Assembly (NCBI RefSeq): GCF_019331695.1
Contig: NZ_JAHBBI010000004.1
Location: 124,001-188,000, forward strand
Source of the DNA: Bifidobacterium pluvialisilvae
GTDB taxonomy: Bacteria > Actinomycetota > Actinomycetes > Actinomycetales > Bifidobacteriaceae
Reading direction: 5' to 3'
DNA length: 64,000 bases
Shown here: positions 1 through 64,000 of the stretch, piece after piece
How positions within the stretch are numbered: position 1 is the stretch's first letter
Layout: the number at the start of each line of letters is the position of its first letter
Notes under the pieces: model-generated
What the model was told of the DNA's origin: nothing
Seen by the model: only the letters and a program-made list of their open reading frames with translations
Databases searched by the model: none
Made by a program: the position numbers and the translations under genes

Positions 1-641
1 CGCTGAGCGAGTGCAAGGTCGCGTTCATCACCTCCGGCGGCATCCACAAGAAGGACCAGACGCCGTTCAACACCGCCGGCGACTGGAGCTACCGCGAGAT
101 CCCGAGCGACACCCCGTCCGACCAGCTCATGGTCACCCACGGCGGCTTCGACAACTCCGACATCAACAAGGACGTCAACGCCATGCTGCCCATCGACCGC
201 CTGCGCGAACTCGTCAAGGAAGGCTTCATCGGCTCGCTCGTGCCCACCTTCTTCGGCTTCATGGGCGGCGGCGGCAACGTCGACAAGTTCGAGCACGTCA
301 CCGGCCCCGAGATTGCCAAGAAGCTCAAGGCCGAAGGCGCCGACATCGTGCTCGCCACCGGCGGCTGCGGCACCTGCCACCGCTCCTGCACACTGGTGCT
401 GCGCTGCTGCGAGGCCGCGGGCATGAGCACCTGCATCATCGCCGCCCTCCCGCCGATCGCCCGCCAGCAGGGCGCGCCGCGCATCACCGCGCCGCTCGTG
501 CCGATCGGGTCCAACGCCGGCGAGCCGAACAACCCGACCATGCAGATGGGCATCCTCAAGGACACCCTCAACGCCATGGAGGAGTTCGACCACTTCGGCC
601 AGATGAAGGCGCTGCCGTACGAATACCGTCACAACGTCTGA
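1..641 (+). CDS. prdB: D-proline reductase PrdB-like subunit, Cys variant (5' truncated by window edge)
   Basis: The gene enters from the left edge, reads in frame from base 3 and ends at TGA 639-641; about 212 residues are visible. The protein resembles the PrdB subunit of D-proline reductase, which reductively opens D-proline to 5-aminovalerate in Stickland fermentation. Family marks seen are VTHGGFDNSDINKDVN, PIDRLRELVKEGFIGS, FMGGGGN, GPEIAKKLK, GTCHRS and AGEPNNPTMQMGI. The catalytic selenocysteine of clostridial PrdB falls at codon 366-368, which here is TGC (Cys) in the context GGCGTCHRS, so no Sec machinery is needed. The PrdA proprotein subunit would be expected upstream, outside the window. 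A TetR gene and a proline racemase follow on the same strand. The alternative is another member of the glycine/betaine/sarcosine/proline reductase B family; the downstream racemase favours proline. Confidence 0.85.
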   Translation, partial: LSECKVAFITSGGIHKKDQTPFNTAGDWSYREIPSDTPSDQLMVTHGGFDNSDINKDVNAMLPIDRLRELVKEGFIGSLVPTFFGFMGGGGNVDKFEHVTGPEIAKKLKAEGADIVLATGGCGTCHRSCTLVLRCCEAAGMSTCIIAALPPIARQQGAPRITAPLVPIGSNAGEPNNPTMQMGILKDTLNAMEEFDHFGQMKALPYEYRHNV

Positions 642-660
642 TCCGGCGATTCGATGAACG

Positions 661-692
661 TCGGGGCGTCCGCCGCATGGCAGGCGCCCCGA
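661..692 (+). terminator. GC-rich hairpin after prdB
   Basis: TCGGGGCG at 661-668 pairs with CGCCCCGA at 685-692, about 20 bases after the prdB stop. No T-run follows, so this may be a weak terminator or a 3'-end protecting hairpin. Confidence 0.35.
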
Positions 693-849
693 TACCAACG
701 CAACACGACAATCACAATCACACGAACAATCGATCCGGTCGCATCCGTGCAAGGCGGCGGGACACGTCCAAACGATACGGTTCTATGATGGAGTCACATC
801 TACGTAACGGCTTCATGACGGAACATGGGGTGAAAGGCGGGACCTGTCC

Positions 850-1428
850 ATGGCACGAGACGCACGAGGCAGCATCATCGACGCTTCCTGGGACCTTTTC
901 AAGGAAAAAGGCTACGAGAAGACCACGATTGATGACATCATCGCCAAGGCGGGCATCGCCAAAGGCACGTTCTACCATCATTTCCAAGGCAAATCGGCGC
1001 TTCTGGGAACGCTGAGCGACGTGTTCGACGAAAAATACCGCGAGATGGACGCCGAACTCGACCCCGACGGGTCGGTGGTCGAGCAGATTCCCTATCTCAA
1101 CGTGCAGATGTTCGGCTGGATCGAACAGCATGTGCCGGTCGAGCTGCTCAGCGCCCAGCTGGCGTCGCAGCTCAACGCGCGTGGAGACCGGTCACTGGTG
1201 AATCAGGACCGCTTCTACTTCGCCATCCATCGCAGGCTCTTCGCCCGCGGACAGGACCAGGGCGAAATCACACGGGACTATTCCACGCATGACATTGTCC
1301 GCCTGTATGCGATGGCGGAACGATCGATGCTGTACGACTGGTGCCTGCATCAGGGGTCGCAGCCGCTGGTGGGGGAGCCCACCAGAATCGTCGCCGAGGT
1401 GCTCAACCGCTTCGTGCGGCACCTGTAG
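850..1428 (+). CDS. TetR/AcrR-family transcriptional regulator
   Basis: The 192-residue protein has an N-terminal TetR helix-turn-helix: residues 8-50 read IIDASWDLFKEKGY, TTIDDIIAKAGIAKGTFYHHF, then a basic turn into the ligand-binding domain. The rest is helical, varied in sequence, and gives no ligand. The start is ATG 850, with a purine-rich stretch (GAAAGGCGGGA) upstream. It sits between prdB and the proline racemase on the same strand, so it is the natural candidate for a local regulator sensing proline, hydroxyproline or a product. This is inferred from position only. A possible -10 (TATGAT, 784-789) and an ACGTAACGG motif (802-810) lie upstream; related motifs recur near hypE. Confidence 0.9.
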   Translation: MARDARGSIIDASWDLFKEKGYEKTTIDDIIAKAGIAKGTFYHHFQGKSALLGTLSDVFDEKYREMDAELDPDGSVVEQIPYLNVQMFGWIEQHVPVELLSAQLASQLNARGDRSLVNQDRFYFAIHRRLFARGQDQGEITRDYSTHDIVRLYAMAERSMLYDWCLHQGSQPLVGEPTRIVAEVLNRFVRHL

Positions 1429-1537
1429 ACGGCGAGAACGCGAGGCTGTCCTTCTATTCGGGGGCGAGTCCTCGTCCGGCCGACGGCATCGACCTTCCGC
1501 GAGGCGCGTCCAAGGCGCCGAACCGAGGAGATGCATG

Positions 1538-2668
1538 ATGAACGTTGCCGGCATGATACAGGTTCCGTCCAATTTCCACACCAAAACGCTGGCGGCGGCG
1601 AAGGCCGTGCTCGACGACGCGATGTTCGCCTCCAGCCCGCGGCTGACCACCGTGGAATCACACACGCAGGGCGAGCCCACGCGCATCCTCGTCGGCGGGC
1701 TCTCCGCGCTCGACGCCGAGCCGAGCGCCATCGCCGTGCGCGACAAGCTCATCAACGAATACGACGGCATCCGCAAGATCCTCATGCTGGAGCCGCGCGG
1801 CCACCGCGACATGTTCGGCGCCATCCTCTTCAAACCCACCCGTTCCGACGCCGACCTCGGCGCCGTGTTCACCGACTCGGGCGGCTATCTCAACATGTGC
1901 GGCCACGGTTCCATCGGCGTCTCCACGTTCGCCGTCGAATCCGGCCTCGTGACCGGGAAGTATCCGTCGTTCGCCGCCATCGCCGACGACGACATCGACG
2001 TGCGTCTCGACACCCCGGCAGGACTCATCACCGTCACCGTCCACGTGCGCGGCCACCAGGTCGAGAACGCCACGCTCACCAACGTGCCCGCGTTCGTCGC
2101 CATGGACGACGTGACCATCCACGTGGACGAGCCGGGCATCCCCGTACGGGACGTCAAAGCCACCATTTCGTTCGGCGGCAGCTTCTTCGCGCTGGTGGAC
2201 TTCGATTCGCTCGGCCTCGGCTACGACATCGAATCCTCGCACTCGCAGGAGATCGCCGACATTGGCATGGCCGTCCTGCGTGCCGCACGCGAACAGCTCG
2301 ACGTACGCCATCCGCTCGTGGACATCAAGGGCGTCGATCTGGTGGAATTCGGCCAGTACGACGAATCCACCGGGCACTACCGCAACGGCGTCGTCTTCGG
2401 CGGCAGGCAGGTCGACCGCTCCCCATGCGGCACCGGCACCAGCGCCAAGCTCGCCGCGCTCGTGGCACATGGGAAGATGGACATCGGCGAGACCCGCGTG
2501 TTCGAGTCGATCACCGGGTCGAAGTTCCTCGGGTGCCCGGCCTCGCGCACCACGGTCGCCGGCCATGACGCCATCATCCCGCAGATCACCGGCAAGGCGT
2601 TCATCACTGGCGTCAGCACCTTCGAACTCGACTCCACCGACATCTATCCCGAGGGATTCCTCGTGTGA
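1538..2668 (+). CDS. prdF: Proline racemase family enzyme (PrdF-like)
   Basis: This is a 376-residue PF05544 protein. Proline racemase interconverts L- and D-proline using two cysteines as acid and base. Both are present: Cys121 in NMCGHGSIG and Cys297 in DRSPCGTGTSAK. Other family marks are SHTQGEPTRI near residue 41 and VESITGSKFLG-type sequence near the C-terminus. The N-terminus is about 28 residues longer than in typical racemases. ATG 1538 was chosen because GAGGAG (1525-1530) lies 7 bases upstream; ATG 1535 is the alternative. The paired Cys excludes the 3-hydroxyproline dehydratase relatives, but 4-hydroxyproline 2-epimerase cannot be excluded from motifs. Lying between prdB and hypD, a role in supplying D-proline to the reductase is the simplest reading. 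Confidence 0.88.
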   Translation: MNVAGMIQVPSNFHTKTLAAAKAVLDDAMFASSPRLTTVESHTQGEPTRILVGGLSALDAEPSAIAVRDKLINEYDGIRKILMLEPRGHRDMFGAILFKPTRSDADLGAVFTDSGGYLNMCGHGSIGVSTFAVESGLVTGKYPSFAAIADDDIDVRLDTPAGLITVTVHVRGHQVENATLTNVPAFVAMDDVTIHVDEPGIPVRDVKATISFGGSFFALVDFDSLGLGYDIESSHSQEIADIGMAVLRAAREQLDVRHPLVDIKGVDLVEFGQYDESTGHYRNGVVFGGRQVDRSPCGTGTSAKLAALVAHGKMDIGETRVFESITGSKFLGCPASRTTVAGHDAIIPQITGKAFITGVSTFELDSTDIYPEGFLV

Positions 2669-2755
2669 CCCCGGATTGCCGGGCGAGGGTGGTCCATCCG
2701 TCCACATTGTCCGCCGGGCTTGTGCCGCATCGGCTGGACCCCCTAGCGTGAAGGC

Positions 2756-3643
2756 ATGAATGATGGGTCTTTGGCGCTGCGGCATCTGACGGAGGCGAAG
2801 CATCGGAGCATGGGCCTTTGCCTGGAGGCGATGGCCCGTACGAGGAACGATCTGGTCTTCGACCTCTGCACCGCCCTGGAACTGCAATCGGTGGAACTGC
2901 CTTGGGACGAGAGGCTGAACAAGGACGTCTGCCATGTGGCGGTGAACGACGACCGTGCCAAAACCGATATTCGCGGCGTACGGTTCCACCGCTATGCGGG
3001 TGCGTTCGACACGGTGCTGGTGGACGGCCGGATCCGTTGCGTCTCGCTGCCCGACGTGTGGATGCATTATGCCGCAGTGCTGTCGCTGGAGGAACTTGTC
3101 GTGCTGACCGACGGCCTTATGCGAAGGGACAGGCGTCTGCGGCGGCTGACGCTTGAACGGCTGTCCAACGATCTCGCGCAGGCCACGGGCTTCAGGGGAA
3201 TACGACGATGCCGTCAGGCTCTGCGGCTGGCCCGGGAGGGGACGGACTCCTCCTATGAGACCAGGGTCCGTCTTGTGCCCATGCGATACGGGCTGCCATG
3301 CCCGGAGGTGAACCATCCGGTGCCCAAAGAGAACGGGAAGGGCTGCTATTACCTCGACATGGCCTACCCGCAGTGGAAGATCGCGCTCGAGTATGACGGC
3401 GGGCATCATCGCATGCAGTGGAAGGAAGACAACCGGCGGCGTGAGGAGCTGGAACGTCTCGGATGGATAATCATCAAGGTTTTCTACGAGGATGTGAGGG
3501 ACGTCGAGTCCCAGGAGAAGCTGGCATGGCGGATAGCCGTCCGAATCGAACAGGTCACGGGGAAGCCCGTGCCCCTGACGCCCCGGAGGACGTTGGAATG
3601 GCTGGCGGACGGGCGTCGGTGGCGATATGCGGCGTCACGGTAG
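2756..3643 (+). CDS. DUF559 (Vsr-like endonuclease fold) protein
   Basis: A 295-residue protein with the layout common in actinobacterial DUF559 proteins: an N-terminal half of unknown function (residues 1-160) and a C-terminal domain related to very-short-patch-repair nucleases. The C-terminal domain shows YLDMAYPQWKIALEYDGGHH (about 200-220), then RREELERLGWIIIKVFYEDV, the usual D, E-x-D and aromatic pattern. The biochemical role of the family is not settled; very short patch repair, restriction-like or toxin-antitoxin roles have been suggested. The start ATG 2756 has only a weak AAGG upstream. It interrupts the proline cluster and looks unrelated to it. A truncated relative lies at 55870-56550. 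Confidence 0.7.
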   Translation: MNDGSLALRHLTEAKHRSMGLCLEAMARTRNDLVFDLCTALELQSVELPWDERLNKDVCHVAVNDDRAKTDIRGVRFHRYAGAFDTVLVDGRIRCVSLPDVWMHYAAVLSLEELVVLTDGLMRRDRRLRRLTLERLSNDLAQATGFRGIRRCRQALRLAREGTDSSYETRVRLVPMRYGLPCPEVNHPVPKENGKGCYYLDMAYPQWKIALEYDGGHHRMQWKEDNRRREELERLGWIIIKVFYEDVRDVESQEKLAWRIAVRIEQVTGKPVPLTPRRTLEWLADGRRWRYAASR

Positions 3644-3953
3644 CTTGCATGGCGGGTGTCCCACTGGCAAACTGCGACTTCTGGGGCTGTTGAGGCAAAG
3701 ACCTGAGACCTATCTCCGACTTCTGGGGCCGGCATCCCCGCTTTTCCATGTATGTGCGTTGAAATCATGCGGACCGTACTCGGCATAGCGGCTTGCGCCA
3801 CCCCAGAAGATTGGGATAGAAGGCCGAGCGCTTCGGAATCGCCCCGGAAGTCGTGTTTTGGTGCCCTACATCGGTGCCGGGATTCCAGCGAAGCGAAAAA
3901 GGCCCCGAACCCAGGCACGGGTTCGGGGCCGTTCGGTCGCTATGCGAAGAGCG
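3644..3953. other. Intergenic stretch between DUF559 gene and hypD
   Basis: No gene was recognised here. A 13-base direct repeat (CGACTTCTGGGGC) occurs at 3675-3687 and 3717-3729, and its core recurs inverted at 3801-3809. The right end holds the hypD terminator. Confidence 0.6.
3896..3930 (-). terminator. Rho-independent terminator of hypD
   Basis: On the minus strand a 12-bp GC-rich stem (3919-3930 with 3901-3912) and a small loop are followed directly by five T residues (3896-3900). It lies 23 bases past the hypD stop. Confidence 0.85.
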
Positions 3954-6380
3954 TCACAGGGTCTGCTCGGTGCGGGCGATGATCTCGTCCTGCAGGGCCT
4001 TGTCCAGGTTGTTGAAGTAGTCGGAGTAGCCGGCCACGCGGACGATGAGGTCCTTGTACTGGTCCGGGTGCTTCTGCGCGTCGATCAGCGTGGCGCGGTC
4101 GATCACGTTGAACTGGATGTGGTGGCCGTCCATCGCGAAGTAGCTGCGGATCAGGGCGCTCATGCCGAGGATGCCCTTCTTGCCGGCCACGACCTGCGGC
4201 GTGAACTTCTGGTTGAGCAGCGCGCCGCCGGTCTTGAGCTGGTCCATCTTCGCGGCGGAACGGATTACGGCGGTCGGGCCGTTGATGTCCGCGCCCTTCT
4301 CTGGGGCGATGCCGTCGGGCAGCGCGATGTGCTCGTGGCGGCCGTTCGGGGAGGCGATCATCGTCTGGCCGAAGTACACGTGGCAGGTGGTCGGCAGGAA
4401 CTCCACGATGGTCTTGGAGCCCTTCGGGGTCGGGCGGCCGGCCACGATCTTCTGCAGGGACTCGGAGACCTCGCGCAGCACGTCGTCGGCGTAGTCGTCG
4501 TCGTTGCCGTACTTCGGGGTGTGGTTGAACACCTGGTCGAACATGTCGTCGTAGCCCTTGAAGTCGGCCTCGCAGGCGGCGAGCACGTCGTCCATCGAGA
4601 AGCGCTTGTCCTCGAAGACCTGCTTCTTGAACACGGTGAGCGAGTCGGTGACGGTGCCCATGCCCACGCACTGGATGTAGCTCGTGTTGTAGCGGGCGCC
4701 GCCGCAGTTGTAGTCCTTGGCACGGGCGATGCAGTCGTCGGTGATCACCGAGAGCAGCGGCACGGGCAGCGTGTCCATGAACAGACGCTCGATGAGATTG
4801 TTGCCGGCCACCTTGACGTCGGTGACGTACTTGAGCTCCTTCTCGAACGCGGCGTACAGCTCATCGAAGCTCTTGAAGTCGCGCGGGTCTCCGCAGTCGA
4901 TGCCGATCTTCTTGTTCGTGTAGTGGTCGTAGCCTCGGTACATCACCAGCTCGAGCACCTTCGGCACGTTGAGGTAGCCGGTGAGCACGTAGGCCTCCTT
5001 GCCGGCGGTGCCGGTCTCCACGCATCCGGAGGCGATGCCGGACTCGCGGGCGTCGTCAAGGGACTTGCCCATGTTCAGCAGCTCCTGGATGATGGCGTCG
5101 GAGTTGTAGAACGCCGGCTGGCCCCAGCCCTTGCGGCTGATCTTCACGGCCTCGTGCAGGAAGTGCTCCGGGGTCTTGCGGCTGATCTGCACGTTCGAGC
5201 TCGGCTGCAGCAGCTTCATCTCGTCCATGACCTCGAGGATCAGGTAGCTCACGTCGCTCACGCCGCAGGTGCCGTCCGGACGCAGCGCACCGGTGTTGAA
5301 GTTGCAGAAGTCGGTGTAGGTGGCGGATTCCTTCAGCGTGATGCCCACCTTCGGCGGGGCCGGCTGGTTGTTGAACTTCACCCACAGGCACTCGAGGTAT
5401 TCGCGGGCCTGCTCGCGGGTGAGTGTGCCGGCGGCCACCTCGCGGTTGTAGAAGGGCTCGAGGTGCTGGTCGAACTTGCCGGGGGAGTAGGCGTCCCAGT
5501 TGTTCATTTCCGAGGTGACGCCGATGTGGGTGAACCAGTACATCTGAATCGCCTCGCGGAACGTGCGCGGCGCGTGGGCCGGCACCCGATCGCACACTTC
5601 GGCGAGCTGCTCAAGCTCCTCACGGCGCACCGGGTCGTCACACTGCTCGGCCTTTTCACGGGCCAGGGCGGCGTAGCGCTGGCCGAGGATGATCATGCCC
5701 TCGCACACCAGATGCATGGCCTGAAGCTCGGCCTCCTTGTGCTCGGCCTCCATGTCGTTGTTGTAGTCGATCGCGGCGAGTTCGTCGTCGATGCGCTTCA
5801 TGAAGTCCGCGTAGCCGGACTTGTAGATTTTGCCGTCGGCCACGGTGTGGCCCGGGCCGCGCTGGGCCATGAACTCGGTGTACATGCCGCCTTCGAACAG
5901 CAGGTGCCACTCCTCGGGTAGCATATTCATCATCTTGGTCATGGAGGCACGCTCCTGCCAGAACGGGATGATGACGTCGCGCTGAATCTCCTTCTGCTTC
6001 TCGGTCACGGAGAAGGAGACGTGCGCGCGGTTGTTCATGTTGTCGAAATCCTCAAGGCTGTGGCAGCACAGCTCCGGGAACGTCGGCGCGGACTGCGGGC
6101 CCACGCCCTTCTCGCCGACGATCAGCTCGTCGTCGCCCAGGTACAGCGTGCGCTTCTCCATGAGCGTCTTGAAGAAGATGCCGCGCAGCACCGGCGTGGG
6201 CACCTTGCCCTCGTACTGTTTGTAGACCTCGGTCTCGATGAGCGCACGCTCGAGCGAGATGCTCGGATGCGTGGTCTCGCTCAGCTCGCGCAGACGCTTG
6301 GTGCGCATGGTGGAGCCGCGCTTCTCGTCCCAGTTGATGCCGGTGTCGACGCCGGTCGGCGTGATGGTTGCGGTGGTCAT
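3954..6380 (-). CDS. hypD: Glycyl radical enzyme, trans-4-hydroxy-L-proline dehydratase (HypD-type)
   Basis: This 808-residue glycyl radical enzyme is predicted to dehydrate trans-4-hydroxy-L-proline to pyrroline-5-carboxylate. The active-site cysteine is Cys453 in SGCVETG, with Glu455 two residues on; pyruvate formate-lyases have a Cys-Cys pair instead. The radical glycine is Gly784 in RVAGYSDYFNN, 24 residues from the end. Against the characterised Clostridioides difficile HypD as I recall it (Cys434, Glu436, Tyr450, Gly765), all four sites align with a constant offset of 19 (Cys453, Glu455, Tyr469, Gly784). The text NNQPAPPKVGITLKES and WGQPAFYN also fits. The start ATG 6380 follows AAAGGATC. 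The activase gene lies upstream on the same strand, and the proline racemase and PrdB genes are nearby. Automatic annotation is likely to call it formate acetyltransferase or glycerol dehydratase. Confidence 0.9.
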   Translation of the reverse strand: MTTATITPTGVDTGINWDEKRGSTMRTKRLRELSETTHPSISLERALIETEVYKQYEGKVPTPVLRGIFFKTLMEKRTLYLGDDELIVGEKGVGPQSAPTFPELCCHSLEDFDNMNNRAHVSFSVTEKQKEIQRDVIIPFWQERASMTKMMNMLPEEWHLLFEGGMYTEFMAQRGPGHTVADGKIYKSGYADFMKRIDDELAAIDYNNDMEAEHKEAELQAMHLVCEGMIILGQRYAALAREKAEQCDDPVRREELEQLAEVCDRVPAHAPRTFREAIQMYWFTHIGVTSEMNNWDAYSPGKFDQHLEPFYNREVAAGTLTREQAREYLECLWVKFNNQPAPPKVGITLKESATYTDFCNFNTGALRPDGTCGVSDVSYLILEVMDEMKLLQPSSNVQISRKTPEHFLHEAVKISRKGWGQPAFYNSDAIIQELLNMGKSLDDARESGIASGCVETGTAGKEAYVLTGYLNVPKVLELVMYRGYDHYTNKKIGIDCGDPRDFKSFDELYAAFEKELKYVTDVKVAGNNLIERLFMDTLPVPLLSVITDDCIARAKDYNCGGARYNTSYIQCVGMGTVTDSLTVFKKQVFEDKRFSMDDVLAACEADFKGYDDMFDQVFNHTPKYGNDDDYADDVLREVSESLQKIVAGRPTPKGSKTIVEFLPTTCHVYFGQTMIASPNGRHEHIALPDGIAPEKGADINGPTAVIRSAAKMDQLKTGGALLNQKFTPQVVAGKKGILGMSALIRSYFAMDGHHIQFNVIDRATLIDAQKHPDQYKDLIVRVAGYSDYFNNLDKALQDEIIARTEQTL

Positions 6381-6446
6381 GATGAATGATCCTTTGAATG
6401 TAGGTATGACGAAACGAATGAATGATGGATATAGGTGCAGGTGGGG

Positions 6447-6474
6447 AAAATACCCCCGTCTGATAGGGTGTGAA
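6447..6474 (-). promoter_or_regulatory. Candidate hypD promoter
   Basis: On the minus strand TTCACA (6469-6474) and TATTTT (6447-6452) are separated by 16 bases, about 65 bases upstream of the hypD start. The match to consensus is moderate; transcription from the hypE promoter is also possible. Confidence 0.3.
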
Positions 6475-6517
6475 GAAGATAAGGGACATGCGCTTCCACG
6501 CGCTGTGCGCCCCGATG

Positions 6518-6667
6518 TTATTTGAGAATGGTTTCCGCGCCGCTTCGTGCGCCGGGATGCCCTTGGCTGCGTTTGCGTGAACGCATGCAGCCGTCCATAA
6601 GGCCGAGAACGCGGGCGGACGCGGAGATCGGCGAATCGAATACGATATCGGTTGCGAGATCGTTCAT
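6518..6667 (-). CDS. Small 49-residue ORF between hypE and hypD
   Basis: ATG 6667 to TAA 6518 encodes 49 residues beginning MNDLATDIVFDSPISASARV, with a basic middle (MRSRKRSQ) and ending GAETILK. The reason to believe it is the ribosome binding site: GGAGGGAGG at 6676-6684 ends 8 bases before the ATG, stronger than the sites of its neighbours. It is in a different frame from hypD and lies in the otherwise long gap between two genes that should be co-expressed. I do not recognise the protein. It could be a leader peptide controlling hypD, a small partner protein, or chance. Confidence 0.5.
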   Translation of the reverse strand: MNDLATDIVFDSPISASARVLGLMDGCMRSRKRSQGHPGARSGAETILK

Positions 6668-6742
6668 CGCCTTGGCCTCCCTCCGATTGCGTTGTATTGC
6701 GGCTTATCGTAGCGCCGTCGTGTGTTATGCGTGTCGCGGCCG

Positions 6743-6760
6743 ACGTAACAGACGTAACAG
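6743..6760. repeat. Tandem 9-base direct repeat, possible regulator site
   Basis: ACGTAACAG occurs twice back to back (6743-6751, 6752-6760) between hypE and the small ORF. A near match, ACGTAACGG, lies upstream of the TetR gene at 802-810. Confidence 0.45.
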
Positions 6761-6861
6761 GCCCGCAACATGACACGAGCGGCTTCGCTGTCGATTATGG
6801 CACGGACGCAGGCCAAAAACGCCTCGGCCGTGTTCTCCTGACTGCATTTGGCCGCCCGGCG

Positions 6862-7644
6862 TCAGCCGCCGATGGTCACGTTGTCGTAGAACTTCTCGAT
6901 TTCGGTCTTGACCTCGTTCATCTGCTCGTCCGAAGGCACCTCGAAGTAGATGGCCTTGCGGCCGAGCTTGGCGTACTTGTCCATGCCGTACTTGTGGTAG
7001 GGGAGGATGTCCACCTGCTCGACGGGGATGTGGTTGGCGCGCAGCCACAGCATGGTGCGTTCGATCATGTCCTTGTCGGTGTTGATGCCGGGCAGCATGA
7101 TGAGGCGGAGGAAGATGCGGGCGTTGTTCTCGGCGAGGATCTTGAGGTTCTTCAATACGAGATGGTTCGAGCCGCCGGTGTAACGCTTGTGCAGCTCGTC
7201 GTCGATGAATTTGAGGTCATAGAGGAAGAAGTCGGCGTAGTCGCACATCTCCTCGACGGTCTTCGACGCGGCGACGCCGCATGTGTCGATGCCGATGCTG
7301 ATCTCCTGCTCGTCGAGGCGGCGCACGAGCTCCATGATGTAGTCGTGGTCCATGGCCAGCACCTCGCCGCCGGAGAGCGTGACGCCGCCGCCGGACTGGT
7401 CGTAGATCATATGGTCCTTGAGCACGTCCTTGACGAGTTCGTCGATGGTGTACTGCTGGCCGACGTGCTGGACCTTGCCGTCCTTGTCGGTCATGATCTC
7501 GGGCGTGAACAGCTGGCTTTCGGGGTTGTGACACCATTCGCAGCGCAGCGGGCATCCCTTGAAGAAGATGGTGGTGCGCACGCCAGGCCCGTCGTGTGTG
7601 GAGAAGTGCTGGATGTTGAATACGTATGGTGTCCTGCCTGACAT
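6862..7644 (-). CDS. hypE: Glycyl radical enzyme activase (radical SAM), HypE-type
   Basis: A 260-residue radical SAM protein that would put the glycyl radical on HypD. The iron-sulfur motif CX3CX2C is Cys31, Cys35 and Cys38 in KGCPLRCEWCHNPES, preceded by HDGPGVRTTIFFKG. The SAM-binding LSGGE is at residues 90-94. There are no further cysteines between the cluster motif and SGGE, so the two extra ferredoxin-type clusters found in many non-PflA activases are absent. The start ATG 7644 follows GGGAAGGACGAT. It is transcribed toward hypD, 481 bases upstream of it, and with no other radical enzyme nearby HypD is its likely partner. It would be annotated pflA by default. Confidence 0.88.
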   Translation of the reverse strand: MSGRTPYVFNIQHFSTHDGPGVRTTIFFKGCPLRCEWCHNPESQLFTPEIMTDKDGKVQHVGQQYTIDELVKDVLKDHMIYDQSGGGVTLSGGEVLAMDHDYIMELVRRLDEQEISIGIDTCGVAASKTVEEMCDYADFFLYDLKFIDDELHKRYTGGSNHLVLKNLKILAENNARIFLRLIMLPGINTDKDMIERTMLWLRANHIPVEQVDILPYHKYGMDKYAKLGRKAIYFEVPSDEQMNEVKTEIEKFYDNVTIGG

Positions 7645-7728
7645 ATCGTCCTTCCCCTTCCGTCGTCTGGCCTGCCGTGGTCGGCGATTGGACCGCGGTG
7701 CATACGACGTTCTTATCTGGCTGCCGTC

Positions 7729-7789
7729 ATCATACGTCCGCCGTATGTTACCGGTTTCTAACGTGGATACATGCGGTCGTAACAATACG
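7729..7789 (-). promoter_or_regulatory. hypE upstream region with nested inverted repeats
   Basis: A minus-strand TATGAT (7729-7734) overlaps the inverted repeat CATACG-N5-CGTATG (7731-7747). A second inverted pair, CGTATGTTAC (7742-7751) and CGTAACAATACG (7778-7789), surrounds the -35 area. These are likely operator half-sites; no consensus -35 was found. Confidence 0.45.
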
Positions 7790-7820
7790 AAAACGGCCGA
7801 TTCAGTCCGCCGTGGATTCG

Positions 7821-10361
7821 TCAGCCTCGTCCGCGGGCGCGTTTGGCGGCGAGTATGGCGAGCGCACCGCCCGCCATGAGCAGGGAGACGACGGCGATGG
7901 AGGCCACCGTGGCGCCGGTCCGTGCCATATGCGAAGGCTGTTCGGATGCGTTGGCGTTGGCGTCAGTGGTCTTGCCGGTGCCGGTGGTCTTGCCGGACTG
8001 GTTGCCGGAGGCGGTGTTGCCGCTGCCGGAACCATTGGCGTTCGTCGTTCCGCCGGTGCCGGGCTTCGGGGTGGTCGTGCCCGAGCCGGGCTGCTGCCCG
8101 TTGGTGCCTTCATTGCCGTTGTTGGTGTCGACGGTGTAGGAGACGGCCTGCTTGGCGGCCGTCGGAGCGCTTTCGGAAGCGACCGTGACCGTCACCTTGG
8201 GTGCGCCCTTCGCCGCGGCGGAGGCGTTCTGACGGTAGGCGTACACGGGCACGTCGATGGTCTGGCCGGCCTTGGCCGTGACGATGGCGCTCGGCGTCTG
8301 CGCCTTCCAGCTGCCGTCGGCGGATTCCACCGTGGTGGTCACGCGGTAGATGTCGCTGTCGAACCGCGGGTCGGATGCGCTTGCGCCGGTGTTGGTGATC
8401 TTGACCGTCTGGCCGTAGATGCCGTCGGAAACCTTGGAAGGCTCGCCGGCGGCCGTGACCTTCACGCCGCGCCGTTGCGTGCCCGCGCCGTCGGTCGAGC
8501 GTACGGCGACGGTGTAGTGCAGCACGCCGCGGCTGTCGCGATGCTGGTTGGCGATGTAGAAGTGCAGGCCGTTGTCCTTGTCCTCGTACTCGTACTGGGA
8601 TCCGGAGTTGATGCCCGCGTGGAAGAGCGCGTCGTTGAGCTGACGCTGGTCGCCGCGGGTGACCATCACCTTGTTGCCGTTCGGGTCGACGTAGTCCACC
8701 ATGTTGATGTCCTGCGGGTTCGCGTCGATGGTCCAGATGAACGGGCTGTTGTCCGCTTTCTTCGCCTTGCCGATCATCACGCCGTGGTCGGGCTGCGACG
8801 AGTCTGTGCCCATGCGGTCGATGACCTCCATGGTGTAGCTGTCGTAGCCTCCGCCGTCGCACTTCCAGCCGTTGGTCTTGTCCTCGGTGCTGCACGACTG
8901 CCGGTCGCCGCCGTCGAGCTGCACGTTGACGCCGAGGTTCTCGTTCTTCTCCTGCATCTCACGGGCCTGCAGGTCGGTCACCAGCACGCCCTTCGACTTG
9001 AGGTCGGAGCGGGAGACTTCGACGTAGCTCGAGGAGTCGAGCACTCCGAGCTTGCTGCGGTTGCGGAACGCCATGCCCGCGGGCAGCACGTCGCCCTTGA
9101 GCGAGGGGATGTCCCAGCGGGTGTGGGGTCCTCCGGGGCCGTTGAACGAGCCTCGGGAGAGGATGTCGAACGGGCCTGCGGTATCTCGTAGCGGCCCGCC
9201 GTCGGAGGCGTCGGTGCCAAACGGGTTGCGGTAGTTGTCGGCCACGTTGAGCACGTGGCTGAACTCATGGGCGAACGTTCCCGCGCCGGAATCCTCGGCG
9301 AGCACCACCGTGCCGGCGGAAGCCACGCTGCCGTCCGCATTGAACTTGGCGTATTCGGCGTTCGGCCAGAATCGGGCGGTGGCCTTCCATGACGTCCATC
9401 CCACATAGCGGGTCGGCGCCCAGTTCGGAATCGGCTGGCCCTTCGCGTTGTACAGGCGTTTGCCGTTGGCGTCGGTCGCGCCCAGCGAGTCGGGGATGTC
9501 CTCCTTGTTCTTGTATTTCATCTCGCCGAACTCCTGCCATGTGCCGGATTCGTCCTCGCCGGCAAGTACGAAGAAGATCTCGTCAAAGGCCTTGTACGGG
9601 TCGGTGTCGCCGTATTTCGCCTTGTATTGCTGGCTGTTCTTCAGCAGGGCCATGGCGTCGGTGCGCGGGTCGCGGCCGCAGGTGGAGCCGGCGGGGCAGT
9701 AGTCCGCCATGGACTCCTTGCCGTTCATCCAGTATTCCAGACCGTACTCATAGGATTTGCCGGGCATACGCAACGGTCCGTACGCCTCGAGGTTCACGCC
9801 GATCTTGCCGCCGGTCTGCTCCTTCCAGTACTGGTCGATGGTCTCGCCCTTGTTGAGCTTGTTGTTCGGGTCGTTGAGCAGGCTCCGGTAGTATTCGGGC
9901 ACCTCGTCGCGGCTGATCGGACTGCTGCCCGCGGGCAGTTGCGGGTTGCCGAACGCGTCGGGCGTCTTCTGCGTGATGCGGAACGTCTCATCCGGGAAGT
10001 CGAGCATGACGATGGCGCCGTGGAAGTCCCGCTCGGCCTTGACCTTCGTGTAGTCGGTCGGCGTGGGCTTGTAGTCGTCCCATGTCATGTCGTCCTGGTT
10101 CTCCCAATGCTGCGGGTCGACCGGGGCGAGCACCGAACTGCCGGTGCCGGTGGCGTCGCTCGCCTGCGCCGTGGTCGTGCCGACCATCGTGAACGCCATC
10201 GTGGAGATCACGGCGACGCCCATCGCGGCGATGCGGCGGATCATGGGCATGGGCCGGCGTCGGCCTGACGATGCGCTCGGTACGTGGGTGTCCCGGACGC
10301 CGGAATGCGGCCGTTCGGGTGGATTGGGCGTGAATGGATTGGTCAAGGTTCCCCTCCTCAT
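7821..10361 (-). CDS. Secreted, wall-anchored M6-family metalloprotease
   Basis: An 846-residue exported zinc protease of the immune-inhibitor-A (M6) type. A basic leader and a hydrophobic stretch (about residues 40-65) end in AQA-SDA, a signal peptidase site. The zinc motif is His365-Glu366-x-x-His369 in AHEFSHVLNVADNY, with a downstream GGP-GPFDILSRGS-type region usual in M6 enzymes. A long C-terminal part rich in Gly, Thr and Asn leads to MARTG at 812-816, a hydrophobic helix, and the tail KRARGRG. This has the form of a sortase signal, closest to the LAxTG class. The start ATG 10361 follows GGGGAAATC; an internal ATG at residue 38 lacks a site. Next to genes for hydroxyproline and proline use, it may release peptides for them, which is an inference. 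Confidence 0.85.
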   Translation of the reverse strand: MRRGTLTNPFTPNPPERPHSGVRDTHVPSASSGRRRPMPMIRRIAAMGVAVISTMAFTMVGTTTAQASDATGTGSSVLAPVDPQHWENQDDMTWDDYKPTPTDYTKVKAERDFHGAIVMLDFPDETFRITQKTPDAFGNPQLPAGSSPISRDEVPEYYRSLLNDPNNKLNKGETIDQYWKEQTGGKIGVNLEAYGPLRMPGKSYEYGLEYWMNGKESMADYCPAGSTCGRDPRTDAMALLKNSQQYKAKYGDTDPYKAFDEIFFVLAGEDESGTWQEFGEMKYKNKEDIPDSLGATDANGKRLYNAKGQPIPNWAPTRYVGWTSWKATARFWPNAEYAKFNADGSVASAGTVVLAEDSGAGTFAHEFSHVLNVADNYRNPFGTDASDGGPLRDTAGPFDILSRGSFNGPGGPHTRWDIPSLKGDVLPAGMAFRNRSKLGVLDSSSYVEVSRSDLKSKGVLVTDLQAREMQEKNENLGVNVQLDGGDRQSCSTEDKTNGWKCDGGGYDSYTMEVIDRMGTDSSQPDHGVMIGKAKKADNSPFIWTIDANPQDINMVDYVDPNGNKVMVTRGDQRQLNDALFHAGINSGSQYEYEDKDNGLHFYIANQHRDSRGVLHYTVAVRSTDGAGTQRRGVKVTAAGEPSKVSDGIYGQTVKITNTGASASDPRFDSDIYRVTTTVESADGSWKAQTPSAIVTAKAGQTIDVPVYAYRQNASAAAKGAPKVTVTVASESAPTAAKQAVSYTVDTNNGNEGTNGQQPGSGTTTPKPGTGGTTNANGSGSGNTASGNQSGKTTGTGKTTDANANASEQPSHMARTGATVASIAVVSLLMAGGALAILAAKRARGRG

Positions 10362-10495
10362 ATTGATTTCCCCTTGAACAAGCCTTTTCGCAGGACGCCC
10401 ATGCGCGGCATCGGCCGGTGCCGTTCCAACCTGCACCGGGCAAAGGGCTCTCGAAAAAACTTGCCTCACATCATGTCGCGCGTTCGTTGCGCGCA

Positions 10496-10530
10496 ATCAT
10501 AAAACCCATTTCGCGCATGTTAACGTGCGC
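10496..10530 (-). promoter_or_regulatory. Protease promoter with overlapping palindrome
   Basis: On the minus strand TTAACA (10518-10523) and TATGAT (10496-10501) are 16 bases apart, a good sigma-70-type promoter. It predicts a leader of about 130 bases. An 18-bp near-palindrome at 10513-10530 (GCGCA-TGTTAACG-TGCGC, 16 of 18 symmetric) covers the -35 and looks like an operator. Confidence 0.6.
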
Positions 10531-10576
10531 AATATGCAATCGGCAGGAAGGACGGCGGATCTCCGCTGCCGTATCG

Positions 10577-11521
10577 TCAACCGAGCAGGGCGGCGATGAC
10601 GAAGATGAAGATTGGGGAGGAGAGCGTGCTCAGCAGGATGCCATCGCGCGCAAGCGTGGTGCCGGCATCGTATCGGGCGGCGTAGTTGTACACGTTCTGC
10701 GCGGTGGGAAGCGCGGCAAGTACCACGCACGAGTACAGTTCGTGCTCACGGAAGCCCATCGCATAGGCAAGGGCGAACGCCACCGCCGGCATGACCGCGT
10801 TCTTCAGCAATGCCGCCGTGATGGTGGCCGCGCGATGGGAGCCGTCGCCCAACGGTTTCGACCCATGCAACGACATGCCGAACGCCATGAGAATCAGCGG
10901 GACGGCGGAATTGCCGACGATGTTGACGGGATCGTAGACATAACTCGGCACGATGAACCAGCCGGCCGCATCGCTGACCGCCGACGTGACGATGCCGATG
11001 AGCACGCCGATGAGTATGGGCTGGTGCAGCGGCTGGGAGACGATGGCCTTCACGCTCACCTTGCCTCGGGACGACAGATCCAGCGACGTGAGCGCGGCCG
11101 GCGTGAACAGCACCTGCTGGATGAGCACGATCGGCGTGACGGCCGCCGGATTGCCGAGAATATACGTCGCGATGGGCAGGCCGATGTTGTTCGCGTTCAT
11201 ATACATGGAGTCAAGCACGCCGATGGTGGTGTCCGCCGGCTTGAGATGGAAGACGGCGGCGTTGAACGCGAGGAATATCGTGCCGGTGATTGTGGCGCAC
11301 AGGATGGCCACGCCGATCGACGGCTTGAACACGTCGGAGAGATGCTCCTTCGACAGGATGGCGAACATCAGGCAGGGCGTGGAGACGAAGTAGCTGAACC
11401 GGTTCAGCACCATCTGCGCGGTCGGGCCGCCGATGTGGAACCGTGCCGCCACATAGCCGATGAGGATGATGATGCCGATGACGCAGAATCCCTGCATCGC
11501 CGAGATGAGCCCCATATTCAT
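10577..11521 (-). CDS. AEC-family permease (auxin efflux carrier/malate permease type)
   Basis: A 314-residue membrane protein with about ten hydrophobic helices in two halves, the form of PF03547 carriers. Family marks include MNANNIGLPIATYILG in the middle and LPTAQNVYNYAARYD near the end. Members export or import small organic acids and amino acid derivatives; the substrate cannot be told from sequence. ATG 11521 was chosen over ATG 11515 because of GAGGCG upstream. It is downstream of the cupin gene on the same strand. An imperfect palindrome around ATCGAT (11611-11628) lies upstream, with a GATAAT that could be a -10. Confidence 0.82.
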   Translation of the reverse strand: MNMGLISAMQGFCVIGIIILIGYVAARFHIGGPTAQMVLNRFSYFVSTPCLMFAILSKEHLSDVFKPSIGVAILCATITGTIFLAFNAAVFHLKPADTTIGVLDSMYMNANNIGLPIATYILGNPAAVTPIVLIQQVLFTPAALTSLDLSSRGKVSVKAIVSQPLHQPILIGVLIGIVTSAVSDAAGWFIVPSYVYDPVNIVGNSAVPLILMAFGMSLHGSKPLGDGSHRAATITAALLKNAVMPAVAFALAYAMGFREHELYSCVVLAALPTAQNVYNYAARYDAGTTLARDGILLSTLSSPIFIFVIAALLG

Positions 11522-11712
11522 ATTCGCCTCGATTCCGTGTCCCTGATGCCGTGCCGGACGAACGGCCGTCCCGTCATGATGTGCCATGCGCGCGTTCGAC
11601 CTTCAAATGCCGACTATCGATTATCGGCTGGATGGCATGGGAAGACCGTGCGGCGTCCGTACTACGGGACGGCGAGATGCCACGGGACGACGGGCGATGA
11701 CGCGGCGCATGA

Positions 11713-12315
11713 CTATCGCCGCGCGAGAGTGAAGCCCGCGAACGTGAAACCGGGACTGACCACGCAGGAGACCAACGCATCCCCGTCGCCGGGAATGGTG
11801 CGTTGCCACACGCCGGCCGGCACGACCACGTGGCCGATTACCGGGGCGTTCACCGGTTCATCTCCCGGCGCGGTCGACGACTCGGCGTCCGCATCCGTTC
11901 GCAGGCCGGCGCCGAGCGTGATGCGGTGGGCGGCTTCGGGGTTCGGGGTGTCGCCGTCGCCGGCGAGCTCAAGCGTCACCTGGGCCGGGCCATGCCACAG
12001 CCATAGCTCGTCGGCATCCACCTGATGCCAGGCGCTGAAATCGCCCTTGGGCAGCAGGAAATAGATCAATGATGCCAGCGGGCGGTCTCCGGTGGTCGTG
12101 GCGGTGGCGGGCTGTGTCGCGCTCGCACAATCGGCGGGCGCCAGCGATGCCGACTGCCAGTCGCGCACGTACCATCCGCCCTCCGGATGCGCCTCCAATC
12201 CGAGCCTGTCGATGACTGAGCGGGCGTAATCGCTCAGCGGCGGAATATCGTGCACCGGCTGGTTGGTCATGGTCGTCGGGGTCGTATTCGTATTCGGACT
12301 CTTCTTTCTGGTCAT
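11713..12315 (-). CDS. DUF985 cupin-fold protein
   Basis: A 200-residue small cupin-type protein. Recognisable pieces are LGLEAHPEGGWYVRDW, the core FSAWHQVDADELWLWHGPA with metal-type His and Glu, and VPAGVWQRTIPG, followed by SCVVSPGFTFAGF. DUF985 (PF06172) proteins have a cupin barrel; no reaction is established. The first ATG (12315) has no clear ribosome site, and an internal ATG at 12270 is possible. The upstream 230 bases are unusually AT-rich for this genome and carry inverted repeats. Confidence 0.8.
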   Translation of the reverse strand: MTRKKSPNTNTTPTTMTNQPVHDIPPLSDYARSVIDRLGLEAHPEGGWYVRDWQSASLAPADCASATQPATATTTGDRPLASLIYFLLPKGDFSAWHQVDADELWLWHGPAQVTLELAGDGDTPNPEAAHRITLGAGLRTDADAESSTAPGDEPVNAPVIGHVVVPAGVWQRTIPGDGDALVSCVVSPGFTFAGFTLARR

Positions 12316-12426
12316 ATCAAGTATTCATAGTCGCATCGTGCGCCGAAGACGAAGCCGGCCTGTCGGCGAAGGATTCGGACGCGTTTTCGCATTTTGGCGT
12401 CGTAATCCTTCGGGAATCGTCATGAC

Positions 12427-12466
12427 GATTTTCATGAACGTTGGAATCATGCGGTTTTTGAAAATC
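12427..12466. promoter_or_regulatory. AT-rich inverted repeat upstream of the cupin gene
   Basis: GATTTTCA (12427-12434) and TGAAAATC (12459-12466) form an exact 8-bp inverted repeat in an AT-rich patch. It may be an operator or a hairpin. Confidence 0.3.
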
Positions 12467-12484
12467 CGGATATGAAAATGCCAC

Positions 12485-12522
12485 GGATTGGATCGCATTG
12501 CGACGAATATGCAATCCAATCC
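12485..12522 (-). terminator. Hairpin downstream of the MFS gene
   Basis: GGATTGGAT and GCAT at 12485-12498 pair with ATGC and ATCCAATCC at 12509-12522. On the minus strand it lies 26 bases past the MFS stop and is followed by GTGGCATTTTC, a weak T-run. Confidence 0.5.
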
Positions 12523-12548
12523 ATGACGGGGAGGATTGCGGCTGTGTT

Positions 12549-13970
12549 CTACAGGGATTCGAGCTGCCGGCCCTTGGTCTCCCGGGCGAACAGGTAGACG
12601 ACCGCGCCGATGACGAGGCAGACGCCGAAGAAGGTGAACGCGGTGGTGATCACGGCGATGTCGATATTCTGGGAGACGAAGTCGCCGCCGACAAGCACAC
12701 CCATGAACGCGGGGCCGATGATCTTGGCGGTGGCGCCGATGCCATAGCCGAGGCCGAGGCCGGTGGAACGCACGTCGTTCGGGAACTGTTCGCCGCCGAA
12801 CGCGTTGAGGATGCCGAACACGCCGTCCGCGAACGTCATGATGATGATCACGGCAATGTAGAACTGCCAGCCGGAGTCGTGGAAGAACGCGGCGTAGAAG
12901 CAGCCGCATGCGCCGACGATGCCGAAGATGAACATGGTCCAACGGCGGCCTATGACGTCGGCGAGCCATGCCGAGCCGAAACGGCCGATGCAGTCGGCGA
13001 CGGAGACGCCCATGAACAGGACGGCGACCATCCGCGTGGAGAAGCCGAACGCGTCCTTCATGAGGGTCTGCCCCCACGACTGGATGGCGAAGCCGCCCAT
13101 GATGAAGCAGAACGAGCCGACGCCGACGATGAGCAGGGACTTCAGATGCCTGCTGAACAGCGCGGAATAGCTGGCCTTCCGCCGATGTCCGACGACGGGC
13201 AGGTCGCCGACCTCGTCGACGGGGATCTCCATGGCCCAGGCCAGTGCCTCGCGTGCCTTGTCGTCCCGACCCTTGGTCTGGTGGAAGCGGGGGGATTCCG
13301 GCACGGCGCGAAGCCAGAAGAGCAGCAGCACCGGTGTGGCGCCAAGCGCGAGCAGGACGCGCCAATGGTCGCCGACGATGCTCTGCGCGACCGATCCGAG
13401 CAGCAGCCCGAGCGGGATGAACACGGAGGCGAGACCGGAAAGCATGCCGCGATGCCGTGCGGGCACGAACTCCTGCACGTACGGTATGGAGGTGATGTTG
13501 AGGCCGCCGACGCCGATGCCGACGCCGATGCGCAGCAGGGCGAGCGGCACCCATGCGCGGTCGGGAAGGAATACGGAGAGGATGGTGAACGCCACGAAGC
13601 AGACCACGCACCATTGGAACGCGTGCCTGCGGCCGAACCCGTCGGCGAGACGGCCCCACATGATCGACCCGATCACGGTGCCGAGGCCGGAGCAGGCCAG
13701 GATGACGCCCGCCTCCACACCGGTCAGATGCCATGCCCCGGTGAGCAGGGAGACGACGAACCCCACCAGGAACATGTCGAAGAACTCGGCGATGTTGCCG
13801 ACGACGACCAGTCCGATGATGCTTTTCTGGTGACCGGTCAGCGGACGGGCGTCCATCTGCGCGTATGCGGTCATCCGCCGCGGGGGCGTTGCCGCCTCGT
13901 TGATGGATGGCATCTGTTCCCCGGTATGCGCCGGGCCGCCGTGTGACGTACCGCCGTCGGCCATGACCAT
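12549..13970 (-). CDS. MFS transporter (metabolite:H+ symporter type)
   Basis: A 473-residue, 12-helix major facilitator. A polar N-terminal 45 residues precede helix 1 (IIGLVVVGNIAEFFDMFLVGF). The loop between helices 2 and 3 has WGRLADGFGRRHAF, and the middle has AVPESPRFHQTKGR, both typical of the sugar and aromatic-acid porter branch. The start ATG 13970 follows a strong GGGGAGGGG. The substrate is unknown; organic acids or amino acids are possible given the neighbourhood. It is a single gene between the cupin and DnaQ-BRCT genes, all leftward. Confidence 0.88.
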   Translation of the reverse strand: MVMADGGTSHGGPAHTGEQMPSINEAATPPRRMTAYAQMDARPLTGHQKSIIGLVVVGNIAEFFDMFLVGFVVSLLTGAWHLTGVEAGVILACSGLGTVIGSIMWGRLADGFGRRHAFQWCVVCFVAFTILSVFLPDRAWVPLALLRIGVGIGVGGLNITSIPYVQEFVPARHRGMLSGLASVFIPLGLLLGSVAQSIVGDHWRVLLALGATPVLLLFWLRAVPESPRFHQTKGRDDKAREALAWAMEIPVDEVGDLPVVGHRRKASYSALFSRHLKSLLIVGVGSFCFIMGGFAIQSWGQTLMKDAFGFSTRMVAVLFMGVSVADCIGRFGSAWLADVIGRRWTMFIFGIVGACGCFYAAFFHDSGWQFYIAVIIIMTFADGVFGILNAFGGEQFPNDVRSTGLGLGYGIGATAKIIGPAFMGVLVGGDFVSQNIDIAVITTAFTFFGVCLVIGAVVYLFARETKGRQLESL

Positions 13971-14056
13971 GTTTTCCCCTCCCCGGCCGTCCCCTCATGC
14001 GCCGCGGCTCCTCCCGCCGCCGCGCGTGGGACGCGTGACCACCTCACCGATTGTAT

Positions 14057-15082
14057 TCAGGCGGCGTCGACGCCGTTGGCGACGGCGGTTCTGAGCCAGC
14101 CCTCGTCGACGATGGGGATGTTGTAGGCGCGGGCCTTGCGGGCCTTGGTGGATTCCGTGTCCACGTCGGCGGCGACCACGAGCCGCACCTTTCTGGTGAC
14201 CGACGGCCAGACCGTGACGCCCACCGCGGCGAGGTCGTCGACCCAGTCCGCACGACGCTGCGACATCGTGCCGGTGAGCACGATGCGGTCGCCCTCGCGC
14301 AGACGCGCCGGGGGAGCGGGGGTATGTGAATCGCGGTCGCGGATATCTGTGGCGCCGTCGTATTCGCCGTTGAATGCGCGTTCGTGCTCGTCCCTATGGG
14401 AAGGGCGTGGCATCCAACGGGCGATATTGCCGTCGATGTAAGGCCAGGGTGCGTGTTCGGCGGCGTCCAGATGAGCGGCCCATCCCGGCCAGTCGGGAAT
14501 CATGCGCAGGTATTCGCGTAGGAGCAGTGCCGTGGCGTGCGCGTCGCTCAATGCGTTGTGCGCGTCCGGATTGCCGATGCCGAACCGTCGACAGCAGTCG
14601 GCGAGGGAGCGGGTACCGAGCAGTCTGCCGCCAAGTCTCATGGTGCACAGCATCGTGGCGTCGTTGTGGACGGCGTCGTTGTGGACGAAGCGCCGGTCCC
14701 GCGCGGCGTCATGAACGGGGACGTCATAGCCGAGGCGGGCGTATTCGCAGCGTAATACACGCGAATCGAAGGCCGCGTTATGCGCCACGAACACGCGTCC
14801 GGCCAGATATCCGCGCAACTGCCGGGCGATGCCGTCGAACTCGGGGGCGTGCCGCAGATCGGCGGCGCGGATGCGGTGCAGGTCCTGCATGCCCAGGTCG
14901 CGACGCACGTGGATCAGCGTCTCGTCCTCATGCTCGATGACGCCATCCGGGTCGAGCAGCACCACGCCTATTTCGATGGCCCGGTCGCCGCGTTCCGGCA
15001 CCAGACCCGTGGTCTCGAAGTCCACCACCGCGAATCCGCGGGTTCCCGTCGCACGTTTCGACGGATATGCCGACGGTGTCAT
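14057..15082 (-). CDS. DnaQ-like 3'-5' exonuclease fused to a BRCT domain
   Basis: A 341-residue protein. The N-terminal half is a DEDDh exonuclease: AVVDFETTGL (ExoI D-x-E), VFVAHNAAFDSRVL (ExoII), and DAHNALSDAHAT (ExoIII H-x4-D). The last 85 residues form a BRCT domain (GDRIVLTGTMSQ...VDEGWLRTAV), as found in DNA ligases. The combination suggests DNA repair or proofreading at a site marked by a BRCT partner. The start ATG 15082 has a perfect AAGGAG. Similar exonuclease-BRCT proteins are known in actinobacteria; the biochemical role is not established. Confidence 0.85.
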   Translation of the reverse strand: MTPSAYPSKRATGTRGFAVVDFETTGLVPERGDRAIEIGVVLLDPDGVIEHEDETLIHVRRDLGMQDLHRIRAADLRHAPEFDGIARQLRGYLAGRVFVAHNAAFDSRVLRCEYARLGYDVPVHDAARDRRFVHNDAVHNDATMLCTMRLGGRLLGTRSLADCCRRFGIGNPDAHNALSDAHATALLLREYLRMIPDWPGWAAHLDAAEHAPWPYIDGNIARWMPRPSHRDEHERAFNGEYDGATDIRDRDSHTPAPPARLREGDRIVLTGTMSQRRADWVDDLAAVGVTVWPSVTRKVRLVVAADVDTESTKARKARAYNIPIVDEGWLRTAVANGVDAA

Positions 15083-15129
15083 TGACGGCTCCTTTCTTCC
15101 GATTCCGGTGGTCAGGCCATACTGATGGT

Positions 15130-15351
15130 ATGACAACGAACGGAACGGACGGAAACCACGGCGGCGTGAATAACGCAGGGGCTTCGGAATCCGGCTGGAA
15201 CGCCATAGGCCGGAAAAAATCCGGCTGGCATGGCGGCTGGAATGGCAGCGGCAGGATTCATGGAAAGGGGCACGGCTTCACCGCAGGTCGTCGCGGGGGA
15301 GCGCCGTTCAAGGCGACGGGCCATAAAGGCGGCATCAGCAGGCAGGGATGA
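15130..15351 (+). CDS. Doubtful 73-residue Gly-rich ORF
   Basis: A short ORF rich in Gly, Asn, His and basic residues (for example HGGWNGSGRIHGKGHGF), divergent from the exonuclease. It has no clear ribosome site and no recognised domain. It could be a small basic nucleic-acid-binding protein or non-coding sequence. The 15083-15624 stretch otherwise holds only a hairpin repeat and the rpoB promoter. Confidence 0.3.
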   Translation: MTTNGTDGNHGGVNNAGASESGWNAIGRKKSGWHGGWNGSGRIHGKGHGFTAGRRGGAPFKATGHKGGISRQG

Positions 15352-15399
15352 ACGACTGGATGGTGTTTCCACTCTGCGGCGTTTCTTTTCCTCCCCTCA

Positions 15400-15437
15400 G
15401 TCGGCGTTCGCCGACAGCTCCCCTCCCGAGGGGAGCT
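15400..15437. repeat. Single arm of the mirrored hairpin repeat family
   Basis: Two adjacent hairpins: GTCGGCG-TT-CGCCGAC (15400-15415) and AGCTCCCC-TCCCGA-GGGGAGCT (15416-15437), preceded by CTCCCCTCA. The same plan, in double inverted form, occurs at 59067-59166 and 62176-62287. Confidence 0.7.
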
Positions 15438-15463
15438 TATGGGATGGGGGCAACCACGCTTGG

Positions 15464-15492
15464 TTGCGCGACACGCGCGAATATGGTATCCT
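15464..15492 (+). promoter_or_regulatory. Candidate rpoB promoter
   Basis: TTGCGC (15464-15469), 17 bases, TATCCT (15487-15492). It predicts a leader of about 125 bases before rpoB. Confidence 0.5.
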
Positions 15493-15624
15493 TTTGTCGA
15501 TTAGTGACGTGTGTCATATAGCGGGCATGCATCAAACTGGGGGAACTGCCCGCGAAGGTTGTAGTTCTGCGGCCGCTGTTCCCTGGCGTATGGAATAACA
15601 GCGAACGAGAAGGACCATCCCATC

Positions 15625-19251
<3,627 letters not shown>

Positions 19252-19272
19252 CGGCCTCGCAGCCACTAGCAC

Positions 19273-19317
19273 GCGTCCGACGGCATGACGGCGAAGACAC
19301 GTCATGCCATCGGACGC
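19273..19317 (+). other. Strong hairpin between rpoB and rpoC
   Basis: GCGTCCGA and GGCATGAC (19273-19289) pair with GTCATGCC and TCGGACGC (19301-19317): 16 paired bases with one mismatch and an 11-base loop. There is no immediate T-run, so a processing or partial-attenuation role is more likely than termination. Confidence 0.75.
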
Positions 19318-19361
19318 CAACCCACGTGAAGCAGTAAATTTTTCGACAGACAGGACATAGA

Positions 19362-23492
<4,131 letters not shown>

Positions 23493-23516
23493 CCGATAAC
23501 GCCGATACGGCATAGA

Positions 23517-23557
23517 AAGGCCGGTCATCCCGTTGCATTCGGGATGACCGGCCTTTT
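23517..23557 (+). terminator. Rho-independent terminator of rpoBC
   Basis: AAAGGCCGGTCATCCC pairs with GGGATGACCGGCCTTT around a 9-base loop and ends in TTTTT; 25 bases past rpoC. The flanking A-run lets it work from both sides. Confidence 0.95.
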
Positions 23558-23558
23558 T

Positions 23559-23827
23559 CGTCATCCTAAGCGTTTTTCATGTCATCCTGAGCGAGCATAC
23601 TTTCTGTCTTTCTGTCATCCTGAGCGAGCGTCTCCCTGTCATCCTGAGCGAAGGCCATCGGCCGGAGTCGAAGGAATCTCACCACCGAACCCACGGGATC
23701 CTTCGACTCGCTCCGCTCGCTCAGGATGACAGGAAAAAATGGGGCCGCCTTCGCTCAGGATGACAGAAGGTGAGACCACTCCCGTTTAGGATGACGGAAA
23801 GTGGGGACCGTTCTCGCTTGGAATGAC
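23559..23827. repeat. Cluster of GTCATCCTGAGCGA repeats in both directions
   Basis: Four direct copies of a GTCATCCTGAGCGAG-like unit (about 23560, 23581, 23613 and 23638) are followed by four inverted copies (ending near 23731, 23764, 23795 and 23827). Between them, GAGTCGAAGGAATC and GATCCTTCGACTC are also inverted. The whole fills the 341-base gap between rpoC and the PF06541 gene. GTCATCCTGAGCGAAG is a widely dispersed bacterial intergenic repeat. Confidence 0.85.
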
Positions 23828-23833
23828 GGGGTG

Positions 23834-25111
23834 TTACACACGCCCTGAGACGTTCGGATCGATGGTCATCGTCTGGAAACGATGCTGCATGTAGGCGTCG
23901 TCGTAATGCCGCTGGAAGAACAGCTCCACCGGCGACCCGGGCTGCAAGCCGGAGACACGCGAATACCAGCAGTCCAACGCCATCAGCGTCATCACGCCGT
24001 CGACGAACAACAGCACGAACATGGCGACCGTCAACGAATACCGCCACTTCCACGGAATCCGGTTGATGAGCTTCAGCAGCCTCGGCAGCACCAATCTGAT
24101 CCACACCAGACCAAGCAGGCCCCACATCAGCATGTACTTGCCGCTTGTACGGCCGCCCACCGACAGCCACTGCCCGGTGTAGTCCCATGCGGTGATGCCG
24201 AACGCCGTCTCCATGAACCAGCTGACCGCGAACTCGAACGAGCCGCCGATGACGGCGCTGGCGATGAAAATCAGCAGCGGATTGCTGTCCCACAGACGGT
24301 TGAGAAACACCGTCAGCAATACGGCGCCGAAGCCGTAGATGGGGGAGAAGGGACCATACAGCAGTCCGGCGCGGTCCTGCCATTCGCCGCCGTACATGAC
24401 GAAATGATAGATGGTCTCGATACCCAGGCCCACGACGCAGGCCACGACGAACACCCAGAACAGGTTGAAGAAATCCAGTGCGATGTAGCCTCGGCCGGTC
24501 AGGTCACGTCCCACCATGTCGATTTTCGCCTCGGCGGCAAGACGATCCTGCTCGTTCATACGACGCAACGCACGTTGGATCCGCCGTTCGTCACGCAATG
24601 TCGGATCGGCGACGACCGAAATCACCACCAACAGCACCAACTGCGCGAACGGCACCAGCAGCGATGGCCCCAGACCATACAGTTCAAGGTTCGACAGCCC
24701 CTCCAGCAGCGTCAGCGGAATCAGCGCGTACGCCCACCGCGCCGCATACCGGCGGCGGTTGCGCACCAGCAGGATGCCGAACACGATGAGCGCGGCGCTG
24801 TTGGCGACCAACAGCAGCGCATGCACGCAGGAAAGCAGGAACGTCAGCGTCGGCTGGATGTGCGCCATGTCGAGCCCGTCGACGGTGTCGACGATCAGCA
24901 TGATCAGCATCGGCAACGTCACTAGGCCGACGATCAGGCACAATGCGCCGTATATCCTCGCCATGAGGGGAAGACGGCGTCCGTCTATGGACGGCGTGGA
25001 TTCCAGCGACGCCTCGGTCGCGGCGATGGCCGTCGCGTCGGCGACCCGACGGGCCAGATCGTCGGCGGAATGCATGGTACCGTCGTCAGCGGGTTTCATA
25101 TCGTTCGTCAT
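23834..25111 (-). CDS. Multi-helix membrane protein, putative ABC-transporter type IV (PF06541)
   Basis: A 425-residue membrane protein. After a polar N-terminal 45 residues there are four helices (about 47-150), a charged cytoplasmic stretch (RDERRIQRALRRMNEQDRLAA), then six helices with the PF06541 signature: GPFSPIYGFGAVLLTVFL, FEFAVSWFMETAFGITAWDY, and GQWLSVGGRTS. The function of the family is unknown despite its name; no ATPase lies nearby. The start ATG 25111 lacks a clear ribosome site. It is divergent from the FHA gene across 117 bases, so a shared control region is possible. Confidence 0.8.
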   Translation of the reverse strand: MTNDMKPADDGTMHSADDLARRVADATAIAATEASLESTPSIDGRRLPLMARIYGALCLIVGLVTLPMLIMLIVDTVDGLDMAHIQPTLTFLLSCVHALLLVANSAALIVFGILLVRNRRRYAARWAYALIPLTLLEGLSNLELYGLGPSLLVPFAQLVLLVVISVVADPTLRDERRIQRALRRMNEQDRLAAEAKIDMVGRDLTGRGYIALDFFNLFWVFVVACVVGLGIETIYHFVMYGGEWQDRAGLLYGPFSPIYGFGAVLLTVFLNRLWDSNPLLIFIASAVIGGSFEFAVSWFMETAFGITAWDYTGQWLSVGGRTSGKYMLMWGLLGLVWIRLVLPRLLKLINRIPWKWRYSLTVAMFVLLFVDGVMTLMALDCWYSRVSGLQPGSPVELFFQRHYDDAYMQHRFQTMTIDPNVSGRV

Positions 25112-25228
25112 AATGATTTCGAGCCTACCCGGCATGGAAGAACACGGCGAGGAATACGGTCGGCGACCGTCGCATGAATACGCAAGAAAGAAACCACGAT
25201 TTTTCGCCTCATGTGGTAGGAATGAACT

Positions 25229-25909
25229 ATGACTTCTCATATTCCATATCCGCCCCCGCCGGAGTTCGGCTGGTACGACGATGACAACACCGTCATGCCG
25301 GGTGTGTCCGCGTCCGCGGACGCCGCCGGCGTCGCGCAGGCGGCCGGGAACCAGCAGACCGTCGCGGACCACAACGACGTTCCCGACGCGATCGCCGACG
25401 ATGCCGCGGCGCAGGGAACCGCGGCTCAGAAGGCCACGGCACTGTCCGCCAACGCCGCTTCCGACTCCGCACCCGCGGCGGCCGGTCGGGACGAAGGGCA
25501 TTCCGGGCAATCGGACGGGGACGACGAGGACTGGGACAGCACCGTGCTTTCCTCGTCCTTCACCAGGAAGCCGGACCACCGCTACGAACTGCACAACGAA
25601 GCCACCGGACAGACCGTGATTCTCGAGAAGAGCACGTTGCTCGGCCGCAAACCCAGCCGGAACCTGCCCGAAGGCGCCACCTCCATCAGACTCGCCGATC
25701 CGACGCGCACCATATCGCGCAACCATGCCGCCGTGAGCTTCGACAAGGAAGGCAACCTGTGGCTGGAGGACTACGGTTCGCTCAACGGCACGTTCCTCAT
25801 CGTCAACGGCGAGGAGTCACAGGTCGTGAAGGGCACGCCCGTGCAGGTGAGCGTGCCATGCACCGTGCGCATCGGCGACCAGTTCTTCTCTCTCGACAAG
25901 GCGCAGTGA
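25229..25909 (+). CDS. FHA-domain phosphothreonine-binding protein
   Basis: A 226-residue soluble protein. Residues 1-100 are low-complexity, rich in Ala, Asp and Gln. The C-terminal 110 residues are an FHA domain with the three canonical marks: LLGRKPS, ISRNHAAVSF and GSLNGTF. Just before it is DWDSTVLSS, with Thr105 in an acidic setting. The position recalls the kinase-modified threonine of actinobacterial OdhI/GarA proteins, where the phosphorylated tail folds back on the FHA domain. The hexapeptide DSTVLS recurs in the MoxR protein of the nearby kinase operon. The start ATG 25229 follows AGGAA. It is convergent with the kinase operon, sharing a terminator. Confidence 0.88.
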   Translation: MTSHIPYPPPPEFGWYDDDNTVMPGVSASADAAGVAQAAGNQQTVADHNDVPDAIADDAAAQGTAAQKATALSANAASDSAPAAAGRDEGHSGQSDGDDEDWDSTVLSSSFTRKPDHRYELHNEATGQTVILEKSTLLGRKPSRNLPEGATSIRLADPTRTISRNHAAVSFDKEGNLWLEDYGSLNGTFLIVNGEESQVVKGTPVQVSVPCTVRIGDQFFSLDKAQ

Positions 25910-25976
25910 CCGCGGTAATCAAGGCGTGGTAATCGCTGGCGGGCATGTGGCCCGTTCCCGGTTATCAGGGCATGAG

Positions 25977-26027
25977 AACGACGAATGGTGTGGCACCCCC
26001 GGACGGGGGACCACACCATTCGTCGTT
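25977..26027. terminator. Bidirectional hairpin between FHA gene and kinase operon
   Basis: AACGACGAATGGTGTGG (25977-25993) is an exact inverted match to 26011-26027, with a further CCCCC/GGGGG pair inside. It lies between convergent genes. There are no long T-runs, so it may act as a stem block. Confidence 0.75.
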
Positions 26028-26081
26028 GTACGTCGTTATGCGGCGCCATGCCATATGCGCCGTCGCGCCGTCCTGCCGCGT

Positions 26082-26669
26082 TCAGCCGCGCTGGGCGAGG
26101 GCGGCGTTGATCTGCGGGTCGTTGAGCTGGGCCAACCAGTTGAGCAGCTCCGGGTAGGTGCTCGGGTTCTGTGCCAGGTAGACGCGCAGCTCCGGCGCAT
26201 ACTGGGCGATCTGCGCGATGGTGATCTGATCGGTGTTCGGGTCGAGCGCCTGCGCCACCGTGAAGCCGTACTGATTGGTCGCCACCGGCTGCTGTGCCGC
26301 CATGGGCTGAGCCGCCGTCTGCTGCCGGGGCTGCTGTTGTGCCGCCGTTGCCTGTTGGCCGGCGTAGTCCGCCGCCGGCTGCGCCTCCGCGAAGGCCGAC
26401 TGCTGTTCGGGCTGTGCCGCCGTTGCCTGCTCCGCGTCCTCGTCGTGGCCGGTCGGCGTGCCGTCGGCCACGTAGCCGCGGATGCGGGCCTGCTCCTTGG
26501 CACGGTCGTCGCCGAATTCGGCGATCCATCGCAGCAGGCCGGGGTATGCGCGGTCGTTCGCCGCTACGTTGGCGCCGAATTCCGGATTCTCATAGGCGAT
26601 CTTCGCGAGCAGCACCGGATCCGCGTTCGGATCCTGGACGGCCGCCACCGCGGCGTCATAATCAACCAT
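26082..26669 (-). CDS. Variant leucine-rich-repeat (LRV-like) protein with Gln/Ala linker
   Basis: A 195-residue protein with two similar helical domains of about 55 residues: one at 1-60 (QDPNADPVLLAKIAYENPEF) and one at 135-195 (LDPNTDQITIAQIAQYAPEL). Each continues with YPGLLRWIAEFGD or YPELLNWLAQLND. The linker (75-130) is rich in Gln and Ala. This is the LRV-type module often found in actinobacterial signalling proteins; no activity is known. It is the last gene of the kinase operon, starting 2 bases after the phosphatase stop, so it should be made together with it. The Gln-rich linker suggests a flexible adaptor. Confidence 0.75.
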   Translation of the reverse strand: MVDYDAAVAAVQDPNADPVLLAKIAYENPEFGANVAANDRAYPGLLRWIAEFGDDRAKEQARIRGYVADGTPTGHDEDAEQATAAQPEQQSAFAEAQPAADYAGQQATAAQQQPRQQTAAQPMAAQQPVATNQYGFTVAQALDPNTDQITIAQIAQYAPELRVYLAQNPSTYPELLNWLAQLNDPQINAALAQRG

Positions 26670-26671
26670 AA

Positions 26672-27631
26672 TTACTCACTTTCCTTCGGCCCGGCGATAT
26701 TCCGAGCGGTTACAGTTCTCAGGGTGTCCAACGTCGATTCGCCGATGTCGGCGATATCCTCGTCGCGGGCGATCTTCACATACGACCATTGCGGCAGTCC
26801 GGCGAAATCCTCGTCGTCCACGGTCACGTCCACCACGATGACGGTGACGTTGTCGCGTCCACCGCTGGCCAGCGCGGCGTCCACCAGCGCCATGACGGCG
26901 TCCTGCGGGTTCTCATGGGCGGCGGCGATCATGGCGATGGTCTCGTCGTCGACTTCGGAATGCAGGCCGTCCGAGCAGACGATGAACCGTCCGTTCAGGT
27001 CGGCGCGGAAATAATCGGGTTCTATACCGTCCGGCGAACCCACACATTGGGTGATGATGTTGCGCGGCACCATCTGTTCGGCGAGTTCGGGCAGCATGGC
27101 GCCGACGTCGATGATCTCCTGGCGGCGGGAATGGTCGCGTGTGATCTGCACCAGCGAGCCGGCCTCCCAGCCGCGGTTGTCGCCGCGGCGGTCGAGATGA
27201 TACGTGCGGGAATCACCTACGTTGACCACGTACCAGGCGTTGCCGTCGTCGTCGGTGTGCCAGAGCGTCTGCGACTGGTCCTCGTCGTCGGCCAGATCGT
27301 CGTAGTGGGGGAGCAGCGACGTCGTATCGGCCAGAATCAGGCCGGTCGCGGTGGTGCCGGCGATGCCCCCGTATTCCTCGCCGAGGGCGAGTGAGTCCTG
27401 CTGGGCCGTGTCGAACGTGGCCTCGATGGTTTTTTTGGTACGGCTCTCCCGGTCGGCGAGCGTGGCGAAACGGTTGACCGTGCGGCGGCTGGCCTCCTGG
27501 CCGGCCACGCCGCCTCCCATGCCGTCGCATACGAGGAACAGGCCATGACCGGCCAGACCGCAGTCCTGGTTGATGCGGCGTTTGCGCCCTATGTCGGTGC
27601 GTAGGGCGGCACTGATATGCATGTCGGTCAT
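26672..27631 (-). CDS. prpC: PP2C-family Ser/Thr protein phosphatase
   Basis: A 319-residue soluble metal-dependent phosphatase that would remove phosphates placed by the operon's kinase. Motifs seen are KRRINQDCG (residues 17-25), LVCDGMGGGVAG (33-43), VGDSRTYHLD, the CSDGLHSEVDDE region, and SGGRDNVTVIVV near residue 265. All four metal-binding aspartates appear present. The start ATG 27631 follows AAGGATGAC. It begins 1 base after the stop of the transglutaminase-like gene, so it is translationally linked. In bifidobacteria this position of the PFNA cluster is named prpC. Confidence 0.93.
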   Translation of the reverse strand: MTDMHISAALRTDIGRKRRINQDCGLAGHGLFLVCDGMGGGVAGQEASRRTVNRFATLADRESRTKKTIEATFDTAQQDSLALGEEYGGIAGTTATGLILADTTSLLPHYDDLADDEDQSQTLWHTDDDGNAWYVVNVGDSRTYHLDRRGDNRGWEAGSLVQITRDHSRRQEIIDVGAMLPELAEQMVPRNIITQCVGSPDGIEPDYFRADLNGRFIVCSDGLHSEVDDETIAMIAAAHENPQDAVMALVDAALASGGRDNVTVIVVDVTVDDEDFAGLPQWSYVKIARDEDIADIGESTLDTLRTVTARNIAGPKESE

Positions 27632-27632
27632 G

Positions 27633-30233
27633 TCATCCTTTCGTGCTGCGATCGGTGGCCTGTGATGACGTACGGGATGATGCCGTACGGGGGTGCAGTC
27701 GGTCCTTGACCGCATTCAACCATAGCAATATTCGATTATCGGGAGCGTTCACAACGGTGCCGCCGGCCGTCGTCCCGGATGACGACGACGGCGATGCCGG
27801 CCTGGCGCCCACCGGATCGGCGAACACACCCCGCAATGAAAGTCTAGTGCGGATCGCGCGATTTCGCGGTAATCCCCGCATGATCGCCTGACGGACCTGA
27901 TCGACCGTGCCCCAGTACGCGGCCGCCGACGCCTCGTCGACCTTCGCCCCCGAGAACGCCGCGTAATCGGCCTGCTTGCCCAGGGCCTCCAACGTGGACT
28001 GCGGCAGGGCGAGTTGTCTGGCCATCATACGGCTCTGGTCGCGGCGCGTGCCCGAGACGGTGGCGCCGCTCTGCCGGGCCAGAAGGCAGATCTGCCGCCA
28101 GCCCTGGGCGATGCGCATGCTCGGGCTGCCGTTCCTCCGCGCACGGGAGAGCATGACCGACTTGATGGCGAGAATCGTACCGACGACGAGGAGCAGCACC
28201 CACACGGGGCTGCCGTACAACGCCACCTTGCCGACGATGCCCAGCACCCTGCCCAGCCACTGCGACGACGACGAATCGTCCGCGTCGCTGCCGTCCAGGT
28301 TCGACTGGCCCTTGGTCTGGTTCTCGTCACGCAACGGGTCCTGGAGGGGCACCGGGGGCTGACGGACCAGCTTCTGCGGATTCGGCGGCGTGAGGTTCTG
28401 ATTCTCGTTGGGGACCTTCGTCTCCTTCGGCGTCGGATAGAACGCCACCCATCCGTATCCGTCGAGCTTGACCTCCACCCAGGCCTCGATGTCGTTGCCG
28501 GTGAAGTCGATGGTCGTCGTGCCGTCCTTCGCCGTTTTCGTACGGCTGTCGGTGATTTCGCCGTCCTTGTTCTTGGGGACGAATCCGAGCACCACCCGGG
28601 ACGGCAGGCCGAGGTCGCGGGCCATCAGGGCCATCGCCGAGGCATACTGCTCGCTGTCGCCCACCATGGACTTGCCGGCGAGCAGCTTGTCCACGCGATA
28701 CGACCCGTGGCCGGGAAGGGACGGGTAGTCGCCCTTGAGACCATGCGAGAACCAGCCGTTGTCCTTGAGCTTGTCGGCGAGCCGCCGGGCCGCGGCGCCG
28801 CCATCGGTGCTGCCGCCGGCGAACGACGTGGCGAGCTTGCTCACCGAATCGGGCACATCCTCCGTCTGCGGCTGCTCCACGACGGCCGCCTGGGAGTCGT
28901 CGATCTGTTTGGTCGACGGCACGCGTGGCACGATGCCATGCTCCGTGTACGTCATGCCGGAGCGCAGGCGCGTCGTCAGCATGCCCGAATTCGTGTCGGT
29001 GTTGTAGTAGAACGACTGCGCGTCCTCGCCGGTCAGGCCCACGGACGTGGCCACGCCGGCCGTGGGGAACCACACGTCGGCAAGCCCCCTGCGCACGGTG
29101 AACGTGGCCGTGAACCGGTCGCCGACGGTCTTCGCGCGGGCCTCGTCGCCGATGTTCCGCCCCACGCGGCGGTAGTCGGAGGAGCCTGCCGCCTGCGACG
29201 AGTCGGAAAGGTTCCACACCGCCCCGTCGAACCGGTCCATGACGGCCAGCCGCACCGGCGTGCCGGCCGGAAGGTTCCTCACACTCAGCAGCGTGTCCTT
29301 CTTATGGTCCTTCACATAGGCGCGCAGGCCGCTCAGCGGGCTCGAATAGTCATAGGGGCTCAGCGGCGGCTCGTACTTGTCGCGCAGCACCTCGCGATGC
29401 TGGGCCACGACCAGCGAGGAACCGAACGCCAACGCCGCCGCCAGCACGATGATGATGCCCACGGAGACGAAGCGGTTCAGTTCCAGCAGGCCCATGCGCC
29501 AGCTCAGCCAGACGACCAGCAGCAGCGCCAGCATGATGCCCACGGCCACCGGCCATACGCCGGCATGCGTGCCGAGCGCCGCGCAGACGGCGAAGTTCAC
29601 GCCCACCGCCACCGCCGAGAGCACGGACGCCAACGGCTTGCGCGCGATGGCGAACACGCCGGAGAGGAAGCCCATCCACAGCACGACCGTCCACAGCGCC
29701 ATCAGATCGCCCCCGCCCGTGCCCACGGCCGGGTCGATGGAGATCAGGTACTTGAACGAGCCGAACGTGGCCGAAACGCCTCCGGACAGGGTGTCGAGAC
29801 CGGGGATGACATGGCCGATCGTGGTCTCGGGCAGGGCGATGACCGGCCCCACGATGAACTGCGCGACCAGCAGGAACACCAGCTGCCACCACAGACGCAG
29901 CACCGTGCGGATGCCTGCGAACGCGATGAACAGGCCCAACACGGCCGCCGGCACCGCCGCCGCGGCCCAGGAGACGGGGGAGCCATAGACGTCGATGAGG
30001 TTCGCCGCCGCCAGCAGGTTCGCCAGCAGCATGACCGCCAGGCTCACCGCGTATGACGCCAGCGACTGCGCGTCGAGCAGGGCCCGGCGCTCGCCGCCCC
30101 TGAGACCTCGGGTGATCCAGATGGCCGAATGCGTGGACTTGGCCCACGTGCCGGTGCCTGTACCCGTACCCGTGCCGGTAAGGTCGGCGATGTCGGATGC
30201 CGTATGCAACGATTGATACTGCGGTGTCGTCAT
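27633..30233 (-). CDS. TgpA-like membrane protein with degenerate transglutaminase domain
   Basis: An 866-residue protein. Residues 60-290 carry about seven helices (DUF3488 part), then an extracellular transglutaminase-like domain (about 290-640), one more helix near 680-700, and a cytoplasmic tail. The catalytic triad is lost: the usual G-x-C-E-Q-Y has Ser527 (GDSEQYASAM), the His of H-A-W-V-E is Glu583 (IEAWVEV), and the Asp of F-D-P-T-P is Tyr599 (FYPTP). It is therefore likely a binding or structural protein. A GTGTGTGTGT dipeptide run lies at residues 20-29. It overlaps the DUF58 gene by ATGA. The bifidobacterial literature calls this cluster member tgm. Confidence 0.85.
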   Translation of the reverse strand: MTTPQYQSLHTASDIADLTGTGTGTGTGTWAKSTHSAIWITRGLRGGERRALLDAQSLASYAVSLAVMLLANLLAAANLIDVYGSPVSWAAAAVPAAVLGLFIAFAGIRTVLRLWWQLVFLLVAQFIVGPVIALPETTIGHVIPGLDTLSGGVSATFGSFKYLISIDPAVGTGGGDLMALWTVVLWMGFLSGVFAIARKPLASVLSAVAVGVNFAVCAALGTHAGVWPVAVGIMLALLLVVWLSWRMGLLELNRFVSVGIIIVLAAALAFGSSLVVAQHREVLRDKYEPPLSPYDYSSPLSGLRAYVKDHKKDTLLSVRNLPAGTPVRLAVMDRFDGAVWNLSDSSQAAGSSDYRRVGRNIGDEARAKTVGDRFTATFTVRRGLADVWFPTAGVATSVGLTGEDAQSFYYNTDTNSGMLTTRLRSGMTYTEHGIVPRVPSTKQIDDSQAAVVEQPQTEDVPDSVSKLATSFAGGSTDGGAAARRLADKLKDNGWFSHGLKGDYPSLPGHGSYRVDKLLAGKSMVGDSEQYASAMALMARDLGLPSRVVLGFVPKNKDGEITDSRTKTAKDGTTTIDFTGNDIEAWVEVKLDGYGWVAFYPTPKETKVPNENQNLTPPNPQKLVRQPPVPLQDPLRDENQTKGQSNLDGSDADDSSSSQWLGRVLGIVGKVALYGSPVWVLLLVVGTILAIKSVMLSRARRNGSPSMRIAQGWRQICLLARQSGATVSGTRRDQSRMMARQLALPQSTLEALGKQADYAAFSGAKVDEASAAAYWGTVDQVRQAIMRGLPRNRAIRTRLSLRGVFADPVGARPASPSSSSGTTAGGTVVNAPDNRILLWLNAVKDRLHPRTASSRTSSQATDRSTKG

Positions 30234-31513
30234 GCCAAAGCCCCCATCACCAGAGGAAGATCGTCGAGTTCGCCGATTGTGGCCATGGTGAAGTCCTCGA
30301 ACCGCTGGATGGCGCGCTGCGCGCCCAGATCGGCGACCAGCACCAGGCAGGTCGCGCTTTTCGGCAGCGGCAGCACCATGCGTTTGATGACCTCCAGGTT
30401 CTTCATGCTGCCCACGGTGAAGCAGTAGAGCGAGGCGTCGGGGCAGTGGGTGAGCGCCGTCACGGAAAGGTTCGGGTTCTCGTCCTCGTCGGGCAGGATG
30501 CCGCTGCATTCATCAAGGAACTCCATGGACTGCGACGGGTCGGTGGAGCCTTCGCCCACGAGCACGCGCATCCGCCGTCCCTGCAGGGTGCATTGCACGC
30601 CGATCGACGCATGGATGGAGACGGCGAGCTCGAACTCCTCGGCGTTGATGTAGTCGTTGGGGTTGATGCCGAGGCTCAGCGCCGTGGTGGTCTTGCGGGT
30701 GGCCTCGTACTGGCGGATCATGAGTGTGCCGGACTTTGCCGTCGACAGCCAGTGCACGTTGCGCATGTCGTCGCCGGGCTGGTATTCACGCAGGCCGTAG
30801 AAGTCGAGGTCGTCGTCGACGATGTCGCCGCTCGGCTGGCCCTCGAGGTCGCGTTGGATGCCGGCGTTCAGCGGCTTGAGCCGCGTGATCCGTGGATGGA
30901 TGAACACGTTGATGCGGCTCGCCAGCGTCTTCTCATGGCGGATCAGGCCGAAGGGGTCGCCCTTGCGGATGCGCAGGGGGCCAACGGGCAGCACGGCACG
31001 GGATATCGTGGTGAACTCCACGCTGGTGTGCTTCTCCTGCTTCGGAGCCAGCGACGGGATGGCGAACGTCTCATGCATGGATCCCAGCGACAGGTCGCCG
31101 CGCGCGTGCACAGTCGGCGTCCTGCCGGGGTTCCTGACGGACACGTCCACCGGCACGACGTCGCCGACGGTCAGATGGCGGCTGGGCACCGACAACGCCG
31201 CCGAGAACCCGGTGTTGCCCAACGACATCGTGACGGCGGCGATGAGCATGACCGTCCCCACCACCGCCATGACCAGCAGCTCGTGCCAGCGCACGAACGC
31301 GAAGGCCACCGCGCAGACGACGCTGAATCCCAGCACCGTCCACCCCAGCGGGGAGACGTAAGACCGGAGGAAACGCAGGGGACGGCGTGCGGCGCTGCTC
31401 CAAAGGCGCCTTGCGCCTCCGGAACGTCCGCCGCCGCGGTTCCGGGGACGCTGGCGCATGTGACGACGTCCCCGGACGCCGCTTCGTTGATGCAATGCCG
31501 TTTGTCGAGCCAT
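30230..31513 (-). CDS. DUF58 protein (vWA-like fold) with two N-terminal membrane helices
   Basis: A 427-residue protein with a basic N-terminus (residues 1-50, many Arg) and two helices (about 58-75 and 78-95). An extracellular-type beta domain (100-200) precedes the DUF58 core with the signature DDDLDFYGLREYQPGDDMRNVHW at about 218-240 and the following STAKSGTLMIRQYEA. DUF58 proteins accompany MoxR ATPases and transglutaminase-like proteins; the vWA-like domain is thought to be a client or partner of the ATPase. The start ATG 31513 follows AAGGAA. It is the fourth gene of the operon, 31 bases after MoxR. Confidence 0.87.
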   Translation of the reverse strand: MARQTALHQRSGVRGRRHMRQRPRNRGGGRSGGARRLWSSAARRPLRFLRSYVSPLGWTVLGFSVVCAVAFAFVRWHELLVMAVVGTVMLIAAVTMSLGNTGFSAALSVPSRHLTVGDVVPVDVSVRNPGRTPTVHARGDLSLGSMHETFAIPSLAPKQEKHTSVEFTTISRAVLPVGPLRIRKGDPFGLIRHEKTLASRINVFIHPRITRLKPLNAGIQRDLEGQPSGDIVDDDLDFYGLREYQPGDDMRNVHWLSTAKSGTLMIRQYEATRKTTTALSLGINPNDYINAEEFELAVSIHASIGVQCTLQGRRMRVLVGEGSTDPSQSMEFLDECSGILPDEDENPNLSVTALTHCPDASLYCFTVGSMKNLEVIKRMVLPLPKSATCLVLVADLGAQRAIQRFEDFTMATIGELDDLPLVMGALA

Positions 31514-31544
31514 GGATCCATGTTCCTTGGAGTTGCGGGTACAA

Positions 31545-32990
31545 TCAGGCGCCGATGGTGGGCGCCACCACCTCGGCGAGGATGTCGGCGACGACGCTGC
31601 CCGCGGTCGCCCCGGCGAACGTGGCCTCGGGGGTGAGGATGATGCGGTGCGCCAGCACGACGGCGGCCAGGTCCTTCACATCGTCGGGCACCACATAGCC
31701 GCGGCCGTCCGCGGCGGCCCACACGCGTGCGAGACGGATCAGCGCCAGTGCGCCACGCATCGACGCGCCCACCAGGACCTTGTCGTTGTGGCGGGTGGCC
31801 TCCACCAGACGCACGACATACTCCTCGATGGCTTCATCCACGTGCACGCCCTCGGCGATGCCGCGCAGTTCGAGAATCTCCTCGGCGCCGGCCACGGGCT
31901 CCACCGTCTCGGCGCGGTCGCGCACATTGGCCTCGCGCAGGATGCGCAGGCTGGCCTCATGACCCGGGTCGCCCAGCGACGTCTTGATGAGGAAGCGGTC
32001 GAGCTGCGCCTCCGGCAGCTTATAGGTGCCGAGCTGTTCGATGGGGTTCTGCGTGGCGATGACGATGAACGGCTGCGGCACCGGGTAGGTGACGCCGTCC
32101 ACCGTGACCTTCTGCTCCTCCATGACCTCCAGCAGCGCGGACTGCGTCTTCGGCGAGGCGCGGTTGATTTCATCGGCCAGCACGGTGGATGCGAAGATCG
32201 GGCCGTTGCGGAACGTGAACTCGCCGGTCTTCTGGTCGTAGAACGTCACTCCGACCACGTCGCTCGGCAGCAGGTCGGGCGTGAACTGGATGCGCTTGAA
32301 CGGCGCGTCGATGGAATTGGCGAGACCTCGCGCCAGCTGGGTCTTGCCGGTGCCGGGATTGTCCTCCAGCAGTACGTGGCCTCCGGCCATCAGCGCCGCC
32401 ACGCACTGGCGTATCGTGGTCTCCTTGCCGAGGATGACCTGGGCGATGTTGTCGACGATGGCGACGAACACCGTGTTGAACCGGACGATATCGGGTTCGG
32501 GCTGCGGCAGCATCGAGTTGTCGGAGCGGGCCGGTTTCGGCTGCGGCCTGAGACGCGGTTCCCGGCTTGGTCCGGGACCGGGGTTCGGCGCAGCGGGTTG
32601 CGCGGCGGTCTTCTTCGGAAGCCCGGTGGAGCCTGCCGCGGGGGTCTGCGCGTCGGACCGTGTGACGGCAGGTGCCGTCTTGCCCGTGGTGCCGCGCGAC
32701 GGTTCCGGACGCTTGGGGAGCGCCGGCTTGGACGAAGATTTCGCGGCCGTTGCGCCGGAACCGTCGCCGTCGTCTTTTTTCGGCTGCACATGGGGCGTGG
32801 CGCTCAGCTGTGTGGCGTCGGAGAGGACGGTCCTGTCGGACAGGACCGTGCCGTCGGACAGGACCGTCCTGTCGGAGAGCACCGTGCTGTCGGAGAGGAC
32901 GGTGCCGTCGTCGATGCCCTCCGTTCCCTTGCCGTCGTTCGTCCGGCCGGTGTCCGGCGTCTGGCGCTTGCCGTTGGTGTTCTGGCTCAT
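31545..32990 (-). CDS. MoxR-family AAA+ ATPase with repetitive N-terminal tail
   Basis: A 481-residue ATPase. The C-terminal 315 residues are a complete MoxR AAA+ module: Walker A EDNPGTGKT (209-217), Walker B ADEINRASPKTQSALLEVME, sensor 1 IVIATQNPIEQLGTYKLPEA, and an arginine-finger region. MoxR proteins act as chaperones that remodel partner proteins. The N-terminal 165 residues are an unusual low-complexity tail: five perfect hexapeptides ending in TVLSD (residues 29-58), then a Pro/Lys/Ala linker. Threonines 30, 36, 42, 48 and 54 sit in acidic context and resemble the Thr105 site of the FHA protein. The start ATG 32990 follows AAGGAGAG. It is the third gene of the kinase operon. Confidence 0.92.
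   Translation of the reverse strand: MSQNTNGKRQTPDTGRTNDGKGTEGIDDGTVLSDSTVLSDRTVLSDGTVLSDRTVLSDATQLSATPHVQPKKDDGDGSGATAAKSSSKPALPKRPEPSRGTTGKTAPAVTRSDAQTPAAGSTGLPKKTAAQPAAPNPGPGPSREPRLRPQPKPARSDNSMLPQPEPDIVRFNTVFVAIVDNIAQVILGKETTIRQCVAALMAGGHVLLEDNPGTGKTQLARGLANSIDAPFKRIQFTPDLLPSDVVGVTFYDQKTGEFTFRNGPIFASTVLADEINRASPKTQSALLEVMEEQKVTVDGVTYPVPQPFIVIATQNPIEQLGTYKLPEAQLDRFLIKTSLGDPGHEASLRILREANVRDRAETVEPVAGAEEILELRGIAEGVHVDEAIEEYVVRLVEATRHNDKVLVGASMRGALALIRLARVWAAADGRGYVVPDDVKDLAAVVLAHRIILTPEATFAGATAGSVVADILAEVVAPTIGA
32802..32906 (-). repeat. 18-base tandem repeats encoding (x)TVLSD
   Basis: Five full units and one decayed sixth encode G/S/R-TVLSD in the MoxR tail. The variable first residue and small DNA differences show the units are diverging while TVLSD is kept. 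Confidence 0.9.
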
Positions 32991-33031
32991 ATCTCTCCTT
33001 GTGATTTGTCCGTGTCGGTGCATCCGTGCGT

Positions 33032-36000
33032 TTAGTACAGGCGCCGCCAACCGGCCTGCATGATGACGGCCGGCGACGACTGGTTGCGCTCCATATATGC
33101 CGACTGCATCGATTTCGTCTTCGTCGGCAGGGCGCGGCCACTGCCCGACAGGGTGCCGTGGGCCTCGTCCCTGTAGGTGCTGTCGTTGTTCAACGTGACC
33201 TCCAGCGACCAGCTGACGTCCGGCGTCGTCTCGGCCCCGCCGGACGAGGATCCCTCGGATGTATCGCCCGTGTCGCCGCCCGATCCGGACGTCGACTCCA
33301 GTCCGACGTCGGAGGCCCTGATGGACCTCATATCGGGGGTCCAGCCGTTGACGACATGGTCATTGACCGTCAGCACGTAGGTGGCGTTCTGTCCCCATCG
33401 CTGGATGTCGCTTGCGCGGTTCACGTCGATGGTGTTGCGGTCCTTGGCGTTCCATGACAGCGAGAACGAGTCTCCGATCCGGGGAGGCACCTTGTAGACG
33501 TAGTTCCTGTCCTGGGCGGTGACGGACGGGCCGTTGGCGCCATTCAGCGTCTGATACGCCGTTGCCGACGGACAGCGCTGCCATTCCCCGATGCGCTTCG
33601 TGGCCGAACCGCCGGTCACGCGTTCGCCGCCGAACGTGACGATGATGTCGTCGTATTTGTCGTTGCCGGACCATCTGGCCGTGCAGACGCCGTCGCTTCC
33701 GGAGACGGTCAGATCGGGCTTGCGAATCTCGTAGCTGGGTCTGATCTCGTTCGATGTGGCCTTGGCGGGTCCTCCGCCGGGCTTCTCCGGTTCGACGGTG
33801 GCGGTCACGCTCATCGGCTTGAAGTAGTCGCTCTGGCCGATGGTGACGGAGAAGGTGCCGTCGGAAGAGCACGGCACGCTGCCGCCCGTGCTCAGCGTGA
33901 TGCCGGAGCATCCGGCGCCATGCAGGTCGCCCAGCGTGACGGTGCCGGCGACGGTCGTGGAATCCGTCTGTCTGATGGAGACCGTCGGCGCGTCGATATC
34001 ACCCCAGGGGGCGTCGTTGTTGATGCTGGTGCCCTCGATGCCGTCCCCGGCGCGGTTATGGGCGCGTACCCGGGCGGTGAACGCCTTGCCGCCGGCGGAG
34101 TTGTCGACGGTGAACGTGGCCGTCCGGCCGGTGACGGTCTGGGTCTGCGACCCCCCGGCGCCGGTGATGGTCACGGTGTATTTGTCCGGTGCGGAGCCGA
34201 CGTATTCGGGCGGGGTCCAGCCCACCTTCACGCTCTTGTAGCCTCCCAGCACGCCGATTTCGGCGGGGGCGTCGGGGACCTTGTCGGGCATGCCCTTGAC
34301 GGTGTTCGAAGGGGAGGACCAGCCGACCTCGTTCATGGCGCGCACGGTGAACGCGTACTCCTGGCCGTTGGTCAGTCCGGTGATCTGGCAGGTGGTGTTG
34401 GCCCCGCAGCTGACCTTCCGGTCGTTGTAGTCCACCTCGTATTCGGTGATCGGGGCGCCGTTGGACGCGCCGGGGGTCCATGCCAGGTTCACCGACCCAT
34501 CGGCGGGCGTGCCCGCCACGGGGGAGAGCAGCGGCGGGTTCGGACGGTCGACGATCGAGACCGTGACGATGGCGGTGACGTTGCGCGAGGCATCCTTCGT
34601 GCCGTCCTGCACGGTGACGACCACCTTGTTCGTGGATGCGCCGATGTTGGAGGCCGGGGTGATGGTCAGGTCGCCGCCCGCGGTATAGCTCACGCTGATG
34701 CGCGACGCGTCGTCCGTGGTCGCGCCGACCACCGTCAGCGGTGTATCGGGGAACGGGTTGTATGCGCCGGTGAGGATGTTCAGGTGTTCGGGCGTGCCGG
34801 CCTTTGCGCGGATCGTCTGCCCGGCCACGCGGGCGAGCGGCTGGTTCGTCTGGGTGACGCGCAGCGTCACGCCCGCGTTCACCGTGCCGTTCGCGTATTT
34901 GATGGCGATGGGCAGGGTCACGCTGGTGCCCGGACGGGCGTCCTTCGGCGCGCTGACGGTGAGGTTGCCGTCGGACGACAGCGTCGCCTCGATGGGGCTC
35001 GCGCTGCCGCCGGTCGAATACGTGTACGCTTTCTCGTCCTCGTATGCGCCGTCGGGTGCGTGGGTGAGCTCGCGCAGCGAGATGGTCTTCTTCGCATCTC
35101 CGGGCACCACGTCGATGGTCGGCGCGGAGAACGTCGGCGGGGGCACCTGGCGGCCAATCACCGTGATGGGCAGCGTGAGCACCGCCGAATTGATGATGGC
35201 GTTCTTGTCCTTGCCTTTCTTGCCGTCCACCGCGGTGAACGTTATCGATGCCGGCCCCGCGTAGTCCTTGGCGGCGGTGAACTTCAGCTTCGTGTCGCTC
35301 ACGTACAGGTCGCCGCCGTCGGATTTCGTGGCGCTCACCGATTCCTTGGACTCCACGCTCGCGGTCTTGCCGGCGCCGACGCGCACGTAGTCGGCGATGT
35401 TGATTTCGATGGTCTCGCGCGCATGCACCTGCAGCTTCGGCGCCTTGGGGCGCAGCGTCGGGGGGAACACGCCGTAGGCGGGCACCTGGATGAACGCCGT
35501 GGAGGTGATGTTGTACTTCGTGTTCGTCACCGTGTACGGCACGGCGCGCGCCTCGCCGGTCAGGTCCACGGCGATGACGGTGGAGTTCTCCCCGCCCTTG
35601 CGGTGCGCGTGGTCCCTGGCGCTGGGATGCACGTCCACCTTCAGCTCGTCGGCGGTGCCGGACGGGTTGGCGATCCAGTCCTTCACGTCGACGTCGACGG
35701 TCTTCTTGTCGATGGTCGCGGCGGCGGGCACCTTGTAGTCGTATGCGGTGGGCGGGGAGATGGGCGCCTTGTCGGAGACGTTCACCGTCAGCGTGCCGGT
35801 GTCGGTCAGGCCGGCCTTCGTCCTCACCGTGTACATCACGTAGGCCGTGCCCGCGTTCGACGGCGAGGTGAGCTCGATCATGTTGTTGCGCACCTTGGCG
35901 TCCCTGACGCCTTGCATGTCGAGCTTCCGATCGAGCGTCAGCGTTTCGGAGTCTCCGGAGATGTCGTTGATGAGCACCGGCACGTCGACCTTGGTGTTCG

Positions 36001-39000
36001 GCCGGATGGACAGGGTGTCGTCGCGCGCGTACACGCCTGAGTCGGAGCTTGACTTGAACACGCCTACACGGATCTGCGCCTGTGCGCGCTGGCCGGTCCA
36101 GTCCTCCACGGCGTAGCTGAACGTGTCGGTGCCGGAGGAGTCCGCGTATGCCTCGTAGACCAGATAGTCGGCGCCGGTCTCGGTGATGCGGCCCAGCTTC
36201 GGCACCGTGTTGCCCAGGCCGTTCAGCGTGTCGCCGTCGCCGTCCACGTCGATGCCGGTGAGCGTGATGGGGATCTTCACCTTCTGGCCGGCCGCCACCT
36301 GGGCCTCCACGTCGGCCGGTGTGGGCGCGGGCTTGCTGGCCGCGTCCTTCTTGTGCACGGTGATGGTGATGGTGCCGGACGCGGTGTTGCCGAGGTTGTC
36401 CTGCACGGTGTACGTCACCGGGTAGACGCCCTGCGCGTCGGCGGCCTGGTATCGCACGTTGTCCTCGGAGACGAACGCCAGGCCCTTGAACGTCTTCTTG
36501 TCGTACTGCAGGGCGGTCTTGAGCTTCACGGTCGTGCCGTCGGCGTAGGTGACGTGGTCGAGCACGGGGATGGTGACGATGCCGCCGGCGCGCACCTGGA
36601 CGTTGATGTTGCCGGCTTTCGGCGCGTTGTTCTGCGTGGACAACGCCGGCGGCTGCAGTACGATGCGCCCTTGGCTCTGCCCCTGCGCGTTGGCCACCGT
36701 GTAGCTTACGGCAACGGGTTTGGTCGGCACCTGGCGGGCGGTGAGGTACACGCGCTTGTGGCCCACGATGCCGGTCTTGATGCCCGATTCGCCGGGGACG
36801 CTCACGGAGCTGATGGCGAGCACGCCGCCGAGCGGGTCGACGTCGTTGGCCAGGGGCTCCACGATGGCGGTGTTGTCGGCGCCGAGCAGCGCCACGTCGT
36901 TGGCGGCGACGGGTTTGGCGGCCTTGCCGTCCACGTTCTTGACCTCGATGCGCGCGAGTCCGGTGGTGGGCTGCGTGCCCTGCGTGATGGTGTACGGCAC
37001 GTAGTAGGTGCCGGGATTGGCCGCCTTGAACGTGAACGACATGTCCTCGTTGTTGGCGGCGGTGGAGGCGTTGGCGGGCTGGGTGACGGCGGAGAGCTGC
37101 GCCGGCTGCACCGACGTGCCGTGCACGTATTGTCTGAGCGCCACGGTGATGCTTTTGCCCGGCTGCGCCTGCCTGACTATGGGGTCGATGACGGCGGTGA
37201 GCGTGTTCGCCGGCCTCACCGAGAAGTACACCATGCCCTTGCCGGTCTTCTCGCCATCGGAGACCAGCACCTGCACACCCACGCGCCCGGACGCCTGCGA
37301 ACCGGTGTTGAACACCAGCTGCCCGTCGGCGCGTGTGGAGACCATGACCTGATCCGAATTGGTGGGTGTGGCCGAGACCAGCGTCATCGGATCGCCGTCG
37401 CCGTCGGTGAAGCTCGCCAGCGCGTTCGCGGTGTAGGATGCTCCCTGCTCCACCTGGTACTCGGGAGGGGTGTCGGTCTGCCGGGGGGCCTTGTCGTCGT
37501 CGCCGTCGGTGACGTTCAGCGTCACCGTGGCCGACGACGTCTGCTCGCGGCCGTCGGAGATGGAGTACGAGAACTTCACCGTGCCGGCGTGGGCGTTCGT
37601 CGCGTCGAGCTGCAGATACCGGCCGTCGTAGACGGACGCCACGGTGGCGTCGTCGCCGGGGGACTCCACCTTCTCGATGTGCAGCACCGAACAGTCGGTC
37701 TGCTCGTCGTTGCGCAGCACGTCGAGGATCTCCTCGCTGCCGGCGCGCACGCCGAACGTGTCGTCCACCGCCTTGATGGTGCCGGACGTGGCCGAGCATT
37801 TCTCGGCGAAGTTCTGGTGGTTGTTGGCGGTGTCCTGGCTTTCCTGGGTGGTCGTCGTCTTTTCGGTCTGGATCTGGTTCCACTGCAGCTTGATGACGTC
37901 GGTGGAGTCGTCCGGATTCCAGACGTTGCCGTTCGTCACGTCGTTGAGCACGACCAGACGGTGGTTCGTGCGGAACGTGAGCTGCGATGTCTCGGAGACA
38001 TCCTTGAGCGTCCTGAACTGCGGTTCGTCGGCGAGACGGCCGTCCTTCGGCGCGCCGCACGCCTTGATGAAGTTGTTGGCCCGCTGGCTCCACGCCGCGT
38101 AGACGCATCCCGATGACGACACCGGCTGCGCGGCCTCGCCGTTGCCGCCGGACGTGAGCGTCACCGGCTTGGCGTTCGGATGGTCGAGGTCGGCGACGAC
38201 CAGTCCGGCGGTGGTGGACGCCGCGACCCAGGAGGCGTCCTGGCGTCCGTCGACCGGAGGCTGTTGCAGCGTGACGCGGCCGGTGGCCGGCAGCCGGATG
38301 GAACCGCCGTTGAATGTGAGCGTGCCGCCGGAGACGACCACCGGGCGTCCGCCGACCACGGTGAAGTCGTCGGCCACGAGCTCCTTGCCGCCGTTGAGCG
38401 AACCGTATTCGCGGGGATTCGACCCCTGGGGGTTGTCCAGCGTGAGCACCATGGCGTCCGACGGCCGGTACCCGTAGACGACACCGTCCTTGTCCACGGC
38501 GACCTTGCCGCCCTGCCCGAGGCTCATGACCGGCTTGGCCGTGGTGGGGGAGACGCCGTCCACCGAGTCCGCCTCGCCGACCCAGACATCGCCGCTCTTC
38601 GTATTGAGGAACGCGATGGAGTCCCCGCCGATCGCCGACGTGGTCTCGCCCTTGAGGTCGGTCTGCCCGTTCACGCCCACGGTGGACGCCTTGATGCCGA
38701 GGGCCCGGCCGCCCTCGTTGAGCACGGTGTTGTCCCCGGACTGGCTGACGTCGAACCGCTGCGCCGACGACGACACCGCCGCGTCCGCCTCCTGCAGCCT
38801 GACGTTGAACCGGGCGGCCTTCTGGTTCTTCAGCGACGTGATCCACACGGTGCCGTTGTCCAGCTGCACGTGCTGGCGGGTGATGGAGCTGATGATGATG
38901 GCGCCGACGACCACGCCGAGCAGTAGCACGAGGGCGACCACCGGCATGATCCAATGATTGCGTCTGGTGGGCATGACGCCGCGCAGACGTGCCAGACGGG

Positions 39001-39037
39001 CGCGCATGCCGGGGCGCATCTCTTCGCTGCCGTTCAC
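33032..39037 (-). CDS. Giant membrane-anchored Ig-like/FN3 protein of the PFNA cluster
   Basis: A 2001-residue protein with a short cytoplasmic basic N-terminus and one membrane helix (about 32-53), so most of it lies outside the cell. Residues 60-400 look like a beta-propeller (repeated V-x-K-D-G-V-V-Y-G style strands). About 415-1490 is a chain of Ig/cadherin-like domains (for example FTDGDGDPMTLVSATPTNSD). Two FN3 domains follow (about 1495-1690, with VNLAWTPGASNGAPITEYEV and VKVGWTPPEY), then a C-terminal beta-rich part. The start is GTG 39037 after AGGTAGGGGGAA. From the literature as I recall it, the FN3 part of the B. longum homologue was reported to bind human TNF-alpha. It is second in the operon, right after the kinase. 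Confidence 0.88.
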   Translation of the reverse strand: MNGSEEMRPGMRARLARLRGVMPTRRNHWIMPVVALVLLLGVVVGAIIISSITRQHVQLDNGTVWITSLKNQKAARFNVRLQEADAAVSSSAQRFDVSQSGDNTVLNEGGRALGIKASTVGVNGQTDLKGETTSAIGGDSIAFLNTKSGDVWVGEADSVDGVSPTTAKPVMSLGQGGKVAVDKDGVVYGYRPSDAMVLTLDNPQGSNPREYGSLNGGKELVADDFTVVGGRPVVVSGGTLTFNGGSIRLPATGRVTLQQPPVDGRQDASWVAASTTAGLVVADLDHPNAKPVTLTSGGNGEAAQPVSSSGCVYAAWSQRANNFIKACGAPKDGRLADEPQFRTLKDVSETSQLTFRTNHRLVVLNDVTNGNVWNPDDSTDVIKLQWNQIQTEKTTTTQESQDTANNHQNFAEKCSATSGTIKAVDDTFGVRAGSEEILDVLRNDEQTDCSVLHIEKVESPGDDATVASVYDGRYLQLDATNAHAGTVKFSYSISDGREQTSSATVTLNVTDGDDDKAPRQTDTPPEYQVEQGASYTANALASFTDGDGDPMTLVSATPTNSDQVMVSTRADGQLVFNTGSQASGRVGVQVLVSDGEKTGKGMVYFSVRPANTLTAVIDPIVRQAQPGKSITVALRQYVHGTSVQPAQLSAVTQPANASTAANNEDMSFTFKAANPGTYYVPYTITQGTQPTTGLARIEVKNVDGKAAKPVAANDVALLGADNTAIVEPLANDVDPLGGVLAISSVSVPGESGIKTGIVGHKRVYLTARQVPTKPVAVSYTVANAQGQSQGRIVLQPPALSTQNNAPKAGNINVQVRAGGIVTIPVLDHVTYADGTTVKLKTALQYDKKTFKGLAFVSEDNVRYQAADAQGVYPVTYTVQDNLGNTASGTITITVHKKDAASKPAPTPADVEAQVAAGQKVKIPITLTGIDVDGDGDTLNGLGNTVPKLGRITETGADYLVYEAYADSSGTDTFSYAVEDWTGQRAQAQIRVGVFKSSSDSGVYARDDTLSIRPNTKVDVPVLINDISGDSETLTLDRKLDMQGVRDAKVRNNMIELTSPSNAGTAYVMYTVRTKAGLTDTGTLTVNVSDKAPISPPTAYDYKVPAAATIDKKTVDVDVKDWIANPSGTADELKVDVHPSARDHAHRKGGENSTVIAVDLTGEARAVPYTVTNTKYNITSTAFIQVPAYGVFPPTLRPKAPKLQVHARETIEINIADYVRVGAGKTASVESKESVSATKSDGGDLYVSDTKLKFTAAKDYAGPASITFTAVDGKKGKDKNAIINSAVLTLPITVIGRQVPPPTFSAPTIDVVPGDAKKTISLRELTHAPDGAYEDEKAYTYSTGGSASPIEATLSSDGNLTVSAPKDARPGTSVTLPIAIKYANGTVNAGVTLRVTQTNQPLARVAGQTIRAKAGTPEHLNILTGAYNPFPDTPLTVVGATTDDASRISVSYTAGGDLTITPASNIGASTNKVVVTVQDGTKDASRNVTAIVTVSIVDRPNPPLLSPVAGTPADGSVNLAWTPGASNGAPITEYEVDYNDRKVSCGANTTCQITGLTNGQEYAFTVRAMNEVGWSSPSNTVKGMPDKVPDAPAEIGVLGGYKSVKVGWTPPEYVGSAPDKYTVTITGAGGSQTQTVTGRTATFTVDNSAGGKAFTARVRAHNRAGDGIEGTSINNDAPWGDIDAPTVSIRQTDSTTVAGTVTLGDLHGAGCSGITLSTGGSVPCSSDGTFSVTIGQSDYFKPMSVTATVEPEKPGGGPAKATSNEIRPSYEIRKPDLTVSGSDGVCTARWSGNDKYDDIIVTFGGERVTGGSATKRIGEWQRCPSATAYQTLNGANGPSVTAQDRNYVYKVPPRIGDSFSLSWNAKDRNTIDVNRASDIQRWGQNATYVLTVNDHVVNGWTPDMRSIRASDVGLESTSGSGGDTGDTSEGSSSGGAETTPDVSWSLEVTLNNDSTYRDEAHGTLSGSGRALPTKTKSMQSAYMERNQSSPAVIMQAGWRRLY

Positions 39038-39100
39038 GGTTCCCCCTACCTGTGCTCTCCTATGGGTATGCCATCCATGGTACGACGCGCGTCGTAAAAG

Positions 39101-40513
39101 CTACTTACGCACCGCGCATGCGGTGGCGGGGGTGGTGGACATCTGCCGGTCGGCGCGCACGATGCTCACCTGGATGCACACCTGGTCGTCGGTGACGCCG
39201 TCGATGCTCACCGTGGGCCTGTCGACAAACGACGACGTGGCGTCGGACTGCGCGGAATCGGAGCCGACCCGGTTCCATGCGTACCTGTCGCCGTTCTGCG
39301 GGTCGGGATTCGTCCAGGTGAACGTGGCGGTGCCGTCCTGCAGCGTGCCGGCCAGCCCGGTCGGCGACGGCACGTCGCTGTCGGCGGTGGCGCCCAATCC
39401 CGGTGATGGGTCGTCATGCGAGTCCAATCCCTTCGCGTCGTCCCCCACCACCTGCGTGCCGTCGGCGCCGCGTGCGGAATCCAGACGCGGCATGACCACG
39501 AACACCAGCAGCGCGGCGATGACCGCCACCGCGGCCACGATGGACGCGCCGATCGCCAACGGCCTCACCCACGTGCGGGGCTGCGGGGCCGCGGGACCGG
39601 CGGCGTCCGTGGCCTGCCTGCCGCGTCTCCTCTGCTGCGGCAGGTACGGCGGCACGTCCTCCACCGTCACCGGGGTCTGATGCCCATAGCATTGCTGCTG
39701 CACCCGCTGCATGTCGCGCGCGAACTCGAGCATGGAATAGTACCGGGCGTCGGGGTTCTTGTTCATGGCCCGACGCAGCACCTTCTCGAACTCCTTGGGG
39801 ACGTCGGCCCTGCGGATGCGGGGAAGGTCCTCGTCCACGATCACCTGGGCGAGCTCGCGGGTGTCCTTCACCTTGTACCCGTATTCGAACGGGGAACGGC
39901 CGACCAGCATCGCGAACAGCGTCGCGCCCAGCGAATAGATGTCGGTGGCTTCGGATCCGCCCGAACGTCCGGTGAGCACCTCCGGCGGCGCCCAGGGGAT
40001 CGAGAACCCCTTCGCGCCGCGCGTCGTGTAGATCGTGGACGAGATGCCGAAGTCGGCGATCACCGGCAGCCCCTGCGTGGAGATCAGCACGTTGCTCGGC
40101 TTGATGTCGCGGTGGATGATGCCCCGCTTGTGCGCGGTGAACAGGGCGCTCGCCAGGTCGATGCCCACGGTCAGCACCTGGTCCACCGGCAGCTGGTTCG
40201 AGCGGGAAAGGTCCTTGTAGCTGCCGCCCCGCGCATATTCGAGCACCATGTAGCCGCGACCCCCGGGCGTGATGCCGGCGTCGTAGATCGACAGGATGTA
40301 CGGATGCTCGGAGAGCTGGGCCATGAAGTTGGCCTCGGACCGGAACCGGTTGCGGCTGTTGCGGTCGGCGAGCGGCGTCTCGTTGATCTTGACGGCGACC
40401 AGGCGGTTCGGCACCCGCTGGTGGTAGAGGAACACGGCGGCCGTGCCTCCCGCTCCCAGCGTGCGGATGAAGTCATACCCTTCCAGCACCGGTGGTTCCA
40501 CGTTCACGCTCAT
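39101..40513 (-). CDS. pkb2: Membrane Ser/Thr protein kinase with FN3-like ectodomain
   Basis: A 470-residue Hanks-type kinase. Glycine loop LGAGGTAAVF (19-28), catalytic Lys42 (VAVKI), HRDIKPSN (134-141), DFGIS (154-158), and activation loop with TIYTTRGAKGF before APPE are all intact. A basic linker leads to a membrane helix at about 318-341. The ectodomain (345-470) is not made of PASTA repeats; it resembles one FN3-type domain (TFTWTNPDPQNGDRYAWNRV) with two cysteines near the end. The start ATG 40513 follows GGGGG. As the first gene of the leftward operon it is the likely writer for the phosphatase and FHA reader. The symbol follows the bifidobacterial cluster name. Confidence 0.93.
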   Translation of the reverse strand: MSVNVEPPVLEGYDFIRTLGAGGTAAVFLYHQRVPNRLVAVKINETPLADRNSRNRFRSEANFMAQLSEHPYILSIYDAGITPGGRGYMVLEYARGGSYKDLSRSNQLPVDQVLTVGIDLASALFTAHKRGIIHRDIKPSNVLISTQGLPVIADFGISSTIYTTRGAKGFSIPWAPPEVLTGRSGGSEATDIYSLGATLFAMLVGRSPFEYGYKVKDTRELAQVIVDEDLPRIRRADVPKEFEKVLRRAMNKNPDARYYSMLEFARDMQRVQQQCYGHQTPVTVEDVPPYLPQQRRRGRQATDAAGPAAPQPRTWVRPLAIGASIVAAVAVIAALLVFVVMPRLDSARGADGTQVVGDDAKGLDSHDDPSPGLGATADSDVPSPTGLAGTLQDGTATFTWTNPDPQNGDRYAWNRVGSDSAQSDATSSFVDRPTVSIDGVTDDQVCIQVSIVRADRQMSTTPATACAVRK

Positions 40514-40696
40514 GACCGACCCCCTTAATACATGTTGGCAGCGTGCGTATCGGCGGCGTTTCGTCCCGACCATGAGGCGATCGACCGCGAATCGTCCGGC
40601 TCCCTTCCCAGCATCCTAGCGGCCGGGCGGAACACGGTCCGTTCCGTCCAAGGCGCTGACACGGTGCCGGTGGCCGGCGGTTCGTGGGGGCATGCC

Positions 40697-40725
40697 CGGA
40701 CATTTCGGGCCACGGACCTTACAAT
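40697..40725 (+). promoter_or_regulatory. Candidate promoter of the zinc-ribbon genes
   Basis: CGGACA (40697-40702), 17 bases, TACAAT (40720-40725), about 28 bases upstream of the start at 40754. It lies in the 240-base divergent region shared with the kinase operon. Confidence 0.5.
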
Positions 40726-40753
40726 GGCTGTGTACCAGAGAAGGAGAATATCC

Positions 40754-41695
40754 ATGAAGATTTGCGATCAGTGCGGACAGCAGAACCCCACGGGGGCCAG
40801 GTTCTGCCGCGGTTGCGGCCACCGGTTCCCGGACAACGTGCCCGTCGATGCGGCTCAGCAGCCCACGGCTCAGCAGCCCGCGGCGCCGTCCCCCTCCGTC
40901 CCCCTTCCCGGCCCGGTTCCGACCCCGGCGTCCCAGGCCGGACAGCCGGCCCAGCCCCACTTCCAGGTTCCCCCGCAGGCGGCTCCCGCGCCTCAGCCCC
41001 AGCCCCAGCCCCAGCAGCAGCCCGTCCCGGCGTCGGCGCAGCCGGGTTCGTCCGGTGCGTTCTTCACTTGGCTGTGGGAGTCGTTCAAGCACCCGTCCCG
41101 GCGGTACGCCACCCAGACCTGGTGGGCCATCATCCCCTTGGTGTGCAACGCGTTCCTCATGGCGCTGACCGTCTACATGTGGCAGAGCAAGGCCGTCAGC
41201 GCCGCGGCCAACGTGGGCAACGGCCTGCTGAGCAGCCTGACCGGCGGTTCGTCGTACACCCCGCAGATCGCCTCCCCGGGCGTCTCCCTCGCCGAGCTGT
41301 TCAAGTCGTGGATCCTGTTCGCCGCGTTGCTGTACCTCGTCGTGCTCATCTGCTTCATGGGGCGCAGGATGTTCGGCGAGCGCATCCCGTTCGCCGCGCT
41401 GCACACCGAGATCGCGCAGAAGACCATGCCCATGATGGCGCTGAACCTCGTCACGTTCCTGTTCGCGCTCATCGGGTCGGGACTGGTCTTCCTCTCTGCC
41501 GCGCTGTTCATGCTCGGCGTTTCGTTCCTGATGACGATGCCGGCCGCCATCATCGCCCAGGGCGTCAACGCGCGCAAGATCGACAAGACGTGGATGTGGA
41601 TCTTCGCGATGCTGCTCAGCGGACTGATCCTCGGCATCTTCTTCGCGATCTTCGCGGTGGCCGGGGTCGTCGGCGCGGTCTCGTCCGCGCTCTGA
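40754..41695 (+). CDS. Zinc-ribbon membrane protein (YIP1-like membrane part)
   Basis: A 313-residue protein. The N-terminus is a two-CxxC zinc ribbon (MKICDQCG...FCRGCGHRFP, residues 4-22), followed by a Pro/Gln/Ala-rich linker of about 80 residues. After that come about five hydrophobic helices (WWAIIPLVCNAFLMALTVYM, SWILFAALLYLVVLICFMG, MALNLVTFLFALIGSGLVFL and two more). The start ATG 40754 has AAGGAG. It is divergent from the kinase and the first of three consecutive proteins that begin with the same ribbon. Function unknown; the ribbon and linker suggest a cytoplasmic docking tail on a membrane protein. Confidence 0.8.
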   Translation: MKICDQCGQQNPTGARFCRGCGHRFPDNVPVDAAQQPTAQQPAAPSPSVPLPGPVPTPASQAGQPAQPHFQVPPQAAPAPQPQPQPQQQPVPASAQPGSSGAFFTWLWESFKHPSRRYATQTWWAIIPLVCNAFLMALTVYMWQSKAVSAAANVGNGLLSSLTGGSSYTPQIASPGVSLAELFKSWILFAALLYLVVLICFMGRRMFGERIPFAALHTEIAQKTMPMMALNLVTFLFALIGSGLVFLSAALFMLGVSFLMTMPAAIIAQGVNARKIDKTWMWIFAMLLSGLILGIFFAIFAVAGVVGAVSSAL

Positions 41696-41770
41696 CGCCC
41701 GGCACGCCATGAGCGGCCCGTACACTGGAGACGTATGCCCTCGACGGCGGGGCGCATGGAAGAGGCGACG

Positions 41771-43042
41771 ATGATATTCTGCACCGGCTGCGGCGAGCGC
41801 AACGACGACGGCACCCAATACTGCATCAACTGCGGCAGCCGGCTTCCCCTCCCGCAGCCGCAGAACCCCGTCGCCGTCCCGTCCGCGGTGCCGATGCCGG
41901 GCGTCCGTTCCATCGTCGACGTCTCCGACCCGGCCGACGACACCACCCGTGACGGGAAGGCTTCCGTCCCCTCCATGCCGGATGTGCAGGAGGCCGGACG
42001 GGGTCGGACGATCATGCTGCTCACCGTGGCCGCGGTGGCCGTCATCTTCGGCGCGGTGCTCTTCACCCTCGCCGCCACCGTGTTCTCCGCGCGCCATGCG
42101 GTGAACGAATACATGGCCGTCCTGGCCGACGGCGACTTCGACCAGGCCAACGGCATGGCCATGCCCGACGTCAAGGACGACGCCCGTGCGCTCCTCGTCA
42201 GCCAGGTGGCATCCAACGTGAACAACCGCATCACCGACGTGCAGGTCTCCGCCGCACGGAAGGACGATTCCACCGGACGATACGAGGCCGACGTCACGTA
42301 TTCGGCCGGCGGCGTGCGCCGCACCGGCCGCGTGGCGGTCGTGCCGGACGGCCGCCGCCTGCTGCTGTTCCGCTCATGGAGGGTCGTCTCGCCGCTGACC
42401 GTCACGCTGAAGATCGCCGTGCCGAAGACCATGTCGAACGTCTCGGTCAACGGCGTCGACATCGACCTGTCGAAGGCCTCGACGGCCAAGGACAACGCCG
42501 CCACGCCGTCCGACGCCGATCCGAACGTCGATTATGGCGAGATGGCCCAGTACTCCGTCCCCGCATATCCGGCCGTATACCACGTCGACATCGCCGACTC
42601 GGCGTACGTGACCTCCGACGAGGCGACCATCGCCGACCCGTCCAGGACCGTCTACCTCATCCCCAAGGCCAGCGACAAACTCAAGAAAGCCATCCTCGAC
42701 AAGGTCAGGCAGCGCGTGGACGAATGCACGTCGTCGAACGCGCTGGCGGTCAGCGGCTGCGGGTTCTCCAATGGCGACTTCACCGGCTCGTCCACCGCGT
42801 ACACCGGCATCACACGCACCGTCTCGGGCACGCCGGAGCTCGCCGACGTGGACATCATGACCGGCACGTTCACCACCGCCACCATCAGGACGACCATCAC
42901 CTACCAGCGGCGGGACTACGCCGACCGGCCATGGGAGAACGGATCGTCCACCGATTCGGGCACGCTGCGGGGGACGTTCTCCCTGGAGAACGAGAACCTC
43001 ACCGTCACCATCCCCAACGACGACAGCGCCGACGGGGAATGA
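41771..43042 (+). CDS. Zinc-ribbon single-helix membrane protein (TcaA/YvbJ-like layout)
   Basis: A 423-residue protein. Zinc ribbon MIFCTGCGERN...YCINCGSRLP (residues 4-22), an acidic linker with DPADDTTRDG, one membrane helix (about 80-100, MLLTVAAVAVIFGAVLFTLA), then an extracellular part. That part begins with a small helical domain (VNEYMAVLADGDFDQANGM) like the NTF2-type domains of TcaA-like proteins, and continues as beta-rich sequence with one likely disulfide. ATG 41771 was chosen so the ribbon starts at residue 1 as in its neighbours; ATG 41735 also has a ribosome site and would add 12 residues. The role is probably envelope-related. Confidence 0.78.
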   Translation: MIFCTGCGERNDDGTQYCINCGSRLPLPQPQNPVAVPSAVPMPGVRSIVDVSDPADDTTRDGKASVPSMPDVQEAGRGRTIMLLTVAAVAVIFGAVLFTLAATVFSARHAVNEYMAVLADGDFDQANGMAMPDVKDDARALLVSQVASNVNNRITDVQVSAARKDDSTGRYEADVTYSAGGVRRTGRVAVVPDGRRLLLFRSWRVVSPLTVTLKIAVPKTMSNVSVNGVDIDLSKASTAKDNAATPSDADPNVDYGEMAQYSVPAYPAVYHVDIADSAYVTSDEATIADPSRTVYLIPKASDKLKKAILDKVRQRVDECTSSNALAVSGCGFSNGDFTGSSTAYTGITRTVSGTPELADVDIMTGTFTTATIRTTITYQRRDYADRPWENGSSTDSGTLRGTFSLENENLTVTIPNDDSADGE

Positions 43043-43208
43043 GCGGGCATGGGCCGTCGTGGACGGATGCCGACTACCGCAGTTTTCATCGGGGGACTAC
43101 GATGAAGTCAGTGCGTGGCGGACGGTGCGCGCCGCCGTGGGGCGGGACACACCGGAACGCCTGTATGCGCCCATATAGAGGACACAGAGGAACGTAAGGA
43201 AGAGAACA

Positions 43209-44429
43209 ATGATCTATTGCTCCAACTGCGGCGAGCAATTGCCCGATGACGCCGACTTCTGCACCCAGTGCGGCACCCCGACGAACGGCCCCGCCGACAT
43301 CGGCTCCGAAGACACCATCATCCGCGACGGCGGCCAGCAGCAGGTGCTGCCCTCGATCCAGATGCCGGTCCAGCCGGTGCCGGCCCCCTCGCCCATGCAG
43401 GCGTCCTCCTCGCAGCAGCCCACCCAGTCGATTCCGACGGTCCCGACGAACGCGGCGCAGCCGGCGGGCGGGCAGACGGCCGCCGCCGCATTGCCCCCGA
43501 ACGGCGGCCGGGGAGGCGGGTTCAAGGCCTGGTTCTCCGACAAACGCAACCTGCCGATCATCGTCATCGGCGCGGCGCTCATCGTGGCATTGATGGTCTG
43601 CGGCGGTGTGGTCTACGCCTATTCGGGAGGCCCGAGGAGCGAGGCCTCGTCAAGCGCATCACAGTCGTCGTCCGCCCCCACGAAGACGGAGACGACGACC
43701 GCCAGCCCGGCCCCCACGGAGACCAAGACCGTCACGACGTCGCCGTCATCCACGCCCACGGTGACGCAGCAGGCGCCGGCGAAGACCGGTCTGAACTCCA
43801 GCAAGCTCGACGCCATCGTCAACAAATACTCGTCATCCGCCGTCTCGGTGGTGCCGTCCAGCGGCGACTCCTACAACTCGGCCCAGGCCAACAGCCGCTT
43901 CGTGGCCTCCGGCCTGTACCTGCCGGTGTACCTCGCGGCGCACAACGGCGGCGGTTCAAGCGCCATCAGCTATGCGGACGCCATGATGCGCGGCATGAAC
44001 AACAGCTACGGCAACTCGGCCATCAGCGCCATGGGCGGCCGGTCGGCGCTGAACTCGTGGCTGTCGAGCGCCGGATACTCCAGCACCGACTTCGAGCGCG
44101 CCTTCGGCGACGTGACCTCGTCGTCCTACGGCGCCGAGAACTACACGTCCCCGTCCGACGCCGCGAGGATGCTCATCGCCGTCGACCAGACCGGCGGCAC
44201 CGGCCTGATGACCTACAGCCTCGCGTCCGAAGGCGTGTACGCGCCGTCCGGAGCCACCATCTACGGCCACCGCGGCCGCGGCATCAAGAACGCGTACAAC
44301 TACTTCATCACCATGAAGACGTCGTCCGGCGCCACGGTCGGCATCGCGGTGATGACGCAGAGCCAGGGCCAGGGCGTGGCCGCACAGCTCGCCAACGAGA
44401 TCATGGCCGAAGTGAACTCCGAGCTGTGA
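43209..44429 (+). CDS. Zinc-ribbon membrane protein with degenerate beta-lactamase-like ectodomain
   Basis: A 406-residue protein. Zinc ribbon MIYCSNCGEQL...FCTQCGTPT (4-22), the acidic motif SEDTIIRDG (33-41), a Pro/Gln linker, a membrane helix (115-138), a Ser/Thr-rich stalk (142-190), then a domain similar to that of the next gene. The serine-hydrolase residues are missing: where SxxK is expected there is Ser234-Gly-Leu-Tyr237, and the region of K-T-G reads GHRGRG. It is therefore probably non-catalytic and may bind wall fragments or beta-lactams. The start ATG 43209 follows AAGGAAGAG. It is followed after 24 bases by the active-looking paralogue. Confidence 0.8.
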   Translation: MIYCSNCGEQLPDDADFCTQCGTPTNGPADIGSEDTIIRDGGQQQVLPSIQMPVQPVPAPSPMQASSSQQPTQSIPTVPTNAAQPAGGQTAAAALPPNGGRGGGFKAWFSDKRNLPIIVIGAALIVALMVCGGVVYAYSGGPRSEASSSASQSSSAPTKTETTTASPAPTETKTVTTSPSSTPTVTQQAPAKTGLNSSKLDAIVNKYSSSAVSVVPSSGDSYNSAQANSRFVASGLYLPVYLAAHNGGGSSAISYADAMMRGMNNSYGNSAISAMGGRSALNSWLSSAGYSSTDFERAFGDVTSSSYGAENYTSPSDAARMLIAVDQTGGTGLMTYSLASEGVYAPSGATIYGHRGRGIKNAYNYFITMKTSSGATVGIAVMTQSQGQGVAAQLANEIMAEVNSEL

Positions 44430-44453
44430 CCGGCGTCGGCGTGTGAACATCGC

Positions 44454-45503
44454 ATGAACATGAAGAACGACAACCCGCGTCATGCCGGCAGCTATGCCGA
44501 AGACGCCCTCGGACGCACGCGCGGATGGCTGCCCATCGTCGTCGTGGTCGTCGTCGTGATGGCGCTGCTCGCCGCGGTGTCCGTCACGGTCGTGCGGCAC
44601 CGCCGGTCCGCGGCCCTCGAGGCCGCCGCATCGTCGTCGGTCTCCTCCGCGCAGGCCTCGCTGAACCGCGAGGCCGCGTCGCCGACGTCATCCGATTCGA
44701 CGTCATCGTCATCCCCGTCCGCGTCGAAGTCCGCGCAGACCGCCGCCTCGGCGGCCAAACAGGCCAAGCAGCGCCAGCTCGACGCGCTCAGGACCACCAT
44801 CGAACGACAGACGGCAGGATACGGCGGCACATGGTCGGTCTACGTGGAGGACATGACCACCGGCGCCGCAGTCTCGGTCAACAATCACCGGCAGCCGTCG
44901 GCCTCGGTCATCAAACTGTACGTCATGCTCGCTGTCTACACGCGAATCGCGCAGGGGACGCTCAAGGAGGACATGGGCATCGACTCGCTGCTCACCGAAA
45001 TGATCACCGTCAGCTCCAACGACGCCACCAACACGCTCGTGACCACACTCGGCGACGGCGATGCCACAAAGGGCTTCGACATCGTCAACCGGACGGCCAA
45101 AGCCAACGGATTCGACGAGACCGCCATGAACGACCTCCTCTACGATTCGGGAACCCACGACTCCAGCCTCAAGCACACGTCGGCCGAAGACGCCGGACGG
45201 TTCATGGCCAAGGTGTACCGTGGCCAGCTGGTCTCACGGGAATACAGCCGGAAGATGCTGGCGCTGCTGCTCGGACAGCAGCGGAGACTGAAAATCCCCG
45301 CCGGGCTTCCCAGCGGCACCAAGGTGGCCAACAAGACCGGCGAGATTCCCGGCACGGAGAACGACGCCGCCATCGTCTACGGCACGGCCGCCGACCACAG
45401 CGGCGACTACGTCATGACCGTCATGACGCAGAACGTCGACAACGGCACCGCCCAGTCCCAGATCCGCGAGCTCTCCGGCACCGTGTGGGCGACGCTGCGA
45501 TAA
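44454..45503 (+). CDS. Class A beta-lactamase-like serine hydrolase, membrane anchored
   Basis: A 349-residue protein with a short cytoplasmic N-terminus, a helix (about 25-46, LPIVVVVVVVMALLAAVSVT), a Ser/Ala stalk, and a class A fold. Active-site motifs are complete: Ser150-x-x-Lys153 (SVIK), Ser187-Asn188-Asp189 (SSND) and Lys293-Thr-Gly295 (NKTGE). No clear E-x-x-x-N omega-loop motif is seen, so peptidoglycan peptidase or esterase activity is as likely as penicillin hydrolysis. There is no good ribosome site at ATG 44454; translation may be coupled to the gene before. As the active partner of the pseudo-enzyme upstream, it suggests a wall-sensing or remodelling unit beside the kinase operon. 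Confidence 0.82.
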   Translation: MNMKNDNPRHAGSYAEDALGRTRGWLPIVVVVVVVMALLAAVSVTVVRHRRSAALEAAASSSVSSAQASLNREAASPTSSDSTSSSSPSASKSAQTAASAAKQAKQRQLDALRTTIERQTAGYGGTWSVYVEDMTTGAAVSVNNHRQPSASVIKLYVMLAVYTRIAQGTLKEDMGIDSLLTEMITVSSNDATNTLVTTLGDGDATKGFDIVNRTAKANGFDETAMNDLLYDSGTHDSSLKHTSAEDAGRFMAKVYRGQLVSREYSRKMLALLLGQQRRLKIPAGLPSGTKVANKTGEIPGTENDAAIVYGTAADHSGDYVMTVMTQNVDNGTAQSQIRELSGTVWATLR

Positions 45504-45594
45504 CCGGGCCCGTCGGACACGCGTGTCGTGGCCCGCGGCCGTCCCATGGCACGGCACGATACAGTGGGGAACACACGACACGGAAGGCATCCTG

Positions 45595-48500
45595 ATGGAA
45601 TACGGACACGACGAGGCGCTGCGTCTGGCAAGACGACTGTATACCGGACTGCTCACCCGCGACGATGGGCAGATCACGCATGCGTTGCTCGTGGGAGGCG
45701 CGCCCCGGGCCGGCAAGACCACGTTCGCGCTCGACGCGCTTATGACGGCGCTCGACGAATTCGGCGAATCCGCGGCGGTCATGACCGTATCCGGCCGCGT
45801 GGCCGCCGACCGTCTCGGCAACGAGGCGATCGCGCGCATGGGCGTCACCTCGCAGGCGAGGCCGGTCACCACACTGTCGGCGCTCGCGTTCCGCATCATC
45901 ACCGCCGTGCGGTCGAAACAGGGGCTGACCTGTCCGAAACTGCTCAACGGCGCCGAACAGGATTCGCTCCTGCGTGAAGTGCTCGCCGACCACATCGGCC
46001 ATGTGCGCGCAGGGGACCCCTGCGACACATGCCGTCTGCTCGCCGCCTATTTCGCCGCCTCGAACTGGACCGGCCTGGTCTCCGGCGGGGAAGGGGAGTC
46101 CACGACCGGAAACGGTGCCGCCGCCAACGACGACGCGGCCGCCGCAACCTCGGACGCCCTGCTGACGCGTGGCATCAGCGACGCCTTCATCAACCAGCTG
46201 CGCGACATCATCGCCCGAATGAACGAGCTTGGGGCCACTCCGGACAGGGAAGACGCCATCATCGGGACCCTGGCCGATGCCGACGGCGTCGCCGGAGCGC
46301 GCGCCGAACGCCTCGCGGCCCAATGGAGGCTCGCCTTCGCGCTGCGTGGCGAATACGAGGACGCGATCCGCGGGGCATACCCCGGGGAATACCGTCTGGA
46401 CGCCTCCCGGTTGCTCGTCGCGGGCACGGCCGCCGTCCGCGACGCCGACGGACGCGACATCCCCCGCGCCGTCGTCGTCGACGACGCGCAGGACATGACG
46501 CTCGCCGGCATGGCGTTCCTCCAGGAGCTCGGACGTCGAGGCTGCGCATTGGTGCTCGTCGGCAATCCCGACGAGGCCGTGCAGGGCTTCCGCGGCTCCT
46601 ACCCGGAGATGCTGTTCCAACGCGTCACGCAGTCCCCGTCCGTCGAGAACCCCCTCGACGGCGAGAATCCCGTATCCGATGCCGGCGCCACGGCAACGGT
46701 GAACGATCTTGCCCTGGGACGTTTGGGAGCGCTCGCCATAACGCTGCGGCCATACACGCCGAACGATACGGCGGACGACACGCCTGGTGACGAACCGGAC
46801 ACGAAGGCCACCTACCGCGACATCGTGACGGCACGCGTATCCCTCGGCATCCTTTCGGTGGAGCCGAATCCGCTGCCCGTGCAGCAGCGGCCCGGCAAGA
46901 TGCCAAGGCTCGCCGGCTCGCTGCCGATCGCAAGGACACCCGAAACGGAGACGGCCGCAGCCGACGGCAGCGTCGCCTGCGCGCTGTACCGCAGCGCCGG
47001 CGAGGAACTCGACGACGTGGTCTGGCACATCATGCACGCCCACATGGCCGAATCGCGGTCGTGGAACGACATGGCCGTCATCGCCCACGACAACGCCACC
47101 GTGCGCGTCTACGGCGAACGGCTGCGGCGTGAAGGCGTACCGGTACGGTATTCGACCGTCACCCGGCCGCTGAAGGAGGAGCCGTTCGTCCAGGGCCTGT
47201 TCGCCATGGTCGAACTGGCCGAACTGCGGCTGCGGGGACTCGCGTCACAGCCGATGGGGGAACGGGCGCTCGCGGGCATGGTGCGCTCGCGGCTGCGCAC
47301 GCTGCTCTCCGGGCCGCTGGTCACGGTGCGGCGCGGTCCGGACGCCGCGGAGCGTCCGGTGCGTGTGGGGGCGTTGACCGCGGCGTTGCGCGCGTTGGAA
47401 TCCCTCGCGCGGGTCACGGCGGTGAACGTACGGGACGAGGAGGCGTTGACGGACGGAGCCGTCCCGCAGGATGGGGATGATGCCGCGCTACGCACCATGA
47501 TGCGGCGATGGGATGAACTATCCGCGACGCTTGAGACGCGGCGCCACGGCCATGACGACGGCGTCACCGTCGACGATTCGCTGTTCGGGAATGCGCCGTC
47601 CGACGCCGATCCCGCCGCGGCCGACGATCCGTCGGAGCCCATGGCGTTCAACGCCGATGCCATGCTCCTGCTGCTCGCCCAAGGCGGGGATGGCGCCGAA
47701 CGGGTGATACGGTCCGTCCACGCCGTGCTCGGCACGCGCGGATCGTTCGTCTCGCCCGAGGCCGAGGCCTTCGAGCGGGTATGGGCCATGGTCGGAGAGC
47801 TCGCCGAATCGATGCGCACGCTGCCGCGGCAGGAGGCCCGCTACGTGCTGTGGCAGGCCTGGCAGACCGCTGGCGTCGCCGAACGATGGCAGCGCGCCGC
47901 CTTGGAGAACACCGAACGCGGACGCGCGGCGAACGACCGGCTCGACGCGGCCATGCGGCTGTTCCAGTTCAGTGAATCCGGTGGCGCCCGCCGCGACGTC
48001 GACTCGTTCATCGACCAGGTGCGCGACCTCGAGATCGAGGCCGATTCCCTGGCGCAGGTGAAGCCGGTCGAACAGGCGGTGACCCTGACCACGCCCGCCG
48101 GCTCGGTGGGCCGCTCCTGGCCGTTGGTGTGGCTTCCCGCGCTCCAGCAGGGCGTATGGCCGAACCTCGCCGCCCGCAACACCATGTTCGGCACGGAGGA
48201 TCTCGCCGACGTCATGCTGCACGGCCGAATCGGCGCGACGGACCATGCCGACCTCGCGCCCGGCCGTTCCGAACGCATGGCGGCGGTGCTGTACGGCGAG
48301 AAGAAGAGCCTTCTCGTTGCGCTTACCCGTGCCACGGTCCGTGTGCAGGTGAGCGCGGTCCTCGACGACGACCATATGCCGTCGGACTTCCTGTACGGGT
48401 TCATGCCGGAACGGTTCTCCCGCCTCGACGAGCCCGAATACACCGACGTCGGCCGGGACGGCGACCATGCGGGACTGGAATACAACGTGCGCGGCATCGT

Positions 48501-50076
48501 CGCCGCGGCACGGGGCATCCTCGCGCGTCGATACCGCGACGACGATGTCATGGACGGCGACGCTGTGGTTGACGGCACTGTGGACAACGACATTGTGGAT
48601 GCCGCGGCGGCGGATGACGCCGCGAGGACGCTCGCCTACCTCGCCGGGCACGGCGTGGACGAGGCCGATCCCGCGCACTGGCCGTTCCTCCACGACGTTC
48701 CTGGAACGGTCGACGATGATGTCGTTGATAATGACGACGTTGATAATGACGACGTTGATGATGACATCGACGACGATGCCGACGACGGCGACGACAAGGC
48801 CGCCGTATTCTCCATCGACGCCATACCCACCGGCGTCCCGTCGAAGGAGCGTGCCGCCGCGGACGGGGCCGACGGCGACACCGTCGTCACCCTGTCGCCG
48901 TCCGCGGTGGACGGCATCTGGAACTGTCCGGTCTGCTGGCTGATGGACAACCGTTTCGCCGGCCCGCGGTCGTCCGGTGTGGCGTCCGGCTTCGGCACCG
49001 TCATCCACGCCGTGGCCGAACGCGCCAGCGCGGAGCGTCTCGACCTGCCGGGAACGTGGGAGCATCTGATGCGTGACGACGCCGTGCGCATGATTCACGA
49101 GCGGATGATGGAACTCTACCGGGAACTGCGCATCGACCCCGACGACGCCGTCACCGTGGCCGACCGATACGCCGCCCTGCGCAAGGACCGCTCCGCCCCC
49201 GGACTGCTCCGTCACATCGCCGAATACTTCGTCGACAGCAACGACGTCGCCTACGCGTCGTCGCGGAAGGCGACCGTGGAGGTCGGCACGCTGGTCGGCG
49301 CCGAATGCGAGAAGCCGTTCGTCGCACGATTCAGTCTTGACGACATCGTCGCCGCCTACAACGCCGTCCCGGACGCCGAGCCGGTGGGCCGCGGCGACCT
49401 GTACGCCATGATAGGGACGCTCGTCGGAGGCTGGCCCGAAGGCATGAGCCCCGACCTGACGGTCCGCATCTCCGGGCGCATGGACCGCGAGGAGATACGC
49501 GAACTGCCGGATGGCACACGGCATATACGACTCATCGACTACAAGACCGGCCGCGGAAGGACCGCCAAGCAGTCGTTCAGCGATTTGCAGCTCGTATGCT
49601 ATCAGCTCGGACTCGTCTTCGACGAGACGAAGGAACGGCGGATGGCCGCCGACCTACCGGACATCGCACAATCCGGCCTGTTCTTCGTGGCCGAACACGC
49701 GTGCCCCTCCCACCGTTCCGGACCCGAGGGATGCCACCAGCCGGCATTGTTCCACGACGGGCATCTCAATGCCGAACCGTTCCTGGCGCGCAACGGCGTC
49801 CCCGCGCTCTCCCGGCTGTTCGACGATCCCGAACTGCCCGCCGCACGACCCGCCGGCATCGGCGAGACGGCCTGGCGGCGGCTTCTCGGAGAACGCGGCA
49901 CGCAGACCATGTGGGCGCTGACCATGGTCGCCCGAGTGTTTTACGCGGCGGGCGCCGTCGAATCCCGACGGCTCGTCGCCCACCCCGACCCCGCACACGT
50001 CGGCGGCTGCTGGCACAAGGACAGCTGCCCCGCCTGCGCCGACGACATCACATCCGTACTGGAGGTCCGTTCATGA
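45595..50076 (+). CDS. UvrD-type helicase-nuclease, AdnA-like subunit
   Basis: A 1493-residue protein of the actinobacterial AdnAB double-strand-break resection machine (or a close relative). Walker A is GGAPRAGKTT (34-43). Motif II reads VVDDAQDM, Asp in place of the usual Glu. The C-terminal third is a RecB-type nuclease with RLIDYKTGRGR (D-x-K). Cysteines before it (NCPVC) and after it (GCWHKDSCPAC) fit an iron-sulfur clamp like that of AddB-type nucleases. An Asp-rich insert lies at about 1039-1067. ATG 45595 follows GGAAGG. It overlaps the second helicase gene by ATGA, so the two are made together. Confidence 0.87.
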   Translation: MEYGHDEALRLARRLYTGLLTRDDGQITHALLVGGAPRAGKTTFALDALMTALDEFGESAAVMTVSGRVAADRLGNEAIARMGVTSQARPVTTLSALAFRIITAVRSKQGLTCPKLLNGAEQDSLLREVLADHIGHVRAGDPCDTCRLLAAYFAASNWTGLVSGGEGESTTGNGAAANDDAAAATSDALLTRGISDAFINQLRDIIARMNELGATPDREDAIIGTLADADGVAGARAERLAAQWRLAFALRGEYEDAIRGAYPGEYRLDASRLLVAGTAAVRDADGRDIPRAVVVDDAQDMTLAGMAFLQELGRRGCALVLVGNPDEAVQGFRGSYPEMLFQRVTQSPSVENPLDGENPVSDAGATATVNDLALGRLGALAITLRPYTPNDTADDTPGDEPDTKATYRDIVTARVSLGILSVEPNPLPVQQRPGKMPRLAGSLPIARTPETETAAADGSVACALYRSAGEELDDVVWHIMHAHMAESRSWNDMAVIAHDNATVRVYGERLRREGVPVRYSTVTRPLKEEPFVQGLFAMVELAELRLRGLASQPMGERALAGMVRSRLRTLLSGPLVTVRRGPDAAERPVRVGALTAALRALESLARVTAVNVRDEEALTDGAVPQDGDDAALRTMMRRWDELSATLETRRHGHDDGVTVDDSLFGNAPSDADPAAADDPSEPMAFNADAMLLLLAQGGDGAERVIRSVHAVLGTRGSFVSPEAEAFERVWAMVGELAESMRTLPRQEARYVLWQAWQTAGVAERWQRAALENTERGRAANDRLDAAMRLFQFSESGGARRDVDSFIDQVRDLEIEADSLAQVKPVEQAVTLTTPAGSVGRSWPLVWLPALQQGVWPNLAARNTMFGTEDLADVMLHGRIGATDHADLAPGRSERMAAVLYGEKKSLLVALTRATVRVQVSAVLDDDHMPSDFLYGFMPERFSRLDEPEYTDVGRDGDHAGLEYNVRGIVAAARGILARRYRDDDVMDGDAVVDGTVDNDIVDAAAADDAARTLAYLAGHGVDEADPAHWPFLHDVPGTVDDDVVDNDDVDNDDVDDDIDDDADDGDDKAAVFSIDAIPTGVPSKERAAADGADGDTVVTLSPSAVDGIWNCPVCWLMDNRFAGPRSSGVASGFGTVIHAVAERASAERLDLPGTWEHLMRDDAVRMIHERMMELYRELRIDPDDAVTVADRYAALRKDRSAPGLLRHIAEYFVDSNDVAYASSRKATVEVGTLVGAECEKPFVARFSLDDIVAAYNAVPDAEPVGRGDLYAMIGTLVGGWPEGMSPDLTVRISGRMDREEIRELPDGTRHIRLIDYKTGRGRTAKQSFSDLQLVCYQLGLVFDETKERRMAADLPDIAQSGLFFVAEHACPSHRSGPEGCHQPALFHDGHLNAEPFLARNGVPALSRLFDDPELPAARPAGIGETAWRRLLGERGTQTMWALTMVARVFYAAGAVESRRLVAHPDPAHVGGCWHKDSCPACADDITSVLEVRS
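48709..48795 (+). repeat. Asp-rich repetitive coding segment
   Basis: Repeats of GATAATGACGACGTT-type units encode a run of Asp with Val and Asn (DNDDVDNDDVDDD) in the AdnA-like protein, between the helicase and nuclease parts. Probably a length-variable linker. Confidence 0.75.
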
Positions 50077-53000
50077 CAACATTCACCGACACTGCGGAAC
50101 AGGCGGCGGTCATCAACGCCCCCGCCGGAGAGAACGTGCTCGTCGTGGCCGGCGCGGGATCAGGCAAGACCTACACCATGACCCGTCGCATAATCTCATT
50201 GATCGAACGCGGTGTGCCCGCCGAGCGCATCCTCGGGCTCACCTTCACCCGCAAGGCCGCCTCCGAACTGCTGTCCCGCGTCTCCGCCGCCGTCATGGAG
50301 CATTCGGCACAGACGCATGGCACGTCCGACGGTTCCGGCGATGCGTACGATCCGGACCGGGCGTTCCTCAAACCCGACATCTTCACCTACGATGCGTTCT
50401 TCCAATCCATCGTGCGGCAATACGGGCTGCTGGTCGGCATGGACCAGAACACGCAGCCGCTGAGCGAGGCCGGCGCTTATCAGCTCGCCGGCGACGTGGT
50501 GGGCAGGCACATGACCACGCTGTTCGGCGCGGACGACGACACCGCGGATGATTCCGCGGATGATTCCGCGCCGACCGTGGACGACGGTGCGGATCTCGGC
50601 GCGTTCCCCACGCTCACCGGCCAGCTCATGACGCTCTCCCACGCCATATCGGATGCCATGATCGGCGGCGACGTCATGACCTTCCACGACGCCGTCGAAC
50701 GGGTGCGCCGATGGGACGGCGCCTTCGTCGCACGGCTGACGGCGGTCATCGGCGACGAGCCGGTGCCGTCGGAGAAACCCAAGACGGGCAGACCGCCGCG
50801 GCGGCTCAAGAAGGACACCGACGAAAGCTACGCGAAGAAACTCGCCGAATACGAGGCGCGATGCCGCGAAGCCACGCACCAGCTCGCGCTGCACCACTGC
50901 GGAAGGCTGCTCGCGTCCACACGACGCCGCGAACTGCTGCTCACCCTGGCCGAGGAGTTCCACACGGCCAAGCGGCAGGCGAACATGGCGGAATTCAGCG
51001 ACTTCACCATCGCCGCGTTCCAGCTGGTGCGACGGTTCCCCTCCATCGGCGAGGAATACCGGCGTCGCTACTCGCACGTGTTCCTCGACGAATACCAGGA
51101 CACCTCCACCACGCAGGCCACGCTGCTCGCGGCGTTGTTCCACGTGGAACACGGCGACGACGCCGACGGTCCGCACACGGCCGTCAACGCCGTGGGCGAC
51201 CCGTTCCAGTCGATCTACGCCTGGCGCGGCGCCAGCCCCGGCGCGTTCCGCATGTTCCAGCGGGATTTCGACATGGACGAGCATCGCCGCCCGTACGCGC
51301 TCTCGCAGACCCGACGCAACTCGCGCATCGTGCTCGAGGCCGCCAACGACCTGACCATCCCGCTCCGACGCGCCCCCGGAAGACCCGGCAGCTCGCTCAT
51401 GCGCGAAGTGGACGTGACGCCCCTGCACCCCATGGACGACGCCCCTCTCGGCACCCTCGGCGTGCAAGGCTACACGAACCTCGGCCAGGAGATCGACGCC
51501 GTGGTGCGGTTCGTACGCCAGGCCATCGCCCTGCACGGCGTGGACGCCACGACCGGCGAGCGCAGACCCGGCACCCACGTGGCCGTGCTGTTCCGCTCCA
51601 AGATCCCGTTGCCGCTCTATCGTGACGCGCTGGAAACGGCCGGACTCACCTGCGAGGTCGTCGGATACTCCGCGCTGCTCGAACGACCCGAGATCCGTGA
51701 CCTCATGGCCCTACTGCACGCCGTGGCCGACCACACCGACACCGCCGCGCTCATGCGGCTCATGGCCACGCCGCGCTTCGCCCTCGGCGCCGACGACCTC
51801 AAGGCCGTGGCCGCGCTCGCCGACCGGAGGAACCTCGAATACCGGTATCGTGCGCTCGTCGAGGCCGGTCTGGCATCCGGCGACGAGCCGCGCGGCGAAT
51901 GGCCGGCGGTCGTCAAGGCCCATCGCAACGACGTGCCCAACGGCGTGTTCCTCGCCGACCTGCTCATGACGGAGGGCGTGGAGCGGCTGCTGGAATCCGC
52001 CGCGGGCATCTCCCGCCGCGGCGTATCGCTGCTCGTCGAGGTCTCGCGCATGCTGCGGTCCGTCGAATCGGCCACGCATCGTCCGCTCGCCGACGTCCTC
52101 CATGTGGCGGTCGAGGCGCTCGGCCTCGACATCGACTGCGTCGTGGCCCAGTCGATGTCCGGCGGGACCGGCCGCAACCCAACCGACGCGCGCGCATCCA
52201 TCGACGCCATCATCGATTTGGCGAACACCTACCTGCAGGAGCTGCCCGACGGCATCGCCCCGTCCCTGCGGGGATTCGTGTCCTGGGTGGACGCCCTCGG
52301 CACGGTGCCGGAGGCGTCGCAGGGGATGAGTTCGGGCAAGGCCGGCGTCACTCTGATGACCATCCATCAGTCGAAGGGCCTCGAATGGGATGCCGTCGCC
52401 GTCGTCGGACTCAAAAAGCGCGGTTTCCCGAGCTCGCAGGGCGATAACCTCAACGTCGGCATCGACGGGGAGCGCCTCGGCGGCGTCGTCACGTCGTCCG
52501 ATGGCCATCGTGTCTGGGATCCGCCGGAATACCATGAGACGGCCCGCACCTGGCTGATGAACCCCACCGCGGTGCCGGTCCCGATGCGCGTGGATGCGGC
52601 GATCCTGCCGCGCTTCCCCCACGACATGGACATCGCATCCGATCCCGTGGCCGCGTTGGATGCGATGGGCACGGCCGAACGCGTGGCGGCGGAGGCGTTC
52701 GCACCCGAAGTCCCTGACTCAGATTCTGCCGCCGACCGGTCTGCGCGCTTCCTCAGCCAGGAGGAGGAGTATGGCCGGCGGCTGCATGCCGACGAGCGGC
52801 GGCTCATGTACGTGGCGCTCACCCGCGCCCGGTACGACGCCCTGCTCACCTTCAGCTCGTGCGGCGACATGGCATGCGTCCCCGACGACGATGCCAAGCC
52901 GCTGGACGCGGAGAAGACCGCTTCGAACTTCTGGATGGAGGTGCACGAGGCGTTCGCCACACACGCCGACGCCGTCAGCCGACCGTCGAACGTGGACCCG

Positions 53001-54152
53001 AAGGCCGACGGCGTCGCGGCATCGCTGCCGGAATCGGCCGTGGGCCTGTTCATCGGCGACCATGCGCGGGAATACGAGAACGCGGTTGTCGGCGAGGCAT
53101 GGCTGTTTCCGAACACTGACGGCGATGACGAGGGCGACGTGCCCTGGCCACGGCCGTTGGACGCCACCGTATCGGCGGCGCTGCGCCGCAGCGCGCAGGC
53201 GGTGGAACATGCACGACGGCGCGCCGCCTCGGAACCCGCGGACGGCCAAAATCCCGAAAACACCCGAAACCCCGGGGCCGCGCTGGACGGCACCCTGCTC
53301 GCCCACGCCCGGCGCCTCGTCGAATCCGGTCTGGCGGGGGAGCGGGGCCACGGCGATGCGGAACCGGACGGCATCGCCCGGCTCCGCGCCGAAGGCGAAC
53401 GCATCCTCGCATCCGGCCGCCAGAACGTCACCGCCATCCAGGCGCGTTCGTCGGCGATGGAACATCACGACGATCCGGAGGCCGAACGCCGGCTCTGGGC
53501 CGGCATCGTCCGGCCGATTCCGCGCATCGCCTCGCCGAGCGCGCAGGCGGGCACGATCTTCCACGACTGGGCGGCGCGGTTCATCTGTCCCGATGGCGGC
53601 GACGCCATGACCATGTCGATGCGCGACGACATCGCCGCGTCGCGCGCCGCGATGATCGACGACGTCCGTGCGGCGGCGTCGGCATCGGATGATTCGGCGA
53701 CGCCGTCCGACCGCCGACTGCTCGTCTGGAAACGACGGCTCATCGAATCGCCATGGGCGGCGCGTCGCGCCGCATGGGCGGAACGGTCCATCGTCGCCGC
53801 CATCACAGGCCCCGACGGTCGCCGCCGCATCATCAACGGCAAGCTCGACGCCGTGTTCCACGGCGGGCTCGACCAGGACGACCCGTCCAAACGGTTCACC
53901 GTCGTCGACTGGAAGACCGGCCGCAAGCCGCACGACACGCAGGACATCGCCAACAGACTTGCCCAGCTCGACATGTATCGGCTACTGTTGTCGCGAATCG
54001 AGGGAGTGCCGCTGGCCAGCATCGACGCCACGCTGTACTACCTCAGCGTCGACGACGCCGGGGCGCGAGAACTGCATGCCCTGCCCAAGGAGGAGGCCGA
54101 GATCATCGGCGAACTCGACGGCGGCATACCCCCGCAGTCGGACGACGACTAA
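50073..54152 (+). CDS. UvrD-type helicase-nuclease, AdnB-like subunit
   Basis: A 1359-residue partner of the preceding gene. The motor is complete: Walker A VVAGAGSGKTYTMT (about 26-39), LTFTRKAASELLSRV (Ia), VFLDEYQDTS (motif II), GDPFQSIYAWRGA (motif III), SQTRRNSRI (IV), VTLMTIHQSKGLEWDAV (V) and YVALTRARY (VI). The C-terminal RecB-type nuclease has FTVVDWKTGRKP. Both subunits thus keep nuclease motifs, the layout of mycobacterial AdnAB rather than RecBCD. The start ATG 50073 has GGAGG at 50061-50065 and overlaps the previous stop. The expected role is end resection for recombination. Confidence 0.9.
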   Translation: MTTFTDTAEQAAVINAPAGENVLVVAGAGSGKTYTMTRRIISLIERGVPAERILGLTFTRKAASELLSRVSAAVMEHSAQTHGTSDGSGDAYDPDRAFLKPDIFTYDAFFQSIVRQYGLLVGMDQNTQPLSEAGAYQLAGDVVGRHMTTLFGADDDTADDSADDSAPTVDDGADLGAFPTLTGQLMTLSHAISDAMIGGDVMTFHDAVERVRRWDGAFVARLTAVIGDEPVPSEKPKTGRPPRRLKKDTDESYAKKLAEYEARCREATHQLALHHCGRLLASTRRRELLLTLAEEFHTAKRQANMAEFSDFTIAAFQLVRRFPSIGEEYRRRYSHVFLDEYQDTSTTQATLLAALFHVEHGDDADGPHTAVNAVGDPFQSIYAWRGASPGAFRMFQRDFDMDEHRRPYALSQTRRNSRIVLEAANDLTIPLRRAPGRPGSSLMREVDVTPLHPMDDAPLGTLGVQGYTNLGQEIDAVVRFVRQAIALHGVDATTGERRPGTHVAVLFRSKIPLPLYRDALETAGLTCEVVGYSALLERPEIRDLMALLHAVADHTDTAALMRLMATPRFALGADDLKAVAALADRRNLEYRYRALVEAGLASGDEPRGEWPAVVKAHRNDVPNGVFLADLLMTEGVERLLESAAGISRRGVSLLVEVSRMLRSVESATHRPLADVLHVAVEALGLDIDCVVAQSMSGGTGRNPTDARASIDAIIDLANTYLQELPDGIAPSLRGFVSWVDALGTVPEASQGMSSGKAGVTLMTIHQSKGLEWDAVAVVGLKKRGFPSSQGDNLNVGIDGERLGGVVTSSDGHRVWDPPEYHETARTWLMNPTAVPVPMRVDAAILPRFPHDMDIASDPVAALDAMGTAERVAAEAFAPEVPDSDSAADRSARFLSQEEEYGRRLHADERRLMYVALTRARYDALLTFSSCGDMACVPDDDAKPLDAEKTASNFWMEVHEAFATHADAVSRPSNVDPKADGVAASLPESAVGLFIGDHAREYENAVVGEAWLFPNTDGDDEGDVPWPRPLDATVSAALRRSAQAVEHARRRAASEPADGQNPENTRNPGAALDGTLLAHARRLVESGLAGERGHGDAEPDGIARLRAEGERILASGRQNVTAIQARSSAMEHHDDPEAERRLWAGIVRPIPRIASPSAQAGTIFHDWAARFICPDGGDAMTMSMRDDIAASRAAMIDDVRAAASASDDSATPSDRRLLVWKRRLIESPWAARRAAWAERSIVAAITGPDGRRRIINGKLDAVFHGGLDQDDPSKRFTVVDWKTGRKPHDTQDIANRLAQLDMYRLLLSRIEGVPLASIDATLYYLSVDDAGARELHALPKEEAEIIGELDGGIPPQSDDD

Positions 54153-54291
54153 GCGAGCGGAAGCCAGGCCGCCCCATACGGACGCGTCGCGTACGACGGC
54201 CGTCCGGAGGGAATCCCTGCCCATCGGATTGGACGCGGGGCGGCTGGTTCGATGGCGACTCATCCGTATGATCGCATCCGAGGAAACGATT

Positions 54292-55638
54292 ATGTCGAAT
54301 TCGCAGCCGAACGCATCGCGCCAGACCATCCGCAGGAACCCGTCGGGCAGGCGGCGTTCCCCCTACGCAATCATCTTCCGCACCCCCGGGGCCAAGGCGT
54401 TCTCCGCGGCCGCCGCCGTGGCCAGGCTGCCCATCTCGATGATGGGGCTGGGCATCGTGCTGGCCCTCAATCACATCTACGGCAACTGGACCACCGCCGG
54501 CGCCATGAGCGCCGTGTACGTGCTGTCGGCCGCGGTGGTCACGCCGTTCTACGCGCGACTGTTCGACCGGTTCGGACAGCGTCGCGTCGGCCGCGTCGCG
54601 CTCATGCTCCAGGTCGTGGCCATGCTGTCGTTCGCCTTGGGGGCGTTGCTGCGCGTCCCCATCCCCACACTGTTCGTGCTGGCCGTGCTCATGGGCGTCA
54701 CCCAGTTCGCGTTCGGGGCGCTCGTGCGCACCCGGTGGGCGTGGGCCCTGCGTGGCGAGAAGGACGATACGCTCCTCAACGCCGCCTACGCCTTCGAATC
54801 GGCCGTCGACGAGACGGTGTTCGTGCTCGGGCCTATTTTGGCCGCGTTCCTCGCCACATCGGTGCATCCCGTCTCGCAGCTGGTCGTGCCGGCGTTGTGC
54901 GCGCTGTGCGGCGGCATGGCGTTCTTCTCGCTGAAGTCCACGCAGCCGCCGGTGATTGCCACACCGGCCGAAGTGCCGCAGAGCGGCGAGGGCGGCGTGG
55001 TGTCGGACGGCGGCAACGTCCGCGACGGCGTCGCCACGCGCAGGATCGGCACCCGCCGCCACGTGCGGAGCGCGCTGCTGTACCCCGGGATCGCCCTGCT
55101 CGTCCTCGTGTTCGTGGCGTTCAACATGAGCTTCTCCGCGTTCGACGTGTCGGTGACGGCCATCACCAAATCCATGGGGCTGGAGAGGATCGTCGGCCTG
55201 CAGCTGGCCCTGTTCGCCGTCGGATCGCTCGTCGGCGCGCTTGTGTTCGGCTCGCTGCGGCTCAAGGGGTCGCATTGGAGCCACATGGTGATTCTGCTCG
55301 CCGTGCTGTCCGTATGGTATGTGGGATTCCGCCTGAGCGCCGACAACCTCGTCGTGCTCGGCATCCTCGAGGTGTTCGCCGGCCTGTTCGTGGCCCCGTC
55401 ATTCGCCACCGGCAATCTCATCGTCAAGGACATCGTGCCCGACGAGTCCCTGACCGAGGGGCTCTCATGGCTCAACACCGGCAATTCGGTCGGCGTCTCC
55501 CTCGGCTCGTCGGTCGCCGGCGTCGTGCTCGACGCCTTCGGCCCCCATGCCGGCATGTGGATCCCGTTCGCCGCCACCGCCTGCTCCGTGCCCCTCGCCG
55601 CCCTCGCCTGGCTGCTCGCCCGCCGTCGCCGCCGATAA
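54292..55638 (+). CDS. MFS transporter
   Basis: A 448-residue, 12-helix major facilitator. The loop between helices 2 and 3 has ARLFDRFGQRRVGR, the family's motif A. A long polar loop in the middle (about 215-255) contains many Gly, Arg and Asp. The overall look is that of drug or metabolite exporters with no marked substrate. The start ATG 54292 follows GAGGAAACG. It is 139 bases after the helicase pair and immediately upstream of a 128-bp repeat. Confidence 0.85.
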   Translation: MSNSQPNASRQTIRRNPSGRRRSPYAIIFRTPGAKAFSAAAAVARLPISMMGLGIVLALNHIYGNWTTAGAMSAVYVLSAAVVTPFYARLFDRFGQRRVGRVALMLQVVAMLSFALGALLRVPIPTLFVLAVLMGVTQFAFGALVRTRWAWALRGEKDDTLLNAAYAFESAVDETVFVLGPILAAFLATSVHPVSQLVVPALCALCGGMAFFSLKSTQPPVIATPAEVPQSGEGGVVSDGGNVRDGVATRRIGTRRHVRSALLYPGIALLVLVFVAFNMSFSAFDVSVTAITKSMGLERIVGLQLALFAVGSLVGALVFGSLRLKGSHWSHMVILLAVLSVWYVGFRLSADNLVVLGILEVFAGLFVAPSFATGNLIVKDIVPDESLTEGLSWLNTGNSVGVSLGSSVAGVVLDAFGPHAGMWIPFAATACSVPLAALAWLLARRRRR

Positions 55639-55645
55639 TCGCGCT

Positions 55646-55773
55646 CGTCACCGTTTTCACCGCGATTGTCGGTTGTTCGTCGAAATCGGACGCAACACGC
55701 CGGTGAAGCCCCCTTGTTCGCGGTGAAATCGGCGAACAACCGCAATACGGTGAAAACGGCGAACGATGATCGG
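55646..55773. repeat. 128-bp direct repeat, copy A
   Basis: Near-identical to 56627-56754 (three mismatches by eye). Each copy folds on itself: GTTTTCACCG near the left end is inverted as CGGTGAAAAC near the right, with GGTTGTTCG inverted as CGAACAACC inside. Copy A begins 7 bases after the MFS stop. Confidence 0.9.
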
Positions 55774-55869
55774 TGGCGGTTATCCACATTCATGAGGCGA
55801 GGGTGGTCCGTTCGTTCACATCACCGTAGCATCCGTCTGCGCCCGTGCGAACGCATATATGGTTGCCGT

Positions 55870-56550
55870 ATGAGACGCAATGAGGCAGTGGACCGGCTCG
55901 TCGACAGGTCACATCGGGAACGACGGTGCATGTATGGTCGCGACGATGCGGAACGCAAACGGCTGCGGAGACGATTGCAGGTCGGGGACCTCATCTCCCC
56001 TTTTCCGAAGTTCTATGCGGAGCCACGGTATTGGCGAAGTCTGACGTATCGGGAACGGATACTGCATGTGTTGCGGACCGATGCCTTGTGCCATCCCGGA
56101 CGAACATACTGCGGTCCTTCCGCCGCGGCGGTATGGGGACTCACCGATTCGATGTCCGTGTGCGAATCCATCCATATCGTCGACGGCCGACGCAGGCGCA
56201 ACGGTGCCGGCGGACGATACCGCTTCCACTACCGGAGACGATATACCTCGCTGCCATACGACGGCATGCAGGTCACGTCGTTGCCGGAGACGCTGTTCGA
56301 CTGCATTCGGTATCTGGATTTTCCACAGGCGTTGGCGATATTGGATACGTCGCTTCGCCGGTATCCGACCGACATCGCGCATATCCGTGACATCTTCCGA
56401 TCATATGGGCATCGCAAGGGGATCCGGTATGCCGTACTGGTGCTTGAATATGTCGACGGACGGAGCGCGAACGGAGGGGAGTCCGTCCTGCGTGGCCATC
56501 CACACCACCATGGCCGAGGTGTTCGACGGGACGTTGCGTACCAAGCTTGA
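55870..56550 (+). pseudogene. Truncated DUF559-type protein, nuclease domain missing
   Basis: A 226-residue ORF matching the N-terminal half of the DUF559 layout seen at 2756-3643: a winged-helix-like start, VTSLPETLFDCIRYLDFPQAL as counterpart of VSLPDVWMHYAAVLSLEEL, and LRRYPTDIAHI. It reaches GGESVLR, where the nuclease domain should begin, and then runs into unrelated basic sequence and stops. Visible GC is lower than in its neighbours, suggesting transfer. The start ATG 55870 has no good ribosome site. The gene lies between two copies of a 128-bp repeat. It could still be expressed as a small protein; decay is the simpler reading. Confidence 0.55.
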
Positions 56551-56626
56551 GTTGGCCGGCGTGCCACGTGTATCGGTTCCGGAGCCGCTCGCCCGGCGTT
56601 GGCGTCGCCGGTAGTCCCGTCTCGTC

Positions 56627-56754
56627 CGTCACTGTTTTCACCGCGATTGTCGGTTGTTCGTCGAAATCGGACGCAACACGCCGGTGAAGACCCCTTGTTC
56701 GCGGTGAAATCGGCGAACAACCGCAATACGGTGAAAACGACGAACGATGATCGG
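56627..56754. repeat. 128-bp direct repeat, copy B
   Basis: Second copy, 981 bases from the first, ending 26 bases before the next MFS start, so it occupies that gene's promoter region. See copy A for structure. Confidence 0.9.
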
Positions 56755-56780
56755 CCACATCGCGTGCGTAGGATGGGCGT

Positions 56781-58088
56781 ATGGAGCAGAATACGAGCGT
56801 TGCCGCGGGCGTGACGCGCAAGGGCGGCGCGAAGGCGTACGCGATATGGGGTGCCGCCATGCTCGGCTACGTGTTCGCCGTCACCTGCCGGTCGTCGATG
56901 TCGGCCACCGGCATCACCGCGGCCGAACACTTCCACACCACCAGCACCGCGCTGTCGATGTTCCTCTACCTGCAGCTGTTCGTCTACGCGATCATGCAGA
57001 TACCGGCCGGCGTGCTGCTCGACCGGTTCGGCGCGCGGAAGCTCATCGCCAGCGGCGGCTTCCTCATGGCGTTCGGACAGATGATGATGGCCGTCGCGCC
57101 CATCACCCCTCTGGCGATCATCGGCCGCGGCATCGTCGGCATGGGCGACGCCATGACGTTCATCTCCGTCATCCGACTCGTCTCCGCATGGTTTCCCCTC
57201 ACCCAGGTGCCGCTCATGAACCAGCTGACCTCCATGCTCGGCGGCATAGGGCAGATCATCTCCATCTACCCGTTCGTCTGGCTGCTGGACCTCACCGGCT
57301 GGCAGGCGGCCTTCCTCTCCCTCACCGGCGTCGGCATATGCATCGCATCCTGCGTGCTCCTCGGCGTACGCGACGACCCCCGGCAGCGCGGACGCCGGCA
57401 CGAGCGGCCCCAAGGCGGCATGAGGGCCGCGCTCGACGGCCTGCGCGCCGCGGTGAAGACCCCCGGCACCTTCTGCGGATTCTGGGTGCACGCCACCACA
57501 TGGTTCTCCATCAACATGATGAACCAGCTCTGGGGATTCCCGTTCCTGCTCGCCGTCGAACACTGGTCCAAGGCGCAGGCCAGCGCCTACCTCGCCATCG
57601 GCATGGTCATCAACGTCGCCTGGGCACTCATCATGGGCCGCGTCGCCGGACTCCACCCCATCCACGGCCGCGCCGCCATCGTCTACACCACCGTCGGCGC
57701 GCAGATCGTCTGCTGGACGATACTCCTGCTCACCCCCGGACCGCATCCCGCATGGTTCATGTGGGTGCTGCTGCTCGCCATCTCCAGCGGCGGCCCCGCC
57801 TCGAACATCGCCTTCGACTTCGCCCGTGACACCAACCGTCCCGAAAACCTCGGCGCCGCCACAGGATTCGCCAACACCGGCGGATTCCTCTCCTCTGCCA
57901 TCGTGTTCCTCGGCGTCGGACTCATGCTCGACGCGCAGGGCGCCACCGATCCCGGCCTGTACACCGACCATGTGATGCGCGTGGCCGTGCTCATCCAATA
58001 CCCGCTCTGGGCGTTCGGGCTCATCGCCTTCACCGTCATGCTGCCGCGCACCATGACGGTGTTGCGCCGGCGCTTCCACCGCGACTAA
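56781..58088 (+). CDS. MFS transporter (ACS/NNP-like)
   Basis: A 435-residue, 12-helix major facilitator beginning with a short polar N-terminus. Helix 1 contains YVFAVTCRSSMSATGITAA. The motif A loop is GVLLDRFGARKLIASGG, and helix 4 has RGIVGMGDAMTFISVIRLVSAWFP. These fit the anion:cation and nitrate-type branches, which include transporters of organic anions; the substrate is not known. The start ATG 56781 has TAGGAT upstream. It precedes dapB by 62 bases but has no known link with it. Confidence 0.85.
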   Translation: MEQNTSVAAGVTRKGGAKAYAIWGAAMLGYVFAVTCRSSMSATGITAAEHFHTTSTALSMFLYLQLFVYAIMQIPAGVLLDRFGARKLIASGGFLMAFGQMMMAVAPITPLAIIGRGIVGMGDAMTFISVIRLVSAWFPLTQVPLMNQLTSMLGGIGQIISIYPFVWLLDLTGWQAAFLSLTGVGICIASCVLLGVRDDPRQRGRRHERPQGGMRAALDGLRAAVKTPGTFCGFWVHATTWFSINMMNQLWGFPFLLAVEHWSKAQASAYLAIGMVINVAWALIMGRVAGLHPIHGRAAIVYTTVGAQIVCWTILLLTPGPHPAWFMWVLLLAISSGGPASNIAFDFARDTNRPENLGAATGFANTGGFLSSAIVFLGVGLMLDAQGATDPGLYTDHVMRVAVLIQYPLWAFGLIAFTVMLPRTMTVLRRRFHRD

Positions 58089-58150
58089 TCGTGGTCTTCG
58101 GCCATACTGGTACCCAGAACGAAAACAGAACCATATATAAAGGAGCTGTC

Positions 58151-58897
58151 ATGATCAAGGTTTCCGTAGTCGGCGCCAAAGGCCGTATGGGAGGCAACGT
58201 CGTCAACGCCGTCAACGACGCCGCCGACACCGAACTCGCCCTCGCGCTCGACGCCGGCGACGACCTCACCCGCATCACCCCGGAGAACACCGACGTCGTC
58301 GTCGAATTCACCGTGCCGTCCGTCTCATTGAACAACGTGCTCGCCCTCATCGGCCAGGGCGTCGACGTGGTCGTCGGCACCACCGGCTGGACCGACGAGA
58401 AGCTCGACCAGGTGCGCGCCGCCCTCGCCAAGGCCCCGCGCAAGGACCAGGCCGTGTTCATCGCCCCCAACTTCGCCATCTCCGCCGTGCTCACCGACTA
58501 CTTCGCCGGCATCGCCGCCAAATACTTCGAATCCGCCGAAGTCGTCGAAATGCACCATCCCAACAAGGTCGACGCCCCCAGCGGCACCGCCATCCACACC
58601 GCGCACACCATCGCCGAGGCGCGCAAGGCCGCCGGGCTCGCCCCCGTGCCCGACGCCACCGAAACCGATGGCGGCTCCCGTGGCCAGGTCGTCGACGGCA
58701 TCCACGTGCACGCCGTACGCCTCCGCGGCCTCAACGCCCACGAGGAGGTGCTGCTCGGCAACCCCGGCGAACAGCTCGTCATCCGTTCCGACTGCTTCGA
58801 CCGCGGCTCGTTCATGCCCGGCGTCCTCCTCGCCGTACGCAACGTGAGCTCCCATCCGGGGTTGACCATCGGACTCGACAACTTCCTCTCCCTGTAG
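58151..58897 (+). CDS. dapB: 4-hydroxy-tetrahydrodipicolinate reductase
   Basis: A 248-residue NAD(P)H-dependent reductase of the lysine and diaminopimelate pathway, using the product of DapA. The nucleotide-binding loop is VVGAKGRMGG at the start; VVVGTTGW lies near residue 77, and the substrate-binding EMHHPNKVDAPSGTA near 132-146. The start ATG 58151 follows AAAGGAGCTGTC. Length is normal. dapA follows 502 bases later on the same strand; the gap holds two folded elements. Confidence 0.97.
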   Translation: MIKVSVVGAKGRMGGNVVNAVNDAADTELALALDAGDDLTRITPENTDVVVEFTVPSVSLNNVLALIGQGVDVVVGTTGWTDEKLDQVRAALAKAPRKDQAVFIAPNFAISAVLTDYFAGIAAKYFESAEVVEMHHPNKVDAPSGTAIHTAHTIAEARKAAGLAPVPDATETDGGSRGQVVDGIHVHAVRLRGLNAHEEVLLGNPGEQLVIRSDCFDRGSFMPGVLLAVRNVSSHPGLTIGLDNFLSL

Positions 58898-58998
58898 TCG
58901 GAGAACAACGGAGCGTCGTCGGCGCTGCGGGGGACTCGACGTATGGCATACGCCTTCGTCCCCTGCGCCTTGACGCCGCACGCGGTATTCTCCGACTA
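58895..58998. other. 104-base extended hairpin just after dapB
   Basis: TAGTCGGAGAA (58895-58905, starting in the dapB stop) is exactly inverted at 58988-58998. Inside are further paired segments in matching order: GCGTC/GACGC, GGCGC/GCGCC, GGGGAC/GTCCCC and CGTAT/ATACG. No T-run follows, so it is not a simple terminator. Confidence 0.75.
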
Positions 58999-59066
58999 GG
59001 CTGTGGAGCGGTCGCGATGGGGTTACTGCGGCGTCAAGCTCTGATTGAGGCGAGAAGGTATCGGAA

Positions 59067-59166
59067 CCACCCCCAGTCCGCCTTGCGGCGGACAGCCCCC
59101 GCCAGCGGGGGCGGGCACCATGCTCCCGCTGGCGGGAGCTGTCATGCGCAGCATGACTGAGGGTGG
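59067..59166. repeat. Mirrored four-hairpin repeat element
   Basis: CCACCCCCA, hairpin GTCCGCC/GGCGGAC (59076-59093), hairpin GCCCCCGC/GCGGGGGC (59095-59112), hairpin GCTCCCGC/GCGGGAGC (59122-59139), hairpin GTCATGC/GCATGAC (59141-59157), TGAGGGTGG. The second half mirrors the first. It lies in the 58898-59399 gap; the rest of that gap after 59166 shows nothing I recognise. Confidence 0.85.
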
Positions 59167-59399
59167 CGGGACACATCCACAGCTCGCAGACCTCGATTCG
59201 TCTGACCGTTGGAATGAGGATGCGTTGCTCAAGCGTAGGCAACGGGGAAGTCTGCCAGGCTATGCCAAGCAGACTCCGGAGTGAGGCCGAACGGCCTTGA
59301 GCGTCTTGAGCAACGCATACCCCCATCCCCTCCCGCTGCGCATGTTCGCAATGCGGAAACATCGCGTGCTCGTCTTCGGCGGTAGCTAAGTTGAGCAGT

Positions 59400-60305
59400 A
59401 TGAGTGACGGTACTATGCATCTCCTTGACCCCGCCCCGTTCGGGCGCATCCTTCCCGCCATGGTCACCCCGATGACCTCCGACGGCAGCGTGGACTACGA
59501 GGCCGCGCAGAACCTCGCCAGGCATCTGGTAGCCGACGGCGCGGACGGTCTGGTGGTCAACGGCACCACGGGCGAGTCCCCGGTGACGCATATGGACGAG
59601 AAGGTGGCCCTGGTCAAGGCCGTCAAGGAGGCCGTCGACGTGCCGGTCATCTCCGGCGCGGGCTCCAACGACACCGCGCATACCGTCCGCATGGTGGAAC
59701 AGACCCAGGAGGCGGGCGCCGACGCGGTGCTCGTCGTCATGCCGTATTACTCGCGTCCAAGCCAGGACGGCATCGTCGGCCACTACAAGGCCGTGGACGA
59801 AGTGGCCGAAAAGCCCATCATCGTCTACGACGTGCCCGGGCGCACCGGCCTGAAGGTCTCCATCGAGACCTACGACCGTCTGGCCGAACTCGACCACGTC
59901 AAGGCCGTCAAGGACGCCACCGGCGACCTCGCCGCCGCCGTGGAGAAGCAGCAGCGCACCGGCCTCGCTTGGTATTCCGGCGACGACGGCCTGTTCCTCC
60001 CCTTCCTGTCCATCGGAGCGGTCGGCATCATCTCCGTCATCGCGCATGCGGCAGCCAACCCGATGCGCCGGCTCGTCGAAGCGTTCGACTCCGGCGACAT
60101 CGCCACGGCGCGCCGCCTCGCCAACCAGCTGGCCCCGCTCGTGCACTCCCTGAACGGCGACGGCTACCAGGCCGTCATGGCCAAGGCCGCATGCAAGATC
60201 AAGGGCTACATCCCCAACACCACGATGCGTCTGCCCAACATCGGTCCCAACGCCAAGCAGATGGCCAAGGCCGAGGAGGGCATCCGCGCCGCCGGCCTGC
60301 TCTAG
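59400..60305 (+). CDS. dapA: 4-hydroxy-tetrahydrodipicolinate synthase
   Basis: A 301-residue TIM-barrel aldolase joining pyruvate and aspartate semialdehyde in the lysine and diaminopimelate pathway. The active site is intact: Thr56-Thr57 in VNGTTGES, Tyr143 in VYDVPGRTG, and the Schiff-base Lys171 in VKAVKDATGD. ATG 59400 is the best start by family length, although no ribosome site is obvious; TTG 59391 and ATG 59415 are alternatives. It lies between dapB and RNase J, the usual actinobacterial order. Confidence 0.96.
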   Translation: MSDGTMHLLDPAPFGRILPAMVTPMTSDGSVDYEAAQNLARHLVADGADGLVVNGTTGESPVTHMDEKVALVKAVKEAVDVPVISGAGSNDTAHTVRMVEQTQEAGADAVLVVMPYYSRPSQDGIVGHYKAVDEVAEKPIIVYDVPGRTGLKVSIETYDRLAELDHVKAVKDATGDLAAAVEKQQRTGLAWYSGDDGLFLPFLSIGAVGIISVIAHAAANPMRRLVEAFDSGDIATARRLANQLAPLVHSLNGDGYQAVMAKAACKIKGYIPNTTMRLPNIGPNAKQMAKAEEGIRAAGLL

Positions 60306-60362
60306 GCCGAACCAGCGTCGTCTTCGCAGAGGCGAAGGCAAGAAAACAAGAAAACAACAAGA

Positions 60363-62162
60363 ATGGCAAACGAAACAACAAAGAAGAAAACGAATTCACG
60401 CAACGGCCGCCGAGGCGGCTCCCGCCGCGGAGGCCGCCGAGGCGCCCCGCAGAACACCCAGCCGCAGGAGAAGAAGCTCGTCGCCCCGCCGAAGTACCGC
60501 AAGGGCTCGATGCGCATCACGCCGCTCGGCGGCCTCGGCGAAATCGGTCGCAACATGAACGTGATCGAATACAACGGCCACCTGCTGCTCATCGACTGCG
60601 GCGTGCTCTTCCCCGAGGAGGAGCAGCCCGGCGTCGACCTCATCCTCCCCGATTTCAGCTATATCAAGGACCGTCTCGACAAGGTCGAGGCCCTTGTGCT
60701 CACCCACGGCCACGAGGACCACATCGGCGGCGTGCCCTACCTGCTCAAGCTGCGTCCCGACATCCCGCTCATCGGCTCCAAGCTCACGCTCGGCTTCGTC
60801 GACGCCAAATGCAAGGAGCACCACCAGAACCCCACCAAGGTGGAGGTCGAAGGCCGCGACCGCCTCAAGGTCGGTCCCTTCAACCTCGAGTTCGTGACCG
60901 TCACCCACTCCATCCCCGACGCGCTCGCCGTCATGGTGAAGACCCCGGCGGGCAGCCTCATCGACACGGGCGACATCAAGCTCGACCAGCTGCCGCTCGA
61001 CCACCGCATCACCGACCTCGTCGAATTCGGCCGTCTCGGCGAGCAGGGCATCGACCTGCTCATGATGGACTCCACCAACGCCGAGGTGCCCGGCTTCGTC
61101 AAGCCCGAGACCTCCATCGGCCCCGCCCTCGACCGCGTGTTCTCCGAAGCGAAGCGCAAGATCATCGTCGCCAGCTTCTCCAGCCACGTGCACCGCGTGC
61201 AGCAGGTCGTCGACGCCGCCCACAAGTACGGTCGCAAGGTCGTGTTCGTCGGCCGTTCCATGGTGCGCAACATGGGCATCGCCTCCGACCTCGGCTACCT
61301 GCACATCCCCGAGGACACGGTCATCGACCTCAAGCAGGCCAACGACGTGCAGGACGACAAGCTGGTCTTCATGTGCACCGGTTCGCAAGGCGAGCCGATG
61401 GCCGCGCTCGGCCGCATCGCCGACGGCAACCACCCGTACATCAAGGTCAACGAGTTCGACACCGTCATCCTCGCCAGCTCCCTGATCCCGGGCAACGAGC
61501 ACGGCGTGTACAAGGTCATCAACAAGCTCGTGCAGATGGGCGCCCGCGTCGTCAACCGCGACAACGCAGCCGTGCACGTCTCCGGCCACTGCAACGAGGG
61601 CGAGCTGCTGTACATGTACAACATCGTCAAGCCCAAGTGCGCCATGCCGATCCACGGCGAGAACCGTCATCTCGTGGCCAACGGCCTGCTTGCCGTCAAG
61701 ACCGGCGTGGACCCGCAGAACGTCGTCCTCGCCGAGGACGGCGACGTCGTCGACCTCTACCATGGCCAGGCCGCCATCGTCGGCTCCGTCCCCTGCAACT
61801 ACGTGTACGTGGACGGCGACTCCGTCGGCGAACTCACCGACGAGGAGCTCGAGAAGCGCCGCATCCTCGGCACCGAGGGCTTCGTCTCCAGCTTCGTCGT
61901 CGTCGACACCGAGGCCCGCGAGGTCGTCAGCGGCCCGAAGATCTACCTCAACGCCGTCGCCGAGGACGAAAGCGAATTCGAGCACGTGCGTTCGCAGATC
62001 GTGCAGAACCTCGAGGACGCCATGATGCAGGGCACGAAGAACACGCACCAGCTGCAGCAGATCATGCGCCGCACGCTGGGCAGCTGGGTCGCCCGCAAGC
62101 TGCACCGCCGTCCGATGATCGTGCCCGTCGTGGCCGACATCGCCGACGACATCGAAAACTGA
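60363..62162 (+). CDS. rnj: Ribonuclease J
   Basis: A 599-residue RNA-processing enzyme with 5'-3' exonuclease and endonuclease activity. The metallo-beta-lactamase core has LTHGHEDHIGG with His115, His117, Asp119 and His120; the beta-CASP part includes MCTGSQGEPMAAL and IHGENRHL. The first 45 residues are a basic tail with NGRRGGSRRGGRRG, typical of actinobacterial RNase J and likely RNA-binding. The start ATG 60363 follows an A-rich leader without a clear ribosome site, 57 bases after dapA. Confidence 0.96.
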   Translation: MANETTKKKTNSRNGRRGGSRRGGRRGAPQNTQPQEKKLVAPPKYRKGSMRITPLGGLGEIGRNMNVIEYNGHLLLIDCGVLFPEEEQPGVDLILPDFSYIKDRLDKVEALVLTHGHEDHIGGVPYLLKLRPDIPLIGSKLTLGFVDAKCKEHHQNPTKVEVEGRDRLKVGPFNLEFVTVTHSIPDALAVMVKTPAGSLIDTGDIKLDQLPLDHRITDLVEFGRLGEQGIDLLMMDSTNAEVPGFVKPETSIGPALDRVFSEAKRKIIVASFSSHVHRVQQVVDAAHKYGRKVVFVGRSMVRNMGIASDLGYLHIPEDTVIDLKQANDVQDDKLVFMCTGSQGEPMAALGRIADGNHPYIKVNEFDTVILASSLIPGNEHGVYKVINKLVQMGARVVNRDNAAVHVSGHCNEGELLYMYNIVKPKCAMPIHGENRHLVANGLLAVKTGVDPQNVVLAEDGDVVDLYHGQAAIVGSVPCNYVYVDGDSVGELTDEELEKRRILGTEGFVSSFVVVDTEAREVVSGPKIYLNAVAEDESEFEHVRSQIVQNLEDAMMQGTKNTHQLQQIMRRTLGSWVARKLHRRPMIVPVVADIADDIEN

Positions 62163-62175
62163 ACATCATGATTCA

Positions 62176-62287
62176 AGCCCCCGCCGGCGGGGGCTGGCAC
62201 GGCAAACGCCGTGACTGGGGGCGGAGACTCCTTCAATGGACGCCACCCCCAGTCGGATTCCATCCGACAGCCCCCGCCGGCGGGGGC
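62176..62287. repeat. Mirrored four-hairpin repeat element, second copy
   Basis: Hairpin AGCCCCCGCC/GGCGGGGGCT (62176-62195), hairpin CACGGC/GCCGTG, TGGGGGCGG, spacer, then CCACCCCCA, hairpin GTCGGAT/ATCCGAC (62252-62268), hairpin GCCCCCGCC/GGCGGGGGC (62270-62287). It has the same plan as 59067-59166 in opposite order of halves and fills most of the RNase J to pepN gap. Confidence 0.85.
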
Positions 62288-62322
62288 GAATTGCAATACA
62301 GCACACCAACAGGGGGTAGCAA

Positions 62323-64000
62323 ATGCCGGGAGCAAATCTCACGAAGACGGAGGCCGCCGAACGCGCGGCCATCATTGCGAACGCGAAATACACGGTCGAC
62401 CTCGACCTGACGAAGGGGGCGAAGACCTTCGGCTCCGTCACGACCATCGAATTCGACGCCGAGGCCGGGTCGTCCACGTTCCTCGACCTGATCGCCGACT
62501 CCGTCTCGTCGATCGTCGTCAACGGCGAATCCGTCGACACGGCCGCATACGACGACTCGCGCATCGCACTGGCCGATCTCAAGAAGCGCAACACCGTCGT
62601 CGTGAAGGCCCTGTGCGACTACTCCACCACCGGCGAGGGCCTGCACCGCAGCGTCGACCCCTCCGACGGCAACGTCTACCTCTACACGCAGTTCGAGGTC
62701 CCGGACGCCCGACGCGTCTACGCCGTGTTCGACCAGCCCGACATCAAGGCCACGTTCGACTTCACCGTCACCGCGCCGAAGTCCTGGGACGTCATCTCCA
62801 TCGGCACCGTCGACGACGTCGAGGACGTCGACGTGACGACCGAGCCGGGCACGCTCGGCGACAAGCCTGCAGAAACCGCCCGCCGCTGGACGTTCGCCAC
62901 CACGCCCGTCATGAGCTCCTACCTCACCGCCCTCGTCGCCGGCCCGTACGCCAGCTGGCACACCGAATACGCCAACGAGGACGGCCGCACCGTGCCCATG
63001 GGCATCTACTGCCGCCAGGCGCTCAAGGACGCCATGGCCAAGGACGTCGACTACCTCTTCGACATCACCAAGAAAGGCTTCGCCTTCTACGACGAGCAGT
63101 GGCAGGTGCCGTACCCGTACGCCAAGTACGACCAGCTGTTCGTGCCCGAATACAACGCCGGCGCCATGGAGAACATCGGCACCGTCACCATCCGCGACTC
63201 CTACGTGTTCGAATCCAAGGTGACCGACGCGCTCGCCAACCGCCGCGTGGAGACCATCCTGCACGAGCTCGCCCACATGTGGTTCGGCGACCTCGTCACC
63301 ATGAAATGGTGGAACGACCTGTGGCTCAACGAGTCCTTCGCCGAATTCATGTCCACGCTCGCCACCGCCGAAGCCACCGACTGGCCGAACGACTGGGCCA
63401 CGTTCTGCGCCGGCGAGAAGAGCTGGGCGCTGCGTCAGGACCAGCTGCCCACCACACACCCGATCGTCGCGCCCATCAACGACCTCAACGACACCTACGT
63501 GAACTTCGATGGCATCACCTACGCCAAGGGCGCCTCCGTGCTGAAGCAGCTCGTGTTCTACGTGGGCCGCGAGAAGTTCTTCCAGGGCATCCACAACTAC
63601 CTGACCGCCCACTCGTACGGCAACGCCACCCTCGCCGACCTGCTCGGCGAACTTGAGAAGACCAGCGGCCGCGACCTGACCGCGTGGAGCCGCCAGTGGC
63701 TCGAATCCGCCGGCATCACCACCATCGCCACCGAGCTGGAGACCGCCGACGACGGCACGATCACCCGGCTCGCCCTGAAGCAGACCGCCCCGGAGGACCA
63801 TCCCGTGTTGCGCGTGCACCGTCTCGCCGTCGGATTCTACGACGTGGACGACGCCGGCAAGGTCGTGCGCACCAAGCGCATCGAACTCGACGTGGACGGC
63901 GAGACCACCGAGGTCGCCGAAGCCAAGGGCCTCAAGCGTCCGGCGTTCATCCTCGTGAACGACGACGACCTGACCTACACCAAGATTCGCCTCGACGAGG
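62323..64000 (+). CDS. pepN: Aminopeptidase N, M1 family (3' end outside window)
   Basis: 559 codons are visible of a gluzincin aminopeptidase that trims N-terminal residues from peptides in the cytoplasm. The exopeptidase motif GAMEN is at 280-284. The zinc site is His314-Glu315-x-x-His318 in HELAHMWFGDLVT, with the third ligand Glu337 in NESFAEF. The N-terminal beta domain (1-200) is complete. The start ATG 62323 follows AGGGGGT. The helical C-terminal domain runs off the right edge. There is no signal peptide, so it would act on imported peptides. Confidence 0.96.
   Translation, partial: MPGANLTKTEAAERAAIIANAKYTVDLDLTKGAKTFGSVTTIEFDAEAGSSTFLDLIADSVSSIVVNGESVDTAAYDDSRIALADLKKRNTVVVKALCDYSTTGEGLHRSVDPSDGNVYLYTQFEVPDARRVYAVFDQPDIKATFDFTVTAPKSWDVISIGTVDDVEDVDVTTEPGTLGDKPAETARRWTFATTPVMSSYLTALVAGPYASWHTEYANEDGRTVPMGIYCRQALKDAMAKDVDYLFDITKKGFAFYDEQWQVPYPYAKYDQLFVPEYNAGAMENIGTVTIRDSYVFESKVTDALANRRVETILHELAHMWFGDLVTMKWWNDLWLNESFAEFMSTLATAEATDWPNDWATFCAGEKSWALRQDQLPTTHPIVAPINDLNDTYVNFDGITYAKGASVLKQLVFYVGREKFFQGIHNYLTAHSYGNATLADLLGELEKTSGRDLTAWSRQWLESAGITTIATELETADDGTITRLALKQTAPEDHPVLRVHRLAVGFYDVDDAGKVVRTKRIELDVDGETTEVAEAKGLKRPAFILVNDDDLTYTKIRLDE

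Follow-up and report, generated by a model that had tools for sequence, protein, structure and literature searches.

The TGC codon at positions 366-368 of the window, by which we mean the whole 64,000-nucleotide stretch of Bifidobacterium pluvialisilvae DNA analysed here (G000:C16:124001-188000), probably encodes the cysteine at the catalytic position of a D-proline reductase that is independent of selenium, in a cluster that would encode a pathway of hydroxyproline and proline reduction. The codon is in the PrdB frame (3-641), in the context GGC-TGC-GGC-ACC-TGC-CAC-CGC (G-C-G-T-C-H-R), and the encoded cysteine sits in G-G-C-G-T-C-H-R. Only the last 212 codons of prdB fall inside the window, the gene start being 96 bases before it; the full gene (L001 13904-14641, or G000:C16:123904-124641) encodes 245 aa, of which the codon at 366-368 specifies Cys155. 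The protein matches the curated PrdB equivalog TIGR04483 over positions 1-238 of 238 with 458 bits (cut-off 300). Membership of the GrdB family (PF07355), which has a UxxC motif and distant homology to the C-terminal part of PrdB, was considered and rejected, the GrdB-type models (glycine, sarcosine and betaine reductase) giving about 95 bits or less against cut-offs of 602-800.

At the active site, where a Sec-type PrdB has an in-frame TGA, we observe TGC in an open frame. Cys155 aligns exactly, by alignment and codon check, with the in-frame TGA of five Sec-type PrdBs (plasmid records of Ligilactobacillus salivarius, Enterococcus raffinosus, Acetoanaerobium noterae, Terrisporobacter petrolearius and Peptoclostridium acidaminophilum) inside an invariant block, and together with Cys158 it places the redox-active CxxC of PrdB at its conserved position; both columns are invariant, Cys158 across 82 Cys-type and 21 Sec-type rows. 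A misplaced catalytic position was rejected on the invariance of the Cys155 column. The sequence-only reading had proposed TGC, not TGA, at the selenocysteine position of PrdB, and sequence, alignment and codon check all agree with it. A sequencing error at the codon was also rejected, since TGC or TGT, with an open frame, is found in 13/13 PrdB-bearing Bifidobacteriaceae genomes. The prd genes match the ones carried by Bifidobacterium tissieri, primatium, catulorum, vansinderenii, callimiconis and simiarum and their group, in which PrdB is 98-100% identical. An AlphaFold model of PrdB (mean pLDDT 86) places Cys155 between a strand (148-152) and a helix (156-171), a usual spot for a redox residue, and this predicted placement is no more than consistent with a catalytic role. 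When the model was compared with PDB folds, nothing matched significantly (best E 0.015, TM under 0.5), and searches by sequence found no solved relative for either PrdB or PrdA.

The source genome (a 2.66 Mb draft in 21 contigs, 99.1% complete) yielded no match to SelA; the best score for SelB was 190 bits (cut-off 242), in an EF-Tu-sized frame of 421 aa, and the best for SelD was 23 bits (cut-off 125). The best tRNA-Sec candidate in this genome, C12:316602, scored 46 bits where the cut-off is 47, and was rejected, ARAGORN calling it a tRNA-Ser (TGA). A hidden Sec-type copy of PrdB was likewise rejected, the source genome holding a single PrdB. With no Sec machinery above cut-off and no second PrdB, the enzyme is therefore producible without selenium, and the view that the Prd enzyme of this genome needs no selenocysteine is supported. 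The earlier proposal of a selenium-independent Prd enzyme is thereby sustained: the Cys codon is fixed in the clade, the search for selA, selB, selD and tRNA-Sec returned nothing above cut-off, and neither of the contrary findings that the proposal had named (a catalytic position elsewhere, or Sec machinery together with a second Sec-type PrdB) was encountered.

Upstream of prdB are amino-acid ABC transporter genes, a prdC-like gene, prdA and a 62-aa CBO2463-domain gene; downstream are a TetR regulator and a proline racemase-family gene, with hypD and a short activase on the opposite strand (Table 1). PrdA scores 874 bits against TIGR04480 (cut-off 700) and the 62-aa protein 81 bits against NF041553 (cut-off 50), while the PrdC-like protein, at 398 bits, is below the TIGR04481 cut-off of 490, the first ~70 model positions being missing. 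Cys420 of PrdA, in an A-[TA]-C-I-G-P motif kept in 100/105 aligned rows, is what we take to be the pyruvoyl site, in line with PrdA/GrdE processing, for which PMC10298544 names the original papers. The TetR gene is kept, by synteny, in all bifidobacterial prd loci. The racemase-family protein has both catalytic cysteines (NMCGHG and SPCGTG) and its best solved relative is the proline racemase 7pb3; its score against the NCBIfam proline racemase equivalog is 349 bits, under the cut-off of 556. HypD scores 1289 bits against its model (cut-off 1100), with 6vxc as the best PDB match, at full length. The activase has its best match in NF043069 at 302 bits, under the cut-off of 425, and is above the cut-off of TIGR02494; at ~260 aa, it is apparently without the ferredoxin-like iron-sulphur insert found in clostridial HypE. 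PrdD and PrdE, which are usual beside prdAB in clostridial clusters and not known to be essential, were not among the probe matches in the bifidobacterial prd loci. ProC is present in the source genome, as is a second glycyl radical enzyme (G000:C18:171521-173875), which we assign to another family because its 522 bits are well under the HypD cut-off.

Table 1. Features of the prd and hyp genes within the window
Feature	Position	Strand	Basis
3' part of prdB, D-proline reductase subunit of the cysteine type	1..641	+	TIGR04483
TGC codon, Cys155, selenocysteine position	366..368	+	column invariantly Cys or TGA in all rows
TGC codon, Cys158, second residue of CxxC (UxxC) motif	375..377	+	alignment column
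TetR-family regulator between prdB and racemase gene	850..1428	+	PF00440; synteny
proline racemase-family gene, putative PrdF role (L- to D-proline)	1538..2668	+	PF05544, 325 bits
hypD, trans-4-hydroxy-L-proline dehydratase, glycyl radical enzyme	3954..6380	-	NF043068
glycyl-radical activating enzyme beside hypD, putative HypE role, short form	6862..7644	-	NF043069; TIGR02494

Among 189 Bifidobacteriaceae genomes, PrdB is present in 13, including 8/9 of the genus group, in each case as a single gene of the Cys type with no internal stops. The genomes with HypD above cut-off are exactly these 13, and hypD is always on one contig with prdB at gaps of 2.0-9.5 kb; the other 176 have neither protein, and the genus member without PrdB (G003) is also without HypD (Fisher p 2e-20, genomes being counted as independent and their relatedness ignored). 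Given this co-occurrence and the presence of ProC, the best-supported pathway is therefore that from hydroxyproline through proline to 5-aminovalerate. In the route that we propose, HypD would dehydrate trans-4-hydroxy-L-proline to pyrroline-5-carboxylate, ProC would convert this to L-proline, and the racemase would supply D-proline, the ring of which would be cleaved reductively to 5-aminovalerate by PrdA, with a pyruvoyl group from Cys420, and PrdB, in which Cys155 and Cys158 would stand in for the Sec/Cys pair. Electrons would be delivered through PrdC, and proline and collagen-derived hydroxyproline may in this way serve as an electron sink for a host without selenium machinery. We infer the catalytic activity, the substrate and the electron flow of this route, and likewise the Sec ancestry of the Cys clade considered below. 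A prd cluster of bifidobacterial layout, TetR gene included, is also seen in an Acidipropionibacterium MAG (L058 6567-13000), inside the bifidobacterial clade, and represents either a lateral transfer or a mis-binned contig.

A first PrdB tree, built on 78 Cys rows, 21 TGA rows and an outgroup of 8 distant TGA rows, unites the Cys rows in a single clade (SH-aLRT 99), within which the bifidobacteria and the single Acidipropionibacterium MAG form one clade of their own (97). A second tree, to which rows from an even sample of Clostridia (see below) were added and from which two long branches were dropped, separates 80 Cys from 35 TGA rows with support of 100, and mapping Sec and Cys upon it gives one change and a single Cys clade. 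PrdA of Cys and Sec clusters splits likewise (72 vs 19, support 100). The single Cys clade in PrdB and the same split in PrdA thus point to an old, co-inherited PrdA/PrdB subfamily and not to a recent codon swap. The residues are in keeping with the trees: 23 PrdB columns, fixed or nearly fixed, separate the two clades, among them Cys37 (82/82 Cys-type rows, with Met in 20/21 Sec-type rows), Gly153 (Ala in the Sec type), Ser175 and Ser203. The idea of a recent replacement of one codon accordingly fails on both the trees and these columns. The PrdC site differs as well, reading CTDC or CSDC in Cys clusters and CxxU, with TGA at the last motif position, in six PrdCs of Sec clusters; Megasphaera cerevisiae (L094) has neighbouring clusters with this matched difference, CxxC vs CxxU. 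The TGA-bearing outgroups would favour Sec as the ancestral state. The root between the two types is not firm, because a third PrdB of Mogibacterium timidum (L172), a TGA gene with some Cys-clade residues (Cys37), falls on the Cys side of the first tree with a very long branch.

A GTDB-wide scan returned 471 PrdB relatives, and the codon was read in the best 80; all of these have TGC or TGT there, and most come from Bacillota (Clostridium tyrobutyricum, Lachnospiraceae, Selenomonas, Megasphaera, Sporolactobacillus and Peptostreptococcus among them). This result contradicts the idea of a Cys form confined to this genome or to non-clostridia. The statement in the sequence-only reading that clostridial PrdB uses Sec is no more than half true, because the Cys type too is borne by many clostridia. 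The 49 genomes behind the Cys-type loci were surveyed for SelA and TGA-type PrdB: 14 (about 30%) also hold a TGA-type PrdB, SelA being present in 14/14, and in three loci (L094, L104, L127) the TGA PrdB is 6-9 kb away. Of the 35 Cys-only genomes, 34 are without convincing SelA, the weak hits in G599 and G611 (56-65 bits) being read, in our judgement, as other PLP enzymes. The suggestion that the Cys type could occur in hosts without Sec machinery is borne out by these genomes, and the type has also entered Actinomycetota; lack of selenium is, given the roughly 30% with Sec machinery and a Sec-type PrdB, not its sole setting. The surveyed loci having been picked for their resemblance to a Cys query, we added 391 evenly sampled Clostridia genomes, 22 of them with PrdB (8 with both types, 2 with Cys only and 12 with TGA only). 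In this sample the 10 Cys genes score 446 bits or more and the 20 TGA genes 421 bits or less; a single TGA gene (in G701) has further stops and looks broken. The coexistence of both types in 8/10 Cys-bearing Clostridia would accord with a back-up role or with action on a second substrate, and not with plain replacement.

The contents of the clusters bear on this choice. A racemase-family gene is found in the bifidobacterial and in many other Cys-only clusters, and HypD is also found close to the Cys cluster at several Lachnospiraceae loci (four were compared with the HypD model, all being above cut-off). Where both types coexist, the Cys cluster mostly has a 411-aa PrdE/PrdD-like protein and no racemase. 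This protein (L028 4147-5382; L071, L078, L104, L127), which is PrdE-like in its first half and PrdD/PrdA-like in its second, occurs beside Cys-type prdABC mainly where the genome has a Sec-type PrdB too.

One may ask, then, whether the Cys and Sec types are isozymes for a single reaction, the Cys form serving under selenium scarcity and bifidobacteria having taken only the Cys isozyme. Some methanogens have Cys/Sec pairs of formate dehydrogenase and of hydrogenase, with the Cys form employed when selenium is scarce. The coexistence of both types in genomes with SelA, and the CxxC and CxxU PrdCs of the adjacent Megasphaera cerevisiae clusters, speak for such an arrangement; the differing cluster contents, with the 411-aa protein and not a racemase in many coexisting genomes, speak against it, and we regard it as possible but rather doubtful, noting that for bifidobacteria themselves it is compatible with our main reading. 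Alternatively, Cys-type PrdABC may be a paralogous reductase acting on another substrate (e.g. a cyclic amino acid with a hydroxyl or other substituent), in which cysteine is tied to the chemistry and not to lack of selenium. The 14/49 and 8/10 genomes with both types, the loci in which the two stand together, the presence of the 411-aa protein and not of a racemase, and the 23 clade-specific columns, which could reflect an altered substrate, would all suit this explanation. It nevertheless appears unlikely in view of the racemase-family gene of the bifidobacterial and many other Cys-only clusters, the invariable presence beside the bifidobacterial clusters of HypD, the product of which leads to proline, and the scores of PrdA and PrdB far over the D-proline reductase equivalog cut-offs. 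That Sec machinery was overlooked, or that a second Sec-type PrdB lies in a gap of the 21-contig draft, is extremely improbable given the completeness of the assembly, the failure of all four components to reach their cut-offs, the absence of SelA from the 10 named Bifidobacterium genomes surveyed (one 19-bit sub-threshold hit) and the single PrdB in each of 13 genomes.

We therefore return to a selenium-independent D-proline reductase as our preferred reading. The bifidobacterial system resembles the clostridial Sec-type system (TIGR04483; Clostridium sticklandii, C. difficile) in the family of its PrdB and the place of the UxxC/CxxC motif, in a PrdA with a conserved pyruvoyl-forming cysteine region, and in having a PrdC-like and a racemase-family gene nearby. 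It differs in having Cys for Sec (TGG-C-GTC vs TAG-U-GTC, at mostly 54-61% identity), in the 23 clade columns with their extra invariant Cys37, in the CxxC of PrdC, in having no adjoining PrdD or PrdE, and in a host without Sec machinery. The Cys-type PrdBs of Clostridium tyrobutyricum, Sporolactobacillus, Lachnospiraceae and Enterococcus gilvus belong to the same clade at 71-80% identity, with the same codon class and the prdC-prdA-prdB order of the window, but their clusters have other regulators and transporters and adjoin HypD in some cases only; many Clostridia with the Cys type, unlike bifidobacteria, hold a Sec-type PrdB as well. The HypD pathway of C. difficile and other gut Clostridia is alike in having a HypD above cut-off and in leading to proline as electron acceptor, whereas in bifidobacteria, which are actinobacteria, hypD and a cysteine-type Prd cluster share a single locus. 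There is, in our estimation, about an even chance that bifidobacteria have a complete selenium-free branch of Stickland type, running from hydroxyproline through proline to 5-aminovalerate on cysteine alone, its source being an ancient PrdA/PrdB/PrdC subfamily of the cysteine type in which fixed changes at second sites, Cys37 for example, made up for the loss of selenium. Were this so, a cysteine-only branch would show that pyruvoyl-dependent reductive ring cleavage has no chemical need of selenium.

Selenoprotein surveys have listed PrdB as a UxxC selenoprotein and counted its Cys homologues broadly, with 5 in complete genomes (PMC1088965) and 110 in GOS (PMC2398784); these counts probably rest on a wider definition of the family. 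D-proline reductase has been studied as a selenoenzyme, with Sec in its proposed mechanism (PMC10298544). In the openly accessible literature we came upon no description of HypD or proline reductase for bifidobacteria, no characterised Cys-type PrdB and no measured activity of a Cys-type PrdAB. A natural Cys clade in hosts without Sec machinery makes the contribution of selenium directly testable, and it follows from such a clade that proline and hydroxyproline reduction is not predictable from Sec machinery or TGA-bearing genes. Proline and hydroxyproline are nutrients important to C. difficile (PMC9044972), and bifidobacteria are possible competitors for both.

Two further observations concern relatives of these genes elsewhere. 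A plasmid of Paraclostridium bifermentans (CP124691; L029 3600-7648) bears a Cys-type prd cluster, the prdA and prdC frames of which are broken in the record. Actinomycetota outside the order (L016-L027) have distant PrdB-like genes, below the PrdB cut-off, with an in-frame TGA (e.g. in the motif TPG-U-PMCNRAV), and these possibly encode unnamed selenoprotein reductases.
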